Origin: Allopusillimonas soli
GTDB lineage: Bacteria > Pseudomonadota > Gammaproteobacteria > Burkholderiales > Burkholderiaceae_B
Direction of reading: 5' to 3'
DNA length: 64,000 nucleotides
NCBI RefSeq assembly: GCF_004153445.1
Contig: NZ_SDQC01000001.1
Span: forward strand, 930,001 to 994,000
The notes under the pieces were generated by a model. That model was not told the origin of the DNA, did no database searches, and saw only the letters and a list, made by a program, of their open reading frames with translations. Positions 1-64,000 of this stretch are shown here, in pieces (positions within the stretch are counted from its first letter, which is position 1; every line of letters begins with the position of its first letter). A program made the translations under genes and the position numbers.

Positions 1-1324
1 TGACGGGCGTATCCAACGCTGTAAGATACTGGCCGAGATGGTATTCAAGCCAGCCATAGGGAATCCAGATTGCGCCCGGGACCCTGGCCGTCTCATAGGA
101 CTTGCTGGTATCCACATGCACAATCAGGGGCTCGGGTTTCATGCTCTGCAACGCATCCGCACTCACATGTACCGAGTTCTCCCTGGCTTGACGCAGGCCG
201 AGAGGCGTCGACCGATCACGCCCCGACCCTATCGGATATCCGGCTTCCTTCCATACCTGCAGGCCGCCCCTCAAAACCCGAACATCCTGCCATCCCAGCT
301 TGCGAAACCAGAATGCTGTCAGAAATGCGCGCCCGGTATCATCGTCTACGAATATCAGGATTGCACGCCGTGCCGGCATATAGTCATCTATCCGCTGCAT
401 GGCCAGGCCTCCCGGAAGCACCTGCGCGCCGCGGATATGTGCAGTCTCGTACTGATCTACCTGTCGCACATCGTAGACATAGATGTTTCTGGCACGTGCA
501 TCTCGCTCCTTGATCAGCCCAGCGAGTTCATCCGGTTCGATTTCGGTAACGCCCGCCGACCGAGCCAAGGCCATGGCTGATTGCCTTCCAACCTGCACAC
601 TTTCGGGTGTAGGAGATAAAATTCCCTGCGGCGAGCCACGTTCTAGTCTGAATCCCGCCAGCTGCCAGCCCATCGTACCGTTTTCGAGTGCGTACACATT
701 GTCGAGGCCAAGCTCTCTTAGACCCTGACAAGCAATAATGCCCCGAGTTCGTCCGGCGCAATGCACCACAATGGGCAATCGAGCCTCCTTCAGATCATGA
801 GCCACCGACACCAGATCCACACCAAACGCGCCACGTGCATTAGGAATGCGCTTGTCCGCATACTCGACGGGCGTGCGTATATCACAGATTATGCAATCCC
901 TGCCTTCATCCAACCATGTTTTCAATGTCTCGGCAGATACTTGCGGCACACGCAGGGTCTCATGTACGTACTCTCCGAAAATCTTTCCAGCCACATTGGA
1001 TCCGGAGGTAACTTCCCTACCTTTGCTCAACCACGCAACAAGGCCACCTTCAAGAACATGGACGTTTTCATAGCCCACTCGATGCAATGCATCAGCTGCC
1101 AACTCCGCCCGCCTGCTGGTGCCATCGTCATAAAGAACGACAAAAGTTCGAGTATCAGGCACCAATTCTCCGATACGAAGTTCCAACATCCGTCGTGGAA
1201 GGAAACACGCGCCGAGAATATGTCCTGAGTTGGCTTCAGCCAGCTCACGCACATCGAACAAGGCCCACTCCGTATCACTCTCGCGCAGCCTGTCAAACGC
1301 TGGAAAGGAAATGATGCTCGTCAT
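1..1324 (-). CDS. Multi-domain rhodanese-like sulfurtransferase (3' end beyond window)
   Basis: The reverse strand is open from an ATG at 1324 to the left edge, giving 441 residues without a stop. Four rhodanese-like modules can be read at about residues 5-105, 128-230, 262-366 and 386 onward; the last is cut by the window. Only module 2 has a sulfur-accepting loop with cysteine (HCAGRTR, Cys189). At the same place modules 1 and 3 have YDDGTSR and VDDDTGR, so they look non-catalytic. No signal peptide is seen, so the protein is probably cytoplasmic. The start lies 2 bases after the stop of the acyl-CoA-dehydrogenase-like gene, so the two are surely co-transcribed. Rhodaneses move sulfane sulfur or act as sulfur carriers; the substrate here is unknown. 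Confidence 0.88.
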   Translation of the reverse strand, partial: MTSIISFPAFDRLRESDTEWALFDVRELAEANSGHILGACFLPRRMLELRIGELVPDTRTFVVLYDDGTSRRAELAADALHRVGYENVHVLEGGLVAWLSKGREVTSGSNVAGKIFGEYVHETLRVPQVSAETLKTWLDEGRDCIICDIRTPVEYADKRIPNARGAFGVDLVSVAHDLKEARLPIVVHCAGRTRGIIACQGLRELGLDNVYALENGTMGWQLAGFRLERGSPQGILSPTPESVQVGRQSAMALARSAGVTEIEPDELAGLIKERDARARNIYVYDVRQVDQYETAHIRGAQVLPGGLAMQRIDDYMPARRAILIFVDDDTGRAFLTAFWFRKLGWQDVRVLRGGLQVWKEAGYPIGSGRDRSTPLGLRQARENSVHVSADALQSMKPEPLIVHVDTSKSYETARVPGAIWIPYGWLEYHLGQYLTALDTPV

Positions 1325-1326
1325 GG

Positions 1327-2484
1327 CTATCCTTGCGCTCCACTAATACCCATGAACTCTTTACCTAGCAGTTCTCGAATGACCGTAATTTTCATCACGT
1401 TGATAGTTCCGCCCGTGAATGTAAGCGCGATCACATCGCGATAACGGCGTTCTATGTCAAGGTCCTTCAGGTATCCGGCGGCACCATGCATCTGCAGACA
1501 ATCGTAAACGGCCTGCACAGACGAGGTGATGCCGCTCCATTTGGCCATGCCTGCCTCACGTGCCGCATTCTCATTACGCGTGTTCATCCACAACCCCTTG
1601 TATGCCATCAAGCGGCAGCTTTCTATTCGGGTGTAATGCTCGATAAGCGGAAAGCTGATGGCCTGGAACAGGCCTATGGGCTGGCCATACACCTTTTTCT
1701 TCTTCACATAATCGATGGTGTCATCCAGAACCTGCTGCGCAGTCCCCAGTGCATTCAATGCACTTAGGCAACGGCTCACATTCCAGCGAGCATACAAGGT
1801 GGCCTTTCCCTCCCCTTTTCCGCCCAGCACATCTCCAATCGGAATACGCACGTTGTCAAAGTTCACAACACCAAGCTGGTGCGACCGTGTTCCCATCTCA
1901 GGCATTTCTTCCGATGATATGCCGGGCAGATCCGCCGGTACTCTCAGAAAGCTGATGCGCTCCTTACCGTCTTCTTGCCTGACCTTGGCAGTCACGCCCA
2001 TGAAAGTGGCGCCAGGCATCAAGCTAACGTGGATCTTGCGCCCGTTTATCACGAACTCGTTTCCGTCAACCTCAGCTCTTGTTTCCATGTTTGACACATC
2101 CGATCCCGCATCCGCTTCCGAGGTGGCGATGCTGACCAGCTGGTTTCCTTTGATGACCTCGCGCCGGATATCATCCCCCCAGCCGGGCACCAGATTGGGC
2201 AATGTATTCTGTATGGAGCAGATCATTGCGCAACTCGTGTCAACGCGTCCTATTTCCTCAATAGCGATACCCAGCTGAATATAATCAGCTTGGCTTCCAC
2301 CCAACTCCTTTGGAGCAATAATCCCGAGCAGCCCCGCTTCACCCATTTTTTTGATTGCATGCCTGGGCATGATTGCCTTCTCGTCCCATTCCCGGACATA
2401 GGGCTTTATCTCGCGTTGCGCGAAATCGGCAACGAACTTTCGAAACTCATCCTGCTGTGCCGAAAAACTGAAATCCAATGCCAT
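1327..2484 (-). CDS. Acyl-CoA dehydrogenase-fold flavoprotein lacking the catalytic glutamate
   Basis: 385 residues. The frame is open upstream to 2619, but the ATG at 2484 is preceded by GAGAGGAAAT and begins the usual family N-terminus (MALDFSFSAQQDEF). The ACAD hallmarks are present: a substrate/FAD region around TSEADAGSD (121-129) and the C-terminal helices with LQMHGAAGY and RRYRD. Aligned without gaps to the MCAD end, the catalytic Glu of the YEGT motif falls on Gly358 (FTGGT). At the alternative position used by isovaleryl-CoA dehydrogenase the residue is Ser237. Ordinary alpha,beta-dehydrogenation is therefore doubtful. It is first in an operon with the multi-rhodanese gene and diverges from a Bug-aconitase X operon. 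The fold is certain; the reaction is not known. Confidence 0.85.
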   Translation of the reverse strand: MALDFSFSAQQDEFRKFVADFAQREIKPYVREWDEKAIMPRHAIKKMGEAGLLGIIAPKELGGSQADYIQLGIAIEEIGRVDTSCAMICSIQNTLPNLVPGWGDDIRREVIKGNQLVSIATSEADAGSDVSNMETRAEVDGNEFVINGRKIHVSLMPGATFMGVTAKVRQEDGKERISFLRVPADLPGISSEEMPEMGTRSHQLGVVNFDNVRIPIGDVLGGKGEGKATLYARWNVSRCLSALNALGTAQQVLDDTIDYVKKKKVYGQPIGLFQAISFPLIEHYTRIESCRLMAYKGLWMNTRNENAAREAGMAKWSGITSSVQAVYDCLQMHGAAGYLKDLDIERRYRDVIALTFTGGTINVMKITVIRELLGKEFMGISGAQG

Positions 2485-2749
2485 GATATTTCCTCTCGCT
2501 GTGAATTCAGCGCCATATCTGGGCTGACATGCCCACCGCCTGTGCACGGAATGATCCATAACCCCTGATCGCAGCCGCACAATCTTTACTGGTGCGAATG
2601 CAGCATAATTCAGCCTCATAGGTGAATGCGTTTATTGTTTCGACATGCAAAACAAATTCGCACCGCATATCTCATCAAGCCCATACTTTCCGCAATGTTG
2701 TAAAGCCACTGAAAACAAACCTACATATCCGAAAGTGGAAGGAGGCAGC

Positions 2750-3760
2750 ATGCAATTACCCATCAGATTGTCGAGGGCCATTTTGGCTACCGTGGTCGGG
2801 CTGGCCAGCGCGCTGGTTTGCAGCACAGCGAGCGCAGCTTCCCCAATGGGCGGATCGGCCTATCCAACCAAGCCCGTCAAAATCGTCGTTCCCTTTCCCC
2901 CCGGTGGAACGAATGACATCGTGGGCAGGCTGGTTGCCAAGTACCTGGAAACGGAACTGGGCCAGCCTTTCGTTGTGGAGAACCTGGGTGGAGCGGGAGG
3001 TATTATCGGGACGGAATTCGTGGCCAGAGCTGCGCCAGACGGCTATACCCTGCTCGCTGTCTCATCGGGGCCGATGGCCACATCGCTATCCCTGTACAAG
3101 GACAGAATCAAGTATGACGTGAAGAAGGATTTCGTTCCGATCGCAACGCTTATTGATGTGACTGTGGTCGTGGCTGCGAGCCCCAAGTTTCCCGCCCACG
3201 ACATAGCTGGCTTGATTGAATACGCCAAGAAGAATCCTGGAGCGGTACGTGCGGGCCTTCCGGCCGTCGGCTCCATGCACCACCTGCTGACTGCCCAGTT
3301 CGAGATCGACGCTGGCGTCAACTTGAATCTCATTCCCTATAAAGGGAGTGGCCCCACTGTACTCGATTTAATGGGAAACCATATCGACATTGACTTTGAC
3401 AATATGCCCGCCGTCATTGAGCAGATCCGCGCACACAAGCTACAGGCGTTTGCTGTATCAACGCCGGAGCGCAACACAGCATTGCCGGATGTGCCCTCAT
3501 TCAAAGAACTTGGCATGAGCAATCTGTTGGCCGCCCCCTGGTTCGTGCTCGTTGCGCCGGAAGGAACACCGCAGGAAATCGTGACTGTTCTGAATAAGAA
3601 AATTCAGACGATGATGAGTGATCCCGAGACAAAGAAAAAGCTGGCCTCAATTGGCGCCAACCCAGCATGGCGCAGCCAAAAGGAAACCCAGGAATTTCTG
3701 GATACGGAAGTTTCCCGATGGGCGGCGACTGTTGAGAAGACGGGCCTGAAAATAGAATGA
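2750..3760 (+). CDS. Bug-family (tripartite tricarboxylate) periplasmic receptor
   Basis: 336 residues. The ATG at 2750 was chosen because GGAGG lies just upstream and a signal peptide follows at once, with likely cleavage after STASA near residue 29. Family marks are YPTKPVKIVVPFPPGGTND at the mature N-terminus, VVENLGGAGG, APDGYTLL and the closing LDTEVSRWAA segment. Such proteins bind small carboxylates in the periplasm and normally serve TctAB permeases, but no permease gene is nearby. Its stop overlaps the start of the aconitase X small subunit (ATGA), so the ligand is probably the substrate of that enzyme or a precursor. The 265-base gap to the divergent acyl-CoA-dehydrogenase-like gene presumably holds both promoters; no clear operator was seen. 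Confidence 0.92.
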   Translation: MQLPIRLSRAILATVVGLASALVCSTASAASPMGGSAYPTKPVKIVVPFPPGGTNDIVGRLVAKYLETELGQPFVVENLGGAGGIIGTEFVARAAPDGYTLLAVSSGPMATSLSLYKDRIKYDVKKDFVPIATLIDVTVVVAASPKFPAHDIAGLIEYAKKNPGAVRAGLPAVGSMHHLLTAQFEIDAGVNLNLIPYKGSGPTVLDLMGNHIDIDFDNMPAVIEQIRAHKLQAFAVSTPERNTALPDVPSFKELGMSNLLAAPWFVLVAPEGTPQEIVTVLNKKIQTMMSDPETKKKLASIGANPAWRSQKETQEFLDTEVSRWAATVEKTGLKIE

Positions 3761-4161
3761 GCCGCACTACTCTTCAGGGGGTCGGCTTGGCAGATGGGGT
3801 AGCTCAAGGCAAGGCGCTGATCTGTAATGAAGCTGTGAGCGTTGCTCGTATCGATGTCCTGACCGGTATCCTGCACGAGCCAGGCCATCCTCTGGATGGC
3901 GTGCCTGTAAAAGGAAAAGTGCTTGTATTTCCACAAGGTAAAGGCAGTAGTAGTGGATCATATATATTAATGAATCTCGCGGAGCAAGGTACGTCCCCAG
4001 AGGCGATTGTTATTGGCAAGCCGGACACAATACTGGTCGCCGGTGCCATCTTGGCAAAAATACCGCTAATAGGTGAAATCAGGCAGGAGGATATTCTTTC
4101 TATTCCTGACGGCAGCCTGCTGCACATTAACGGAGCAACAGGCGTCATTATGCGACTATGA
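3757..4161 (+). CDS. Aconitase X swivel-domain subunit (DUF126 family)
   Basis: 134 residues, the small beta/alpha swivel domain of aconitase X encoded as a separate chain. The conserved phosphate- or substrate-binding loop PQGKGSSSGSY is at residues 59-69. The ATG overlaps the receptor stop by four bases, and the TGA overlaps the start of the large subunit by four bases, which implies coupled translation and a 1:1 complex. Characterised bacterial two-chain AcnX enzymes dehydrate cis-3-hydroxy-L-proline, and archaeal ones dehydrate phosphomevalonate. The substrate here cannot be read from sequence. No hydroxyproline genes such as a pyrroline-2-carboxylate reductase lie in the window. Confidence 0.9.
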   Translation: MSRTTLQGVGLADGVAQGKALICNEAVSVARIDVLTGILHEPGHPLDGVPVKGKVLVFPQGKGSSSGSYILMNLAEQGTSPEAIVIGKPDTILVAGAILAKIPLIGEIRQEDILSIPDGSLLHINGATGVIMRL

Positions 4162-5381
4162 AACTGACTGCCGCACAACGGGCCATGCTGGAGGGAGGGG
4201 CCGGTCCGACTGCTCAGAGAATGATGCAGCTGCTCCATAGAGTGGGACAGGCAATGCATGCGCAGGACTTCATACCCATCCGCTCCGCACATGTCGGATT
4301 GTCGTACTCCTCTCTGGGGCCTGCTGGCGTGCACTGGTTGGAGCGCCTTGCTGCAAATGGCGCTCAGGTTTGCGTTCCGACAACAACCAACGTTCTGTCC
4401 GCCGAACGACGCCAGGACACCAATGTGGACAACCGGAACATCGAGATGCAGGAACGTGCGCTCAGTGCCTTGGTATGCATGGGTGCCGATGCCAACTGCT
4501 CCTGCAACCCATTCTCGCAAGGATATGTTCCTCGTTTTGGGGAGTCATTAGCATGGAGTGAGTCCGCCTGCGCCCCTTACGTAAATGGTGTACTCGGCGC
4601 CCGCACCAATAGAGAGGGCGTCACCGCATTGGCCTCAGCACTGACAGGCGTGACTCCCAACTATGGCATGCATCTCGTTTCAGAGCGAAGAGCGCGGCTG
4701 GTTGTGCGGGTTAAAGCAGAACTGGCCGACCTGCATCATTTTCATCTTCTAGGCGCCTGGGTGGCGCGCCAGTGCGCGGAAAATATACCCGCAATCGTGG
4801 GGTTACGACCAGAAACCGCATTCGAAAACCTGTATGGACTGTGTGCAGCGTTTTCAACCTATTCTCCCCTCGCCATTCTGCACATGGTGGGCATTTCCCC
4901 CGAAGCGCCCACAGTCGACGCCGCGCTCAATGTGGGCCGGCCCTATGCTCATGCTAAATCACCTCCAATCATTGATGTTACCGCCGCAGACCTGGAACAG
5001 CAGCGGCAGATCACCAATCAATGCAAAGAGGCGGCAACGGGCGATATCGTTATTATCGGCTGTCCTCATGCCACGTTGAATCAACTGCAAGAGATTTTCA
5101 CCTTGATGAAAGGAAAATCAATCTCCCCTAACAAGGCATTCTTTATTCACACCAATTCCCTCATACGAGCAGAAGCTAGCCGCATGGGCGTTTGGCATGG
5201 CTTAATAAAAGCCGGCATCACGGTAACCAGTGACACATGCATCTATGTCTCAATTTATCAGCACCCTCGCAGTGCTCGCGTGCTGACCAATTCAGCAAAA
5301 ATGGCGCACTTGATGTCCAGTCGAGGCTTCAGGGCTGCTCTGGCCAGCACGGCCGATTGCGTGCTCGCGGCTACTAAATAG
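4158..5381 (+). CDS. Aconitase X catalytic subunit (DUF521 family)
   Basis: 407 residues, the large Fe-S dehydratase chain. Landmarks are the early SAHVGLSYSSLGPAG segment, cysteines 114 and 116 in NCSCNPF, the strongly conserved YVNGVLGARTNREG block (141-154), and near the end SDTCIYVS followed by LTNSAKMAHL. These match the cluster-binding cysteines and active-site regions of aconitase X. The start overlaps the swivel subunit by four bases. Type and length fit the two-subunit bacterial form. The expected chemistry is removal of water from a hydroxylated acid or imino acid. No regulator sits directly beside the operon. The next gene is convergent and 77 bases away. Confidence 0.92.
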   Translation: MKLTAAQRAMLEGGAGPTAQRMMQLLHRVGQAMHAQDFIPIRSAHVGLSYSSLGPAGVHWLERLAANGAQVCVPTTTNVLSAERRQDTNVDNRNIEMQERALSALVCMGADANCSCNPFSQGYVPRFGESLAWSESACAPYVNGVLGARTNREGVTALASALTGVTPNYGMHLVSERRARLVVRVKAELADLHHFHLLGAWVARQCAENIPAIVGLRPETAFENLYGLCAAFSTYSPLAILHMVGISPEAPTVDAALNVGRPYAHAKSPPIIDVTAADLEQQRQITNQCKEAATGDIVIIGCPHATLNQLQEIFTLMKGKSISPNKAFFIHTNSLIRAEASRMGVWHGLIKAGITVTSDTCIYVSIYQHPRSARVLTNSAKMAHLMSSRGFRAALASTADCVLAATK

Positions 5382-5458
5382 TAAGAATCTTGGAATGCGT
5401 AGCCATAACAGAATAATTTTTCTGCGGTACTGAAGAACACAAGCACCGCAGGTATTAC

Positions 5459-6427
5459 TCACATTGTTATGTGCGCGTCATGAATAACTTTTTTCCATTT
5501 TTCGATTTCAGCCCGCAGAAATTCCTGCAATGCTTCCGGCGTACTTCCCACTCCATCTATCCCCATGCTCGCCAATTTCTTCGAAAAATCAGGCGAGTGA
5601 ACAATATCTGCAATCGTCTTGCTTAAAAGCGCCGCCCTATCTTGAGGAATGCCTCGCGGGCCAATGACAATGTGCCATGAACCTGCCACGTAGCCGGGGA
5701 CGGTTTCATCGATTGTCGGCAAGTCCGGCAGCAGTGGCGATCGTTTCGCACTAGTAATTCCCAATGCGTTCAGCTTGCCATCCTTGACCAGCGGCAGGGC
5801 TGCGGGAACATTCAGAAAAATGAAGGAGATATGATCTCCCAACAAGTCGGCAATACCCGGCGCATCGCCACGGTATGGAATATGATTCAGTGTCTTGATG
5901 CCCGTCATGGTTGCAAACAGTTCGGTAGCCAGCTCGTTGGAAGAACCGATTCCGCCCGATCCATAATCTATCTTCTCAGAAGAATGTTTGGCCTTCTCGA
6001 TCAGCTCCGCAATGTTCTTGGCACCCAGGTTCGGATTGGCCGTAACGACCATGGGAACGGTGCCTATCAAACTGATCATCGTGAAATCTTCGATCGGATC
6101 GTAATTTGCTGCAGGGTTAAGGGTACTGTTGATCGCGTGCCCTGACGGAACGAGGAGAATCGTATAACCGTCAGCCGGTGCAGCGCGTGCATCTTGCGTT
6201 CCTACAATACCATTGGCGCCCGTGTGATTCTCCACCACTACAGGTTGCCCTAGTTTCTTGGCCATGCGCTCTGCCAGCAAACGTGCAATAGTGTCGGAAG
6301 TGCCTCCCGGAGAAAATGCCACAATCAGTCTAATTGCCCTGTCGGGATAAATTTCCGAGTAAGCATTCGTGCAAAACAGAGCTATCGTAAAGCATAATAT
6401 GCCCTTCATAAGTGCTAGTGATTTCAT
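5459..6427 (-). CDS. Bug-family periplasmic receptor
   Basis: 322 residues. The frame is open to 6613, but the ATG at 6427 has GGAG eight bases upstream and begins a signal peptide (hydrophobic residues 6-20, cleavage after NAYS). The mature protein starts IYPDRAIRLIVAFSPGGTSD and has VVENHTGANG and APADGYTILL, as usual for the family. It converges on the aconitase X operon and diverges from cytosine deaminase 366 bases away. Its sequence is clearly different from the receptor at 2750, so it is not a recent duplicate. The ligand is unknown and no membrane partner genes are near. Confidence 0.92.
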   Translation of the reverse strand: MKSLALMKGILCFTIALFCTNAYSEIYPDRAIRLIVAFSPGGTSDTIARLLAERMAKKLGQPVVVENHTGANGIVGTQDARAAPADGYTILLVPSGHAINSTLNPAANYDPIEDFTMISLIGTVPMVVTANPNLGAKNIAELIEKAKHSSEKIDYGSGGIGSSNELATELFATMTGIKTLNHIPYRGDAPGIADLLGDHISFIFLNVPAALPLVKDGKLNALGITSAKRSPLLPDLPTIDETVPGYVAGSWHIVIGPRGIPQDRAALLSKTIADIVHSPDFSKKLASMGIDGVGSTPEALQEFLRAEIEKWKKVIHDAHITM

Positions 6428-6793
6428 ATGTGTCTCCGTCCCCATATAGTTGATCGAATCAACGTCCACCTGTATGGCATATTGAGCATTTGCCACCATG
6501 CCAAGCTGAAATCCTAAGGCCGTTGCAGGGCGAGCCCGAGCATATGAATCGCTATGCGAAACCTTTTGATAATCAGGAGATCTGGAGATAAGGAGGTTAG
6601 GAACAGATGTCAAGTATGAGGAACAAGGAGGTACGACGGAGCTATAACCGTATTCCCATGCGGCATGCTACTGGCGCTTTGGGCCCGAACGTTTTTACCG
6701 CACGGCAGAGAAAGTCGTGTAGCTATCCAACCATCTTGATACGCGATACAGCCACACGAAAATCACAGAAACAATCCACGACCAGAGGCGACT

Positions 6794-7237
6794 ATGGACG
6801 AATTCATGCTGGCAGCCATTAAAGAAGCCCGCCTGGGGCTGCAAGAGGGCGGTATTCCCATTGGATCAGTGTTGGTCCATCAAGGGCGCATCCTGGGGCG
6901 GGGCCATAATCGGCGCGTGCAGCAAGGCAGCGCTATCCTTCATGGAGAGATGGATGCTCTGGAAAATGCCGGCCGACTGCCTGCAGCCATATATCGTGAA
7001 TCCGTTCTCTACACCACCCTGTCGCCCTGCCCAATGTGCACTGGCGCCATACTGCTTTACGGCATTCGCAAGGTTATCATCGGCGAGAACCAGACCTTTA
7101 TGGGCAGCGAAACGCTTTTGCGCGATCAAGGCGTGGAACTACACGTATTGCAGGATGCTAGCTGCATCAAACTCATGCAACAGTTCATTGCCGAGAAACC
7201 AGCGTTGTGGAACGAAGATATCGGCGTCGAGGATTGA
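6794..7237 (+). CDS. Cytosine deaminase, yeast FCY1-like
   Basis: 147 residues. It carries the zinc-deaminase signature His50-Gly-Glu52 and PCPMC with Cys79 and Cys82. Similarity to yeast FCY1 runs over the whole length: LGRGHN, HGE..LEN.GRLP, LYTTLSPC.MC.GAI, and the closing WNEDIG, which matches WFEDIG of the fungal enzyme. This separates it from tRNA adenosine deaminase (TadA), which has different flanks. The expected reaction is cytosine to uracil plus ammonia in the cytoplasm; a related pyrimidine or guanine-type substrate cannot be excluded. It stands alone, convergent with the GlxA-type regulator. No cytosine permease is in the window. Confidence 0.85.
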   Translation: MDEFMLAAIKEARLGLQEGGIPIGSVLVHQGRILGRGHNRRVQQGSAILHGEMDALENAGRLPAAIYRESVLYTTLSPCPMCTGAILLYGIRKVIIGENQTFMGSETLLRDQGVELHVLQDASCIKLMQQFIAEKPALWNEDIGVED

Positions 7238-7309
7238 CGCACCCCACGACGATTTACTCAAGAGCTTGCATCGTGACGAGCGGCGTCAGCCCCACGCGCC
7301 TTCAGCTTG

Positions 7310-8290
7310 CTATTGATTATTCACCCGCCGCATGGCCTGTGGAGGCAATCCATACAGATTGACGAAAGCGCGCCGCATTCTTTCGGGATCTGTAAACCCG
7401 ACAGCTCGCGCAACGTGCTCGATAGGCTCAGAACTGTTTTGAAGGCGCGTTCGGGCAACCTCGACACGCAAGCGCGCGACCGCTTTAGCTGGCGTCTCTC
7501 CCGTCTCCTTCTGGAATAATCGGCCAAACTGCCGGACACTCAGGTGTGCCGCATCGGCAAGACGCTCAATAGGCAAGGGTTCATGCAGATGACTACGTGC
7601 AAAAGTTAATGCCACGCGTACTCGGTCCGACTGAGGCTTCATCTGAGAAATGGATGAGAACTGGGACTGGCCACCGGGGCGACGATGGTACACGACGAGA
7701 TGCCGCGCCACCTCTTGCGCCATCTCCACACCGAGGTCGGCCTCGATCAGCGCGAGAGCCAGGTCTATGCCCGCTGTAATCCCGGCCGAAGTCCAGATGT
7801 GGCCGTCAACAACAAAGATCCGGTCCACTTCGACATTGACTGCGGGATAGCGTCGTTGAAGCCTTTGCGCCGCGCGCCAATGTGTGGTGGCACGCCGTCC
7901 ATCAAGCAGCCCCGTCTCGGCGAGCAGGAAGGCACCGGTACAAACGCTGGCAATCCTTGTCGTTCTCGCTGCTAGAGTGGTAATCGAACTAATCTCAGCC
8001 GGCCTCATCATTGAGGATAAATCGCCCCCAACCACTATTAAGGTATCTGGAACCGCCTCATCTGCGGATTGCGTCCCCACCGGAACGCCGGCATTGCTGA
8101 GCACCATCCCGCCTGCATGAGATAAAACGTCCAGTGAATAGAACTGCCGCTCGGTAATCTTCCTTACGGCGTCGAAGGCGGCTAAAGGACCAGCCAGGTC
8201 AAGGATCTGATGCCCCGGAAATACGAAGAGTTTAAGACTGTGTGCCGGTATCCAACGATATTGGCATTCCTTTGGTTGCCAGCCATACAT
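7310..8290 (-). CDS. GlxA-type AraC-family regulator with DJ-1/PfpI N-terminal domain; 5' end displaced
   Basis: 326 residues. A DJ-1/PfpI-like sensor domain spans about residues 18-200, with SVCTGAFLLAETGLLDG around Cys117. A C-terminal AraC helix-turn-helix pair spans about 220-326 and includes SVRQFGRLFQKETGETPAKAV. Family homology begins at HSLKLFVFPGHQILDLAGP (residue 17). The first 16 residues are encoded on DNA antisense to the neighbouring DJ-1 gene and look foreign. The native start and promoter seem to have been lost at a rearrangement junction near 8240-8255. A GAGGG upstream of the ATG at 8290 may allow translation, but expression is doubtful. It would be a DNA-binding transcription factor. 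Confidence 0.75.
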   Translation of the reverse strand: MYGWQPKECQYRWIPAHSLKLFVFPGHQILDLAGPLAAFDAVRKITERQFYSLDVLSHAGGMVLSNAGVPVGTQSADEAVPDTLIVVGGDLSSMMRPAEISSITTLAARTTRIASVCTGAFLLAETGLLDGRRATTHWRAAQRLQRRYPAVNVEVDRIFVVDGHIWTSAGITAGIDLALALIEADLGVEMAQEVARHLVVYHRRPGGQSQFSSISQMKPQSDRVRVALTFARSHLHEPLPIERLADAAHLSVRQFGRLFQKETGETPAKAVARLRVEVARTRLQNSSEPIEHVARAVGFTDPERMRRAFVNLYGLPPQAMRRVNNQ

Positions 8291-8814
8291 TCGACGAATG
8301 CCCTCAAGATCTGGATGTTTTGTTTGTTCCTGGCGGGTCCGTGGGAACCGTCGCGTGCATGAACGATCCTGAGGTTTTAGCGTTTCTAGCGGATCGCGGA
8401 TCGCGGTCTAAATGGGTCACGAGCGTATGTACGGGCGGGCTCGTATTAGGTGCAGCGGGGTTGCTTGACGGCTATGACGCAACCGCATATTGGCCAGTCG
8501 CCGATTTATTGCCACTCATGGGTGCACGCCACATCGATGAACGGGTTGTGAGAGACCGTAATCGGCTGACCGGTGGCGGTGTAACCGCCGGCATCGATTT
8601 CGGCCTTGCTCTGGTTGCAGAAATGGTAGATGAAGAACTTGCTCGTCGCATCCAACTGATCATTGAGTATGCGCCGGCCCCGCCATTTAAGAATGGAACA
8701 CCTGCCGAAGCTGGCCCGGAACGTACAGCGATCCAGAAAGGTCGCCGGAAATGGATGGACTCAGAAGCCAGAGCTGCTGCCGAACGTGCGGGAAAACGTC
8801 TGGGAATCGCGTAA
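8242..8814 (+). pseudogene. DJ-1/PfpI family protein, N-terminally truncated
   Basis: The open frame has 190 residues from a GTG at 8242. Homology starts in the middle of the domain (GIPLVASHTFDECPQDLDVL, then FVPGG) and continues through SVCTGGLVLGAAGLLDGYDAT, TGGGVTAGIDFGLAL and an intact C-terminus ending AGKRLGIA. The first roughly 50-60 residues of the fold, with the first strand and helix, are missing. They should lie left of 8250, where the sequence is instead the start of a GlxA-type regulator on the other strand. The only start is a GTG with no good ribosome site inside that antisense region. Most likely a gene remnant. Intact members are isonitrile hydratase- or protease-like proteins. 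Confidence 0.7.
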
Positions 8815-9055
8815 GCTTCTGGGTTGCCGTGCCGTTAAGCAGAAAGTGGCCAAAAATATACGCCGAAATTACAGCCCCTTTTTTGCGTGCATCATCCGCT
8901 CGAAGGGCGATATACATCTTATTGAACTGGTCATTGCCTGTGGAGCGCAGGCCATCGCGGCATTCGACGTAGAAATGCACTTCAAGACGCTAGCAGCCAG
9001 CGCTGATCGCGATAAAGCCCTTGCGATGCTTGTTAGACTGGACGGCACAAAATAA
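8663..9055 (+). other. Unrecognised open frame between DJ-1 remnant and tRNA-Val
   Basis: A 130-codon frame. Its first 50 codons are only an alternative frame of the DJ-1 remnant. The part after 8815 is not covered by any other gene and ends 9 bases from the tRNA 3' end. The tail (LVIACGAQAIAAFD, DRDKALAMLVRLDGTK) reads like real protein, but I do not recognise the family. It may be the 3' end of a gene whose front was deleted. No ribosome site or independent start is evident. Confidence 0.25.
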
Positions 9056-9064
9056 GGCATAAAT

Positions 9065-9139
9065 TGGTGGGCGGTACTGGGTTCGAACCAGTGACCCCTG
9101 CCGTGTGAAGGCAGTGCTCTACCACTGAGCTAACCGCCC
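9065..9139 (-). tRNA. tRNA-Val (anticodon CAC)
   Basis: The reverse strand folds into a full cloverleaf. The acceptor stem GGGCGGT pairs with ACCGCCC, followed by A and an encoded CCA at 9067-9065. The D arm contains AGCTCAGTGGTAGAGC. The anticodon stem CTGCC/GGCAG encloses loop TTCACAC, giving anticodon CAC, which reads GTG (Val). The T arm contains GGTTCGAACC. Its 3' end faces the region holding the cut DJ-1 and GlxA genes, a typical place for past integration events, although no second copy of the tRNA end was noticed. Confidence 0.96.
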
Positions 9140-9677
9140 CTTGGATGCGCGGAGGGCTTTCAGGGAAAGCGCAGCGGCAAAGGGAAGGCAGCTAGTTTAT
9201 CACAAGCTTTGAGCCAGTGGGAGGACGAAGATGCACTCTAAGAAGTGTCTTGAATAGCTGCCATCCAAGTGATAAATGGAAAACTCCTAGCCAGAGTGTG
9301 GACGCAGGGTAGCCCCAATGCCAGCAAAACCTTTCACGATAAGCATGCGGCACAAGCCTGAGTGGCTCAGGCAGAGGATATCAAAGACGTACCTACTCTG
9401 AAAACTAATTTTATAGGTATCGGTATTTCAATACTGCTGACACAGACAACCTATTGAATGGGCCTTGGAGCATCGTTAACAAGGCCTTACCCTCTCAATC
9501 CAGCAACGAGAAGGCCAAGAACAAGGGTCAACTTCGTCGCTGTTTCTCTGGCCGTTCTCCAGCCAAAGCGATATCGTCTTAACGCGTGTAGTGGCCAACC
9601 CAAAGCGATGCTAGCATCGGCGACAATAGCGGCAGGTACTCCAAAAATAGTTTGCAAGAACTATCGAGACTCATAAT
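9140..9677. other. 538-base stretch without a recognised gene
   Basis: The stretch lies between tRNA-Val and the dioxygenase gene. The tRNA promoter should lie just right of 9140. The only open frame (9458-9676, plus strand) is composition-driven, shows no family features and ends against the convergent dioxygenase gene. No repeat, hairpin or integrase remnant was recognised. Confidence 0.5.
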
Positions 9678-10568
9678 TTACTTCACGGCCTCGCCTTTGA
9701 TCTGAGTCCGATACATCAAGCGCCTGCTGGCCGGATCGAAAGAATCGCGTTTATGCATCGTGCAGCGATTATCCCAAAGTACCAAGTCACCAAGTTGCCA
9801 TGATTGCGTCCAGCATAAGTGTGATTGCGTGCAGTGCGCCCATAGCTCATCGAGTAGCGCCTCGCTTTCTTCCAGTTCAAAACCAATGATGTAGGCATTG
9901 CGCCGGCGCCCCAAGAACAGACATTTTCGACCCGTGACGGGATGCGTTCGAACAACGGGGTGAATTGCCCCAACCGTCTTTCGTGGGTCATCTACCTCGG
10001 TAAAGCCGTCTCGAAGCTGGCCTGCACTATTGCGACTTGCATCGTGGACACACCGTAGCGGCTCCAGGCGTCGTTTGAGATCACTGTTTAGCTCATCATA
10101 GGCTTGGTACATATTGACGAACGACGTGTCACCTCCTGATTGAGGCACCTCTACTGAGTACAAGCAACTCCCCTTGGGTGGAGTATCTTTGTATGTCATG
10201 TCAGAGTGCCACACTGCCTCATACGAACCCAAGGCGCCAATCGATTTACCCGCTACCGTTATGTTGGAGATTACGGTAACCTCAGGCGGCAAATGATCAA
10301 GCGAGCTTCTGCTGTGGCCGGCGGCTGATATGGGTCGCTTGTCTAGCTCGCCGAAAAATTTCGAAAACCTGATCAAGTCGTTTAAGTCGAGGCCTTGCTG
10401 ATTGCGGATACGCAATACCAAGTGTGCAGCCCACGCTTCGGTGAGAAAGGTAAGTTCATCCTGAGTGGGGCGATGCCTCAGGTCGAAACCAAGCACGTCT
10501 GCTCCCAAGGCTTGGCCGGAAGGGACGATTGAAATGGAGAGATTATTCTGATTTGGGTAAGCGCTCAT
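9678..10568 (-). CDS. TauD/TfdA-family Fe(II)/2-oxoglutarate dioxygenase
   Basis: 296 residues. The facial-triad residues are His121 and Asp123 (AVWHSDMTY) and His272 (DNRCTMHKRD). The 2-oxoglutarate-binding arginine is expected in SRRLMYRT near the end. FFGELDKRPI near residue 75 is also typical. Family members hydroxylate taurine, alkylsulfonates, aryloxyacetates and similar small acids in the cytoplasm, often releasing sulfite or an aldehyde. The gene diverges from a LysR regulator and shares with it a 93-base AT-rich control region. A Bug receptor gene follows the regulator, which suggests uptake and cleavage of an imported acid. The exact substrate cannot be told; TfdA-like is as likely as TauD-like. 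Confidence 0.88.
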   Translation of the reverse strand: MSAYPNQNNLSISIVPSGQALGADVLGFDLRHRPTQDELTFLTEAWAAHLVLRIRNQQGLDLNDLIRFSKFFGELDKRPISAAGHSRSSLDHLPPEVTVISNITVAGKSIGALGSYEAVWHSDMTYKDTPPKGSCLYSVEVPQSGGDTSFVNMYQAYDELNSDLKRRLEPLRCVHDASRNSAGQLRDGFTEVDDPRKTVGAIHPVVRTHPVTGRKCLFLGRRRNAYIIGFELEESEALLDELWAHCTQSHLCWTQSWQLGDLVLWDNRCTMHKRDSFDPASRRLMYRTQIKGEAVK

Positions 10569-10607
10569 GGCTTTCTCCTTGGGCGAGTGTTGAAGCAGAC
10601 TTTATCC

Positions 10608-10617
10608 AAATTAATTT
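10608..10617. promoter_or_regulatory. AT-rich palindrome in dioxygenase/LysR divergent region
   Basis: AAATTAATTT is a perfect 10-base palindrome inside the 93-base gap between the divergent dioxygenase and LysR genes. LysR proteins usually bind T-N11-A dyads in such positions, so this is a reasonable candidate for part of the operator. In AT-rich DNA it could arise by chance. Confidence 0.3.
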
Positions 10618-10661
10618 AGTTAAGGAATTTCTATTTTTCTATATACTTATTTGTTTTTAAT

Positions 10662-11564
10662 ATGAATATTACCTTCAAGCAGGTCGAGGCGTTTCTTGCA
10701 GTCGCTCGAACTTTGAACTTCAGTCGTGCGGCTGGACTCGTGCACTTATCTCAACCTGCTCTAAGCGCAAATATCCGCCGTTTAGAGGAAGTGATAGGTG
10801 CGCGACTGTTTGACCGAGACACGCGTACCGTTGCGTTATCAGCAGCTGGGGTCGAATTTTTTAACATCGCAACAGAGCTAATAGAGAACGCTGAAAACGG
10901 CCTGGCGCGAATTAGAGATTTCGCATCAGGCAAACATAGAATTTTGAATTTGGCCGTAGCACCATCATTTGCGGCAAGCTTTCTGCCCGATGTGATCGTG
11001 CGGTTTTCTATCCAGTATCCGGGCGTCAGATTGCACATTCACGATGTACTCGCCGAAACCTGTATCGAGCTCGTGCGTTCGGGAGCGGTCGACCTCGCGC
11101 TGACAGCGAAGGCCGACGAGATGGATGATCTGGTTCAACAAGACGTGCTTCGCGATCCGCTAGTTGTCCTTTGTACCAACGCTCATCCGATTGCTCGACA
11201 AAAAACCGTTTCCTGGAACGACGTCTACACATGTGACCACATATCCCGAAAAGGGGCGAGTAATGTGCGTCAGCTTATTGATCAAGAGTATCGCCGTCAG
11301 GGGCTGGTGTTCCGGCCAGCCTTTGAGGTGGAAAACGTAGGAACGATGATGGGGTTAGTCCGGGCTGGGCTCGGTATAGGCATCTTTGCAGAGTCAACGG
11401 TTAGATCATTCAATATGGCCGGCCTGATATGCCGACCATTCCGATTTTCGTCAAGGCCGTATCGAATTATTTGTGCAACGACACAGCGCAGCCGGTCCGA
11501 TGATCACATTGCAGATGCGTTTGTTGACATGTGTCGCGCGAAAGCAAAGGCAATGCGTCGATAA
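10662..11564 (+). CDS. LysR-family transcriptional regulator
   Basis: 300 residues. The N-terminal winged helix-turn-helix (residues 1-60) contains FLAVARTLNFSRAAGLVHLSQ and PALSANIRRLEEVIGARLF, a standard LysR pattern. The rest is the two-lobed effector domain, with ILNLAVAPSFAASFLPDVI at the start of lobe one. The gene diverges from the dioxygenase gene and probably controls it and itself. The downstream Bug receptor gene begins 182 bases after its stop and may be a further target. The effector is unknown, probably the dioxygenase substrate or product. Confidence 0.93.
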   Translation: MNITFKQVEAFLAVARTLNFSRAAGLVHLSQPALSANIRRLEEVIGARLFDRDTRTVALSAAGVEFFNIATELIENAENGLARIRDFASGKHRILNLAVAPSFAASFLPDVIVRFSIQYPGVRLHIHDVLAETCIELVRSGAVDLALTAKADEMDDLVQQDVLRDPLVVLCTNAHPIARQKTVSWNDVYTCDHISRKGASNVRQLIDQEYRRQGLVFRPAFEVENVGTMMGLVRAGLGIGIFAESTVRSFNMAGLICRPFRFSSRPYRIICATTQRSRSDDHIADAFVDMCRAKAKAMRR

Positions 11565-11710
11565 GGTTATCTACGACAGCACCTATGCTTTAAGAGAATA
11601 AGTCTATTGAAAAATCGGATTAGACCTTACTGGCTTGCGATCCCTATAATCGGCCGAAATAAAGCTGCCAGTGTTTGCAGTACGAGCGATTGCTTCAACG
11701 AGGAGACATC

Positions 11711-11752
11711 ATGACGAAAGGGCATTATTCTTTGGAGGGCTTCGTATGTTGA
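11711..11752 (+). other. Possible 13-residue leader peptide overlapping the Bug start
   Basis: An ATG at 11711, preceded by AGGAGACATC, opens a frame (MTKGHYSLEGFVC) that ends in TGA at 11750-11752. The stop overlaps the ATG of the receptor gene at 11746. Both starts have good ribosome sites, and the receptor site GGAGGG lies inside the leader. This arrangement suggests translational coupling. It may also be a chance frame. Confidence 0.35.
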
Positions 11753-12732
11753 AGCGAGTGTGGCGCCTATTAACCTCATGTGCTTTTCTAGGGCTGACGT
11801 TGAGCGTTAGCCCGACATACTCGGCAGAAGATGCATACCCATCTCGCCCTGTGACAATCATAGTTCCCGGGCCACCGGCTGGCGCAACTGATTTTTTAGG
11901 CCGCCTACTTGCGGACAAGCTATCCGTGATACTAGGTCAATCTGTGATAGTCGAAAATAAGGCCGGAGCCGCAGGCCTCATAGGAACTAAGTTCGTTAAG
12001 GCTGCGCCTGCCGATGGTTACACCATGATGGTAGGGACCCCTGCAACCCACGCTATCGGTCCATTCTTGCGCAAGAAGATGCCCTACGATCCGATTAACG
12101 ACTTTACAGCCATTAGTCTGATAGCAAAATCACCCTCATTTCTCATTGTCAAGCAAGACTCTGCGGCTCAGTCATTGGCAGAGTTGCTCGAAAGTGCGAA
12201 GGCACATCCTGGAGAAGTGACATACGGTACTCCAGGGGTTGGCCAGACACAGCACATGATTGGCTTGCGACTCGCTCGGCAGGCTCATGTGGATCTGTTG
12301 CATATTCCTTATGTAGGGACGGGTCCTGGCGTAACTGACTTACTGGGTGGCCGTTTGTCAATGTTGATCGCCTCGGCGGGAGGAGTGGTGCCTCTTATTA
12401 AAGATAAAAAAGTTCGAGTCTTGGCGATCAGTGCGGAAGAGCGCTCCACTCTGTTGCCCCAAGTGCCGACGTTCAGCGAGCAAGGGCTTTCTGATGTAAG
12501 TTTGGAGAGCTTCTTTGCTCTATTCGGGCCTGCAGGCGTAGATGCTGTGATACGGGACAAATTGAGTGCTGCCGTGGCCACAGCCATGTCAGACCCTGAA
12601 ATGATAAAGACTGTCACGGCAGCGTATCTGACTCCTGTGGGAAGCTCTGCCAATGAGCTGAAATCGTTCATCAAGAGCGAAACGGAGAAATATAAGCAAA
12701 TAATAAAGGAAGCGAATATCTCGGTCGAGTAA
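11746..12732 (+). CDS. Bug-family periplasmic receptor
   Basis: 328 residues. Start ATG 11746, six bases after GGAGGG; an in-frame start upstream at 11671 lacks these features. A signal peptide covers about residues 1-26 (hydrophobic LLTSCAFLGLTLSV, cleavage after TYS). The mature protein opens AYPSRPVTIIVPGPPAGATD, where the common PPGG is PPAG, then VIVENKAGAAGLIG and APADGYTMM. It follows the dioxygenase/LysR pair and may deliver or sense the dioxygenase substrate. No membrane components are nearby. Base composition is AT-richer than the core genes to the right. Confidence 0.92.
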   Translation: MLKRVWRLLTSCAFLGLTLSVSPTYSAEDAYPSRPVTIIVPGPPAGATDFLGRLLADKLSVILGQSVIVENKAGAAGLIGTKFVKAAPADGYTMMVGTPATHAIGPFLRKKMPYDPINDFTAISLIAKSPSFLIVKQDSAAQSLAELLESAKAHPGEVTYGTPGVGQTQHMIGLRLARQAHVDLLHIPYVGTGPGVTDLLGGRLSMLIASAGGVVPLIKDKKVRVLAISAEERSTLLPQVPTFSEQGLSDVSLESFFALFGPAGVDAVIRDKLSAAVATAMSDPEMIKTVTAAYLTPVGSSANELKSFIKSETEKYKQIIKEANISVE

Positions 12733-12922
12733 TAGTAATGACGCAATTCATTTCTGAGATCCGGCTTTTGTACAGCTATTTTTAATCAATACTTATAGCT
12801 GACTAAAGAACCCTCTAAGATAATATTATCCTTACTGCATAGGGCAGTGCATTTAACCATTTCTTTTGCCCATGCTGCCACAATAAAAAAAACCTGCAAT
12901 GCCTGGAGCTACGAGGGCTCCA

Positions 12923-13672
12923 TCAGCCTGCTTTCGCTTCGTCTGGCGAGATCTCCCGCCAGACGCAAGGCTTGCCGGATGCCTTGTCCAGCGCATCAAG
13001 ATACGCCGCATGTGCAGCGAGATCCTCGTCAGTCGCGTGAATCACCCTAAGCGTTGATGTATCCACTTTGCCTACCGTCAGCCCGGGCCCGCCCGGCCCG
13101 CCTTCCTCGGCAAAATCCATGAGCAGGGCATCCTGCCCTCGCGTCATCGCCAGCCAGACGTCGGCGAGCAGTTCCGAGTCGAGCAAGGCGCCGTGCAGCG
13201 TGCGGTGTGCATTCGAAATGCCATAGCGCTCACAGAGCGCATCCAGCGAGTTGCGCTTGCCTGGATGCATTTCACGGGCATGCAGCAGCGAGTCTGTCAC
13301 TTTGGCGCACAAGGTATCGAAAGCCGGCAACCCACAACGGGCAAGCTCCGCAGTGAGAAAGCGCGTATCAAACGCGGCGTTGTGAATGATGACTTCCGCG
13401 TCCTTGACGAAGTCCAACAATTGGTGCGCGACCTCTTCAAAGTGCGGATGATTGGACAGAAATTCCGTGGTCAGCCCGTGAACGGCCAACGCCTCGGGAT
13501 CGCTGTCCCGGTCGGGATTCAGATACAAGTGCAGATGGCGCCCCGTGATGGCGCGGTTTTCGATCTCGACGCAGGCGAGTTCGACCACGCGATGACCTTG
13601 GGTTGGATCCAGGCCCGTGGTTTCCGTATCCAGTACGATGCATCGCGTGCCCGCGTTCGCTGTAGTATTCAC
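12923..13672 (-). CDS. dnaQ: DNA polymerase III epsilon subunit (proofreading 3'-5' exonuclease)
   Basis: 249 residues. The DEDDh exonuclease motifs are in order: Exo I VLDTETTGLDP near residue 13, Exo II HNAAFDTRF, and Exo III HGALLDSELLADVWLAM. The C-terminal extension after about residue 180 is the usual place for contact with the polymerase alpha subunit. It removes mismatched nucleotides during replication. The neighbour rnhA, four genes to the right, is often near dnaQ in this group; here a drug pump operon lies between them. Length and motifs are normal. DNA to the left is accessory and AT-richer; from here rightward the composition is core-like. Confidence 0.96.
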   Translation of the reverse strand: MNTTANAGTRCIVLDTETTGLDPTQGHRVVELACVEIENRAITGRHLHLYLNPDRDSDPEALAVHGLTTEFLSNHPHFEEVAHQLLDFVKDAEVIIHNAAFDTRFLTAELARCGLPAFDTLCAKVTDSLLHAREMHPGKRNSLDALCERYGISNAHRTLHGALLDSELLADVWLAMTRGQDALLMDFAEEGGPGGPGLTVGKVDTSTLRVIHATDEDLAAHAAYLDALDKASGKPCVWREISPDEAKAG

Positions 13673-13720
13673 GTCTCGAATCTATAAAAACTGAAGAAAA
13701 TCAGGTGCCCGTGTGCGTGC

Positions 13721-16700
13721 TCAGGTGGTCGTGGTGCTGGCCCGAGGCGCCACCTTGCCAGCAACCAGTGTATACGCGACGGGTACCACGAACAAAGTCA
13801 GCAGCGTGCCCAGGCTCAAGCCTCCCACCAGCACCCAGCCGATCTGGCGGCGCGATTCAGCGCCCGCCCCCATCGCAAAGGCCAAAGGCAGCACGCCCAA
13901 TATCATCGCACCCGTCGTCATCAAAATGGGGCGAAGCCGCAACTCGCAGGCGCGCTCGACTGCCTCGAACATCTCCATGCCGTCGGCCCGCAACTGATTG
14001 GAAAACTCGCATATCAGGATGCCATGCTTGGTTATAAGCCCAACCAGGGTAATCAAGCCGATCTGGCTGTATATGGACAGCGTCCCGCCTGAAAGATACA
14101 GCGCCAGCAAGGCGCCTGTCATGGACAGCGGCACCGACAGCATGATGATAAAGGGATTGCGCCAGCTTTCGAACTGCGCCGCCAGTACCAGATAGATAAA
14201 GGCGATGGCCATGCCAAAGGCCAAGTAAATGCCGCCGGACGATTGGCGGAATTCGCGCGACTGGCCATCCAAATCTGTCTGCACTGTGGGAGGCAGTACT
14301 TCACGCGCAACTTGGTCCATGTGGTCCAGCACTTCGCCCAGGGCGTAGCCAGGTGCCACCGCAGCCTCGACCTTGACGGCCCGAAGGCGGTTGAAGTGGT
14401 TCAGCGACTGGGGCGATACGCCCTCGTTAATGGTGACAAAATTGGATAACTGCACCATGCTCCCATCGGATGCGCGCACAAAGATATCCGATATATCCGC
14501 TGGGTCGGCCCTGTCCTTTTTCTTGACCTGTACGATTACGTCGTACTGTTCGCCACTATCGCGGTAACGGGTGACCTGCCGCCCTCCGAGCATGGACTCC
14601 AGCGTACGGCCCACAGTATCCACCTGAATGCCCGAGTCCGACAGCTTGTCGCGCAACATATGCACCTGAAGCTCCGGCGTATTCAGCCGTAGGTCGGTGT
14701 CAATGTTCTGCAGGCCGGGATAATCCTTGAGCTTGTTCACGAATTTCGTCACCATGCGGTCCAGCTCCGGATAAGGCGCCTGGCTCAGAATCATGTAGTT
14801 GACAGGCTTGGAGGTGGACCGCTGCCCCAATGACGGCGGGTTGGTGGGGAATGCGCGGACACCGGGCAGCTCTCTATTGAACAACGGACGCAGGGTCTGC
14901 GAAATCTCCATTTGCGTGCGGGTGCGCTGATCCCAAGGCTTGAGCCGCAGAATCGCGATCCCGTCGGTCACGGTCGGATATCCTATGATGGATTGATACC
15001 CCGAGGCCTCGGGAATGCCTCGGTAAATATGCTCCACCTTTTCCATGCTGTGCAGCATGTAGTTGATGGTCGAGCCTTCGGGTCCGCTGAGCATGCCGTA
15101 GATGACGCCACGATCCTCCAGGGGTGACAGCTCGCTCTTTACCACCTTGAACAGCACCCCGCTGCCCAGTGCCACCACCAGCCCCACCAGCAGCACTAGA
15201 ACCCTATGCCGCAATGCTCGCTTGAGTCCGTTGCGATAGCGGTGCCCCAACCCCACCAGCATGCGCTCGATCACTGTGTACAGCCAGCCATGCTTCACCT
15301 GATGGCGAAGCAAGGTCGAGCACATCATGGGCGTGAGAGTCAGCGCCATGAAACCAGACACCAACACCGTGCCGGCAAGCGTGAGGGCGAATTCGATGAA
15401 CAGCCGGCCGGTGCGCCCGGTGGCAAAGGCCAAAGGCGCATAGACGGTGATTAGCGTCAACGTCATGGCAATGACGGCGAACCCGATCTCCTTGGCGCCC
15501 AGGAAGGCTGCCTCAAGCCGCGACTTGCCCTCCTCGATGTGACGATAGATGTTCTCCAGCATCACAATGGCATCGTCCACCACCAGGCCTATGGCAAGCA
15601 CCATGGCCAACAGCGTAAGCGTATTGATCGAGAACCCGAGAAAGTACATCACGCCGAATCCCCCAATGAGGGACACGGGTATGGTAACAATGGGAATAAT
15701 GCTGGCACGTACGCTGCGCAGGAAGAACATGATCACCAGCACCACCAGCATGATGGCCTCAAACACAGTCTCATACACCGAATTGATCGATTCGTGTATA
15801 AACACCGACGTGTCGTAGATCATGTCCAGATGCATGCCCGTGGGCAGGTTCTGATTTATCTCCGCAATTTCACTCACCGCCGCCCTCGACAGGTCAAGCG
15901 GATTGGCGGTGGATTGCTTTGTGATGCCAATGGTCAGGCTGGACTTGCCGTTGAAGCGCGCCAGAACGCGATCCTCGGCGGCGCCGATCTGAACGTCGGC
16001 GACATCGCTCATGCGAACCGGATAGCCCTTGACGTTGGCCACGATGATGTCGCGAAACTGCGCCACCGTCTGCAGGTCGGTTGAAGACATCACCGTGAAC
16101 TCGCGCTGGCGCGATTCGATGCGCCCCGCCGGTATCAGCACGTTCTGCGCACTCAACGCCGCCTCTACATCCTGCACGGTCAGGCCATAGGCGGCAAGCC
16201 TCGATCTGTCCACATATATACGCATCGAAGGCAGGCGCTCACCATAGACCCGCACCTCAGCCGCGCCCGGCAGCACCGACAGTCGCGTCTTGATATAGCG
16301 GTTTACATAATCCGAGGCCTGGATGGGGTTGTAGCTGCCCATCTCCACGCCAATGAATATGATGGGCGTCGAATCGGCCTCAACCTTGCTGATGACGGGT
16401 TCGTCCACTTCATCGGGCAGGTAGCGGCGAGCGCGGGAAACCTTGTCGCGGACATCCGCAGCCGCAGCGTCGGGATCTCGGCTCAGGTTGAATTTGATAT
16501 TGATATAGCTGATCTCGGAACGGCTGCGCGAGGTCATGACGTCCACGCCCTCAATGGCCGAGAGCTGGTCCTCGAGCGGCTTCGTAACCTGGGACTCCAC
16601 AACCTCAGGCGATGCGCCCTTGTACTCTGTTCGCACCGAGACGACCGGCTCGTCGATTGCGGGATACTCGCGCACGGTCAGGCGGGAATACGAAATGAGG

Positions 16701-16774
16701 CCGATCAGCACGATGACCAGGGAAAGCACCGTCGCAAATACGGGGCGCTTAATACAGATTTCCGAGAGCACCAT
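13721..16774 (-). CDS. RND multidrug efflux pump, inner-membrane subunit
   Basis: 1017 residues, the standard length for an HAE1-type resistance-nodulation-division pump. It starts with the inner-leaflet helix FATVLSLVIVLIGLISYSRL. It then has the porter domain (DVRDKVSRARRYLPDEV), the transmembrane block with LLAMVLAIGLVVDDAIVMLEN carrying the proton-relay aspartates, and near the end GMAIAFIYLVLAAQFESW and the last helices. It exports hydrophobic or amphiphilic compounds with protons. The adaptor gene lies 14 bases upstream in the same operon. No outer-membrane channel gene follows, so the pump must borrow one. No local regulator was seen, and the substrate range cannot be read from sequence. 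Confidence 0.95.
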   Translation of the reverse strand: MVLSEICIKRPVFATVLSLVIVLIGLISYSRLTVREYPAIDEPVVSVRTEYKGASPEVVESQVTKPLEDQLSAIEGVDVMTSRSRSEISYINIKFNLSRDPDAAAADVRDKVSRARRYLPDEVDEPVISKVEADSTPIIFIGVEMGSYNPIQASDYVNRYIKTRLSVLPGAAEVRVYGERLPSMRIYVDRSRLAAYGLTVQDVEAALSAQNVLIPAGRIESRQREFTVMSSTDLQTVAQFRDIIVANVKGYPVRMSDVADVQIGAAEDRVLARFNGKSSLTIGITKQSTANPLDLSRAAVSEIAEINQNLPTGMHLDMIYDTSVFIHESINSVYETVFEAIMLVVLVIMFFLRSVRASIIPIVTIPVSLIGGFGVMYFLGFSINTLTLLAMVLAIGLVVDDAIVMLENIYRHIEEGKSRLEAAFLGAKEIGFAVIAMTLTLITVYAPLAFATGRTGRLFIEFALTLAGTVLVSGFMALTLTPMMCSTLLRHQVKHGWLYTVIERMLVGLGHRYRNGLKRALRHRVLVLLVGLVVALGSGVLFKVVKSELSPLEDRGVIYGMLSGPEGSTINYMLHSMEKVEHIYRGIPEASGYQSIIGYPTVTDGIAILRLKPWDQRTRTQMEISQTLRPLFNRELPGVRAFPTNPPSLGQRSTSKPVNYMILSQAPYPELDRMVTKFVNKLKDYPGLQNIDTDLRLNTPELQVHMLRDKLSDSGIQVDTVGRTLESMLGGRQVTRYRDSGEQYDVIVQVKKKDRADPADISDIFVRASDGSMVQLSNFVTINEGVSPQSLNHFNRLRAVKVEAAVAPGYALGEVLDHMDQVAREVLPPTVQTDLDGQSREFRQSSGGIYLAFGMAIAFIYLVLAAQFESWRNPFIIMLSVPLSMTGALLALYLSGGTLSIYSQIGLITLVGLITKHGILICEFSNQLRADGMEMFEAVERACELRLRPILMTTGAMILGVLPLAFAMGAGAESRRQIGWVLVGGLSLGTLLTLFVVPVAYTLVAGKVAPRASTTTT

Positions 16775-16788
16775 GCCTTGATCCGCCT

Positions 16789-17907
16789 TCAGGAGGCCGG
16801 GGCCGTCGCGGGCGGCGTGGTGGCACGTACGGTGTGCACTTCATCACCCGAGGCAATATTCTGCAGCCCGCGTGTCACGACCATATCGCCGGCCATCAAG
16901 CCCTCAACCACCTCCACGCGCCCGCCCCTGCGCAGCCCCAGCTTGACGGAGATACGCTCGACGCGCCCGTTCACGACACGAAACACATACTGCTCGTCTT
17001 CCGCCGGCGCCACGGCAATCTCCGGGATCATCAGCGCCTGGTCGTCGGAGAACTGCAGACGAACGCGCGCAAACATACCTGGCCGCAAGGCGCGGTCATC
17101 GTTTCTTACTCTGGCGCGCAGCAGAATGGAGCGGCCGGATGCGTCGAGCAAGGGGCTGATGGCACCCACCTCGCCTTCTCGCGCCTTCCCCGACAGGGTA
17201 TCGAAACTCAATACGAGCTTCTGCCCCACATGCACGTTGGAGAAATATTGCTCGGGAACGCGGAAATCCACATCCAGCACATCGAGGGACTCTAGCTGAA
17301 CAAGTTCGCTGTCGGGACTGACATAGTCCCCCACTGACACATTGCGCAGCCCCATTACGCCATCGAAAGGCGCGCGAATCATGGTCTTGTCCTGGTGCGC
17401 CTGGGCCAGTGCCTCGGCTGCCTGGGCCACCTTGAGCTTGCTGAGCGCCTCGTCCCGCGCCTGCTTGCTGATAAAGCCCTGCTTCACGAGCTGTTCAGAG
17501 CGATGGTATTGACTTCTGGCCAAACTGAGATTGGCCTGTGCCTGCATGAGTTCGGCCCGCGTTACGCTATCGTCCAGCCGCAGCAACACCTGGCCCTTTT
17601 CCACGCTGCGGCCTTGTTCGAAGTTGATTTGGGAAATCCGTCCGGAGATCTCCGGGCGCAACACGACGGAATCCTGGGACCGCAAGCTGCCTACGGCGGC
17701 GATATCGCGCGCCAATGTCGTCTGTTCGACTGGCGCCACCTCCACCTGTGTTTTAGGGACGGGCTGGTTTTCGGCCACAGACATGGGATGGCCATCGCCA
17801 AAACCCGCCAGGTATCCATAGCGCATCAATAGCCAACTGGCGCCTATGGCGCCAAATACAACACCCAGCACCAGTGCCAGGGCAATCCCGCGAGTGGAGT
17901 TCTTCAT
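16789..17907 (-). CDS. RND efflux periplasmic adaptor (membrane fusion protein)
   Basis: 372 residues. A hydrophobic N-terminal anchor (residues 8-28) is followed by the barrel-sandwich lipoyl-like halves (VLRPEISGRISQINFEQGRS; IRAPFDGVMGLRNVSVGDYV). These flank an alpha-hairpin of about 70 residues (LMQAQANLSLARSQYHRSEQ). A beta-barrel and membrane-proximal domain (GLRRGGRVEVVEGLMAGD) complete it. It links the inner-membrane pump encoded next in the operon to an outer-membrane channel. It is the first gene of the operon, so the promoter should be in 17908-18044. Confidence 0.94.
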   Translation of the reverse strand: MKNSTRGIALALVLGVVFGAIGASWLLMRYGYLAGFGDGHPMSVAENQPVPKTQVEVAPVEQTTLARDIAAVGSLRSQDSVVLRPEISGRISQINFEQGRSVEKGQVLLRLDDSVTRAELMQAQANLSLARSQYHRSEQLVKQGFISKQARDEALSKLKVAQAAEALAQAHQDKTMIRAPFDGVMGLRNVSVGDYVSPDSELVQLESLDVLDVDFRVPEQYFSNVHVGQKLVLSFDTLSGKAREGEVGAISPLLDASGRSILLRARVRNDDRALRPGMFARVRLQFSDDQALMIPEIAVAPAEDEQYVFRVVNGRVERISVKLGLRRGGRVEVVEGLMAGDMVVTRGLQNIASGDEVHTVRATTPPATAPAS

Positions 17908-18044
17908 GAGGCAACAAAAGCCTGGATATCACGCCAGGCACATACAATTTGGCAACAGGCTGCCGCACCCGGTCCAGTACGCAGAGAAGACGCCCTTACC
18001 GTTTCCAGAGACAAGATGTGACTTTAGCACTAGTTTTCAAATAA

Positions 18045-18509
18045 TTACACGGAATTATGTAAATTTTCTGCCCGAGCCATTTCCACGCCCTGATTGGCCA
18101 ATTGGTCGGCACGCTCATTGCCAGGATCACCCGCATGCCCTCGCACCCAGCGCCAACTGACATCGTGTTCGCCCACGAGCTCATCCAGAGCCTGCCAAAG
18201 ATCGGCGTTCTTGACGGGTTTCTTGTCGGCGGTACGCCATCCGCGGCGCTTCCAATTGGCGAGCCACTCGTTCATGCCCTTCTGTACATACTGGGAATCA
18301 GTGTGGATGACGACCCGACAGGGACGCTTGAGTGCGCCCAGGGCCTTTATGACCGCCATAAGCTCCATGCGATTGTTCGTGGTGGCGGCCTCTCCGCCGC
18401 ATAGGGTTTTTTCGTGGCGCCCCTGGCGCAGCAACGCCCCCCAGCCGCCAACGCCCGGGTTGCCCTTGCAGGCCCCGTCTGTCCAGATTTCTACTTGGTT
18501 TGTATTCAT
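18045..18509 (-). CDS. rnhA: Ribonuclease HI
   Basis: 154 residues from the ATG at 18509; a longer frame to 18722 overlaps the methyltransferase and has no family homology. The catalytic acids are all present: Asp10 ([11 protein letters not shown]), Glu48 (NNRMEL), Asp70 (HTDSQYV) and Asp in [10 protein letters not shown]. The basic handle region [12 protein letters not shown] is also there. It degrades RNA in RNA:DNA hybrids in the cytoplasm. The start ATGA overlaps the TGA of the methyltransferase gene by four bases, implying coupled translation. Confidence 0.96.
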
Positions 18510-19273
18510 CGATGCCTGGTTTTTTGCACAGAATGCCTGCCTGTTACAACAGCCTGACGCCGCACACGCTTGCGAGCCGCTTTCCAATTGGGCCCCACCA
18601 GCCGCATGCCGGCCACCCGCTTTATAGCAGATACGACATAAACCGCACCGCATACCGGCCACCAGCGATCTCCCGCCTTGTCCATGAACGCCCATCTGTC
18701 CAGCCAGGCCTGATCCGAGCAAGCAGGACGGTAGCAGCCGAAGCGGCCCCGATCCAGTTCGAAGGACAGCAGTTTGAACCAGTCTTTGAGGCGCGGCAGC
18801 GATACCTGCATATGCACTGGTACGGGCAGCAAGGGATCAAGACCTGGAATGCGGTCGCTTGCGCCCCACAGGCTCCAAGGGTTGAAGCCGGAAATGACCA
18901 CGCGCCCCTCCGGCACGAGCACACGCTCTGCTTCTCTCAGGATGCGGTGCGGATCGGCGGAGCACTCCAGCACGTGCGGGAGCACCAGCAGATCGACGCT
19001 GCCGGACTCGAAAGGCAGGCGTTCCGGCTCCGCCACCAGAACGGCACCCGCCTCGGCCGCGTTTTCGTGCTCGGGATGCGTGCGCACCTTGCACGGAATA
19101 CGATTTGATTGCAGTAAGTCCCAATGCGGCAGGCCCACTTGTATGGCATGATAGCCAAATACATTACCCACCATGGCGTCAACCTGCGCTTGCTCCCAGC
19201 TTCGCACATATTTGCCCGGCGGCGTCTCCAGCCACTCGGCAAGCTCCAGAATAATGGGTTGGTAGGCAGGCAC
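18506..19273 (-). CDS. Class I SAM-dependent methyltransferase
   Basis: 255 residues, starting at GTG 19273 with GGGAGAGA just upstream. Methyltransferase features are [34 protein letters not shown] in pieces (the post-II and motif IV region) and [20 protein letters not shown] (motif V region). Motif I is atypical: the usual GxGxG is not evident, and [11 protein letters not shown] stands in its place. Such genes are regularly found between gloB and rnhA in Burkholderiales, with unknown methyl acceptor. Its start lies only 14 bases from the divergent gloB start, so the promoters must extend into the coding sequences. Translation is coupled to rnhA. Confidence 0.85.
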
Positions 19274-19287
19274 ATTCTCTCCCGATT

Positions 19288-20088
19288 ATGGCAAACACCG
19301 ACACTCGTATCGAACTCGAACCTCTGCCCGCATTTACCGACAACTACATCTGGATGCTGCGCCAGGGCAGGCGCGCCGTCGTGGTGGATCCGGGCCAAGC
19401 CGCCCCCGTCAGTCAGGCCCTGGCGAAGTATGGCCTGACGCTGGAGGCCATTTTACTCACTCATCATCATGGCGATCATGTGGGGGGCGTGCTCGAGTTG
19501 CGCGAGCAGACCGGCGCCATCATATATGGTCCCGCCACCGAAAAGCTACCTGCCTGCGATCATCGCCTCAAGGAGAACGACACCCTGCAGCTACCGGGCA
19601 TCGACGCGTCGCTGACCGTGCTGGACGTGCCGGGACACACCGCCGGACACATTGCCTACTACGGGCATCTGGGCGCCGAAACCCCCGTGCTGTTCTGCGG
19701 TGATACACTTTTTGCCGGGGGTTGCGGGCGCCTGTTCGAAGGCACACCTGCACAAATGGTGGAATCTCTGGGTAAACTATGCGCTTTGCCGCCGGCAACG
19801 CTGGTGTGTTGTGCGCACGAATATACGCTGTCCAATCTGCGCTGGGCGCTCCAGGTGGAGCCCGGCAATACCGCCCTGCAGCAAAGGTGGTCGCAGGCCT
19901 CGCAGCTTCGTGCCCAGAGCCGCCCGACCCTGCCCTCGACAATTGAAAGCGAACTTGATACAAACCCTTTCGTCAGGACTTCGCATCCTGCCGTAACCCA
20001 GGCCGCCGCCCAGCAAGCCGGTATTGCGCTGGCCAACCCGGTCCAGGTGTTTTCCTGTTTGCGTGAATGGAAAAACAATTTTCAATGA
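19288..20088 (+). CDS. gloB: Hydroxyacylglutathione hydrolase (glyoxalase II)
   Basis: 266 residues. It has the metallo-beta-lactamase-fold metal site THHHGDHVGG, then the zinc ligands of DVPGHTAGH and FCGDTLFAGGCGRLFEG, and HEYTLSNLRWAL, all diagnostic of glyoxalase II. The closing residues NPFVRT and FSCLREWKN bind glutathione in the family. It hydrolyses S-D-lactoylglutathione to lactate and glutathione, finishing methylglyoxal detoxification in the cytoplasm. The mltD start lies 7 bases after its stop, so the two are probably one transcript. Confidence 0.96.
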   Translation: MANTDTRIELEPLPAFTDNYIWMLRQGRRAVVVDPGQAAPVSQALAKYGLTLEAILLTHHHGDHVGGVLELREQTGAIIYGPATEKLPACDHRLKENDTLQLPGIDASLTVLDVPGHTAGHIAYYGHLGAETPVLFCGDTLFAGGCGRLFEGTPAQMVESLGKLCALPPATLVCCAHEYTLSNLRWALQVEPGNTALQQRWSQASQLRAQSRPTLPSTIESELDTNPFVRTSHPAVTQAAAQQAGIALANPVQVFSCLREWKNNFQ

Positions 20089-20095
20089 ACCGCCA

Positions 20096-21448
20096 ATGAT
20101 ACTGCGTCTATTTACTCTGTTTCTCGTCGCCTTCCTGGCAGGCTGCGCCACCGCCCCCAAGAACCCATACGCCCCGGAGAAACATAGTTACTCGGCCGCC
20201 GAGACTTCGCGCACCATTGACCTTACTCATCCTCCCCGCGACATGTGGGACCGCGTTCGCCGCGGTTTCGCCATTCCCAATCTCCACACAGACCTGGTCG
20301 ACTACTGGACCAACTACTACGCCTCGCACCCCGAGTCGGTGCAGATCATGAGCATGCGGGCCAGCAAGTACCTGTACTACATCGTCAATCAATTGAACGA
20401 GCGCGGTCTGCCCACAGAGTTGGCCCTGTTGCCCTTCGTTGAAAGCGCCTACGATCCAACTGCCCTGTCGCGCTCGAAAGCCTCGGGCCTGTGGCAGTTC
20501 ATTCCAAGCACGGGGCGCCACTACGATCTTGAGCAAGACTGGTGGCGCGATGAGCGGCGCGACCCCATTGCCTCCACGCAGGCGGCGTTGGACTATCTCT
20601 CGTACCTGTACGATTTCCAGGGCGACTGGTATCTGGCGCTGGCGTCCTATAACTGGGGCGAGGGTGCGGTCAGGCGCGCCATGGAGAAAAACGCGCTTGC
20701 GGGCAAACCCACGGGCTATCTGTTCCTCGATATGCCCGATGAAACGCGCAATTATGTGCCCAAGCTCCAAGCCATCAAAAACATCATTGCCGATCCCGCC
20801 CGTTACGGTGTTGCCCTGCCCGAAGTGGATAATACTCCCTATTTTGCGCAAATCCGGAAGCAGCAGGACATGGATGTTGCCATTGCGGCGAAACTGGCCG
20901 AGATGCCGCTTGATGAATTCAAGGCGCTTAATGCGTCCTACAACCTTCCCGTCATGCTGGCCTCGCGCGGCGCCCCACTGCTTCTGCCCGCAGACCGGGT
21001 TGATATTTTCAATGCCAACCTGGCCGCCTATAAGGGAGATCTCAGTTCCTGGGAGGCCTATCAGAGCAAAAAGGGCGAGTCTTATGCCGCCATCGCCAAA
21101 CGCTATGGCATCAGTGTCAAAACCCTGCGCAGCCTCAATGGCCTGAGCAAAAAGCAGCATCGCGCCGTCGCCCAGACGCTGCTCGTGCCTCGCTCGGCCA
21201 AGGGTCGTATCATGCTGGCTTCGCTCGAACAGCCCAGCGACGGCAAGCCCGGCAAAGGCGATATCCGTGTCCTTCGGCGCTCTCCCAATATACGCGTGCA
21301 CACCGTGAAACGAGGTGACACCCTCTTTTCGCTGGCCAAGCGCTACAACACGTCCGTCACCGAACTGCGCCGGCTCAATAACCTGAAGGGTAATACCTTG
21401 GCCCTGGGCAAGAAGCTGCGCATACCAGGAACGGGCATACGCGGATAA
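20096..21448 (+). CDS. mltD: Membrane-bound lytic murein transglycosylase D
   Basis: 450 residues from ATG 20096; an earlier in-frame start would remove the signal peptide. The lipobox LAGC puts the lipidated Cys at 17, so the protein is anchored in a membrane facing the periplasm. The SLT domain at about 95-250 holds catalytic Glu116 ([10 protein letters not shown]) and [17 protein letters not shown]. Two LysM peptidoglycan-binding repeats follow, near 325-372 ([20 protein letters not shown]) and 405-447 ([20 protein letters not shown]). It cleaves glycan strands to 1,6-anhydro products during wall turnover. It follows gloB closely and precedes fabI by 20 bases. Confidence 0.95.
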
Positions 21449-21468
21449 TCAACTTGAGGACTGAACAC

Positions 21469-22251
21469 ATGGGTTTCCTTGCAGGCAAACGCATACTTGT
21501 AACCGGCGTGATTTCCAATCGCTCCATTGCGTATGGCATCGCCAGCGCCTGTCGGCGCCAAGGCGCGGATCTGGCGTTTACCTACGTGGGAGATCGCTTC
21601 AAAGACCGCGTCTCCGACTATGCTTCCGAACTGGGAAGCGATATTGTCATACCGTGCGATGTGGCCGAAGACGAACAGATCGAAAAAGCCTTTGCTCAAC
21701 TGGGCGACCGCTGGGATGGCTTCGACGGACTTGTCCATTCCATCGGATTCGCACCCCGCGAAGCCATCGCAGGCGATTTTCTGGAAGGGATGTCGCGCGA
21801 AGCGTTTCGCATTGCCCACGACATTTCGGCATACAGCTTCCCTGCGCTGGCCAAGGCCGCCCTGCCGCTGATGAAAGGCCGCAATGGCTCGGTGCTCACA
21901 CTCACCTATCTGGGTTCCGAGAAGGTCGTACCCAACTACAACACCATGGGCTTGGCCAAGGCTTCGCTCGAAGCCAGCGTTCGCTATCTGGCCACGGCAC
22001 TGGGCCCACAGGGCATTCGCGCCAATGCGATTTCCGCCGGACCAATCAAGACCTTGGCGGCCAGCGGCATCAAGGATTTCTCCAGCATCCTGAAATTTGT
22101 CGAACAGCACGCGCCGCTGCGCCGCAACATCACGATTGAGGATGTGGGCAACGTGGCGGCATTCCTCCTTTCGGATCTAGCTGCGGGCATCACCGGGGAA
22201 GTCACGCATGTGGATGGCGGCTTTTCAACCGTGATCCCTGGCATGGACTAA
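21469..22251 (+). CDS. fabI: Enoyl-ACP reductase (NADH), FabI type
   Basis: 260 residues from ATG 21469 with TTGAGGAC upstream. The FabI short-chain dehydrogenase pattern is clear: cofactor site [13 protein letters not shown] (13-25), SIGFAPRE (91-98), and catalytic Tyr147, Tyr157 and Lys164, equivalent to E. coli Tyr146, Tyr156 and Lys163. The ending [16 protein letters not shown] is typical. It reduces the trans-2 double bond in the last step of each fatty acid elongation cycle and is the triclosan target class. It probably continues the gloB-mltD transcript. Confidence 0.96.
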
Positions 22252-22319
22252 TCCGCTGCGAAACTGCGTGTTTGGCTGATGCAAAACAAGGCGCCGACTC
22301 GGTGCCTCATTTTCCTTGG

Positions 22320-23033
22320 TCACGTTTGTGCGCCAATTGTGGCGGTTTCGCCAACCAGGTGACGCAGCCGCGCAATCGCAGCTTCATCTGGAAACACCGG
22401 CCCTGTCTCGCCCGCCCGCCAGGGGGCGTGCCTGGCCATGATTCCCGCAAACCATGGGCCTTGTTCCCAGCTGGCAAGCCAGCCAGACAGGCGTTGCCAG
22501 CCTTGCTCCTGAAACCATCCATCGTCCACATGCGCATACTGGCGTACGAATGGCAGAATAGCCATGTCAGCCAGCGCGATATGGCTTCCACAAAGGTATT
22601 GCTGCCTCGCGAGACGAGCCTCTAGTTGCCGCAGCCACTGGGCTGCGGTATCGCGGCTGGCGCTCGCGTCAGCGCCCTCGAAACGTTGTGGGTATTTGTA
22701 ACGATCCAATTGCGGCTTGAAATGCTGGTCGCAAGCGTCAATGAGAGCCAGCATGCCAGCCACGTCTTCCGCCTGCGGCGCCAGCCAGGAATAAGGGTCG
22801 TGGCGCCGCAAAGCCCACAGCATGATGTCCAGACTCTGGTCCACCACCTCACCGCCATCCACCAGCACGGGCACTGTGCCTTTGGGTGACGCCGCCAGCA
22901 TGGCGGGGGGCTTGTCGCGCAGTACTACCTCCCGGAGTTCACAACGCATGCCGCTGGCAAGCAGGGCCAGCCTTGCCCGCATGGCATAAGGGCAGCGACG
23001 GAACGAATAGAGTATGGGCAATGCTTGGCTCAC
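22320..23033 (-). CDS. Glutathione S-transferase family protein
   Basis: 237 residues starting with GTG at 23033, immediately after the trhO stop. The thioredoxin-like N-terminal domain has SFRRCPYAMRARLAL (Cys14 in CPYA) and the cis-proline region KGTVPVLVDGG, then VDQSLDIMLWAL. The remaining roughly 150 residues are the helical C-terminal domain. The CPYA motif suggests an omega- or YfcF/Grx2-like thiol transferase rather than a classical conjugating GST. It is in an operon with trhO. The substrate is unknown. Confidence 0.88.
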   Translation of the reverse strand: MSQALPILYSFRRCPYAMRARLALLASGMRCELREVVLRDKPPAMLAASPKGTVPVLVDGGEVVDQSLDIMLWALRRHDPYSWLAPQAEDVAGMLALIDACDQHFKPQLDRYKYPQRFEGADASASRDTAAQWLRQLEARLARQQYLCGSHIALADMAILPFVRQYAHVDDGWFQEQGWQRLSGWLASWEQGPWFAGIMARHAPWRAGETGPVFPDEAAIARLRHLVGETATIGAQT

Positions 23034-24071
23034 TCAATGCGCGGACGTCATGCTTTCACCCTCGGACCCCGTCGGCAACGATTTGCTCTCCGGGCTGGCC
23101 TGATCCCGGGTATGGTGAGGGGAAGGCATTCTGGCGCCGATGTGACGCGCATGACGCTCCCGGGCGAGCTCCACCTGTCTCTGCCGCTCGGCGAAGCGGC
23201 GTTTCTGCTCGGGAGTGTGGCGATCGTGGCAATGGGGACAACTGATCCCTTCCTGAAAATGTTCCGACAGCTTGTCCTCGGCGCTGAGCGGCATCCGGCA
23301 GGCACGGCACAATGCGTACTCGCCCGGGGCCAGACCATGTCCCACAGACACCCGTTCGTCAAAGACGAAGCACTGCCCGTCCCAGCGGCTGTCCGCCTCG
23401 GGCACCGTTTCCAAGTACTTGAGTATGCCACCGCGCAAATGAAATACCTGGTCGAAACCTTGCGAACGCAAATAGGCGGTGGATTTCTCGCAGCGTATCC
23501 CGCCGGTGCAAAACATCGCCACTTTGGCGCCTCGGGCCAGAACACCGCCCTCGCCCGACTGCTCCCTGACCCATTGCGGAAACGCCGAGAACGATGTGGT
23601 ATGCGGGTTGACGGCGCCTCGGAAGGATCCGATACCCACTTCGTAGTCATTTCGCACGTCCACCACCACCGTATCAGGATCGTCGACGAGACGGTTCCAT
23701 TCGTCGGGCTCGACATATGTACCCGCCATGTTTTCCGGGTCGATATCGGGCACGCCCATGGTGACGATTTCCCGCTTGAGCTTGACTTTCATGCGATAAA
23801 ACGGCATTGCGGGCGCCTGTGATTCCTTGTGCTCCAGATCGGCAAGGCGCGGGTCGGTGCGCAAATGCGTCAGGACGGCGCGCAGCGCATCGGGCTCGCC
23901 CGCAATGGTGCCGTTAATGCCTTCCCGCGCCAACAGCAGCGTGCCGGTAATGCCGCGGGCCTCGCACAGGTCAAGCAAGGGTTGACGCATATCTCGAAAA
24001 TCGGCCAACTCCACAAATTTGTACAAGGCGGCAACAAGAATGGACGAGGAGGAGGATTCTGGCATGTGCAT
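23034..24071 (-). CDS. trhO: tRNA uridine(34) hydroxylase (rhodanese-domain protein)
   Basis: 345 residues. An N-terminal acylphosphatase-like half (EARGITGTLLLAREGINGTI) leads to a rhodanese domain with DVRNDYEVGIGSFRGAVNP and the active loop MFCTGGIRCEKST, which holds the catalytic cysteine. A cysteine-rich segment follows (CRACRMPLS, CPHCHDR). This is the YceA/TrhO architecture, which makes 5-hydroxyuridine at position 34 of tRNAs. A basic, low-complexity tail of about 40 residues follows the conserved part. Either the ATG at 24071 or the one six bases later could be the start. The GST gene begins at the next base. Confidence 0.93.
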   Translation of the reverse strand: MHMPESSSSSILVAALYKFVELADFRDMRQPLLDLCEARGITGTLLLAREGINGTIAGEPDALRAVLTHLRTDPRLADLEHKESQAPAMPFYRMKVKLKREIVTMGVPDIDPENMAGTYVEPDEWNRLVDDPDTVVVDVRNDYEVGIGSFRGAVNPHTTSFSAFPQWVREQSGEGGVLARGAKVAMFCTGGIRCEKSTAYLRSQGFDQVFHLRGGILKYLETVPEADSRWDGQCFVFDERVSVGHGLAPGEYALCRACRMPLSAEDKLSEHFQEGISCPHCHDRHTPEQKRRFAERQRQVELARERHARHIGARMPSPHHTRDQASPESKSLPTGSEGESMTSAH

Positions 24072-24275
24072 CTCGGGCTTTCATGGATTGATGCGCATAA
24101 GGTGCATAGACTGTGCGGCAATCGCGCGCGACGAGAGCCGGTGCGGCATCGGATGGTATGTATTCATTTTACCAACTCCTTGCAGGCAGGCGGACATTTC
24201 ACAGGTTATTAACCATACCGTGCCATTTGTTTCCGACGGGCGTGCGATGCAGCCATTTTCCAGTATGATGAAGTA

Positions 24276-24305
24276 GCCATTCATCATATGGATAGGCCAT
24301 TCATC
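24276..24305. promoter_or_regulatory. Direct repeat in the trhO / I78 lipoprotein divergent region
   Basis: GCCATTCATC occurs at 24276-24285 and again at 24296-24305, exactly 20 bases apart. That is two helical turns, so both copies face the same side of DNA. They lie 27-56 bases before the start of the I78-type lipoprotein gene and could be an operator for it or for divergent trhO. No known binding-site consensus was matched. Confidence 0.4.
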
Positions 24306-24331
24306 CTGAATGAACCCAGAAAGGAATTGCC

Positions 24332-24664
24332 ATGCCCTGGAAATTCATTCCCGGCGCCTTCGCCGTTGTGTTCCTTCTTGCCGGCTGCGCCGGCGGCGCC
24401 TCCAATATCTCGGATTCCGGCAGCGCCATGCCTTCCGCATCAACAGAATCGCGGAACGGCGATACCTGCGACGCAGATCTGGCCGAATCAGCGGTCGGCA
24501 AGAAAGTCAGCCCCGATCTGATCGAACAGTACCGCAAGGCTGCCCATGCCAAGCAAGCGCGAGCCCTGCGGCCTCACGACGTCATTACGATGGAATACAA
24601 CCCCCAGAGGCTGAATCTCAAGGTGGATGACCAGGATATCGTCGTCAGCGTGAACTGCAGCTAG
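24332..24664 (+). CDS. I78-family peptidase inhibitor lipoprotein
   Basis: 110 residues. The signal peptide ends in lipobox LAGC (Cys at 19). After a Ser/Gly-rich linker comes the I78 inhibitor pattern: a Cys near CDADLAESAVGKKVS, then HAKQARALRPHDVITMEYNP, then RLNLKVDDQDIVVSVNC with the second Cys one residue from the end. The two cysteines bracket the domain as in Aspergillus elastase inhibitor. It is probably a membrane-anchored guard against serine proteases in the periplasm. Its TAG stop and the TAG of the convergent E1 gene use the same CTAG at 24661-24664. Confidence 0.85.
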   Translation: MPWKFIPGAFAVVFLLAGCAGGASNISDSGSAMPSASTESRNGDTCDADLAESAVGKKVSPDLIEQYRKAAHAKQARALRPHDVITMEYNPQRLNLKVDDQDIVVSVNCS

Positions 24665-27297
24665 GCGCTTGCGCCTGAGACCGCCAGTGCGGCATCCACT
24701 ACAGCCTTTGCATCGACGCCAAAAAACCGACGCAGTTCGCTGCGCGTATCACTGCGGCCAAAGCCGTCGGTACCCAGCGTAAAATACCTGCGCCCTTGCG
24801 GCACGTAGGCCCGAATGGCTTCGGGCACGGCACGTACATAATCGCTCGCCGCAATCACCGGTCCGGCGCAGTGTCGCAGCAACTGCGTGATATGCGGCGC
24901 ATCGGCAGGCTCACCACACAGGCCGGCCTCCTCCGCTCGCCTGCCGTCGCGGGCCAGTTCGCTCCAACTGGTAATGCTGAGTACATCGCAGCCAAAGCCC
25001 AAGCCTGCCAGGATCTCCGCCGCCCGGAGCACTTCGGGCAGGATGGCGCCTGACCCAAGCAGCGTAACCCGCTCAGAGGCCTGCGCCGAGCCGATGCCTG
25101 CATACAGGTAGCCGCCGCGCAGGATGTGTTCGTTCGCCCCTGCAGGCAGCGGCGGCTGGCCGTAATTCTCGTTCATCACCGTGATGTAATAGAACACGTC
25201 CTGCTGCTCCTCCAGCATCTCACGCATGCCATGATCGACAATCACGGCCAACTCGCAAGCGAAAGCCGGATCGTAGGCCTTGCAGTTCGGGATAGTTGCC
25301 GCATGCAGGTGGCTTGTGCCATCCTGATGCTGCAGGCCCTCGCCAGCCAACGTCGTGCGCCCCGATGTCGCGCCAATCAGGAATCCCCGCGGACGCTGGT
25401 CGGCAGCGGCCCAGATCAGATCCCCCACGCGCTGAAAGCCGAACATGGAGTAGTAAATGTAGAAAGGCAGCATCGCAATGCCGTGCACACTATAGCTAGT
25501 GGCCGCTGCCACCCAACTGGAGATTGCGCCGGCCTCGCTGATGCCCTCTTCCAGTATCTGGCCATCGCGTGCCTCACGATAGCTGAGCATGGAGCCTATG
25601 TCCTCGGGTTCATAACGCTGGCCGACGCTCGAATAGATGCCGACTTGCTTGAACAGATTGGCCATGCCGAAGGTGCGGGCCTCATCGGCCACAATGGGAA
25701 CCACGCGCGGCCCCAGGGCCGCATCTTTCATCAGGCTGCCCAGCATGCGTACAAACGCCATGGTAGTGGAAATTTCCCGCCCGTCGGAAGCCAAGGCAAA
25801 GCGCGCGTAGCTGTCGCAAGGTGGTACCGGGGGGCGGTCGGCATCAGTGCGACGGGACGGCAGATAGCCGCCAAGCGCCTTGCGGCGGCCATGGAGGTAA
25901 CGCATCTCGGGACTGTCGTCCGCAGGCTTGTAGAAGGCCAGGTCCTGGATTTGCGCATCGCTCAATGGAAGATCGAATCGGTCACGAAACGCCAGAAGAT
26001 CATTCGTGCCGAATTTTTTGTGCGAATGAGTAGTCATGCGCCCCTGGCCGGCACTGCCCATGCCATACCCTTTTTTGGTATGGGCAAGAATCACGGTGGG
26101 CTGGCCGGCGTGCCGCGCGGCCGCCGCATAGGCGGCATGAATCTTGACCAAGTCGTGCCCGCCCCGGCGCAACTGATCGATCTGTTCGTCGGTAAGCCCC
26201 TGTACAAGACGGGCCAGCGCATCGTTGCGGCCAAAGAAGTTTTCCCTGTTGTAGCGGCCGTCCTTGGCAGCGAAGGTCTGCATCTGCCCGTCCACGGTCT
26301 CGGCCAGCGCATTGGCCAATGCGCCGTCAATATCGCGTGCGAACAGCCCATCCCAATCGCTGCCCCATAGCACCTTGATAACATGCCATCCAGCGCCGGA
26401 AAACAGACGCTCAAGCTCGCCAATAATGCGGCCGTTGCCCCGTACCGGGCCATCCAGGCGCTGCAGATTGCAATTTACCACCCACACCAGATTGTCCAGG
26501 CCTTCCCGGGCAGCCAGCGTCAGTGCGCTCATGGACTCGGGCTCGTCCATTTCTCCATCTCCGAACACGCCCCATACCTTGCGACTAGCGCAATCAAGTA
26601 AGTTCCGATGCGTGAGGTAGCGCATGAAGCGCGCCTGGTAAATAGAGCTGATAGGCCCAATGCCCATGGAGCCGGTAGGAAACTGCCAGAAGTCCGGCAT
26701 CAAATATGGATGCGGATAGCTGGACAGCCCCCGCGCGCCCTCAGCAGGGCCACGCAGTTCCTGACGGTAGTGCGCCAGATCATGCGCATCGAGGCGTCCC
26801 TCAAGAAAAGCCCGGGCATAGACGCCAGGCGCGCTGTGGGGCTGGAAAAAGACCAAATCCCCCCTGCCCGGACAGCTTGCGCTGCCCGCATGAAAGAAAT
26901 GGTTGAATCCCACTTCGAACAGATCGGCGGCACTCGCATAGCTCGCAATGTGGCCGCCCAGTTCGCCATAGGCCGCGTTAGCACGCAGCACCATGGCAAT
27001 GGCATTCCAACGCATGATGGCGCATAGTCGCTGCTCAAGCGCCAGATCGCCAGGGAAATCGGGCTGCTCGTCGGCGCCAATCGTGTTGACATAGGCGGTT
27101 TCCATGCGTGGAATCCATCTCACCCGATCGCGGCGGGCCTGGTCACGCAAGGCATCAAGGATAAATGCCGCGCGCTCTGGGCCCTGCGTTTCAAGCACTG
27201 CTCGCAAGGCTTCCCGCCATTCCCCGGTTTCTTCTGGATCAATGTCGATAGGATTTCTATTCGGGCCAAACGTATTCATGAGCATATCGGTCACCAT
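24661..27297 (-). CDS. AceE-like homodimeric 2-oxo acid dehydrogenase E1 (solitary paralogue)
   Basis: 878 residues, the size and layout of homodimeric pyruvate dehydrogenase E1. GGHIASYASAADLFEVGFNH, SSYPHPYLMPDFWQFPTGSM and the thiamine-diphosphate/Mg motif GDGEMDEPES (247-256) are all typical. The C-terminal transketolase part contains GISEAGAISSWVAAATSYS. No E2 or E3 gene is near. A divergent Lrp-type regulator starts 189 bases away. Solitary AceE paralogues paired with Lrp regulators are known in amino-acid catabolism, for example MdeB, a 2-oxobutyrate dehydrogenase E1 tied to methionine breakdown. A role on an amino-acid-derived 2-oxo acid is therefore more likely than housekeeping pyruvate oxidation. 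It would need an E2 encoded elsewhere. Confidence 0.88.
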   Translation of the reverse strand: MVTDMLMNTFGPNRNPIDIDPEETGEWREALRAVLETQGPERAAFILDALRDQARRDRVRWIPRMETAYVNTIGADEQPDFPGDLALEQRLCAIMRWNAIAMVLRANAAYGELGGHIASYASAADLFEVGFNHFFHAGSASCPGRGDLVFFQPHSAPGVYARAFLEGRLDAHDLAHYRQELRGPAEGARGLSSYPHPYLMPDFWQFPTGSMGIGPISSIYQARFMRYLTHRNLLDCASRKVWGVFGDGEMDEPESMSALTLAAREGLDNLVWVVNCNLQRLDGPVRGNGRIIGELERLFSGAGWHVIKVLWGSDWDGLFARDIDGALANALAETVDGQMQTFAAKDGRYNRENFFGRNDALARLVQGLTDEQIDQLRRGGHDLVKIHAAYAAAARHAGQPTVILAHTKKGYGMGSAGQGRMTTHSHKKFGTNDLLAFRDRFDLPLSDAQIQDLAFYKPADDSPEMRYLHGRRKALGGYLPSRRTDADRPPVPPCDSYARFALASDGREISTTMAFVRMLGSLMKDAALGPRVVPIVADEARTFGMANLFKQVGIYSSVGQRYEPEDIGSMLSYREARDGQILEEGISEAGAISSWVAAATSYSVHGIAMLPFYIYYSMFGFQRVGDLIWAAADQRPRGFLIGATSGRTTLAGEGLQHQDGTSHLHAATIPNCKAYDPAFACELAVIVDHGMREMLEEQQDVFYYITVMNENYGQPPLPAGANEHILRGGYLYAGIGSAQASERVTLLGSGAILPEVLRAAEILAGLGFGCDVLSITSWSELARDGRRAEEAGLCGEPADAPHITQLLRHCAGPVIAASDYVRAVPEAIRAYVPQGRRYFTLGTDGFGRSDTRSELRRFFGVDAKAVVDAALAVSGASA

Positions 27298-27431
27298 TCA
27301 CTTCTCAAGCCACTGCGCCTTGCGCTGCCATGACGCCCTCAACGCGGGCGTACGCACTCCGTTCTAGTGCTATTCTGCATCGAAAGAATGCGTATTTGGT
27401 TCTGAATCGATAGGCATTACTCGCATTTTTC

Positions 27432-27444
27432 AGCATAAAATGCT
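27432..27444. promoter_or_regulatory. Candidate Lrp-type operator between E1 and Lrp genes
   Basis: AGCATAAAATGCT is an inverted repeat (AGCAT, three A, ATGCT) in the AT-rich 188-base divergent region. Further CGCATT and GCATT words lie nearby (about 27391-27468), and spaced repeated sites of this kind are typical of Lrp/AsnC regulators. It sits 42 bases before the Lrp start codon and probably controls both directions. Confidence 0.5.
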
Positions 27445-27485
27445 TTTTAAGTAAAAACTTTCAGCATTTGAATCTGCATATCCCC

Positions 27486-27950
27486 ATGAAACTGGATAGT
27501 ACCGATTTACGCATCCTGGACGAGCTGCAGCGCGACGCCTCATTGAGCAATGTCGAACTCGCGCGCCGCATCCATCTTTCGCCTTCGCCTTGCTTGGCGC
27601 GCGTCAAGGCGCTGGAGTCGGCCAATATCATCAAACGCTATGTGGCACTGGTGGATGCGCCGTCCTTGGGTCTGGGACTGAACGTATTCATTTCCATCAG
27701 TCTGAAATCCCAGGACAAGGAAGCACTGGCGGATTTCGAACGCCGAATCGGCGAACACGACGAAGTCATGGAGTGCTATCTGATGACGGGTAATGCCGAC
27801 TATTTGATCCGTGTCGCGGTCGAAGACATCGCAGCTCTTGAGCACTTCATCCTGGAGCATCTGACATCCATACCCGGCATAGACAAGATACGTTCCAGCT
27901 TTGCGCTGAAACAGGTGTCCTATAAGACGGCGCTGCCCCTGCAGCGATAG
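27486..27950 (+). CDS. Lrp/AsnC-family transcriptional regulator
   Basis: 154 residues from ATG 27486; a TTG six codons earlier is less likely. The N-terminal helix-turn-helix reads LDSTDLRILDELQRDASLSN, then VELARRIHLSPSPCLARVKALE. The RAM effector-binding domain follows, with MECYLMTGNADYLIRVAVED, and SYKTALPL at the end. It is divergent from the 2-oxo acid dehydrogenase E1 and probably senses an amino acid whose 2-oxo acid the enzyme uses, as in methionine or branched-chain amino acid regulation. Confidence 0.94.
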   Translation: MKLDSTDLRILDELQRDASLSNVELARRIHLSPSPCLARVKALESANIIKRYVALVDAPSLGLGLNVFISISLKSQDKEALADFERRIGEHDEVMECYLMTGNADYLIRVAVEDIAALEHFILEHLTSIPGIDKIRSSFALKQVSYKTALPLQR

Positions 27951-28095
27951 TATGCAGGCCAGACCCCAAGCGCGACAGCGTGAGTGCGTGAAGTCCGATG
28001 CCGGCACTGCACAAAAAGCCTGCCAGCGCCTCTGCGCAAATCAAATGACGGCAATTCTGTTAGAATGGCGGACTTCGCTTTTGTCAAAAGTGTAC

Positions 28096-28186
28096 GGACA
28101 GGTGGCCGAGTGGTTGAAGGCGCACGCCTGGAAAGCGTGTATACGTGAATAGCGTATCGGGGGTTCGAATCCCCCTCTGTCCGCCA
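28096..28186 (+). tRNA. tRNA-Ser (anticodon GGA)
   Basis: 91 bases with encoded CCA. Acceptor GGACAGG pairs with TCTGTCC, followed by G and CCA. The D arm has GGCCGAGTGGTTGAAGGC. The anticodon stem CACGC/GCGTG encloses CTGGAAA, giving GGA. A long variable arm follows (GTATACGTGAATAGCGTATC), as required for class II tRNA-Ser, then the T arm GGGGGTTCGAATCCCCC. It reads TCC and TCT codons. Confidence 0.97.
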
Positions 28187-28277
28187 ATAAATACAATAAA
28201 ATCAAGCACATATAAATTAAGCGTGTCATTATTTTGGGGCTGTTTTAGACTCTGCCCCATTGTCAGGACTCACGCAG

Positions 28278-28916
28278 TTAAGCCTTGCGCACTATCCAAT
28301 CCCGCTCATCATCGCTATTGATGCACTGACCGTCCTGCGACCACTCCAGGCGTCTGGATACAGTTTTTCCATCTATATGATCCAACACGGAACCGAAAAA
28401 CACTGTTTCTCCCGCGAGTGTCTCCCTGAACCCCTGTAGAAACGCAATATGCCCGGATTTCGTGACGTACAAGTCCATTTGTGAGATCACACGCTTAGCC
28501 ATGCGCAAAGACAGTTCCCGACTGTCCGGCGTGTCGTCGGGGATCCCACACCTGGCGCTGATATCTCGCATTACCAGGACCACTTGATAGGCACCATCCT
28601 CCTTGGCGATGATGCGGGCATTGATCTCCATCCATATGTACCCTCCACTCTTTCGGCGCATGCGCACAACAGTTGGACTGCGGTCGACACCATGGACTTC
28701 CAATTTTTTGTGCGCTGCAGCAACAATTGATAGATCGTCGGGGTGAACAAAAGAATCGGGTCCTTTGCCCACCATCTCATGCGGTTTCCATCCCAGGATT
28801 ATTTCGCAGGAGGGAGAGGCATAACTCATGCTTAGATTTGATTCGGCCAAGCAGATCATATCCAAGGCATTTTCGGCGAGGAGCCGGAAGCCCGCATCAT
28901 CCATTGATTGCTCCAA
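28278..28916 (-). CDS. PAS-domain protein without an output domain
   Basis: 212 residues. A PAS fold covers about 8-125: LLAENALDMICLAESNLSMS, SPSCEIILGWKPHEMVGKGP, FVHPDDL and the PAC-like RRKSGGYIWMEINARII with VLVMRDIS. The remaining 85 residues (SQMDLYVTKSGHIAFLQGFR onward) match no output domain I know, and no histidine kinase, GGDEF or helix-turn-helix is present. It may sense small molecules or redox state and act through a partner. The gene converges on tRNA-Ser. The flanking genes to the right are also small and unusual. Confidence 0.75.
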   Translation of the reverse strand: MEQSMDDAGFRLLAENALDMICLAESNLSMSYASPSCEIILGWKPHEMVGKGPDSFVHPDDLSIVAAAHKKLEVHGVDRSPTVVRMRRKSGGYIWMEINARIIAKEDGAYQVVLVMRDISARCGIPDDTPDSRELSLRMAKRVISQMDLYVTKSGHIAFLQGFRETLAGETVFFGSVLDHIDGKTVSRRLEWSQDGQCINSDDERDWIVRKA

Positions 28917-29252
28917 AGATCAGCCTTCTGATTTTTATCCGAATAGTTTAAATATCAAGTAATGCCGAAATTGTGAGCATAGCAATAATAATGCTGCGCT
29001 GCAACATATTTTGCCTATATCCATAAAACCGGATGCGATGAACCTCGTACAAGCCCAAAACCGTGTCCTCCGCCGCAGGATGTGCTATCGCACTGGCCCG
29101 GCGGAGGCCGCAAGTCGAATTCCTCAGCAATGGCCGACCTGCGCCGGGAATTCAATGTCTCCTCCAAACCGCTGCTCAAGGGTGTTGATGCGTGACCCAC
29201 GCACCGTGGCGGACCCTGTACATTGCTTTTTCACCCAGGACGATAACTGCCC
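28917..29252. other. 336-base stretch without a recognised gene
   Basis: The stretch lies between the PAS gene and the repeat-protein gene. The left part is AT-rich and presumably holds the PAS promoter. The right part is GC-richer and has short overlapping frames on both strands, none with recognisable family features or a good ribosome site. No hairpin or repeat of note was seen. Confidence 0.45.
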
Positions 29253-29459
29253 TCACTGTCTGGGCTTACCCGTTTGTGATGATTGGCCCTCGCCTTCTGG
29301 CCGAGAGAGGCTGTCTGTTGCGGACGGACCCTGTCTGTCGCGGTCCGGAGACTGTCCCGGTTGATTTGGCTGCTGATTTGGCTGCTGATTTGGCTGCTGA
29401 TTTGGCTGCTGGTTGGGCTGCTGGTTGGGTTGAGTATTGGGGGCTTGATTGTCTTGCAT
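29253..29459 (-). CDS. Low-complexity NQQP-repeat protein
   Basis: 68 residues from ATG 29459, preceded by AAAGGATCAATC. After a short head (MQDNQAPNT) the chain is a run of PNQQ units (about residues 10-33), then a polar tail rich in Ser, Gly, Gln and Arg (DRDRQGPSATDSLSRPEGEG). There is no signal peptide, membrane segment or cysteine, and the protein is expected to be fully disordered. The repeat comes from 12-base units in the DNA, so unit gain or loss keeps frame. Function unknown. It lies 44 bases downstream of a small periplasmic cysteine protein gene on the same strand and may share its transcript. Confidence 0.5.
   Translation of the reverse strand: MQDNQAPNTQPNQQPNQQPNQQPNQQPNQQPNQPGQSPDRDRQGPSATDSLSRPEGEGQSSQTGKPRQ
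29363..29434. repeat. 12-base tandem repeat inside the NQQP gene
   Basis: GATTTGGCTGCT is repeated perfectly four times (29363-29410), followed by two diverged units beginning GGTTGGGCTGCT. In the reverse frame each unit encodes one four-residue N-Q-Q-P step. The identity of the four copies suggests recent expansion by slippage, and a 12-base unit preserves reading frame. Confidence 0.95.
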
Positions 29460-29503
29460 GATTGATCCTTTAAGTTTGGCTAGGCTGCCGCGTAAAAATG
29501 AGA

Positions 29504-29878
29504 CTATTTGTTGTACTTGGCTTTTGCATTTGCAATGCATTGGTCCTTGGCATCACCCGACATTGCGTCGCACTTTTCCTTCGCCACGTCATAGTTTGCA
29601 TCGCGCTTCTCTTCCGTAGCCTCTTGACGGGCTTCTGCGGTCTCTTTGCCTTCCTTGGCATTTGCCTTCGCCGAGTCGCGCCTGGCATCCGCTTCCTTCT
29701 CACAAACATCGCGGTCATTGCCTTTGAGTGTGTCGCAATGCTTCATGTCTGCGTCATGACGCGCATCGATTTCATCAGGTGTCATGGACTGCGTATCAGT
29801 CTGGGCAAAAGCAGGAAGGGAAAAAGCCGCGACCAGAACTACTGAGCAAATACAAACGGCTTTCTTGGTTTTATTCAT
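29504..29878 (-). CDS. Small periplasmic protein with paired cysteine motifs
   Basis: 124 residues with a clear signal peptide (MNKTKKAVCICSVVLVAAFS, cleavage after PAFA). The mature chain is highly charged and helical. It contains a duplicated motif, CDTLKGNDRDVC and CDAMSGDAKDQC, each with two cysteines 11 residues apart, separated by an Ala/Lys/Glu/Asp-rich stretch. The two pairs probably form disulfides. Similar proteins occur widely in Burkholderiales, often annotated only as hypothetical or TolA-like, with no proven role. The repeat protein gene follows on the same strand 44 bases later. Confidence 0.75.
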   Translation of the reverse strand: MNKTKKAVCICSVVLVAAFSLPAFAQTDTQSMTPDEIDARHDADMKHCDTLKGNDRDVCEKEADARRDSAKANAKEGKETAEARQEATEEKRDANYDVAKEKCDAMSGDAKDQCIANAKAKYNK

Positions 29879-30175
29879 GTGAACGCCTAAGAAAAGACTG
29901 TTTCATGCTGCAGCCACGCGATAACCAGTACTCAGCTGGGCTGCGAGGTCAAATTAACGGCAAGAGAATTGCTGTGCCAGAGCTACCCGTACCTTATGAT
30001 CTGGTGCAGGAAGACTAAGCGGCCCAGGAAGGCTGCTCCTGTGCGTTGGACATCAGCGCTCACCTGGCGCGACGCGCCTGAAAAGCGTGGTACAACAATC
30101 ATCAGTGGCGATGCCCCTGTCATGATTCCGAGCATTGCACCTAAGGTACTTATTCACCCCAGCAGGAGTTGCCTC

Positions 30176-30781
30176 ATGACCAAGTTGCTTGTTCTGTATT
30201 ACTCCATGTACGGTCACATTGAAAAAATGGCCAGTAGCATTGCGGAAGGTGCGCGCAGTGTGTCGGGAGTGGAAGTCACCGTCAAACGTGTACCTGAAAC
30301 AATGAACGAAGAAGCCTTCCGCAAAGCCGGCGGGAAAACCGGGCAGCCGGCGCCGGTCGCCACACCGCAGGAACTGGGCGATTACGATGCCATTATCTTC
30401 GGCACACCGACACGCTTTGGAAACATGAGCGGCCAGATGCGCACATTCCTGGATCAGACGGGCGGCTTATGGGCGAAGGGTGGTTTGGCAGGCAAGATCG
30501 CCAGCGTATTCACATCCACAGGAACCGGCGGCGGACAAGAACATACGATCAGCTCAACCTGGACCACGCTGGCCCACCATGGCATGATCATTGTCCCCAT
30601 CGGGTACACCAACCCTGCCCTGTTCGACGTCAGCGTCCCAGGCGGCGGCACACCCTACGGCGCATCCACAATCGCCGGACCGGATGGTTCGCGGCAGCCT
30701 GATGATCGCGAGTTGGGCATTGCCCGCTACCAGGGTGAATATGTTGCAAAAATTGCCGCGCGCATGAAAGACCAGGCCTAG
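30176..30781 (+). CDS. wrbA: NAD(P)H:quinone oxidoreductase, WrbA type
   Basis: 201 residues from ATG 30176 with CAGGAG upstream; the longer upstream frame lacks homology. It is flavodoxin-like with the WrbA pattern: [20 protein letters not shown] binds FMN phosphate, followed by [46 protein letters not shown] and [13 protein letters not shown]. It reduces quinones by two electrons in the cytoplasm and limits semiquinone stress. The length is normal. A Bug receptor remnant begins directly after the stop codon, followed by a strong terminator. Confidence 0.95.
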
Positions 30782-30782
30782 A

Positions 30783-30980
30783 CCGGCTGCAGGGCCGCGC
30801 TTGGACAAACGATGTCATCGAGAACAAGGCGGGTGCCGGAGGCACCATAGGCACCAGCAAAGTGACCCGCGCCGAGGTGCTGGTTGATCAAGCCACACCG
30901 CAGGCACTACCGACAAGGTCGCACAGCAGGTACCGCAGTGGGCGGATCTGTTCAAGAAGGCTGGTGTGCCACAACGCTAA
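30783..30980 (+). pseudogene. Bug-family receptor remnant (internal deletion and frameshifts)
   Basis: Directly after the wrbA stop the DNA still encodes pieces of a Bug receptor. ALGQT is followed in a shifted frame by IENKAGAGGTIGTSKVTRAE (30818-30877), which matches the VVENKAGAGG block near residue 70 of the family. Then, in another frame, DKVAQQVPQWADLFKKAGVP (30910-30974) with QR and a TAA stop at 30978-30980 matches the family C-terminus. The roughly 200 residues between these blocks, and the N-terminus with its signal peptide, are missing. It is a dead gene left by at least one large internal deletion. Confidence 0.8.
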
Positions 30981-31006
30981 CGAAAAGCGTAGCTATAGGG
31001 CACGAA

Positions 31007-31042
31007 CAGCCCTGGCGGCTGAAGCACCGCCAGGGCTGTTTT
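31007..31042 (+). terminator. Rho-independent terminator after wrbA / Bug remnant
   Basis: A perfect 12-base stem CAGCCCTGGCGG (31007-31018) pairs with CCGCCAGGGCTG (31027-31038) around an 8-base loop and is followed by TTTT. It probably was the terminator of the decayed receptor gene and now ends wrbA transcription. Confidence 0.85.
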
Positions 31043-31067
31043 CATCTTTGCACGATATCACGACGCA

Positions 31068-31250
31068 CTAATTAACCGCTTCGCGGACCTTGTCCCCGGC
31101 TGCCTGTATCTGGTTGCCCGCGCTGCTCATCGCTTTGTCAATCTCTTTTCCCGCCTTTTCCGCGGGCCCCTCCTTTTGGCAAGCCGCCAATGCACAAATC
31201 AGCATGCCAGCCACTACCGCACCGACGATCCTGTTTTTCCGGTCCATCAT
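31068..31250 (-). CDS. Small lipoprotein, entericidin-like in form
   Basis: 60 residues from the ATG at 31250, with GAGGAACTTG upstream; an ATG 12 bases earlier is also possible. A basic N-terminus and hydrophobic VGAVVAGMLICAL lead to lipobox LAAC. The short mature part is an amphipathic, charged helix with Ala, Lys, Glu and Gln (EKAGKEIDKAMSSAGNQIQA). It resembles small stress-associated lipoproteins in shape only; no exact family was recognised. It converges on the wrbA terminator. Confidence 0.7.
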   Translation of the reverse strand: MMDRKNRIVGAVVAGMLICALAACQKEGPAEKAGKEIDKAMSSAGNQIQAAGDKVREAVN

Positions 31251-31456
31251 CAAGTTCCTCATTGTTCCATCGGAAGATACAGCATAGCCGTAAACCGGCC
31301 GAACCGCTGCCCGCCTTACTTGTCACCGACATGACTGCCCGCGGCACCGTTATACTGCCTTGAGACCGGTGAGAGGCCCTTCGCCATCGCCGCTAGCGGC
31401 AAGGGGTCTCAGCGCGAGACAATGCGATCCCTACCAGGAAAAGCCCCATTATTGCC

Positions 31457-32725
31457 ATGTTGAATCCCTCGACCATCAGTGAACAATACGCGCAGGCTGC
31501 GCAGGACGATCTCAAGGTGCTGATAGTGGGCGCTGGGGTGGCGGGCATCACCCTCGCGCAACTGCTGCGCGAGCAAGGCCACCACCCGGTTCTAATCGAA
31601 CGCAATAATGATGATTCGCATCCCGGCTACATGCTGGCGCTGATGCCCATGGTGGACGATGTGTTCATGGACTTGCGTCTACGCGATATATATCGCGCGC
31701 GCAGTGTGGCCTTGCGCGACTACGGCTTTCACGCGCACCGCGGTGCCATGATGCGCATCGACTCATTAGCGGGCATGCTCGAGTGCTATGGTGATTATCG
31801 CGGGATCGCGCGAGGGACGCTTCTTTCTGTACTGACAGACAAGGGGTGCGATGTCACATTCGGCGCCACAGTAAAGACGCTGCAAGATCATGGCCACCAT
31901 GTGGCGGTGCAAATCGGCGACGACCGCCAAGCCCTCGGCCTCGATTTTGATCTGGTCGTCATTGCCGACGGCATCCACTCTTCGACCCGCGCACTGATAC
32001 TCGGAGACCGTAAAGTCGCAACAGTCGACACCGGATGGGGCGGCTGGGTGGTATGGGTACCAGGGGACAATGACATGGCGCTGGCCGAAGAGCTCTGGGG
32101 AGCAGGCTTTTTCTATGGGGTCTATCCCGTCAAGGGAAAATTAGGTGTATTTCTTGGCGGAGACATCAAGGACACCAGGCACGGCCCCCAACACTTCATT
32201 GCCACGGTCAGGAAAAAGCTGACCGTCATCAATCCAAGAATGGAGCGCTGCCTTCAGGCCATTGCAGCAGCCAATACCCCCTTCTTCTGGCCGTTGACGG
32301 ATTGCCGGTCGCCACAATGGTCCGTCGGAAGAACCGTGTTGCTGGGAGATGCTGCGGCCGGCTTCCTTCCCACCGCCGGGATTGGGGCAGGCATGGCAAT
32401 GGAATCGGCCTGGGTGCTGGCAGGCATGCTGCGCCACGAGAATGGCCGCAATCTGGCCGCCCTGCTTCGCGCCTATGAATCCGCCCAGCGTCCGCGGGTG
32501 GAGGCAGCCCAGGATACGTCCCGAAGCCTTGCGAGGCTCATGTTCCGCCAGAGCCGGATATTGGCGGTACTGCGCGATGCGGCGATGCGTTTCGTCAGTG
32601 TCGAAGCGGCTCTTCGCCCGATACAGAAGCTGCTGGCCAACAAACCCGATCCCGATGAAATCGCAAAGGGATGCGCTGGCTGCACTGCAGTGCGCGACCA
32701 GCTCAACCTGCCTCATGCCGATTGA
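31457..32725 (+). CDS. FAD-dependent monooxygenase (aromatic-ring hydroxylase family)
   Basis: 422 residues. The N-terminal dinucleotide fold has VLIVGAGVAGITLAQLLREQ and the acidic strand end VLIER. The DG motif region is LVVIADGIHSSTRALI. The GD motif GRTVLLGDAAAGFLPTAGIG binds FAD ribityl. Group A flavin hydroxylases use NADPH and oxygen to hydroxylate aromatic or similar rings; FAD-dependent oxidoreductases of antibiotic pathways share the pattern. A LysR regulator gene lies 90 bases downstream on the same strand. The substrate is unknown. Confidence 0.87.
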   Translation: MLNPSTISEQYAQAAQDDLKVLIVGAGVAGITLAQLLREQGHHPVLIERNNDDSHPGYMLALMPMVDDVFMDLRLRDIYRARSVALRDYGFHAHRGAMMRIDSLAGMLECYGDYRGIARGTLLSVLTDKGCDVTFGATVKTLQDHGHHVAVQIGDDRQALGLDFDLVVIADGIHSSTRALILGDRKVATVDTGWGGWVVWVPGDNDMALAEELWGAGFFYGVYPVKGKLGVFLGGDIKDTRHGPQHFIATVRKKLTVINPRMERCLQAIAAANTPFFWPLTDCRSPQWSVGRTVLLGDAAAGFLPTAGIGAGMAMESAWVLAGMLRHENGRNLAALLRAYESAQRPRVEAAQDTSRSLARLMFRQSRILAVLRDAAMRFVSVEAALRPIQKLLANKPDPDEIAKGCAGCTAVRDQLNLPHAD

Positions 32726-32815
32726 AGATTCATGCCAAGCGCTGGATAGTCTTGACCTTTGTGAGTAGACTCACCGTATGGGTACTTATACCGGACCTTC
32801 GCGATCATACTGCTC

Positions 32816-33712
32816 ATGGAACTACGACAACTGCGATACTTCGTCGAGGCTGCCCGCCACAGGAGTATTTCAAAGGCTGCCCGGGCACTATATATCGTGC
32901 AGCCCGCACTGACGGCGCAAATTAAAGCATTGGAAGACGAGCTGGGTACGGTGCTTCTGATACGCTCAACGCGCGGCGTGACGCTTACTGAGACAGGCGC
33001 TCTGACCTATCGCGATGCCGTAGGTATCCTGGAAGCCGCCGAACGCATGAAATCCAGGCATGCAAAGCAAAAGCCGCCAATCCCGAGAGCCATACGCGTT
33101 GGCATACCTAATGGCATGACACATGCCTTCACAGCACAACTTATCGATAGATCGCTCAGCACACTCGGCGTGCATGTGGAGATCGTGGAAGGGATGTCCG
33201 GCTTTTTGCTTGAATTACTCAGTAAACGTCGCATCGATATAGGCGTGTTGTTTGCGGCCCAGCCACTGAAAGGTTTCGATATTGCCCCGCTTGCGGTCGA
33301 GGCCTTGGGCCTGGTAGGCCCCCCGGGCGATCTGGACCCAGGAAAGCCCAAGGATTTCGCAGCTTTAGCGAACCTGCCGCTTATTTTGACAAGCGACAGG
33401 CATGGCCTTGGCAAAGTCATACACGCACATGCACGCCGTACCCATACGGCGCTCAATGTACACGCCGTTGTTGATTCTGTTACGGAAATCAAAAGGCTGG
33501 TCGCCATGGGTATCGGCTACACGATACTAGCCCCGTTGGTCTACGCGGAAGAAGTGGAACACGGGATCCTGTCAGCCACATCGCTGCGCAAGCCGGCATT
33601 AATGCGGCAGCTCGTAACAGCCAAATGGCGCTCCAACCCCCGCGATGAAGACGTAGCACACATACGCAAGCTGATTCATGACATACGCTTTGACCCGAGC
33701 TGCCCGCCATAA
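32816..33712 (+). CDS. LysR-family transcriptional regulator
   Basis: 298 residues. It opens MELRQLRYFVEAARHRSISK and continues ALYIVQPALTAQIKALEDEL, a standard LysR winged helix-turn-helix. The C-terminal ligand-binding domain contains RAIRVGIPNGMTHAFTAQLI and MGIGYTILAPLVYAEEV. The nitrogen-assimilation-control-like start (MELRQLRYFV) is common among regulators of catabolic genes. It lies between the FAD monooxygenase and a convergent Bug receptor/choline-sulfatase set, and could govern either. Confidence 0.93.
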   Translation: MELRQLRYFVEAARHRSISKAARALYIVQPALTAQIKALEDELGTVLLIRSTRGVTLTETGALTYRDAVGILEAAERMKSRHAKQKPPIPRAIRVGIPNGMTHAFTAQLIDRSLSTLGVHVEIVEGMSGFLLELLSKRRIDIGVLFAAQPLKGFDIAPLAVEALGLVGPPGDLDPGKPKDFAALANLPLILTSDRHGLGKVIHAHARRTHTALNVHAVVDSVTEIKRLVAMGIGYTILAPLVYAEEVEHGILSATSLRKPALMRQLVTAKWRSNPRDEDVAHIRKLIHDIRFDPSCPP

Positions 33713-33738
33713 CACAGTAGCGGTTAACGAGGCATATA

Positions 33739-34710
33739 TCACGCCACGGACACACCTGCCTTGCGTATCGTGCTCTGCCACCTACTCGCTTCCGTTTGCA
33801 GAAATTGCTGATAGGATTCATGCGATTTGGCAATCACTTCCAGCCCCATGCTGCCGAGCTTTTCGGATACCGATGGCACGTTGACGGACCGGATGAGCGC
33901 ATCTTCCAAGATACGGCGCCGCTCGCGCATCACGTCAGACCTGATCACCACGCCTATCCAACCCATGCCCACCAGATCCGTCAGGCCGAGTTCTGCCATG
34001 CTTGGCACATCCGGCAGAAGCGGGGAACGTGTGTGCCCCAATGTTGCCAAGGCACGTACCTGTCCGCTACGAACAGCGGAAACCTGAGCAAAGAGGTTAT
34101 CCATTGCTGCGTAAACCCTGCCGCTGATCAGATCCGGTTTCAGCGCCGCGCTGCCCTTATAGGGCACAGGAACAATGTCAATGCCAAGCTCCTGCCCTAT
34201 CAGCAGGCTTACAAGATGCGGGACGGTCCCAATGCCCGGGGATGCAACTGTGACGGTGTCCGGATTTGCCTTCGCTTCATCCAGAAGCTGTTGCGCCGAC
34301 TTAATTTTCGAATTCGCAGGAACAACAAGCACATTAGGATTCCAGACCAGAAGACAGACGGCCTGCAATGCCTCGAGCGCATCGAAACCAAGATCGGGAT
34401 AAAGCGCTGGATTGACGGCCAGCGGAGGCACTGCCAGCAGGAGCGTATAACCATCCGCGGGAGCCCGGATGACCGCCTCCGTTCCGATGTTGCTGGCAGC
34501 ACCGGGCTTGTTTTCAACGATAACCCGCTGGCCGAGAAATGATGCCATATGCTCGCCCAATGTACGCGCCACCGTATCGGTCGATCCACCTGGCGGATAT
34601 GGCACGACCCACCGTATCGGCCGGGAGGGGAAATCATCGGCCATTACGCGCCAGTGAGGCGCCGTTGCGGCGATGCCCAGCACAGTATTCAAAAACCGTC
34701 GACGATGCAT
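33739..34710 (-). CDS. Bug-family periplasmic receptor with twin-arginine-like leader
   Basis: 323 residues. The N-terminus MHRRRFLNTVLGIAATAP carries an RRRFL motif suggestive of Tat export, unlike the Sec-type leaders of most receptors here. The mature protein starts DFPSRPIRWVVPYPPGGSTD, then VIVENKPGAASNIG and APADGYTLLLA. The gene follows choline-sulfatase by 27 bases on the same strand, so it is probably the last gene of a Bug-betC-Bug operon. Binding of choline-O-sulfate would be unusual for this carboxylate-binding family; a co-occurring acid is possible. Confidence 0.91.
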   Translation of the reverse strand: MHRRRFLNTVLGIAATAPHWRVMADDFPSRPIRWVVPYPPGGSTDTVARTLGEHMASFLGQRVIVENKPGAASNIGTEAVIRAPADGYTLLLAVPPLAVNPALYPDLGFDALEALQAVCLLVWNPNVLVVPANSKIKSAQQLLDEAKANPDTVTVASPGIGTVPHLVSLLIGQELGIDIVPVPYKGSAALKPDLISGRVYAAMDNLFAQVSAVRSGQVRALATLGHTRSPLLPDVPSMAELGLTDLVGMGWIGVVIRSDVMRERRRILEDALIRSVNVPSVSEKLGSMGLEVIAKSHESYQQFLQTEASRWQSTIRKAGVSVA

Positions 34711-34737
34711 TTTATACTCCTAGATGGGCCTGCCCGC

Positions 34738-36324
34738 TCAAGTGTCGGAACGGGGAGTATCCGGGGCGGTTGGCGTTACATTGGGATAGCGCAATCGCCC
34801 CTTTACGACAGAAGGACTCGACTGTGCACCTGCGCGGACGTATAGTTTCGACGCGTCCTGCCGGGGCTGGTAATCCCAAGCACGGTAATCGCCAGTCAAA
34901 AGCGTTCTCTGTATAAGGTGCCGCCGTTTTTGGCTTTCAATAATGCGCTCACGCAAGGCTTTCGAATCCCAGCGCGCCTGCATAAGCTGCATCAGCCGCT
35001 CTCGTTCGGCGGCGAAGCCATGCGCTTGCGCCAAATTGCGGATCTCATGCGGATCATCCTCCAGGTTGTACAGAAGAGGAGGGTCTCCTTCTGATGCAAT
35101 CAGCTTCCACTTGCCCGACCGCACCATCAAGCACGGCGCATGAGCCCCCTCGCCATTCATCTCTCCATAGACCGCTGGGCTATCGTCAACAGTCCACTCG
35201 TGTCCTTCCGTTGTACTCAGGAAAGGAAACAACGAGCGGCCATCCATCTTGGCGAGCTGGCTGCGATGGCTGTCAATGCCGGCGATATCCATCAGCGTCG
35301 GAAAGATGTCGACTAGTGAAGCCAATGCGCTTTCCACGCGAGCATGAGTCTGCCCTGGCAGCGACACAAGCAATGGTATCCGTACGGCATGCTCAAAATG
35401 CGACCACTTGTACCAAAGCCCACGCTCGCCAAGCATATCGCCATGATCCGAGGTCAGGATTACCGCTGTTGAGTCGTCCAGGTCCATGGCTTCCAGCGCT
35501 TCCAGAATACGCCCTACCTGAGCATCCACATAGCTGACCATCGCATAATAGGCATGTCTCGCAGTCCGCACATGCTCGTCCGTGACCTTATACTCGTCCT
35601 GACGAAACATGAACCAAAGACGCTGACTATGCGCGTCCTGCTCTTCGAACGGGATGGGCCGCACGACGGGCATGTCTATTTCTGTTCGGCGGTACAGATC
35701 CATATACTCGCCAGTGGAAACATAAGGATTATGTGGGTGAGTCAGTGAAATACCCAGGAAGAAAGGATGGTCGCGATGCAGCCTGCCCAGGTCATAAATC
35801 TTCTGAATTCCGCGATTCACCACGTCGTCGTCGTAGTCAAGCTGCATGCTGCGCCGACACACTCCAGCCTCCACAACACTGCGCATATTCATGCCTGTCG
35901 GCGCAATCGGAACCTCCTGCCGCCAGTCAGGCGTCCACCCGAAATCGGACGGATAGATATCCGTCGTCAATCTTTCCTGAAAGCCGTGCTGCTGATCAGG
36001 CCCGACAAAATGCATCTTGCCGGAAAGAACAGTGGAGTAGCCAGCCAGTTTGAGATAATGCAGAAAGGTAGGCGTATCCGCGGGAAACTCCGACGCGTTG
36101 TCATACACGCCCACTTCACTGGGCAAGCGGCCTGTCAGCATTGCAACACGGGAAGGTGCGCACAATGGAAAGTTGCAGTACATACTGGTAAACAGTGTGG
36201 CTCGTTTCGCCAATCGGTCTATGTTCGGCGTGCGACAAACTGAATTCCCATACAGACGCAACGCAAAGGCTGTCAATTGATCAGCCATGAGAAATAGAAT
36301 ATTCGGGGAGGAACTGCCTTTCAT
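34738..36324 (-). CDS. betC: Choline-sulfatase (type I sulfatase)
   Basis: 528 residues from ATG 36324 with GAGGCCGGA upstream. The formylglycine signature Cys55-Ala-Pro-Ser-Arg lies in NFPLCAPSRVAMLTGRLPSE. Metal ligands are in NILFLMADQ near the start and in VILTSDHGDMLGERGLWYKW. The C-terminal WDYQPRQDASKLYVR is the special tail of choline-sulfatases, which supports the specific call over a generic sulfatase. It hydrolyses choline-O-sulfate to choline and sulfate in the cytoplasm and needs a formylglycine-generating enzyme. It is flanked by two Bug receptor genes on the same strand. betA, betB and choline transporter genes are absent here. Some related family members act on other sulfate or phosphonate esters. 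Confidence 0.82.
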   Translation of the reverse strand: MKGSSSPNILFLMADQLTAFALRLYGNSVCRTPNIDRLAKRATLFTSMYCNFPLCAPSRVAMLTGRLPSEVGVYDNASEFPADTPTFLHYLKLAGYSTVLSGKMHFVGPDQQHGFQERLTTDIYPSDFGWTPDWRQEVPIAPTGMNMRSVVEAGVCRRSMQLDYDDDVVNRGIQKIYDLGRLHRDHPFFLGISLTHPHNPYVSTGEYMDLYRRTEIDMPVVRPIPFEEQDAHSQRLWFMFRQDEYKVTDEHVRTARHAYYAMVSYVDAQVGRILEALEAMDLDDSTAVILTSDHGDMLGERGLWYKWSHFEHAVRIPLLVSLPGQTHARVESALASLVDIFPTLMDIAGIDSHRSQLAKMDGRSLFPFLSTTEGHEWTVDDSPAVYGEMNGEGAHAPCLMVRSGKWKLIASEGDPPLLYNLEDDPHEIRNLAQAHGFAAERERLMQLMQARWDSKALRERIIESQKRRHLIQRTLLTGDYRAWDYQPRQDASKLYVRAGAQSSPSVVKGRLRYPNVTPTAPDTPRSDT

Positions 36325-36379
36325 TCCGGCCTCATGAAAGTGTTGTGATAATCTTGGGCAGTGCTTTCTGCCATGTTTT

Positions 36380-37399
36380 TCAAGCACTTCCCTTCATTTG
36401 GGCCAGAAGTGTTTGCCATTGGCTGGATTCACGCGCAATGCGTGCGCGCACCTGCGCGGCATCCTGGAAAAAGGGATCGATACCCACACTTTGCAGACGT
36501 TCAACGGCCGCCGGATCCTGCACAGCGGCGGCAAGCGCATCAGCCAGTACAGACACGGTATTTGGTGCAATGCCTCTTGGCGCCATCACGGCAAGCCACG
36601 ATGCACCCTGGAATCCGGTCAACCCCTGCGCGGACAACGGCTGCAGATCTGGCAGCAGGACTTGTGGCCGCGGCGAGGTAAGCCCCAGCGCCCTCAATGA
36701 CCCCGCACGAATATGCGGCAATACGCCAGGAATTAACGCAACAATGCAATCTATATCGCCCGCGAGCAAATCCTTCACGGCGGGTGCCAGGCCCTTGTAA
36801 GGAACATGTTCGAGCTTCAGGCCGAAGTCTCGCTTCAGCCATTCCGCATATAAATGACCCGCCGTTCCATTGCCGCCTGACCCAGACATCATCACTGTCT
36901 TGCGAGCATGGCTGATGAAATCCCCTACCGAGCGGATTGGTGATTTCGAGTTCACCACCAATACGCTTGATAATTCTCCTACCATGCCGATTGGTTCCAG
37001 CGCTTGCGCAGAATAATCCCTGTTTCGATAGAAGGTCGGATTGACCGTCATGATGGAATCCAGCGCGAGCAGCAATTGATAGCCATCGGGTTGGGCACGC
37101 GATACTTCGGCGGCACCGATGCTCCCTCCTGCACCGGCCTTGTTGGTGATGACCACCGACTGTCCGAGCCTCGACGTCAAGGCCGATCCAATCGTGCGAC
37201 CGGATATGTCCACCGGCCCCCCGGGCGTGAAAGGCACCACAAGAGTGATCGCACTCTGCGGGTAATGGCTCGCACCCCAAGAGAGGTGAGGAAGCGCAGC
37301 CCACGCGACCATACCGCCGGCAACAGTGAGCAGACGACGCCGTTTTTCATGCACACCAGCGCTATCAACCGCACAGTCATTCTTTTTGGCTTTGGCCAT
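36380..37399 (-). CDS. Bug-family periplasmic receptor with Tat-type leader
   Basis: 339 residues. The leader EKRRRLLTVAGGMVAWAAL has consecutive arginines before a hydrophobic stretch, fitting Tat export; cleavage is likely after SWG. The mature part has ITLVVPFTPGGPVDISGRTI, VVITNKAGAGGSIG and AQPDGYQLLLAL. ITNKAG replaces the usual VENKAG. It is the first gene ahead of choline-sulfatase (55-base gap) and probably heads that operon. The 174-base gap to divergent phzF should contain the promoter. Confidence 0.91.
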   Translation of the reverse strand: MAKAKKNDCAVDSAGVHEKRRRLLTVAGGMVAWAALPHLSWGASHYPQSAITLVVPFTPGGPVDISGRTIGSALTSRLGQSVVITNKAGAGGSIGAAEVSRAQPDGYQLLLALDSIMTVNPTFYRNRDYSAQALEPIGMVGELSSVLVVNSKSPIRSVGDFISHARKTVMMSGSGGNGTAGHLYAEWLKRDFGLKLEHVPYKGLAPAVKDLLAGDIDCIVALIPGVLPHIRAGSLRALGLTSPRPQVLLPDLQPLSAQGLTGFQGASWLAVMAPRGIAPNTVSVLADALAAAVQDPAAVERLQSVGIDPFFQDAAQVRARIARESSQWQTLLAQMKGSA

Positions 37400-37573
37400 T
37401 TCTCGTCTCCCGCTTCCCGCCGAAGGTAACGTGTTATCTTGCGATGAATCGATGGTAAGACGAATACAACTTCGAGAGAAAATAGGGAAATCTGAACGCG
37501 CCTATAGGAAAAAATGATGACTGCAGGCTCCAGATTTACGCCATCTCTTTCAACATCCTTCTGAAACTTCCCC

Positions 37574-38434
37574 ATGAAATCCTACGCCTTCCGCCTGCTC
37601 AACGTATTTGCCGACGCCACTTTCCATGGAAACCCCTTGTGTGTTTTCGAAGATGCCAATGGCTTGGACGAGGCCACCATGCAGGCCCTGGCGCTGCAGT
37701 TCAATCTGTCGGAAACCACATTTATCTTTCCTTCAGAGCAGGCGGCGGCGCGTGTGCGCATTTTCACCACTGGGTATGAAATGCCATTTGCCGGCCACCC
37801 AACATTGGGGACGGCGCACGTCGTTCGCGACCTGATGAATACGGGCGACCGGCTGACATTGGAATTCAAGGCGGGCATCGTGCCCGTTTGGGCCGAAGAC
37901 GGCAGGTGGACCTTCACCGCGCCCCATGTCGGCATGCCGCGGGCGCGCGCCGAGCCGCTGCCGCAGACCGAGATGGCTGGCTTGCTGGGGCTGCGGCCCG
38001 ATGATCTGGCCGGCGAGCCCATATGGGTCGATACAGGAGCGGACCAGCTGTTGATACCCGTGCGCACCGCCGAGGCAGTGCGCCGTGCGGCGCCCGACAG
38101 CACACGCCTGGATCGCTGGCCAGCGAGCAGCCTGGGGCGCAAAACGGCTTATGTGTTCGCACTCGACGCACCCACACGAGGAGAAGTGCTTTCCCGTTAT
38201 TTTTTTACCAAACAGGGCGGCGGCGTCGAAGAGGATCCCGGTACGGGCTCCGCCTGCGCGAATCTGGGCGGCTGGCTGCTGCTCAATGCCCGTCCGCTTC
38301 CAGCCAGCTACCACGTCAGCCAGGGACAGGCTGTGGGACGCCCTTGCCAGCTGCATCTTCGCGTGAATGAAGCACAGGAAATTCAGGTAGGAGGCCGCGT
38401 CATCGAACTGGGCCGGGGCACGGTCAATCTGTAA
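37574..38434 (+). CDS. PhzF-family isomerase/epimerase-like protein
   Basis: 286 residues. The N-terminal half has LLNVFADATFHGNPLCVFED and the catalytic Glu47 in NLSETTFIF, with MPFAGHPTLGTAHV. The C-terminal half has VEEDPGTGSACANLGGWLLL. These mark the diaminopimelate-epimerase-like PhzF fold. PhzF itself isomerises dihydro-3-hydroxyanthranilate, but most solitary members have unknown substrates, and no phenazine genes occur here. Its last 11 bases overlap the convergent ribD end. Confidence 0.9.
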   Translation: MKSYAFRLLNVFADATFHGNPLCVFEDANGLDEATMQALALQFNLSETTFIFPSEQAAARVRIFTTGYEMPFAGHPTLGTAHVVRDLMNTGDRLTLEFKAGIVPVWAEDGRWTFTAPHVGMPRARAEPLPQTEMAGLLGLRPDDLAGEPIWVDTGADQLLIPVRTAEAVRRAAPDSTRLDRWPASSLGRKTAYVFALDAPTRGEVLSRYFFTKQGGGVEEDPGTGSACANLGGWLLLNARPLPASYHVSQGQAVGRPCQLHLRVNEAQEIQVGGRVIELGRGTVNL

Positions 38435-39581
38435 TCGCGCTCAGCAGCGCCGACCAGCGGCCGGCATGGCGCGCATTCAGCCTCAAGTCCGGGCCTATTG
38501 CCCGGGCATCCGTAAATGCAAACCGCCAGGCCTGCGCCAGATCCTGCAAGGCGGGCAGGCGCAACATATCCAGGCCAGGCCCAACAAGCATGGGAGCCAT
38601 GTACAGCAGCAGCTCGTCCACACAGTCGGCCTGGAGCAAAGCACCGCTTAGGCGCGAGCCAGCCTCGACGTGTATCTCGTTAATATCGTGAGCCCCCATC
38701 CAGCGCATCATCGCCGCCAAATCCACTCTACCGCCACTGTCCGGCAGCTCCACAACCAGGGCATTGCGGTCCGCCAGGCGTGCCGCCTTCTCAGCATTGT
38801 GCGTGCATGTGAATATCCAGACGCGCGAGCCATCAAACAACCGCGCCTGCTCGTTCACCTCGAACCGCGTATCCACGACTGCCTTCACGGGCTGGCGTGG
38901 CGTACTGACCTCGCGTACTCCGAGATGGGGATCGTCAGCCAGCACGGTTCCCGAACCCGTCAACACCACACAGCTGCGGGCGCGCCAATGATGGCCATCC
39001 GCGCGCGCCGCGCTGCCGGTAATCCACTGTGATTGGCCATTCGACAAGGCAATGCGCCCGTCCAGGGAGGCAGCCAGCTTGAGCCATAGCCAAGGCGTGC
39101 CGCGCGCCATTCTCGCCACGAAACCCGGGTTCAATGCCAGGGATTCTTCTGCGAGAACACCTATGGCAACATCTATACCCGCTGCCCGCAAGCGGGCCAC
39201 GCCGCGCCCTCCCACGAGGGGATTGGGATCATGCATGGCGATGACCACGCGCGAAGGCTTAGCTTCGATCAGCGCATCCACGCAGGGGGGCGTGCGACCA
39301 TGGTGGCTGCATGGCTCCAGAGACACATAGACGGTGGCTCCCGCGATATCGATGCCACGCTCGCGAGCCTGGCGCAAAGCCATGACTTCCGCGTGCGGAC
39401 CGCCCGCCTTCTGGGTTGCGCCCTCGGCCAGCAGCACGCCATCACGGACAATGACGCAGCCCACGCGCGGGTTGGGCGACGTGACGTAAAGCACGGTTTC
39501 GGCCAGCGCCAGTGCGCGGCGCATCCAGCGAATATCGGTGTCCCCTTCCAGGGGCGGCGCAGAATCGTTTAAAGGCTGCAT
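38424..39581 (-). CDS. ribD: Bifunctional riboflavin biosynthesis deaminase/reductase
   Basis: 385 residues from ATG 39581. The N-terminal deaminase zinc site is His63-Ala-Glu65 (GGPHAEVMAL) with Cys91 and Cys100 (LEPCSHHGRTPPC), and NPRVGCVIV at 37-45. The C-terminal NADPH reductase begins near 150 with WLWLKLAASLDGRIAL and SGTVLADDP. It performs deamination of the pyrimidine intermediate and reduction of its ribose in riboflavin synthesis. It sits downstream of glyA and nrdR on the same strand, the usual order in the family. Confidence 0.95.
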   Translation of the reverse strand: MQPLNDSAPPLEGDTDIRWMRRALALAETVLYVTSPNPRVGCVIVRDGVLLAEGATQKAGGPHAEVMALRQARERGIDIAGATVYVSLEPCSHHGRTPPCVDALIEAKPSRVVIAMHDPNPLVGGRGVARLRAAGIDVAIGVLAEESLALNPGFVARMARGTPWLWLKLAASLDGRIALSNGQSQWITGSAARADGHHWRARSCVVLTGSGTVLADDPHLGVREVSTPRQPVKAVVDTRFEVNEQARLFDGSRVWIFTCTHNAEKAARLADRNALVVELPDSGGRVDLAAMMRWMGAHDINEIHVEAGSRLSGALLQADCVDELLLYMAPMLVGPGLDMLRLPALQDLAQAWRFAFTDARAIGPDLRLNARHAGRWSALLSAITD

Positions 39582-39704
39582 AAGCGTGATTCTCCCCAGG
39601 CCGGATTGCAAGAGCCAACGACAGTCAGGCCGCGAGCAAGCAGCGGACCCGAGCGCGGCTTCGTCATCCGTGCGGCGCTACCGCGCCTGTGTGGCCTCGC
39701 CCGT

Positions 39705-40166
39705 TCAGTTGCGCGGACTGACCTGTATTTCGTCGATGGCTTTGACGAACTCTCCGATATCTTCAAAGCTTTTGTAAACCGAGGCAAAACGCACATATGC
39801 CACTTGATCGAGTTTCTTGAGTTCGGCCATGACCAATTCGCCGATGCGATCCGACTCCACTTCGCGCTGTCCGCTGACCAGTAGGCTTTCTTCTATGCGG
39901 TCGACAGCCGCATCGACCTGCTCGGTGCTGACCGGCCGCTTTCGCAGGGCCAGACTCAGACTGCCGCGCAGCTTGTGGACATCGAATTCCACGCGCGTAC
40001 CGTTGCGTTTTACCACTGCCGGCATGACCAGCTCGGCTCGCTCGTAGGTCGTGAAGCGCCGATCACAGGCGGTGCAGCGGCGCCGCCTGCGGATGGTATC
40101 GCCTTCTTCGGAAACGCGCGAATCGATGACCTGCGTGTCGAAGCTGCTGCAAAACGGGCATTTCAT
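39705..40166 (-). CDS. nrdR: Transcriptional repressor NrdR
   Basis: 153 residues. A zinc ribbon at the N-terminus uses Cys3, Cys6, Cys31 and Cys34 ([35 protein letters not shown]). An ATP-cone domain follows, from about residue 49 ([20 protein letters not shown]) to 139. It represses ribonucleotide reductase genes in response to bound ATP/dATP. The gene lies 41 bases after glyA on the same strand and before ribD, a common arrangement. Confidence 0.97.
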
Positions 40167-40207
40167 GGCTGGCCAGCCCCCTGCCCCCTGCGACAGGGGC
40201 GTTTTTA

Positions 40208-41452
40208 TCAGCGATAAACCGGAAGACGGGCAGTCAGCGCGTCGACCCGGGTGCGAACGGCGGCGATATTCGCTTCGTCGCGCGGATTATCGAGCACATC
40301 GGCGATGAGGTTGCCCGTGAGCTCGGCCTCGGCCTCCTTGAATCCGCGGGTTGTCATGGCAGGTGTTCCCAGGCGGACGCCGCTGGTGACAAACGGCTTC
40401 TCGGGATCGTTCGGTATGGCGTTCTTGTTGACCGTGATATGCGCCTGGCCGAGGACCGCCTCGGCTTCCTTGCCGGTAATACCCTTGGCGCGAAGATCAA
40501 CCAGCATGACGTGGCTTTCAGTGCGACCAGACACGATGCGCAATCCGCGCTGAACCAATGTGCGTGCCAGCACATCGGCATTCTTCACAACCTGGGCGGC
40601 ATATTGCTTGAACTCGGGCGCGAGGGCCTCCTTGAAGGCCACCGCCTTTGCGGCGATGACGTGCATGAGCGGACCGCCTTGAATGCCGGGAAAAATGGCG
40701 GAGTTGATCGCCTTCTCGAACTCGGCTTTCATCATGATGACGCCGCCGCGCGGACCGCGCAGGGACTTATGCGTAGTGGAGGTGACGAAATCGGCATGCG
40801 GCACCGGATTGGGATAGGCGCCGCCGGCCACCAGACCGGCATAGTGCGCGATGTCCACCATGAACAGCGCGCCATTTTCGTGCGCAATGCGCGCCATGCG
40901 CTCGAAATCGATGCGCAATGCATAGGCCGACGCTCCTCCAACGATCAGCTTCGGCTTATGTTCCTTCGTGAGCTTCTCGAGCTGGTCGTAATCGAGCTCT
41001 TCATTGGCATCCAGGCCGTATGACAGGAAGTTGTACAGCTTGCCCGATGCGTTGACGGGCGAGCCATGCGTAAGATGGCCCCCTTCTGCCAGGCTCATGC
41101 CAAGCACGGTATCACCCGGCTTGAGGACAGCCATGTATACCCCCTGATTGGCTTGCGAGCCCGAGTTCGGCTGCACATTGGCGGCTTCGGCGCCGAAAAT
41201 CTGCTTCAGGCGGTCGATGGCCAACTGCTCCACAATATCGACGTACTCGCAGCCACCGTAATAGCGCTTGCCCGGATAGCCTTCGGCATATTTATTGGTG
41301 AGTTGTGTGCCCTGGGCTTGCATGACCGCCGGGCTGGTGTAGTTTTCGGAGGCAATCAGTTCGATGTGCTGCTCCTGGCGGACATTTTCTTTCTGGACGG
41401 CGGCCCAGACGTCGGGGTCGGCTTGATCAAGGGTGCGAGAACGGTCAAACAT
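40208..41452 (-). CDS. glyA: Serine hydroxymethyltransferase
   Basis: 414 residues from ATG 41452 with AGGAACCCC upstream; the longer frame lacks homology. Family marks are [40 protein letters not shown], the PLP-binding lysine in [15 protein letters not shown], and [15 protein letters not shown]. It converts serine and tetrahydrofolate to glycine and methylene-tetrahydrofolate in the cytoplasm. It heads the glyA-nrdR-ribD series. No riboswitch was recognised in the 210 bases upstream. Confidence 0.97.
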
Positions 41453-41591
41453 GCGGGGTTCCTGGAAGAAAAATAAGGCGGGACGTAGACAAAACAAGAC
41501 ATTTTAGCCCGAATGCCGGCGAAACCGCGCCAAATTGCGGACCTTTTCCGGTATCAGCGGCCCCGAAAAGACGCCGCCGCCATCCATAATG

Positions 41592-41616
41592 AAAAAGGCT
41601 CAAGCATTGCCTGAGC
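41592..41616 (-). terminator. Rho-independent terminator after the tyrS-PEBP operon
   Basis: Read on the minus strand, GCTCAGGC pairs with GCTTGAGC (one G-T pair) around a three-base loop at 41598-41616, followed by C and five T. It lies 47 bases after the stop of the YbhB-like gene. Confidence 0.8.
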
Positions 41617-41662
41617 GCTTCTCATGCAGGGCGGCCCGGCCAGTGCCGGGCCTTGCCACGCA

Positions 41663-42301
41663 CTATGCCTGCTTTCCGGCAATGCGGGGGTTCAGGCTGT
41701 AGATGCCTGTGATCGACGCCTGCCCCAGGATATGGCCCTGCATGGCCTTGATGGCATCTGCGCCAGTGAATTTGCCTTCGAAGGGCAGCTCCGGAATATC
41801 GAGGGCATAAACGGTGAATATGTAATGGTGTGGCAGGGAATCGTTCCAGGGCGGGCAAGGTCCATCGTAGCCGAAGTAATCGCCATTCATATCGCGGTCT
41901 GCCGCAAACCAATTGGTATAGTCGTTGACGCCCTGACGCGTGCCATCAAGAGCCAGGGGCCCGGCCTTGCCTCGAGGCGTTATGCCATCGGAATACGCGC
42001 CTTCCGCGATTTCGGTGTTGGAAGCCGGAATATCTATAAGCACCCAATGATAAAAATCGACGCGCGGCAGATCGCCTGGAATTTCGCGGCCCTCTTGATT
42101 GACGTCATCGGGCTTGCTGGGCACATCCGGATCGTGGCAGATGACGACGAAGGACTGCGTGCCGGCTGGAACGTCTGTCCAGGCCAGCTGCGGATTGACG
42201 TTGCCTGCCAGCGCCACATGAGCCTGCGGGTCTATCTTGCCAAAGGCGTAGCGCTCGGGCAGCGTTGCGTTGTCCGTAAAAGACTTGCTGGTCAGTTGCA
42301 T
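41663..42301 (-). CDS. YbhB/YbcL-family (PEBP-like) protein
   Basis: 212 residues from ATG 42301 with CAGGAG upstream. It has the phosphatidylethanolamine-binding-protein pattern of bacterial YbhB: SFVVICHDPDVPSKPDDVNQ, FYHWVLIDIPAS, YFGYDGPCPPWNDSLPHHY and FTVYALDI. There is no signal peptide. The family binds small phosphorylated or phospholipid-like ligands, but bacterial roles remain unclear. It begins 23 bases after the tyrS stop on the same strand, and a terminator follows. Confidence 0.9.
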   Translation of the reverse strand: MQLTSKSFTDNATLPERYAFGKIDPQAHVALAGNVNPQLAWTDVPAGTQSFVVICHDPDVPSKPDDVNQEGREIPGDLPRVDFYHWVLIDIPASNTEIAEGAYSDGITPRGKAGPLALDGTRQGVNDYTNWFAADRDMNGDYFGYDGPCPPWNDSLPHHYIFTVYALDIPELPFEGKFTGADAIKAMQGHILGQASITGIYSLNPRIAGKQA

Positions 42302-42324
42302 AACGTACTCCTGAAGTAAGGGGT

Positions 42325-43554
42325 TCAACCAGTGAGCGTGATACGGGCGAATTTGCGTTTGCCCACCTGCACGACATACGTACCCACGGGCAGTTGGAGG
42401 GCCTTGTCCTCGATGCGGCCACCGTCGACGCGAACGCCCCCCTGCTCCACATTGCGCTGGGCCTCGGACCCAGAGGATGCCAACCCGGCCTGGCGCAGCA
42501 CCTTGAGAATACCTAATGGCGCGCCCGGAAGCCGGATCTCTGGCATGTCGTCCGGGATGGCGCCGTCCCGGAAGCGGGCCTCGAAGGCAGCCAGCGCATC
42601 CTCGGCAGCCTTGCGGCTGTGAAATCGTTCGACAATCTCCTGGGCCAGCATGACCTTGGCGTCCCGCGGATTCATGCCCTCGCTCACCTGAGCCTGTAGT
42701 GCAACGATATCATTCATGGAGCGGAAAGACAGCAGTTCGTAATACTTCCACATAAGCGTATCCGAGATCGACATAAGTTTGCCGAACATGGACTCAGGCG
42801 CCTCCGTGATACCGATATAGTTGCCCTTGGACTTGGACATTTTGTCCACGCCATCGGTGCCCTCGAGCAAGGGCATGGTCAGAATGCACTGCGGCTCTTG
42901 CCCATATTCCTTCTGCAGCTCGCGCCCCACCAACAGGTTGAATTTCTGGTCGGTGCCACCGAGTTCAAGATCGGCCTTAAGCGCCACGGAATCGTATCCT
43001 TGCATAAGCGGATACAGGAATTCATGCACCGAAATGGGAATGCCTCCCTTGAAACGGCGTGTAAAGTCCTCGCGCTCCATCATGCGTGCCACTGTATAGC
43101 GGGACGCCAGCTGTATCATGCCGCGCGCGCCAAGGGGATCGCACCATTCGGAGTTGTAACGAATCTCGGTACGGGACGGATCCAGCACCAGGCTGGCCTG
43201 GGCATAATAGGTTTTTGCATTTTCATGGATCTGCTCGGCGGTGAGCGGGGGCCGGGTGGCATTGCGCCCGCTGGGATCACCGATCATGGAGGTGAAGTCC
43301 CCGATGAGGAAAATGACAGTGTGGCCCAGGTCCTGCAACTGGCGCATCTTGTTCAGGACGACGGTATGACCCAGATGGATGTCGGGCGCAGTGGGATCCA
43401 GCCCCAGTTTGATCCGCAGGGGTTTGCCCGTTTCACGACTGCGGGCCAATTTGCGGGCGAACTCTGCCTCGACGAGCAGCTCATCGCAACCGCGTCTGGC
43501 CACCTGCAGATCGCTCTCAACCTGGGGACTCATAGGGGCTTCGGTGGACGACAT
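42325..43554 (-). CDS. tyrS: Tyrosyl-tRNA synthetase
   Basis: 409 residues from ATG 43554. This is the TyrZ-type class I synthetase with LGLDPTAPDIHLGHTVVLNK (HIGH-like) and KMSKSKGNYIGI (KMSKS). The tyrosine pocket includes GTDQKFNLLVGRELQ. A C-terminal S4 RNA-binding domain contains AGLASSGSEAQRNVEQGGVR. It charges tRNA-Tyr in the cytoplasm. It diverges from the M23 peptidase gene, with 245 bases between starts. Tyr enzymes with HLGH and a C-terminal S4 of this length are the second common bacterial type. Confidence 0.96.
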   Translation of the reverse strand: MSSTEAPMSPQVESDLQVARRGCDELLVEAEFARKLARSRETGKPLRIKLGLDPTAPDIHLGHTVVLNKMRQLQDLGHTVIFLIGDFTSMIGDPSGRNATRPPLTAEQIHENAKTYYAQASLVLDPSRTEIRYNSEWCDPLGARGMIQLASRYTVARMMEREDFTRRFKGGIPISVHEFLYPLMQGYDSVALKADLELGGTDQKFNLLVGRELQKEYGQEPQCILTMPLLEGTDGVDKMSKSKGNYIGITEAPESMFGKLMSISDTLMWKYYELLSFRSMNDIVALQAQVSEGMNPRDAKVMLAQEIVERFHSRKAAEDALAAFEARFRDGAIPDDMPEIRLPGAPLGILKVLRQAGLASSGSEAQRNVEQGGVRVDGGRIEDKALQLPVGTYVVQVGKRKFARITLTG

Positions 43555-43799
43555 AGACAAGTTTGTAAAGAAAATGTGAAAAAAGTGCTCGAAAAACTGA
43601 ACTGAATACGCTAGCATAGCGTGCAAGCGCAAAACCTGCAGGCAGTCGAACGCATCTCGTTGCGGCATCCGACGCCATCTTATCAGAGCGCATAGCTACA
43701 AAACACGGGTACAAGGTATTGTTCGGCGGCACCGGCCAGCTGCCAAGGTCCGGTCGTATCCGCTTTTTTTCAACGCGCAATTTCCAGGTACTAGTTTTT

Positions 43800-45161
43800 A
43801 TGTTCGAAAAAGGGAAAACCGGAACTCCCTCTTATCGCGAGATTACTCGCGCGCACCGCCCTCACCACTTTTTTCGCAATGGCCTCGTACTGATCGCCCT
43901 GGGCCTGTTTGCCACCGCCGCCGCACTGGCGGTCGTCAAGCCGCCCGAACCTCCCGCGCTTTACCAGGCCACACAAACCCTTCTGCTTCCCGCCCCCCAA
44001 CCGCTTGCCAGCGGCACATCCGAACAGCCCTACATCAGCGAAACCGAGATCCGGCGCGGCGACACGCTCGCCGCGTTGCTGCAGCGCCTGCAAATCGACG
44101 AGCCGGGGCTGCAGTCTTTCCTTGTTCGCAACAAGAACGCTCGCGCTATCTATAAGCTGTACCCCGGGCGCACCGTGCAGGCTGCGCTCGACGCCGACGG
44201 TCGCATGGTATGGCTGCGATACAACCACGGCGACGGAGAAAAGGACGGCAAATATCTCGCCCGCTGGCTGGAAATCCGCCCCGACAACGGCGGCTATGTC
44301 GCCGAAGAGCGTAGCGAGGTCGCCGCCACCCAGGTCCACGTGGCCGAGGGTCAGATAAACAGCTCCCTGTTCGGCGCCACGGATGCTGCCGGCATCCCGG
44401 ACTCGGTCACCATGCAGATGACCGATATTCTTGGAAGCAAGGTCGATTTCCTTCGCGACCTGCGCCGCGGCGACCGCTTCCGTGTGGTGTACGAATCTTA
44501 TGCCTACCAAGGCCAGGAAGTTGGCGCAGGCCGCATCCTGGCCTTGGAGTTCGAAAACAAGGACAAGGTCTACGAAGCGGTTTGGTTCGCGCCTGACGGC
44601 GGCAACGGCAGTTACTACGACTTCAACGGCCACAGCCTCAAAGGCGCCTTTCTGCGCAATGCCATCAAGTTCACACGCATCAGCTCCACATTCGGAATGC
44701 GCAAGCACCCCATTCGCGGAAGCTGGCGCCAGCACAAAGGGGTGGACTACGCGGCACCCACCGGCACACCCATTCACGCCACGGCAGACGGGGTTGTATC
44801 CTTTATTGGCAAGCAGCGCGGCTACGGCAATGTCATCGTCCTCAAGCATTGGGGCGACTACAGCACGCTTTACGGCCATCAAAGCCGGTTCGCCAAGGGC
44901 TTGCGCAAGGGCGACAAGGTTTCCCAGGGCGATATCATTGGCTATGTGGGCGCCACAGGATGGGCCACCGGGCCACATCTGCATTATGAATTCCGCATAG
45001 ACGGCAAACAGGTCGACCCATTGTCCGTCGATCTGCCCGTCGCTCGGACGCTCGATCCACATCAGATGCAGGCCTTCGAAACCATGGTTGCCCGCTATCG
45101 AGACCATATCGACCTGGTGGCGCGTGGCGACAGCGAAACCACCAGGCTGGCCAGCCGCTGA
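43800..45161 (+). CDS. M23 murein endopeptidase, membrane anchored
   Basis: 453 residues from ATG 43800. A single transmembrane helix (about 28-46, GLVLIALGLFATAAALAVV) anchors it, facing the periplasm. A LysM/OapA-like module follows (EIRRGDTLAALLQRLQIDEP). The C-terminal peptidase M23 domain has zinc ligands in RGSWRQHKGVDYAAPTGTPI (HxxxD), plus YSTLYGHQSRF and GPHLHYEFRIDG (HxH). All ligands are present, so it is probably active in cleaving peptidoglycan cross-links, like MepM. anmK, a wall-recycling gene, follows 31 bases later. Confidence 0.92.
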   Translation: MFEKGKTGTPSYREITRAHRPHHFFRNGLVLIALGLFATAAALAVVKPPEPPALYQATQTLLLPAPQPLASGTSEQPYISETEIRRGDTLAALLQRLQIDEPGLQSFLVRNKNARAIYKLYPGRTVQAALDADGRMVWLRYNHGDGEKDGKYLARWLEIRPDNGGYVAEERSEVAATQVHVAEGQINSSLFGATDAAGIPDSVTMQMTDILGSKVDFLRDLRRGDRFRVVYESYAYQGQEVGAGRILALEFENKDKVYEAVWFAPDGGNGSYYDFNGHSLKGAFLRNAIKFTRISSTFGMRKHPIRGSWRQHKGVDYAAPTGTPIHATADGVVSFIGKQRGYGNVIVLKHWGDYSTLYGHQSRFAKGLRKGDKVSQGDIIGYVGATGWATGPHLHYEFRIDGKQVDPLSVDLPVARTLDPHQMQAFETMVARYRDHIDLVARGDSETTRLASR

Positions 45162-45192
45162 CGGCGGGCCAGTCAGCCCAGCAGGCGTGACA

Positions 45193-46317
45193 ATGTCGTA
45201 TTACATCGGTCTCATGTCGGGAACCAGCACCGACGGGGTCGACGGTGTGCTGGCCGATTTTTCCAGGCCAATGCAGCCACACGTGCTATCCAGCGTTTCA
45301 TTGCCCATGTCGCCGTCCCTGCGGACGGCGTTCCTATCCCTGAATGATCCCGGCGACAATGAACTCGACCGCGCCGCGCGCGCGGGGCTGCAATTGGCGG
45401 CATTGTACGCGCAAGCCTGCGCGGCGCTGATGCAGCGGGCCGGCATTGACGCCCAGCGTGTTCGCGCCATTGGCGCACACGGACAAACCGTGCGCCACGA
45501 TCCGGCTGCAGGGTATACCATCCAGATCAACGCACCCGCTCACTTGGCCGAGCGCACCGGCGTGGACGTCATTGCCGATTTTCGTTCGCGCGACATCGCC
45601 GCTGGCGGGCAGGGTGCCCCGCTGGTACCCGCGTTTCATCAGGCGCTGTTCGGCGCACAGGCACCCTGCGTAGTCCTGAATCTGGGCGGCATCGCCAACG
45701 CTACCCTCCTTGACGCCGATGCGCAGCATCCCGTACGCGGATTCGATACCGGGCCAGCCAATGTGTTGCTCGATGCGTGGATCACCGAAAAAAAAGGGCT
45801 GCCATTTGACGCCGACGGCGCCTGGGCCCGCACAGGCACATCCAGCCCCGCCCTTCTGGCCCATCTGCTTGCCTCCGAGCCCTGGCTTAGTTTGCCGCCA
45901 CCCAAATCCACAGGGCGAGATATGTTCAATAGCGCCTGGCTGCACAATCAGTTGCAGGCGTTCGGCAGCCAAGGCCTGTCAGATGCCGACATCCAGGCCA
46001 CATTGGTCGATTTCACCGCGCATAGCGCCGCCCAGGCGATTCTCGCACAAGCGCCGGCAACACAAGAGGTGCTGGTATGCGGCGGCGGGGCAAAAAACCC
46101 CTGCCTTATGGCAGCGCTTCACAAGGCGATGAATTGCGCGGTCCGCCCTACTTCAGAGGTGGGCGTGCCAGTGGAATGGGTGGAAGCCCTGGCATTCGCC
46201 TGGCTGGCCTGGGCGCATGACGAAGGCCTGCCAGCCGGCCTGCCGGCCGTGACCGGCGCGGCCCATGCCACAATACTGGGATGCCGCTATCCTGGCATGG
46301 CTGAGCGCCGGAAGTGA
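45193..46317 (+). CDS. anmK: Anhydro-N-acetylmuramic acid kinase
   Basis: 374 residues from ATG 45193. It opens MSYYIGLMSGTSTDGVDGVL, the AnmK nucleotide-binding start, and continues with RAIGAHGQTVRHDP, DFRSRDIAAGGQGAPLVP, LNLGGIANATL, GFDTGPANVLLDAWI and VCGGGAKNPCLM. It converts anhydro-MurNAc to MurNAc-6-phosphate with ATP in cell-wall recycling. It follows the M23 peptidase on the same strand. Its stop is one base from the stop of convergent erpA. Confidence 0.96.
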   Translation: MSYYIGLMSGTSTDGVDGVLADFSRPMQPHVLSSVSLPMSPSLRTAFLSLNDPGDNELDRAARAGLQLAALYAQACAALMQRAGIDAQRVRAIGAHGQTVRHDPAAGYTIQINAPAHLAERTGVDVIADFRSRDIAAGGQGAPLVPAFHQALFGAQAPCVVLNLGGIANATLLDADAQHPVRGFDTGPANVLLDAWITEKKGLPFDADGAWARTGTSSPALLAHLLASEPWLSLPPPKSTGRDMFNSAWLHNQLQAFGSQGLSDADIQATLVDFTAHSAAQAILAQAPATQEVLVCGGGAKNPCLMAALHKAMNCAVRPTSEVGVPVEWVEALAFAWLAWAHDEGLPAGLPAVTGAAHATILGCRYPGMAERRK

Positions 46318-46318
46318 A

Positions 46319-46693
46319 TCAGGGCGTGAATGAAGAACCGCAGCCACAAGTGGACGTGGCGTTGGGGTTGCGGATAACAAACTGCGCACCGTCCAGATCA
46401 TCTTTGTAGTCGATTTCCGCACCGACCAGATACTGGAAGCTCATGGGGTCTACCAGCAACTGAACGCCTTCCTTGTCGATGGTGGTATCGTCGTCGTTGA
46501 CGGTTTCATCGAAAGTAAAACCGTATTGGAAGCCGGAACAGCCGCCTCCTTGCACAAAAACGCGCAGCTTGAGCTCGGGATTGCCCTCTTCATCCAGCAA
46601 CTCTTTGACCTTGGCAGCCGCTGCGTCGGTGAAGATGAGCGGAGAGGGAGGCGCCTGAAGGTCGGCGGATTCAATAAGCGTGCTCGTGGTCAT
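46319..46693 (-). CDS. erpA: Iron-sulfur cluster insertion protein ErpA
   Basis: 124 residues from ATG 46693. A-type carrier with the three conserved cysteines Cys52 ([11 protein letters not shown]), Cys116 and Cys118 (TCGCGSSF), and [17 protein letters not shown] between them. It delivers Fe-S clusters to apoproteins such as isoprenoid-synthesis enzymes. The gene follows the coiled-coil membrane protein gene on the same strand 56 bases away. The ErpA rather than IscA call rests on length and on the family neighbourhood with anmK and rpsI-rplM. Confidence 0.93.
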
Positions 46694-46749
46694 GGGGTAC
46701 TCCGTCGCGGCGCAAAGTGCTGCGCCATGCATATGAAACTACTATAACA

Positions 46750-47502
46750 CTACGGTGTGGGAGCGGGGTCCAGCTTGATGCTACGCGATACCCGCAGGGT
46801 ATCCCCCTCCAGCACGTTCAGCGTGACACTTTCGGGCGTGAAGCCGTCAGGCACCGCCAAAAGTCCCGCACTGCGCTGAAACTCGTCGAAATGCAGTGTG
46901 AACGCGTCCGTGTCGTCTTCGGCAGGCTCATCCTTGGCATCGGAATCGACCGCTTGGTTCTGGGGGGCGCCTTGCGCGGGCAATAGCACCGCACTGGCGG
47001 GTTTTCCGTCCCGCGACCCCTTGGCAACAAACTGAATGCGCCCCTGAAATGTGGGTGCCTGCAGGGCATTTCGCATGAACAACGCCCTGTAGCTCAGGTT
47101 TGCGCCCTGCCATTCCATTGTGAGGGCCCGCACACTGACGGCGCCCGCTGGTCCTGGAGGAAAAAGCTGATGAAAGAAAGCCAATTTTTCGTTGGCTTGC
47201 CCCAGATCGGCCTGAACGCGAGTCAGGGTTGTTTCCAGGCCCTTGCGCGTGCTTTCCTCGACCATGAGATTGCCGGTGAGTGCGTCGACACGGGCTTGGG
47301 ATTCGGCCAATTGGGCACGTGCGCTGACCAGATCCCCTTCCAATTGCTGTTTCAAGGCATCGTAGCGGCTAAGTGCCTGCGCCTTGAACCAGTAACGTCC
47401 ACCTGCAGCGCCTAGTGCCAGGCCCAGGATCAGAGCCAAAACAGCCAGCCACAGGCCGGCGCCGCGCCGGCCTGTGGCGGTATCGATTTGCTTGCTTGTC
47501 AT
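46750..47502 (-). CDS. Membrane-anchored coiled-coil protein (DUF6776-like)
   Basis: 250 residues from ATG 47502. One N-terminal transmembrane helix (LWLAVLALILGLALGAAGG) is followed by a coiled coil at about 45-110 (LKQQLEGDLVSARAQLAESQ, TRKGLETTLTRVQADLGQAN) and a periplasmic beta-rich domain. An acidic linker lies inside that domain (DSDAKDEPAEDDTD). It is conserved between rpsI and erpA in this bacterial family but its function is unknown. The topology suggests a periplasmic structural or envelope role. Confidence 0.82.
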   Translation of the reverse strand: MTSKQIDTATGRRGAGLWLAVLALILGLALGAAGGRYWFKAQALSRYDALKQQLEGDLVSARAQLAESQARVDALTGNLMVEESTRKGLETTLTRVQADLGQANEKLAFFHQLFPPGPAGAVSVRALTMEWQGANLSYRALFMRNALQAPTFQGRIQFVAKGSRDGKPASAVLLPAQGAPQNQAVDSDAKDEPAEDDTDAFTLHFDEFQRSAGLLAVPDGFTPESVTLNVLEGDTLRVSRSIKLDPAPTP

Positions 47503-47562
47503 GAAAACATAGACCCGAGGCCCCTTGTTCGGTTCCCCTTGGCATGCGTCCAAACGGCACAA

Positions 47563-47582
47563 GCCCCCGGCATGCCGGGGGC
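47563..47582 (-). terminator. Strong hairpin after rpsI
   Basis: GCCCCCGGCATGCCGGGGGC is a perfect 20-base palindrome located 40 bases past the rpsI stop on the minus strand. Downstream bases (TTGTGCCGTTT) have only a weak T run. It is probably the terminator of rplM-rpsI, or a protective 3' hairpin. Confidence 0.6.
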
Positions 47583-47622
47583 CCTGCTGTCTTGACAGGC
47601 CAATACAGGCCAGACAGGCGGA

Positions 47623-48015
47623 TCAGCGTTTGCTGAACTGCTTACGGCGACGCGCCTTGTGGAAGCCGACCTTCTTGCGCTCGACCTCGCGGGCATCGCG
47701 CGTGACATAGCCAGCTTGTTTCAGCGATGACTTGAGCGACTCGTCGTAATCGATGAGCGCGCGGGTGATGCCGTGACGAACCGCACCAGCCTGGCCGCTC
47801 TCGCCGCCGCCGTGCACGTTGACATGGAAGTCGAACGATTCGAGATGATTTGTAAGCACCAGAGGCTGGCGAACGACCATGCGGCCGGTTTCGCGGGCGA
47901 AGTACTCGTCAACGGGCTTGCCATTGATGACAATGTTGCCCGATCCTTTTTTGAGGAACACGCGAGCCACCGACGTCTTGCGGCGGCCAGTTCCATAATT
48001 CCAGTTACCGATCAT
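47623..48015 (-). CDS. rpsI: 30S ribosomal protein S9
   Basis: 130 residues, normal length. It starts [20 protein letters not shown] and ends with the basic tail [15 protein letters not shown], whose last residues reach the P-site tRNA in the ribosome. The middle has [18 protein letters not shown]. It is nine bases after rplM, the universal rplM-rpsI operon. Confidence 0.98.
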
Positions 48016-48024
48016 GACCTGTCC

Positions 48025-48453
48025 TTAGAAATCCAGCGGCTTGGGTTGCTGAGCCGTATGCGGATGCTCCGCGCCGGCGTATATCTTCAGCTTCTTGGCC
48101 ATGGCGTAACCCAGAGGCCCCTTGGGGAGCATGCCCTTGACGGCTTTCTGGATGGCACGGCCGGGAAAACGCTCCTGCATCTTCCGGAAGTTGGTTTCCG
48201 TGATACCGCCCGGGTAAGTGGAGTGGCGGAAGTACTTTTTGTCTTCGCGCTTATTGCCCGTAACGACGATTTCCGAGGCGTTGATAATGACGATGTAATC
48301 GCCGGTATCAACGTGGGGCGTGAATTCTGGTTTGTGCTTGCCACGCAGGCGGCGTGCGACTTCGCTGGCCACACGGCCCAGGACTTTGCCCTTGGCGTCG
48401 ATCACGTACCAGTCACGCTTGACTTCATGCGGCTTGGCCACAAAGGTCTTCAT
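48025..48453 (-). CDS. rplM: 50S ribosomal protein L13
   Basis: 142 residues, normal length. It has [20 protein letters not shown] at the start, [32 protein letters not shown] and [20 protein letters not shown]. It is an early-binding large-subunit protein and the first gene of the rplM-rpsI operon. The promoter should be within the AT-rich 48454-48560 region. Confidence 0.98.
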
Positions 48454-48619
48454 GATGGGTCCTAAATATAAAAATTTGAAGGTTTCCCGGCGCTACTAAC
48501 CTGTCTAGGCATTGTTCGTTGCCCGTACAAACATCCGGAAAAGTCGATCATAATAACATATTGGTGGAAATTTTCCATTGCGACCGCACTATTTCCCCGG
48601 GAAGGCCGGCCCCAGCATC

Positions 48620-49492
48620 ATGGAACTGCGACATCTGCGTTATTTCCGTGTCCTCGCCGACACGCTGAACTTCACCCGTGCGGCGGAGAAGCTGTATATC
48701 ACCCAATCGACCCTGTCCCATCAGATCAAGCAGTTGGAGGACGAAATTGGCACGCCGCTGTTCAGGCGCGAGGGTAAATCCATTTCCCTGACCCATGCCG
48801 GCCAGTACCTGCTGGAAGGCGCAAACAGGGCGGTCGAGGGCATAGATGATACGATCAGAGGCATCCGCTCGCTGGCGCAGCCCCTGACCGGCACGCTCAG
48901 CATAGGATCCACGCACACATTCTCAGTGAAAGCGCTGGGCCAGTACTTGGTGCCGTTTGTGAAGGAGTTTCCCCTCGTCCGGCTGGACCTCCAGGAGCTC
49001 TCCGCCCACGACATCGAGGCTGGCCTCCTGGACGAACGGCTGGACATCGGCATCGCCTACACACCAGCCAGCCATGAAGGTTTGTGGTCCGAGCCGCTGT
49101 TCACAGAGGCCCTGGTACTTGTCGTCAGCAAGCTACATGCGCTGGCGTCGCGAAAACGCGTCCGAATGGTGGAGCTGCACAACCAGCCGCTGATCCTGCT
49201 GTCAAAAGGCTACGCCACGCGCAAGATGCTGGATGGACACTTTCGCAAGGCGCGCATCGAACCGCTGATCGTCGCGGAGGCCAACACCGTCGGACCCATC
49301 CTCAGTCTCATCCGCCACCACCCCGTGGCGGCCATTCTCTCCGAACGGGCCATCCCCGACGAAGCGGGTCTCCATAAAATCATTCTCCAGGACCCCGCCC
49401 CCACCCGCACGGCCGCCCTTCTGTGGAAGAAGAACAGGCATTATCCAAAGATCGCCCTGGAATTCGCCAGACTGGTCAAGGAAAACCGCTGA
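48620..49492 (+). CDS. LysR-family transcriptional regulator (CynR-like)
   Basis: 290 residues from ATG 48620. The N-terminal helix-turn-helix reads MELRHLRYFRVLADTLNFTR, then LYITQSTLSHQIKQLEDEIG, a form common in CynR/CbbR-like regulators. The effector domain has GTLSIGSTHTFSVKALGQYL and PLILLSKGYATRKMLDGHFR. It converges on the CoA-transferase operon, ending 54 bases from it, and is the most likely local regulator of that operon. No palindromic operator was seen. Confidence 0.92.
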   Translation: MELRHLRYFRVLADTLNFTRAAEKLYITQSTLSHQIKQLEDEIGTPLFRREGKSISLTHAGQYLLEGANRAVEGIDDTIRGIRSLAQPLTGTLSIGSTHTFSVKALGQYLVPFVKEFPLVRLDLQELSAHDIEAGLLDERLDIGIAYTPASHEGLWSEPLFTEALVLVVSKLHALASRKRVRMVELHNQPLILLSKGYATRKMLDGHFRKARIEPLIVAEANTVGPILSLIRHHPVAAILSERAIPDEAGLHKIILQDPAPTRTAALLWKKNRHYPKIALEFARLVKENR

Positions 49493-49546
49493 ACCGGCGC
49501 GATGGCTTGCCTTAGCACCCTGGCGAGCCCAGGCAATCAACACGGC

Positions 49547-50716
49547 TCAGCCACGTCCGCCGCTTCCCCGGCCGCCACTGCCCGCTTTGGCCAGACCGGC
49601 CAGTATTTGATCACGCTGCTCATCGAGTAGTGGAGGCGGCTCCACCTCGCGCATACGCTCGCCATCGAAGGAAATCGGGCAGCGCACCGTTCTGAAGGTG
49701 CCCATGGTTGCGTGCTCACCCGTCACTGTCAGGCCCAGATGCAGTGCCTGGGGATCCCGCAGCGCCTCGCTCGCATCGTACATGGGCGAATAAGGCACAT
49801 CCTGCTCCTCCAGCGCCCGGCACCAATAGGTGCGGTCGTGCTTCCTGAAGATCCCGCCAAGAATCTCGATCAAGTCTTCCTGGTGCTCAATACGGCCGCT
49901 CCGGTCGGCAAACCGGGGGTCCTCCAGCAGCGCAGGCTGCGCTATGGCGCGTGCCAGGCCATCCCAGAATTTAAGGGGGGAGGACATATGCAATGCGATC
50001 CATTTCTCGTCGGCGCATTCAAAGACATAGGACTGCGACACGCGCGGCCTGCTGTACGGGCCCATGACTTCGCCCATAGAGTAAAAGTGCGTGAAGGCAT
50101 CGAGGTTGAAATGACACATGGCTTCCAGCATGGATACCTCGACCTTGTGGCCATGACCGCTTCGTGAGCGTTCGAGCAGTGCGCCCATTATTCCCTGCGC
50201 CGCATACATACCTGTAATGGCATCGGCCAGGGCCGGGCCGGTCACCCTGGGGTTGCCGGGATTGACCAGAAGCTGCAGCAGCCCGCTGGCCGCCTGGGCC
50301 ACGGAATCGTATGCCGGCCGATGCGCGGCCGGACCGGTGGAACCGAAACCGCTGATGGCGCAGTAAATCAGGCGCGGATTGATCTGACGCAGCCGGTCGG
50401 CGCCCGCATTGAGCCTGTCCGCGGCGCCCGGCCGGAAATTCTGGATATAAACATCCGCCGCCTCGATAAGCGCGTCGAAGGTTGCCAAGTCGGCGGGATC
50501 CCGCGTATCGAGCGCGATGCTCTGTTTATTCCGGTTGTAGGTCTGGAAATGCGGGCTGTACAGGCCATTCTTGAATGCGCGGAACGGGTCTCCCTTGCCC
50601 GGCTGTTCGACCTTGATCACCTCTGCGCCCAAGTCCGCCAGCAACATACCCGTTGCGGGCCCTGTTATGAAGGTGCCCTGATCAATGACCTTGATTCCAT
50701 CCAGTACTTTTATCAT
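49547..50716 (-). CDS. CaiB/BaiF-family (class III) CoA-transferase
   Basis: 389 residues. The N-terminus LDGIKVIDQGTFITGPATGM is standard, followed by VIKVEQPGKGDPFR, NRNKQSIALDTRDP and the catalytic Asp165 in LADAITGMYAAQG. The C-terminus ends in a short glycine-arginine repeat (GSGGRGSGGRG) that is unusual for the family. Class III enzymes transfer CoA between acyl-CoA and a free carboxylate. The gene lies 22 bases after the citryl-CoA-lyase-like gene, so the natural product is probably a CoA thioester that the lyase cleaves. Candidate acids are citrate, citramalate or a related hydroxy-dicarboxylate. Confidence 0.93.
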   Translation of the reverse strand: MIKVLDGIKVIDQGTFITGPATGMLLADLGAEVIKVEQPGKGDPFRAFKNGLYSPHFQTYNRNKQSIALDTRDPADLATFDALIEAADVYIQNFRPGAADRLNAGADRLRQINPRLIYCAISGFGSTGPAAHRPAYDSVAQAASGLLQLLVNPGNPRVTGPALADAITGMYAAQGIMGALLERSRSGHGHKVEVSMLEAMCHFNLDAFTHFYSMGEVMGPYSRPRVSQSYVFECADEKWIALHMSSPLKFWDGLARAIAQPALLEDPRFADRSGRIEHQEDLIEILGGIFRKHDRTYWCRALEEQDVPYSPMYDASEALRDPQALHLGLTVTGEHATMGTFRTVRCPISFDGERMREVEPPPLLDEQRDQILAGLAKAGSGGRGSGGRG

Positions 50717-50738
50717 CCCTGCTCCACCACTTCTGATG

Positions 50739-51521
50739 TCATTGCCCGTCGTAACGAATGCCCTGCGCCGCCAGATGGGACATGACGAAGCCTATGGGGC
50801 GGGAGGCTTCTTCGTTCAGATGCGCAATAAGGCTGGCCGTGCGCGCCAATATGGGAATACCCTTGAGCGCGGCTAGAGGAAAGCCGACATCCAGGGCGAC
50901 GGCTGGAATGGCGCCCGACACATTGATAGGCAGCGCACGCCCGACGGCATCTGCCATGCACTGCTCCAGGGTATGCAGCATGCGGCAATGATCGCCATAG
51001 GCCTGCCGCGCGCCAGCCAGCTCCAGCAAGGTGGCTGCGCGCGGGTCGCCCGCGGAATGTTGAGGATGGCCGAAGCCCGGGATCGACCTGCCCTCCGCCT
51101 TCATGCCGGCCAGCGCTTCGGCTGCGACACGCTCGAATGGCTGTCCGGTCTCCTGCGCCGTGCCCACCAACGCATGCAGAAGCCGTCCGCAAGCCTCGGC
51201 GCTGCCGAGCACCACGGAACCGCAGCCCAGCAATCCAGCCGCCACTGCGCCCTGCAGCGCTTCGGGTGCAGCCACGTATGTCATGCGTGCAGCCTGTACG
51301 CTGGGCACCAGGCCATGTTCGGCAATGGACAGCAATAGCGCATCCAGAAAATAGCGCTGCAATTCAGAGGGCGGCGCGCCGGTGAGCATGAAATAGAAGT
51401 AGTCGGTAAAGCTCATCTTGCCGATGAGGTCGGCACAAAGATCCTTGCCCCGGACCGTTATCGACGCCGCGTCCGAAGTGGAGATGGCGGTAAACGGCTG
51501 ATCCTGCTTTCCTATTCTCAT
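50739..51521 (-). CDS. Citryl-CoA lyase-like protein (short citrate synthase family)
   Basis: 260 residues from ATG 51521. It is shorter than citrate synthase (about 430) and resembles the C-terminal lyase half. The active-site histidine pattern is present: SIAEHGLVPSVQAARM (His69) and IPGFGHPQHSAGDPRAATL (His152). ISTSDAASITVRGKDLCADL at the start is typical of short citryl-CoA-lyase-like proteins. Such enzymes split citryl-CoA to acetyl-CoA and oxaloacetate, or related 3-hydroxy-3-methylacyl-CoA esters. It sits between a Bug receptor (upstream) and a CoA-transferase (downstream) on one strand, a complete-looking uptake, activation and cleavage unit. Confidence 0.85.
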   Translation of the reverse strand: MRIGKQDQPFTAISTSDAASITVRGKDLCADLIGKMSFTDYFYFMLTGAPPSELQRYFLDALLLSIAEHGLVPSVQAARMTYVAAPEALQGAVAAGLLGCGSVVLGSAEACGRLLHALVGTAQETGQPFERVAAEALAGMKAEGRSIPGFGHPQHSAGDPRAATLLELAGARQAYGDHCRMLHTLEQCMADAVGRALPINVSGAIPAVALDVGFPLAALKGIPILARTASLIAHLNEEASRPIGFVMSHLAAQGIRYDGQ

Positions 51522-51609
51522 GTTGTGCACCTATGTGATACCTGTTGCATGCGCGATGTTCCCGCGTGGATGGAACCCGTAGGCGGGCGCCCACCCTTCG
51601 CGGTTCGTG

Positions 51610-52572
51610 TCAGTCGATGCGGGCGTCCGCGGCGTTGATGACGCCAGCCCATTTCTTGATCTCGTCGTTGACGAAAGCGGACAATTGGTCTTCTGGAAGC
51701 GGCCCCCCTTCCAGGCCTTGCTTCTTCAGGGCCGATGTCACGGCGGGATCATGCACCGCCTTGTTCGATGCCTCCAGCAATCTGCGGCGCACGTCGTCCG
51801 GAAGATTGGCTGGTGCGGCCAGCATGTACCAGGCAGTGAGATCAAAATCCTTGTATCCCGACTCGGAGATGGTGGGCACGTCCGGCGCCAGCGATGATCG
51901 CTTGCTGGAGCTTGCTGCTAAGGCTCGCAGTTCGCCGGCCTTGACGTGCGGCATCACGACCACCGGGTGATAGAACATGAACGACACCTGACCGCTCATC
52001 GTATCCGTCAGCGCTTGGGCGCCCTGCTTGTAGGGAACATGCAGCATGGACACGCCGGCCATTTCCTTGAGCAACTCTCCGGCCAGATGCCCCGATGTGC
52101 CATTGCCGGCCGAGGCGAAGGCAATCTTGTCGGGCCGCTGTTTCGCATCATCGATAAGCGCTGCCAGGGAGGTGTAGGGGGATGCCTTCCCAACCACCAG
52201 CAGGGTGGGTGTGTAGCCGGGCATGGCGAGATAGGTGAAATCGGTGACCGGATCGTAGGGCAAGGAACTGTAGAGTCCCTTGTTGATCGCGAATGTGCCG
52301 ACTGTGCCGAAACCCAGGGTATAGCCGTCGGGTTCAGCCTTGGCGACCATATCGATCCCAATGGCACCACCGGCTCCCGGTTTGTTCTCGACCACGACTG
52401 GCTGGCCCAGCTTCTTGGCCAGGCTGTCGGCAATAAGCCGTGCTGTGGTGTCTGTGGACGTGCCTGGCCCGAAGGGGACGACCATGCGAATGGGCTTGTC
52501 AGGGAACGCGCCGGATGCGGGTCCCGCAATGACGCTCGCAGCCAGGAAGGCTGCAGCCAAGGATAGTTTCAT
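51610..52572 (-). CDS. Bug-family periplasmic receptor
   Basis: 320 residues from ATG 52572 with CAGGAG upstream. The signal peptide is residues 1-22 (LSLAAAFLAASVIAGPASG). The mature protein starts AFPDKPIRMVVPFGPGTSTD, where GPGTS replaces the usual PPGGS, then VVVENKPGAGGAIG and EPDGYTLGFG. The lyase and CoA-transferase genes follow on the same strand, so it probably captures the acid they degrade. Co-transcription is likely, although 88 bases separate it from the lyase. No permease gene is near. Confidence 0.93.
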   Translation of the reverse strand: MKLSLAAAFLAASVIAGPASGAFPDKPIRMVVPFGPGTSTDTTARLIADSLAKKLGQPVVVENKPGAGGAIGIDMVAKAEPDGYTLGFGTVGTFAINKGLYSSLPYDPVTDFTYLAMPGYTPTLLVVGKASPYTSLAALIDDAKQRPDKIAFASAGNGTSGHLAGELLKEMAGVSMLHVPYKQGAQALTDTMSGQVSFMFYHPVVVMPHVKAGELRALAASSSKRSSLAPDVPTISESGYKDFDLTAWYMLAAPANLPDDVRRRLLEASNKAVHDPAVTSALKKQGLEGGPLPEDQLSAFVNDEIKKWAGVINAADARID

Positions 52573-52715
52573 TGTCTCTCTCCTGTCTTGGTGTTGTATT
52601 GCCACGCATTCTACGCAGCCTAAATCACATATAAAAATGATTAATAACAATCAAAACAATCGATGTCATCGATTGAAAAATATCATCGCGATCATATCGG
52701 CGGGAGAGCTTGAAT

Positions 52716-52751
52716 GGAAAAAGGGCCGCCACGCGCTGCATGGCGGCCCTT
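52716..52751 (-). terminator. Rho-independent terminator after the TRAP receptor
   Basis: On the minus strand AAGGGCCGCCA pairs with TGGCGGCCCTT (52721-52731 with 52741-52751), an 11-base perfect stem with a 9-base loop. A run of T follows. It is 50 bases after the stop of the TRAP receptor gene and isolates it from the Bug operon. Confidence 0.88.
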
Positions 52752-52801
52752 CAGGGCACATTGGCAGGATTTCGCCACGCCGGGGCGCGGCGCGCTGCGT
52801 C

Positions 52802-53899
52802 TTATTTCTTGCGGTTCGCCAAGGCTATGCCCAGGTAGTTGTCGTAAGAGCCTTCGGCCACACGGAACCAGGGCACAACGCTGTCTCGGAACGACATATA
52901 GTTGTCGTGAATCTTCTTGAAGTTGGGATCCTTGTCGCAGAAGTCTTTATAGACCTCGTTGGCGGTCTTGAAGGACGCATCCATGACGTCGCGAGGGAAA
53001 GCCTTGAGCACGGCGCCGCCGGCAATGAGCCGACGCAGCGCGGCCGGGTTGTGTGCATCGTAGTCGGATACCATGCGCGAACCAGCAGCGCGGGATGCCG
53101 TGTCAATAAGCGACTGATAGGCGCTGGGCAGTTCGTTATAGGCGGCATCGTTCACGTACAGGGAGACCTGTGCGGAACCTTCCCACCAGCCCGGATAATA
53201 GTAGTACTTGGCCACTTTCTGGAAGCCGAGTTTTTCATCGTCGACGGGGCCCACGAACTCGACCGCATCCAGCGTGCCTTTCTCCAGCGAGGGATAAATA
53301 TCGCCCGGAGGGATTTGCTGTGGCACGACGCCCATGCGCGACAGTACCTCGCCCGCAAAACCCGCCGTACGCATCTTGAGGCCCTTGAGGTCGTCAATGG
53401 ATTTGATTTCCTTGCGATACCAGCCCCCCATTTGGGTACCTGTATTGCCCAGCGGGAAGTTGATGATATGGCGGGGCGCGAACAGCTCACGCATGAGCTT
53501 CAGGCCATCACCCTCGTACATCCAGGCGTTCATCTGGCGGGTATTCAGGCCGAATGGCACGGCGGTATCGAAGCAGAAGGAAGGATCCTTGCCGTAATAA
53601 TAATAGGAGGCGGTCTGGCCTGCTTCAACAGTGCGGTTGCTGACCGCATCCATGACGCCATAGCCCGGCACGATCTCGCCGGCGGGATACAGGCGTATGG
53701 AGAAGTTGCCGCCGCTCGCTTCATTCACCATCTTGCAGAAGGTATCCGCCGTATTGTAGAGCGGCGGCAACGACGGCGAATACGTCGTGGTCATCTTCCA
53801 GTTGATCTTAGGGTTGCTCTGTGCAAACACAGGCGTGGCCAATGTCGTGCCCGCGACGGCGCCCAGACTGGCCTTTTTGAGGAATGAACGGCGCTGCAT
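52802..53899 (-). CDS. TRAP-type (DctP-family) periplasmic receptor, orphan
   Basis: 365 residues. The N-terminus MQRRSFLKKASLGAVAGTTL has a clear twin-arginine motif (RRSFLKK), and cleavage follows VFA. The mature chain has INWKMTTTYSPSLPPLYNTA, YPAGEIVPGYGVMDAVSNRT, KSIDDLKGLKMRTAGFAGEV and DAVEFVGPVDDEKLGF, matching the 2-oxo-acid/lactate-type TRAP receptors such as TakP. TRAP systems also need DctQ and DctM membrane genes, and neither is near. A terminator follows, so it is monocistronic. The ligand is probably a monocarboxylate or 2-oxo acid. Confidence 0.92.
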   Translation of the reverse strand: MQRRSFLKKASLGAVAGTTLATPVFAQSNPKINWKMTTTYSPSLPPLYNTADTFCKMVNEASGGNFSIRLYPAGEIVPGYGVMDAVSNRTVEAGQTASYYYYGKDPSFCFDTAVPFGLNTRQMNAWMYEGDGLKLMRELFAPRHIINFPLGNTGTQMGGWYRKEIKSIDDLKGLKMRTAGFAGEVLSRMGVVPQQIPPGDIYPSLEKGTLDAVEFVGPVDDEKLGFQKVAKYYYYPGWWEGSAQVSLYVNDAAYNELPSAYQSLIDTASRAAGSRMVSDYDAHNPAALRRLIAGGAVLKAFPRDVMDASFKTANEVYKDFCDKDPNFKKIHDNYMSFRDSVVPWFRVAEGSYDNYLGIALANRKK

Positions 53900-54009
53900 G
53901 AAATGCTCTCCTTTGGATTTGAGTGTTTTATACAGTGGGTCACACTGCCACCGCGAATATTACACCCTGTATCAGTTCCTGTAAGCCTGAACAGGGCATG
54001 GGACGTGCT

Positions 54010-55386
54010 TTACAGCCCCGCTATGGCCATTTGGCCGATCAGGATGGAGCCTGTGGTCTTGGCGCCGCGCGTGATCTCGTCAGCGCCCACCGCAACGATC
54101 TGACGGAACATATCGGCCAGGTTTCCCGCAATGGTGATTTCCTGCACAGCGTGGCGAATTTCGCCTTTCTCGACCCAATAGCCGAATGCGCCCCTGGAAT
54201 AATCTCCCGTGACATAGTTGACGCCCTGTCCGATGAGTTCGGTCACCAGGAGGCCCGTGTCGAGCTTGCGCAACATGGCGCGGAAGTCGTCATCGGGGTG
54301 TGCAAGACGCGATGCGAGGCGTAGATTGTGCGAGCCCCCCGCATTGCCCGTGGTGCGCATGCCGAGCTTGCGCGCGGTGTAGCTGGACAGAAAATAGCCC
54401 TGCAGCACACCCGCGGACACGACGTCGCGCGCCGCCGTGCGCACGCCTTCGCTATCGAAGCATGAGCTGCCCATACCGCCGGGCACATGAGGATCTTCGA
54501 AGATATCGATATGATCCGCCATGACCGGCTTGCCCAGGGCATCGACCAGAAAGCTGGCCTTGCGATAGAGGGCGCCGCCGCTGCAGGCCTGGACCAGGGC
54601 GCCCAGCAGCCCAACGGCAAGCGGCGCCTCGAAGAGGACCGGAAAGCGCCCGGTTTTGATGCGTCTCGCAGACAGGCGCGCCAGTGTGCGCTCGGCCGCA
54701 TAGCGGCCCAGGGCCTGCGGATCAGCAAGCCGGGCGGCATCCCGCGCAGCGCTGTACCAGTAGTCGCGCTGCATGCCATTGCCCTTTCCGGCAATAGGCG
54801 CCACGGACAAGCCGTGCCGTGAATAGGGATACCCTCCCATGAAGCCCCGGGTATTGCCCAGCACAAAATGGCCTTCGTAGGTATCCACCGAGGCGCCGTC
54901 GGTATTGGTAATGAGCGGGCTCAGATCGTGCGCCGCCCGCTCGGCGCGAATAGCCAGGGCAGCCGCTTTTTCCGCGTCGATCTTCCATGGGTGATGCAGC
55001 GCCAGATCGGTCTGGCTATCCTGGATGCCGGCAAGATCCTCAGCATCGGGCAGGCCGGCGGCTGGATCTTCCGCCGTGTAACGGGCGATATGCCAGGCGG
55101 CTTCGACCGTTTCGCGCAGGGCCTTGGGGGAAAAATCGGATGTCGAGGCGGAGCCGCGGCGCTTGCCGGCAAAGACGGTGAGATCCAGAGAGCGGTCCTG
55201 GGTTTGCTCCACGGTTTCGGTGTCGCCGTTTCGCACCGACACCGACAGGCCCCGGCTTTCCGATACTTCCGCCGCCGCGTCGGAGGCGCCGAGCGATCTG
55301 GCGTGAGCCAGCGCGTCGGAGACAAGTTCCCGAAAGAGCGCCTGGTTCTGAGTGATAGGCAAGGAAGAAGAGGTTGAATCGTTCAT
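54010..55386 (-). CDS. pmbA: TldD/PmbA-family metalloprotease subunit PmbA (TldE)
   Basis: 458 residues from ATG 55386. Family marks are DAAAEVSESRGLSVSVRNGD near residue 38, GKRRGSASTSDFSPKALRET, LVQACSGGALYRKASFLVDA, SSYTARKLGMRTTGNAGGSH and NYVTGDYSRGAFGYWVEKGE. PmbA pairs with TldD to mature modified peptides such as microcins and to degrade unfolded peptides. It is divergent from darP, 148 bases away, an arrangement usual in betaproteobacteria. TldD is not in the window. Confidence 0.94.
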   Translation of the reverse strand: MNDSTSSSLPITQNQALFRELVSDALAHARSLGASDAAAEVSESRGLSVSVRNGDTETVEQTQDRSLDLTVFAGKRRGSASTSDFSPKALRETVEAAWHIARYTAEDPAAGLPDAEDLAGIQDSQTDLALHHPWKIDAEKAAALAIRAERAAHDLSPLITNTDGASVDTYEGHFVLGNTRGFMGGYPYSRHGLSVAPIAGKGNGMQRDYWYSAARDAARLADPQALGRYAAERTLARLSARRIKTGRFPVLFEAPLAVGLLGALVQACSGGALYRKASFLVDALGKPVMADHIDIFEDPHVPGGMGSSCFDSEGVRTAARDVVSAGVLQGYFLSSYTARKLGMRTTGNAGGSHNLRLASRLAHPDDDFRAMLRKLDTGLLVTELIGQGVNYVTGDYSRGAFGYWVEKGEIRHAVQEITIAGNLADMFRQIVAVGADEITRGAKTTGSILIGQMAIAGL

Positions 55387-55534
55387 TGAGATGATCTGGA
55401 CGGCCTCGAGAGGAATCGAAGGCAAAAAAGGGTAGGACGATGGCGCGTGCGGCGGGCCCGGAACTGGCCGCCACGGCGCGCACGACCGGACAGACGGTTA
55501 TCATAGCTAATTCGCCGACATAATTTTTGCTTTC

Positions 55535-56125
55535 ATGACGTCAGATACCATCGATGTGCACCCTGGTGCTGATCCGGACGGCCAGCCAGGCACCGCACCG
55601 GCCAGCGCGGAGAGCGCCAACGAGCGCCCAAGCAAGTCCCAGGTTAAACGCGAAATGCACGCACTGCAGCAGCTGGGCAAGGAACTCGTCGACCTGGCGG
55701 CCACGCAACTTCGCCAACTGCCGCTTCCGGATCGACTGTATGAAGCCATCCTGCTGGCACAACGCACGACAAGCCGCGAAGGCCGCAGGCGCCAGATCCA
55801 TTATGTGGGCAAGCTGATGCGCGACGTGGATGCGCCAGCCATCCGAGCACAGCTGGACACATGGAAATACGGATCCCGCCAGCAGACCGCTTCCATGCAT
55901 CGCCTGGAAGCGCTACGCGACCAGTTGCTGAAGGACGACGAGGCGCTCACGCCGTTCCTGCGCGCACACCCGGGCACGGATGTGCAGGCGCTGCGCACCA
56001 TCATACGGGAAGCGCGCAAGGAAGCCGCGGCAAATGCAGGCCTGCCGCCTGGCCGCGAGCCGAAACGCAAACATTACCGGGCGCTTTTCCAGGCGCTCAA
56101 GTCATTGGAAGGAAACAGTTCATGA
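55535..56125 (+). CDS. darP: Ribosome biogenesis protein DarP (YjgA, DUF615)
   Basis: 196 residues. An acidic disordered N-terminus leads to the DUF615 core: [57 protein letters not shown] and [14 protein letters not shown]. The protein binds pre-50S particles and helps late maturation of the large subunit. Its stop overlaps the start of the esterase gene (ATGA), so those are coupled. It diverges from pmbA. Confidence 0.94.
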
Positions 56126-56796
56126 GCGCCACGCCGCCGCTTGAGTGCATAGAGATCGAAACAGGCCCCAACCCACAGCGCGCCGTGATATGGCTGCACG
56201 GCCTGGGCGCCGATGGCAATGATTTCGCGCCGCTGGTTCCCGAACTGAAGCTGGACGGACTGCCGGACATCCGGTTCATCTTTCCCCACGCGCCCATGCG
56301 TCCGGTCACAATCAACCAAGGCATGGTCATGCGTGCCTGGTACGACATTCTGGCGTTCGATCTGGTGCGGCGCGAGGACGAAGCCGGCCTGCGCGCCTCG
56401 CAGCAACAAGTGCAAGCCTTGCTTAAACGGGAAAACGACCGCGGCATTGCTTACGAGCACATGGTACTCGCGGGCTTTTCCCAAGGCTGCGCCATTGCCC
56501 TGCAAACCGGCCTGAGACTGGAATCGACCCTGGCGGGGCTCATCGGGCTGTCGGGCTATCTGCCGCTGGCCGACCTCACCCCTGCGGAACGCAGCCAGGC
56601 AAATCAGGACACAGCTATTTTCCTGGCGCACGGCGTCATGGATCCAGTTGTGGCGCTGAACCGCGCCGAGGCATCGAGAGCCGCACTGACCGCCATGGGA
56701 TACAAGGTGGCATGGCACACCTACCCCATGCCCCACTCGGTGTGCCTGGAAGAGGTGATGGATATTTCCGCGTTCCTGCGCCGCGTTCTCGCCTGA
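56122..56796 (+). CDS. Carboxylesterase, alpha/beta hydrolase (phospholipase/carboxylesterase family)
   Basis: 224 residues from ATG 56122. Nucleophile Ser120 is in [10 protein letters not shown], with Asp174 (AHGVMDPVV) and His205 ([10 protein letters not shown]) completing the triad. [20 protein letters not shown] forms the oxyanion side. There is no signal peptide, so it is cytoplasmic. The family hydrolyses short esters or acyl-thioesters of proteins. Translation is coupled to darP by a four-base overlap, although a functional link is not obvious. Confidence 0.92.
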
Positions 56797-56909
56797 GATC
56801 CAGCATCGCGCCAGACAGTTGGCGCGCCGCCACCCTGGGTATAAAAAACGCAAGCCGCAAGCCCGCGGACCGCAGCGAATCCGGCCGCCCAAGCGGGCCG
56901 AGCGCCTGC

Positions 56910-59378
56910 TCAGTGCTGCCGGGTATCGCCCAGATCCAGCCATACGCGGCGCATAGTGGGATCCTCGCTATCAACGTCGTTGCGGAAGCCCAGATGCGCC
57001 ATCAAGCTCAACATGGGGCGGTTGGTGGCCAGTACGACACCATCTATATAGGCCAGACCCTGTTCCCGGGCTGCCTCGATCAGGGCTCGCATCAGTTGTG
57101 CGCCCAGGCCATGGCGCTGCCAGGCGTCGCCGATGACGAGCGCATACTCGGCGCCGCGGCCATCGGCGTTACGCAGGTAGTGCGCAAAACCGATGATCTC
57201 CTCGCGGGGATGCCCACGGTGCTCGGGATTGGGTACGAGCACCGTGGCAACCAGCGCAAGCTCACGGTCGTAATCGATGCGCGTATATCGTTCCAGCATG
57301 CGCGGCGTGAGCTCGCGCAGCATGGATACGAAGCGCATGTATCGGGACTCGTCCGAAAGGCCGCGTATGAAAGTCTGCAGAATCTCCGCGTCCTCTGGCC
57401 GGATGGGCCTGAGCAGCCAGGGCTGTCCGTTCTTGAATGCCTTGGCCTGCACAAGACGCCGCGGATAAGGGTGAATGGCCATGTGCCGGTAGCCCGAATG
57501 CTCGGGCAGCACAAGCATGGGCGAACGAGACAGCGCTCCCCGCACCCCCAGGGCGAGCAGATGCGTATCGTCGGAAATCAATGGGTCTATGGTTAGTGAA
57601 AGCAGGTCGGGCACATCGGATACCAGTCCCGAAATATGCTCCAGCGATTCCAACAATATTTCATACACGGCGGGCTGCAGGCGGCGCGACAAAGCCTTGC
57701 GCCAGAGCGTGCTGCGCTGCACGAGCTGGCGCGCCAGATAGCGGTTCAGCGGCGGCAGCTCGAGAGTGCGGTTAGACTCGGACAGCAGCGCATCCTGCCC
57801 GCCCGATCCGAATGTAATATACGGGCCGAACTTGTCGTCGCGACGCACCCGGATGGCCATGGGCAGATCTTCATCATCAATATCACGGCCTCGCGCGTCC
57901 GCTGCCGAGATGTGAATCAGCGGGACATGAAAACAGGAGAGCAGGCGTACACACTCCTCCCGGGACAGCGCCAGCCGGCCCGCCTCGCGCACTTCGCGCA
58001 CGAGGGCGCGCGCCTCTTCCAGGCGCGGAGGCTTGCCTAACGGCTCCGGCGGAAGTGTCTGCTGCGCGAGCGTCTGGTTATAGTGATAGGCACCCAGGAT
58101 GCCAAACGCATTGGCGGCGGACTCCGGTGTGCGGAAGGCAGGCGTGCCAACGGCGTCGAGCATGTGACGCAGGGGCCGCATGGTAGCGTCCCCCATGAAG
58201 CACGTAACGATGGGCTTGCGCGCGGCGGGCGCTATATCGGCCAGCTCTCTTGCGACGGCCTCCAGATCGGAAAGCGGGTCGGGCGACAACAATACCAATA
58301 CGCCGTCCACGCCCGCGTCGGCCACAAGCACATCAATGACCTGACGCACCCGGACCGGTGTGAGGTTCGTATAGGTCAGCACAGGATTGCCTACGCGCCC
58401 CGTCTGCGTGAGTATTTGGCCCAGCGCCTTGAGGGTGGCCGACGATAGCGCCGCGGGCACCACCGAGCCGCCATCTCCCATGACATCAAGCGCCAATTGA
58501 GGGGCTCCGCCGCCATTCGAGAAGAGCGCGATGCGCCTGCCACGAGGGCGCTGCGCATATCCCAGAACCTTGATCGCCGAAAAAAGCTGGACAAAGTAGC
58601 GGATGCGTACGGCACCCGCTCGCCTGAGCAGCGCATTGAAGGCGGCATCCTCTGTCGTGTGCGCGTCGGCGGCATGACCCGCCTTGAGCACGACCACGGG
58701 TTTGATGCTGGCGGCGGCCCGCAACGCGCTGCCGAAATCGCGCGAGGAGCTCGCCTCTTCGAGATATAAAGCAATACTGTTCGTGCGTGCGTCCAGCGCC
58801 AGGTAGTCCAGGACCTGGGCCAGATCCAGGCCGGCCTCGTCGCCCAGCGACACCACTGCGGAGAAGCCCATGTTGATATCCTGCGCCCAGTCGAGCACCG
58901 CCGAGGCGATGGAGCGCGACTGGGCCACCAGCGCTACCCTGCCACCCAGCGCCATGCGCGGCAGCTGACTCAGGTTCAAGCCCAGATGAGGCCTCTGCAC
59001 ACCCAGGCTGTGCGGGCCCAGCACCAGGCAGTCGTTCAGCCTGCCCCACGCGCGGCAGTAGATCATGTCCTCCAGCGGATCCGCCGGCGCCTGAACGTGC
59101 GGCAGCAGTACCACACAGCGTGGGCGCAAGGGCTTGAGCACGGCCAGAGCCTCGGGCAACCGCTCAGGCGGCACGCACAGCAAGGCCTGGTCGAGCCGCT
59201 CGTCCTCGGGCAGCCCAGGCATGGGCGGAAGCGCTATCGGCTGGCCAGGCGCCACATTGGCATGTGCATGGCTGCCGGCCAGCCACCGTGGAGGATCGTC
59301 GTCCAGCGGCAACGTCCTATCCGCCACGACCATGACGGTTCGAGGCTCGAAAAGGGCGGCCAAGCGGTGTCGAAGCAT
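56910..59378 (-). CDS. Pat-like protein: NDP-forming acyl-CoA synthetase fold fused to GNAT acetyltransferase
   Basis: 822 residues. The first roughly 640 are an acyl-CoA synthetase (NDP-forming) scaffold. It has the CoA-binding domain (VALVAQSRSIASAVLDWAQD), the succinyl-CoA-synthetase-like part (RRIALFSNGGGAPQLALDVM) and an ATP-grasp-like part (LSREECVRLLSCFHVPLIHI). The last 160 residues are a GNAT domain with IRPEDAEILQTFIRGLSDES and DAWQRHGLGAQLMRALIEAA (acetyl-CoA loop). The loop that carries the phospho-histidine in active synthetases is shortened to HAADAHTTED, so the first part probably senses ligands, as in Salmonella Pat. The protein likely acetylates lysines of metabolic enzymes such as acetyl-CoA synthetase. 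Confidence 0.88.
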   Translation of the reverse strand: MLRHRLAALFEPRTVMVVADRTLPLDDDPPRWLAGSHAHANVAPGQPIALPPMPGLPEDERLDQALLCVPPERLPEALAVLKPLRPRCVVLLPHVQAPADPLEDMIYCRAWGRLNDCLVLGPHSLGVQRPHLGLNLSQLPRMALGGRVALVAQSRSIASAVLDWAQDINMGFSAVVSLGDEAGLDLAQVLDYLALDARTNSIALYLEEASSSRDFGSALRAAASIKPVVVLKAGHAADAHTTEDAAFNALLRRAGAVRIRYFVQLFSAIKVLGYAQRPRGRRIALFSNGGGAPQLALDVMGDGGSVVPAALSSATLKALGQILTQTGRVGNPVLTYTNLTPVRVRQVIDVLVADAGVDGVLVLLSPDPLSDLEAVARELADIAPAARKPIVTCFMGDATMRPLRHMLDAVGTPAFRTPESAANAFGILGAYHYNQTLAQQTLPPEPLGKPPRLEEARALVREVREAGRLALSREECVRLLSCFHVPLIHISAADARGRDIDDEDLPMAIRVRRDDKFGPYITFGSGGQDALLSESNRTLELPPLNRYLARQLVQRSTLWRKALSRRLQPAVYEILLESLEHISGLVSDVPDLLSLTIDPLISDDTHLLALGVRGALSRSPMLVLPEHSGYRHMAIHPYPRRLVQAKAFKNGQPWLLRPIRPEDAEILQTFIRGLSDESRYMRFVSMLRELTPRMLERYTRIDYDRELALVATVLVPNPEHRGHPREEIIGFAHYLRNADGRGAEYALVIGDAWQRHGLGAQLMRALIEAAREQGLAYIDGVVLATNRPMLSLMAHLGFRNDVDSEDPTMRRVWLDLGDTRQH

Positions 59379-59497
59379 AGGCGTATGTCCAGGAATTCCT
59401 GCGGGATTCTATCCGTAATCTAAAATAGCACTATTGCATTCATCAATAGCGGTCTGTTGTCCACGCACCGCCTGTCTCCCCAAGCCTGAAATTTCAC

Positions 59498-60907
59498 ATG
59501 AGCACGCCCGCATCTTCCGCCGTACGCACCCGTTTCGCCCCATCGCCCACCGGCTATCTTCATCTCGGAGGCGCCCGCACCGCCCTGTTCTGCTGGGCAT
59601 TTGCCCGGCACCACAACGGCGTGTTTGTGCTGCGCATCGAAGACACCGACCTGGCACGGTCGACGCCCGAAGCAGTGCAGGCCATTCTGGACGGGATGGC
59701 GTGGCTGGGCATGCAGCCGGACGAAGGCCCGTTTTACCAGATGCAGCGCATGGATCGCTATCGCGAGGTCATCGCGCAGATGCTGGAGGCCGGCACGGCC
59801 TATCATTGCTATAGTTCGCCCGAAGATGTCGAAGTCATGCGAGCCAAAGCGCGCGCCGAGGGCCGCAAGCCCCGCTACGACGGCACCTGGCGCCCGGAGC
59901 CGGGCAAGACGCTGCCGCCGGTGCCCGAGGGCCGCAAGCCCGTGGTGCGCTTCCGCAATCCGCAAGAAGGCGCCACCGGCTGGCACGACATCATCAAAGG
60001 CCCCATCACCATTGACAACGCCGAACTGGACGATCTCGTCATTGCCCGTCCCGACGGCACGCCTACCTACAACTTCTGCGTGGTGGTGGACGACTGGGAC
60101 ATGGGCATCACTCACGTCATTCGCGGCGACGACCACGTGAACAACACACCGCGCCAGATCAACATCCTGCGTGCGCTGGGCGCCACCATTCCCGAATATG
60201 GGCATCTGCCCATGATACTGGGTCCCGACGGGGAAAAGCTGTCCAAACGCCATGGCGCCGTCAGCATCATGGAGTACGACACGGCCGGCTACCTCCCCGA
60301 AGCCATGGTCAACTACCTTGCCCGCCTCGGGTGGAGCCACGGCAACGACGAGCTCTTCACGCGCGAGCAACTGGTGCAGTGGTTCGATACCCACAGCCTG
60401 ACCAAATCAGCCGCACAGTGGGACCCAAAGAAGCTGAATTGGGTCAATGCCCACTACATCAAACAGGCAGACAATACCGACCTGGCCCAGCGCGTAGCGG
60501 CCCGCATCCAATCATTGGGAGGCGACCCGCAGGCGGTGGACCTTGCTGCCGTCATGGGGCTGCTCAAGGATCGCGCCGAAACCCTGAACGATCTCGCCGA
60601 AGGCGCAATGCTGTTCTGCGGGCCTTACACCTGCGCCGACCCGGATCTGCTTGCCACCCATGTGGACGACGCCGCGCGCGGCCTGCTGGCGGACTTTGCC
60701 GCGAAGGCCGCGGCACTGGCGGAATGGGATACCGAGTCTCTCGATGCCCTGATCAAGACGCTGCTGCAGGAGCATGGCGTCAAGATGCCGAAGCTGGGCA
60801 TACCGCTGCGCCTGGTGGTCACCGGACGCAAGCAGACGCCTTCCATTGGCGCAGTCCTTGCGATTCTAGGCCGCGAACGCGTACTTGAACGTCTCGCCGC
60901 GGCCTGA
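59498..60907 (+). CDS. gltX: Glutamyl-tRNA synthetase
   Basis: 469 residues. It opens with [20 protein letters not shown] (HIGH-like signature HLGG) and has [15 protein letters not shown] and [14 protein letters not shown] (KMSKS-like KLSKR). Anticodon-binding helices at the C-terminus end [14 protein letters not shown]. Class I enzyme charging tRNA-Glu. The length is normal. It diverges from the Pat-like gene. No operon partner is seen. Confidence 0.97.
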
Positions 60908-60983
60908 GCCCTGCCCTTTGCTTTTTACAGCCCGCTCCAGGCCTGCGAGAGGGCCCGGCTGACGGGCGGTGCGCGCATACTGA

Positions 60984-61478
60984 TCAGAACGGCAGCCGAT
61001 AGCCCGGCGACATGCGGCGCGCGTTGATTTCCGTACCGTCTTCCGAGCGCAAAACCAGCCTGTCTCCGCTTGCGGACATCACAGTATAGCGATTGGTGTA
61101 GATCGGATCTTTCTGGTTGACGGGCGCGCCGTTCGATTCGAGCGTGCGTAGCTCAAGTGTGCTGCCGGCACGAGACCAGCAGCCGGTTTCCGATAAGCCC
61201 TGCGATGGTTTTCCCGAACGCTTGAGCTGTTCGGTATAGGCCAGCGTGCCGTCGGGGTTCAGTGTGTACAGCGTACGCAGTTCTCCGCGTACGCCTTTCT
61301 GTCTGTGGATGCTTAGCCAGTTGCCCGTAACGTTGTCATGGGCGGCAGGCGCCTTGCAGGCCGGCGGCGCCGGCGGTTGGGCGGGTGCCGGTTTGCGCGG
61401 CGCAGTGCAGCCAGCCGCAAGGACCGCCGTGATCAGGCTGGCCCCAACGACGCGCCAGCGCATGGTAGTGTCTTGCAT
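60984..61478 (-). CDS. Putative lipoprotein, unknown function
   Basis: 164 residues from ATG 61478, with GGAAGG upstream. The signal peptide ends in lipobox LAAGC (Cys at 24). A Pro/Ala-rich linker (RKPAPAQPPAPPACKAPAAH) leads to a beta-rich domain of about 110 residues (NVTGNWLSIHRQKGVRGELR, TGCWSRAGSTLELRTLESNG) with one central Cys. The shape is like lipocalin or META-type small lipoproteins, but I recognise no exact family. Probably anchored in the outer membrane facing the periplasm. Confidence 0.72.
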   Translation of the reverse strand: MQDTTMRWRVVGASLITAVLAAGCTAPRKPAPAQPPAPPACKAPAAHDNVTGNWLSIHRQKGVRGELRTLYTLNPDGTLAYTEQLKRSGKPSQGLSETGCWSRAGSTLELRTLESNGAPVNQKDPIYTNRYTVMSASGDRLVLRSEDGTEINARRMSPGYRLPF

Positions 61479-61541
61479 AGATGCCTTCCTTGCAAAAACG
61501 CAGGCGTCCCACGGCGACGCCTACGGGTTGAATCGTACCAT

Positions 61542-61994
61542 CTACAACGGCAGCTTCACATCATGCTTGATCTCGCGCAAGGCGACAATTGTGCGAGTCT
61601 GCCGCACGCCAGGCAGATTGAACAGGAATCGGTGCAGGAAGCGGTCGTATGCTTCCGGGCTGGGTACCAGAACCTTGAGCAGATAATCAGCGTCGCCCGT
61701 AACCGCGTAGCACTCCAGAATCTCGGGCGCATCGCGCACAGAGCGCTCAAAGTTCTCGACCATTTCGCTTGAGTGCCGCTCGAGGCTGATCTGCGTGAAC
61801 ATGCATCCCTGCAGCCCCGCCTTGCTCCGGTCTACCTGCGCGTAATAGCCAAGGATGACGCCTGCGGCTTCCATGGCCTTGACGCGCCGCCATACGGGCG
61901 CCGCCGAGAGGCCCACCTCATCGGATATCTGCTGCGCCGAGGCGCGACCATCTTCTTGCAGATGTTTCAAGATTTTTATATCAGTTTGATCCAT
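61542..61994 (-). CDS. Lrp/AsnC-family transcriptional regulator
   Basis: 150 residues with AGGGAGGAAA before the ATG. The helix-turn-helix reads MDQTDIKILKHLQEDGRASA, then QQISDEVGLSAAPVWRRVKA. The effector domain has MFTQISLERHSSEMVENFER and ECYAVTGDADYLLKVLVPSP. It diverges from the indolepyruvate ferredoxin oxidoreductase gene and shares with it a 112-base region carrying a perfect dyad. It is therefore very probably the aromatic amino acid-responsive regulator of that gene. Confidence 0.95.
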   Translation of the reverse strand: MDQTDIKILKHLQEDGRASAQQISDEVGLSAAPVWRRVKAMEAAGVILGYYAQVDRSKAGLQGCMFTQISLERHSSEMVENFERSVRDAPEILECYAVTGDADYLLKVLVPSPEAYDRFLHRFLFNLPGVRQTRTIVALREIKHDVKLPL

Positions 61995-62004
61995 TTTCCT
62001 CCCT

Positions 62005-62026
62005 AAACGAAATGAATATTTCGTTT
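62005..62026. promoter_or_regulatory. Perfect 9-base dyad, candidate Lrp operator
   Basis: AAACGAAAT, four bases GAAT, then ATTTCGTTT form a perfect inverted repeat. It lies 11 bases before the Lrp start codon and 81 bases before the oxidoreductase start. Its symmetry and place fit the binding site of the divergent Lrp protein, with negative autoregulation likely because it abuts the Lrp ribosome site. Confidence 0.7.
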
Positions 62027-62106
62027 GTAAGGGATTTTACGCGATGAATACGCAATAAAAACCATGTGCAACGCGCCTACCATGGAGAAAAGATTGGAGG
62101 CAATAC

Positions 62107-64000
62107 ATGGCAGCCGTCATTGCAGATCAACTTCGCATTCTGGATATGGGCTACAGGCTGGAAAACAGCCTGACCGCCCGCGAAGGACGCATATTCCTGA
62201 CCGGCACGCAGGCGCTTGTCCGCATGATGCTGTCACAGCGCGCCGCCGACAAGGCTGCGGGCCTGAACACGGCCGGTTTCGTCACAGGCTATCGCGGCTC
62301 GCCGTTGGGCGGCGTTGACATGGCCATGTGGCGCGCGCAGGATCAACTCCAGGAAAGCGAGATCAGCTTTCTGCCCGCCATCAACGAAGATATGGGCGCC
62401 ACGATGGTCATGGGCACGCAGCAGGCGGGAATGCGGGACGATCGCATCGTCGATGGCGTGTTTGCACTCTGGTATGGCAAGGGCCCCGGCCTCGACCGGG
62501 CGGGAGATGCCCTGCACCATGGCAATGCCGCCGGCGCCTCGCCCCATGGCGGTGTGCTGATGGTGGTGGGCGACGACCCCACGGCAGCATCGTCATCCAT
62601 TCCTCACGCCAGCGAAGCCTCGCTTGCCGCCTGGCACATTCCAGTCATCAACCCCGCTTCGGTTGCCGAGTACGAACTGTTTGGCCGCTGGGGTTGGGCG
62701 CTGTCGCGCTACAGCGGTGCATGGGTCGCACTCAAGGCTGTTACGGAAACCGTGGAAAGCGGGCGCTCGTTTGCATTGCAGCCGATCCCCGACTTTGCCA
62801 CACCCGACGACGATCCCCATAAAGCAGCACTACCCTATAGTGCGCGGGAATTCCTGACGCCCGCCATTGAGCAAAGAATATTGCAAAGAGTGCAAGCCGT
62901 GCGTGCATTCGCGCGCCGCCACCGCCTGGACATACTGTCCTGTCCGGCCCCCGGCGCGCGCGTGGGCATTGTCTCCAGTGGCAAGGGTTTTCTGGACGCT
63001 GAGGACGCGCTCGCGCAACTGAACCGCGAGGCGGACCTGGCCGGCGTTCCGCTGCCGGAAATACGGCACTACAAGCTGGGCCTGATATGGCCCGTCGAGC
63101 CATCCGGGCTTCTGGATTTTGCCCGCGGCTTGGACCATATTCTCGTGGTCGAAGAAAAATCGACCATTGTCGAGAGCCAAGTGAAAGACCTCCTGTTCAA
63201 TCAGGCCAGACGCCCCACGGTGTGCGGTGAGCGGGGCTTGCGCGAACAGACCCTCCTCGCGCGCAGCGGCCAGCTCACGCCAGACAGCGTCCTGGCGGCC
63301 GTGCTGGACTGGCTGCATGATACGGACGCGCTGCCGCAACACAGTGCGCCGGCCCTGTTTGATGAAACTCGGCGGCGCACCGAAGCGCGCGGCGCCGACA
63401 CACCGGCGGCCAAGCCGGCCCGGGAAACGCCACGACCCGCGTTCGCTCCGGTCGACATTGCCCGCAAGCCAACGCCGACCGCGCTGAGCCGACGCCCCTA
63501 TTTCTGTTCCGGCTGCCCGCACAACACCTCGACCAAGGTGCCGGAAGGCAGCCAGGCGCTGGCCGGTGTGGGTTGCCACTACATGGCAACATGGATGGAC
63601 CGCAGCACCAGCGGACTGACACAGATGGGCGGCGAAGGCGCGGACTGGATCGGCCTGTCACGCTATATCAAGACACCGCACGTATTCCAGAACATGGGCG
63701 AAGGGACTTATTTTCATTCAGGCTATCTGGCCATACGCCAGGCGGTCGCAGCCAAGGCGAACATCACCTATAAGATTTTGTTCAATGACGCCGTGGCCAT
63801 GACCGGCGGCCAGCCCGTGGACGGACGCATTTCCGTGCCGGGAATATGCCAGCAGTTGCTGGGCGAAGGGGTGGGTCATATCGTTGTCACCAGCGACGAC
63901 CCTCAAAAGTACGGCCCAGGCGATCTGCCCTCGGGCGTCAAGGCATATCCGCGCAGCGAACTGGATCGCCTTCAACGCACACTGCGCGAAATACCGGGCG
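62107..64000 (+). CDS. Indolepyruvate ferredoxin oxidoreductase, fused type (3' end beyond window)
   Basis: The frame is open from ATG 62107 (GGAGG upstream) to the right edge, 631 codons without a stop; full-length fused enzymes have about 1150-1200. The visible part holds the pyrimidine-binding domain (EGRIFLTGTQALVRMMLSQR, TGYRGSPLGGVDMAMW, LPAINEDMGATMVMGTQQAG). It also holds the start of the thiamine-diphosphate domain (FCSGCPHNTSTKV, GVGCHYMATWMDRSTSGLTQ, FNDAVAMTGGQPVDGRISVP). It oxidatively decarboxylates aryl-pyruvates from aromatic amino acids to aryl-acetyl-CoA. It is controlled by the adjacent Lrp regulator. The ferredoxin-binding and gamma domains are not visible. Confidence 0.92.
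   Translation, partial: MAAVIADQLRILDMGYRLENSLTAREGRIFLTGTQALVRMMLSQRAADKAAGLNTAGFVTGYRGSPLGGVDMAMWRAQDQLQESEISFLPAINEDMGATMVMGTQQAGMRDDRIVDGVFALWYGKGPGLDRAGDALHHGNAAGASPHGGVLMVVGDDPTAASSSIPHASEASLAAWHIPVINPASVAEYELFGRWGWALSRYSGAWVALKAVTETVESGRSFALQPIPDFATPDDDPHKAALPYSAREFLTPAIEQRILQRVQAVRAFARRHRLDILSCPAPGARVGIVSSGKGFLDAEDALAQLNREADLAGVPLPEIRHYKLGLIWPVEPSGLLDFARGLDHILVVEEKSTIVESQVKDLLFNQARRPTVCGERGLREQTLLARSGQLTPDSVLAAVLDWLHDTDALPQHSAPALFDETRRRTEARGADTPAAKPARETPRPAFAPVDIARKPTPTALSRRPYFCSGCPHNTSTKVPEGSQALAGVGCHYMATWMDRSTSGLTQMGGEGADWIGLSRYIKTPHVFQNMGEGTYFHSGYLAIRQAVAAKANITYKILFNDAVAMTGGQPVDGRISVPGICQQLLGEGVGHIVVTSDDPQKYGPGDLPSGVKAYPRSELDRLQRTLREIPG

Follow-up and report, generated by a model that had tools for sequence, protein, structure and literature searches.

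The 64,000-nucleotide stretch of the Allopusillimonas soli genome analyzed here (the window; contig NZ_SDQC01000001.1, positions 930,001 to 994,000) encodes ACAD1, a protein with a predicted acyl-CoA dehydrogenase (ACAD) fold that has lost the catalytic glutamate from both of its known positions. This loss is conserved in a separate clade of proteins, whose genes are accompanied by a conserved cluster. Few flavoenzymes are understood as well as the ACADs, whose textbook base is this glutamate. Judged from these residues, ACAD1 probably performs a reaction other than the usual ACAD chemistry. We tentatively favor, well short of even confidence, an FAD enzyme that cleaves a carbon-sulfur bond of a CoA thioester during breakdown of a substituted carboxylic acid containing sulfur.

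Fold and active site of ACAD1

The sequence-only reading had placed the gene at positions 1327 to 2484, and the 385-residue frame at these coordinates was retained. The strand has to be given as minus, running from 2484 to 1327, since stops interrupt the plus-strand frame on translation. The ribosome-binding-like sequence GAGAGGAAATATC precedes the ATG. The N-terminal (PF02771), middle (PF02770) and C-terminal (PF00441) ACAD domains all score above cut-off in Pfam. The AlphaFold2 model (mean pLDDT 87.7) shows helix G and the JK loop as expected, with VIA-align Z scores of 47-50 overall, about 50 to SCAD and ACADSB and about 47 to MCAD, IVD and the desulfinase; entries missing from the Foldseek and VIA lists were given no weight as evidence. 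The three domains and a predicted-fold match with Z up to 50.3 place ACAD1 in the acyl-CoA dehydrogenase superfamily.

In a 66-row MAFFT alignment FTGGT replaces the YEGT motif, so that Gly358 occupies the position of the MCAD glutamate, and Ser237 occupies that of the IVD and LCAD glutamate. The loci L025-L027 and L068 lie outside these 66 rows, probably since the ORFs called for them had 300 aa or less; EGT is visible in L025-L027. The GGT of ACAD1 also falls under EGT in three printed alignments to PDB ACADs. In the model helix 226-262 carries Ser237, and the loop joining helices 344-353 and 361-373 carries Gly358. The earlier claim that both known base positions lack a glutamate is thus borne out, with the same residue numbers. 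Neither ACAD1 nor any of its six orthologs nor a related paralog carries the glutamate at the JK-loop or helix-G position that marks catalytic ACADs of the MCAD or IVD type. With no base left at either known position, ACAD1 would not start with removal of the alpha-proton.

A glutamate brought to the base position by another helix had been named as one finding that would overturn this view. Clade-enriched acids (Asp or Glu in at least six of seven clade rows) occur at positions 82, 104, 125, 192, 196 and 371, and none of these coincides with a known base position. Under a stricter filter only D82, E196 and E371 are identical in all seven rows. The claim stands for the known positions, but Asp/Glu125 offers a possible substitute: it lies inside the TEPxAGSD flavin loop and is acidic in 7/7 clade rows compared with 4/38 relatives (position 104, 1/38; position 82, 4/38). 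By its conservation it is a candidate unorthodox base. The clade further differs from its relatives in His152, where all 38 compared relatives harbor Phe, Trp or Tyr, and in Arg233, Trp234 and Phe356. We take position 152 to be that of MCAD Trp166 on the ETF-facing side of FAD. For these residue and acid comparisons 21 of the 66 rows were removed (ACAD2, duplicates, almost identical mycobacterial copies, and rows that were distant or partial).

Ser154, Gln274, Gln331 and Thr360, which presumably correspond to FAD contacts by MCAD numbering, are kept or conservatively changed relative to the MCAD positions. Where ERxxFG has Arg, ACAD1 and the displayed orthologs have Lys. We infer from the sequence that ACAD1 uses FAD and a CoA thioester. 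Thr357 stands where Tyr is usual; smaller residues at this site are associated with alpha-substituted substrates in the available text of PMC11659651.

Conservation, distribution and phylogenetic placement

A GTDB contig scan yielded 35 relatives, four of them orthologs with more than 60% identity and the remaining 31 with at most 35%. The orthologs stem from Candidimonas nitroreducens (81%), a Burkholderiales MAG (76%), Rhizobiales 64-17 (66%) and Pseudolabrys (66%), and two Variovorax plasmids from PLSDB add orthologs at about 70% (range 66-81%, n=6). The two plasmids are near-duplicates, as are Rhizobiales 64-17 and Pseudolabrys, leaving five lineages including that of the window. FTGGTIN, together with Ser or Thr ahead of Arg-Cys, is kept in all six orthologs. 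Plasmid 4 of Variovorax SRS16 also harbors a 46% paralog (L058:6902-8074) with FSGGTP and Ser-Arg and without either glutamate, which shares the cluster of the ortholog. Among orthologs dN/dS is 0.04-0.32 (9/10 pairs computable), a rough value as dS approaches saturation in several pairs and is infinite in one of the ten. These ratios indicate that ACAD1 is under purifying selection. Because GGT and the Ser or Thr are retained in six orthologs and the paralog, the base loss reflects neither error nor decay; a pseudogene or sequencing error was rejected, given the agreeing orthologs and low dN/dS.

At the strict limit, matches were found in 2/151 genomes of the family, 2/399 of the order, 1/369 of the class and 1/398 of the phylum, where every count takes in the genome of the window and the class scan used the Variovorax paralog as query. 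Four other genomes of the source genus gave no ACAD1 match at this limit. The ACAD1 clade is rare, and its cluster occurs patchily in both Alpha- and Betaproteobacteria.

The absence of both acids is not unique to ACAD1, and by sequence base-less ACADs as such are not rare. The source genome contains 23 ACAD-like matches, 20 of which were fetched. Glu or Asp occupies the loop position in 11, Glu sits on the helix in six, and three lack both, namely ACAD1 and the distant L011 and L017, whose alignment is unsure. L011 (G000:C10:98306-99139) shows IVTGTS and Asn-Arg at the two sites, and one TAA lies within the matched frame.

The sequence-only reading had cited the 3-sulfinopropionyl-CoA desulfinase as an example and proposed placing ACAD1 in a family tree with it. 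In a maximum-likelihood tree of 46 rows (20 of the 66 alignment rows were dropped, and the tree does not include the Variovorax E5 ortholog) ACAD1, the other five orthologs and the paralog form one group with 100/100 support, and the desulfinases form a separate group, also with 100/100. With the desulfinase profile NF042439, ACAD1 scores 168.5 bits against a cut-off of 600, and five other clade members score 162.1-192.5 bits. All six proteins above this cut-off harbor Gln at the place of Ser237 and Arg at the place of Met87; we take both to be active-site residues. One of them, the Alcaligenaceae protein L062, shares 26% identity with ACAD1. Profile score, tree and key residues rule out desulfinase membership, and the supposed kinship was abandoned. 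ACAD1 is below cut-off for all 22 NCBIfam models listed. A protein from another genome of the same family (L070, G127), which shows ITGGTT and carries Thr in place of the helix-G glutamate, groups near the desulfinases and reaches 338.9 bits, also under 600; by its sequence it is possibly a further base-less subfamily.

The conserved gene cluster

Past the rhodanese the operon extends beyond the left end of the window. Its further genes, all on the strand of ACAD1, encode ACAD2, then a first and, after a PaaK-like CoA ligase, a second flavin reductase. Genes for TctC, MmgE/PrpD and SDR proteins lie beside it on the opposite strand (Table 1). ACAD1, rhodanese, ACAD2, PaaK, MmgE/PrpD, SDR and TctC were found in all seven regions compared, the TctC gene at 2645..3760 having homologs in each. 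The first flavin reductase occurs in 6/7 regions and was not found in the Burkholderiales region, of which 20 kb were covered. IclR is present in 5/7 regions, as is aconitase X, which was not found in the 33-kb Variovorax stretches.

Table 1. Positions of ACAD1 and associated features in and beside the window.
Feature	Position	Strand	Characteristics
ACAD2, very divergent ACAD-fold protein	L056:16446-17612, left of window	operon strand	HIHCHG(A/S)H, LHENLD
Four-domain rhodanese, 532 aa in full	1..1324 in window; last 275 bases at L056:17726-18000	(-)	four PF00581 stretches
ACAD1, ACAD-fold protein without catalytic Glu	1327..2484	(-)	385 aa; Gly358, Ser237
TctC-type solute-binding protein, divergent	2645..3760	(+)	PF03401 213.9 bits; start possibly further downstream
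Aconitase X small (swivel) subunit	3757..4161	(+)	PF01989 91.8 bits; 40-53% identity to cluster homologs
Aconitase X large subunit	4158..5381	(+)	PF04412 369.7 bits; PDB 7cnr E 1.9e-50
Second TctC-type binding protein	5459..6613	(-)	PF03401 213 bits
TauD/TfdA-family dioxygenase	9678-10568	(-)	adjoins further TctC genes
Divergent LysR regulator	10662-11564	(+)	likewise adjoins further TctC genes

The link to the rhodanese, proposed earlier from co-transcription, is real and conserved. Its ATG lies 2 bases past the ACAD1 stop, and in the seven regions the CAGRTR loop of domain 2 is invariant. The domain-4 cysteine is lost in Variovorax. The Rhizobiales, Pseudolabrys and Variovorax regions lack the direct adjacency; the ACAD1 and rhodanese genes of Rhizobiales 64-17 and Pseudolabrys share a strand but are about 10 kb apart. 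Rhodaneses have many roles besides sulfur catabolism; by analogy, a sulfur role for this one is plausible. A paralogous four-domain rhodanese is encoded elsewhere in the genome (L089, G000:C12:300001-316000); its neighbors are an ABC importer, a cupin-fold pirin, a LysR regulator and a PLP enzyme of Cys/Met metabolism. The available text of PMC5373536 describes an Advenella mercaptosuccinate locus with a cystathionine beta-lyase, a rhodanese-related sulfurtransferase, a PAAT transporter, a LysR regulator and a dioxygenase; the two loci are alike in PLP enzyme, importer, LysR and rhodanese. No dioxygenase of the mercaptosuccinate-locus kind was recognized among the nine ORFs scanned at the paralogous locus, two of which have no Pfam match.

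ACAD2 shows an invariant HIHCHG(A/S)H and an LHENLD at the base loop in all seven clusters and keeps a glutamate at the loop position. It is very distant (23-24% identity, stem branch 2.53). Its best NCBIfam profile is acryloyl-CoA reductase (139.8 bits), and it weakly matches SfnB (83.3 bits), DszC (66 bits) and methanesulfinate monooxygenase. ACAD2 is a candidate two-component flavin monooxygenase. The rhodanese separates ACAD1 and ACAD2 in the source genome; the spacing is about 7 kb in Rhizobiales and Pseudolabrys and about 4 kb in Variovorax.

The best solved relatives of the PaaK-like ligase are phenylacetate-CoA ligase and 2-hydroxyisobutyryl-CoA synthetase. The aconitase X large subunit also matches 7d2r, a cis-3-hydroxy-L-proline dehydratase. 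The second TctC-type protein shares 72% and 56% identity with ORFs of the Candidimonas and Burkholderiales clusters, respectively. Among the compared clusters the TauD-family dioxygenase was matched only in the Variovorax E5 region (29%); it may be linked to sulfonates, although the family is broad. No thiol dioxygenase, sulfite oxidase or carboxylase was recognized among the annotated cluster genes. The Rhizobiales cluster also harbors, on the opposite strand, an ORF of 287 aa (L023:9394-10257; the same ORF in L024) with only the C-terminal citrate synthase domain PF00285, as well as a family III CoA-transferase. The cluster is not named in the titles and abstract openings listed by searches of open-licence literature, where absence is weak evidence, and nothing was found there on thiophene-carboxylate as a substrate.

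Candidate reactions and known base-less systems

In the tentatively favored carbon-sulfur reading, a substituted carboxylic acid would be imported through TctC and converted by the PaaK-like ligase to the CoA thioester on which ACAD1 acts. ACAD2 with a flavin reductase would oxidize sulfur or carbon before this step. ACAD1 would skip alpha-proton removal and instead expel the substituent, preferably a sulfur oxyanion such as sulfite, or CO2, leaving a carbanion or enolate state, with the sulfur thus set free passing to the four-domain rhodanese. The order of steps, the leaving group and the substrate are our suggestions. This reading appears to be favored by the base absence kept under purifying selection, by the retention of the presumed FAD contacts, by Thr357, by rhodanese and PaaK in 7/7 regions and by the invariant CAGRTR loop, and by analogy also by the Advenella-like locus of the paralogous rhodanese and the weak sulfur-monooxygenase matches of ACAD2. 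Against it stand the position outside the desulfinase clade without the Gln and Arg, the missing thiol dioxygenase and sulfite oxidase among the recognized genes, the restriction of the TauD match to Variovorax E5, the incompletely kept rhodanese adjacency and the Variovorax cysteine loss. The best profile of ACAD2 is a reductase and not a sulfur monooxygenase, and MmgE/PrpD, SDR and aconitase X indicate plain carboxylic-acid chemistry as much as sulfur. Thus the earlier suggestion of a carbon-sulfur reaction gains from the conserved rhodanese link and loses its desulfinase kinship, and the C-S step itself stays an inference.

A serious though unlikely alternative is oxidative decarboxylation of the IaaF kind, in which CO2, and not the C2 proton, leaves a 2-carboxyacyl-CoA of the malonyl-CoA type as the C3 hydride passes to FAD; O2 instead of ETF may then accept the electrons. 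His152, in place of an aromatic residue in 38/38 relatives, would fit a loss of ETF coupling if the presumed match to MCAD Trp166 holds. IaaF is itself a published ACAD without the base and with small motif residues (PMC8360864), and MmgE/PrpD enzymes, one adjoining an ACAD, use succinate-like acids in the available account of PMC12290011. Any kinship with IaaF is putative, however, no carboxylase was recognized in the annotated cluster, and the rhodanese is left unexplained. Less probable, and in our view rather unlikely, is a dehydrogenase or enoyl-CoA reductase with an unrecognized base or acid, be it Asp/Glu125, His152, Ser237 acting through water, or a residue of a neighboring subunit. 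The fully ACAD-like predicted fold, the reductase and dehydrogenase that give the best NCBIfam matches (AcrC, 226 bits; cyclohexanecarboxyl-CoA dehydrogenase, 224.3 bits) and the enrichment of acids at 125, 104 and 82 would agree with it, but all enriched acids lie away from the known base positions. Furthermore, the Foldseek list includes 1egd, human MCAD T255E/E376G, and ACAD1 matches this mutant minus the T255E change; MCAD with E376G by itself is inactive.

Certain mycobacterial ACADs form heterotetramers containing a subunit without the base. It is improbable that ACAD1 is likewise a non-catalytic or regulatory subunit of a mixed complex, with ACAD2 as partner. The two co-occur in 7/7 regions and ACAD2 has the loop glutamate (LHEN), yet ACAD1 keeps the positions presumed to contact FAD, ACAD2 is very distant, and their genes are split by the rhodanese or by several kilobases. 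ACAD-fold monooxygenases such as DszC also lack the base, and the cluster encodes flavin reductases with which ACAD1 could pair as a reduced-flavin monooxygenase. This is the least probable of the readings weighed here. In Pfam PF00441 (107.1 bits) is far above PF08028 (40.1 bits), and ACAD1 does not have the PF08028-type C-terminal domain that we take to define the DszC/HsaA type. Profile matches to DszC (39.2 bits) and HsaA (29.1 bits) are weak, the first flavin reductase is missing from the 20 kb of the Burkholderiales region, and ACAD2 suits the role better.

Conserved natural lineages without the glutamate reveal how the ACAD fold is redirected to other chemistry. The ACAD1 clade travels with a ligase, two ACAD-fold proteins, a rhodanese, MmgE/PrpD and SDR, and mostly with flavin reductase and aconitase X, and this conserved cluster could lead to substrate and new reaction together. 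It is conceivable, if doubtful, that ACAD1 founds a new base-less subfamily that cleaves a C-S (or C-C) bond in an undescribed pathway for sulfur-bearing acids encoded by a rare cluster.

Several known systems share parts of this picture. Isovaleryl- and long-chain acyl-CoA dehydrogenases have Gly or Ala in the JK loop as ACAD1 does, but carry Glu on helix G where the clade has Ser or Thr. AcrC and cyclohexanecarboxyl-CoA dehydrogenase match ACAD1 over nearly its full length, with scores far below their cut-offs of 640 and 575.35 bits. The itaconate/methylsuccinate cluster of PMC12290011 resembles that of ACAD1 in MmgE/PrpD, an ACAD and CoA activation of dicarboxylates; the available account includes no rhodanese, and its ACAD performs ordinary dehydrogenation. 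ACADs without the catalytic glutamate are already published in IaaF and the desulfinase, and by analogy ACAD1 fits this base-free class. The 3-sulfinopropionyl-CoA desulfinase (PDB 5af7, 5ahs) shares with ACAD1 the fold (VIA Z 47.4, 22% identity), GGT in the loop and the absence of Glu at either position, and differs in Gln and Arg in place of Ser237 and Met87. IaaF, a decarboxylating benzylmalonyl-CoA dehydrogenase, likewise belongs to the ACAD family and to a CoA-thioester catabolic cluster and has small residues for YEG (GGG, compared with TGG in ACAD1); rhodanese, aconitase X, MmgE/PrpD and SDR are unmentioned for iaa in the available text of PMC8360864. By this analogy IaaF is as good a precedent for ACAD1 as desulfination.
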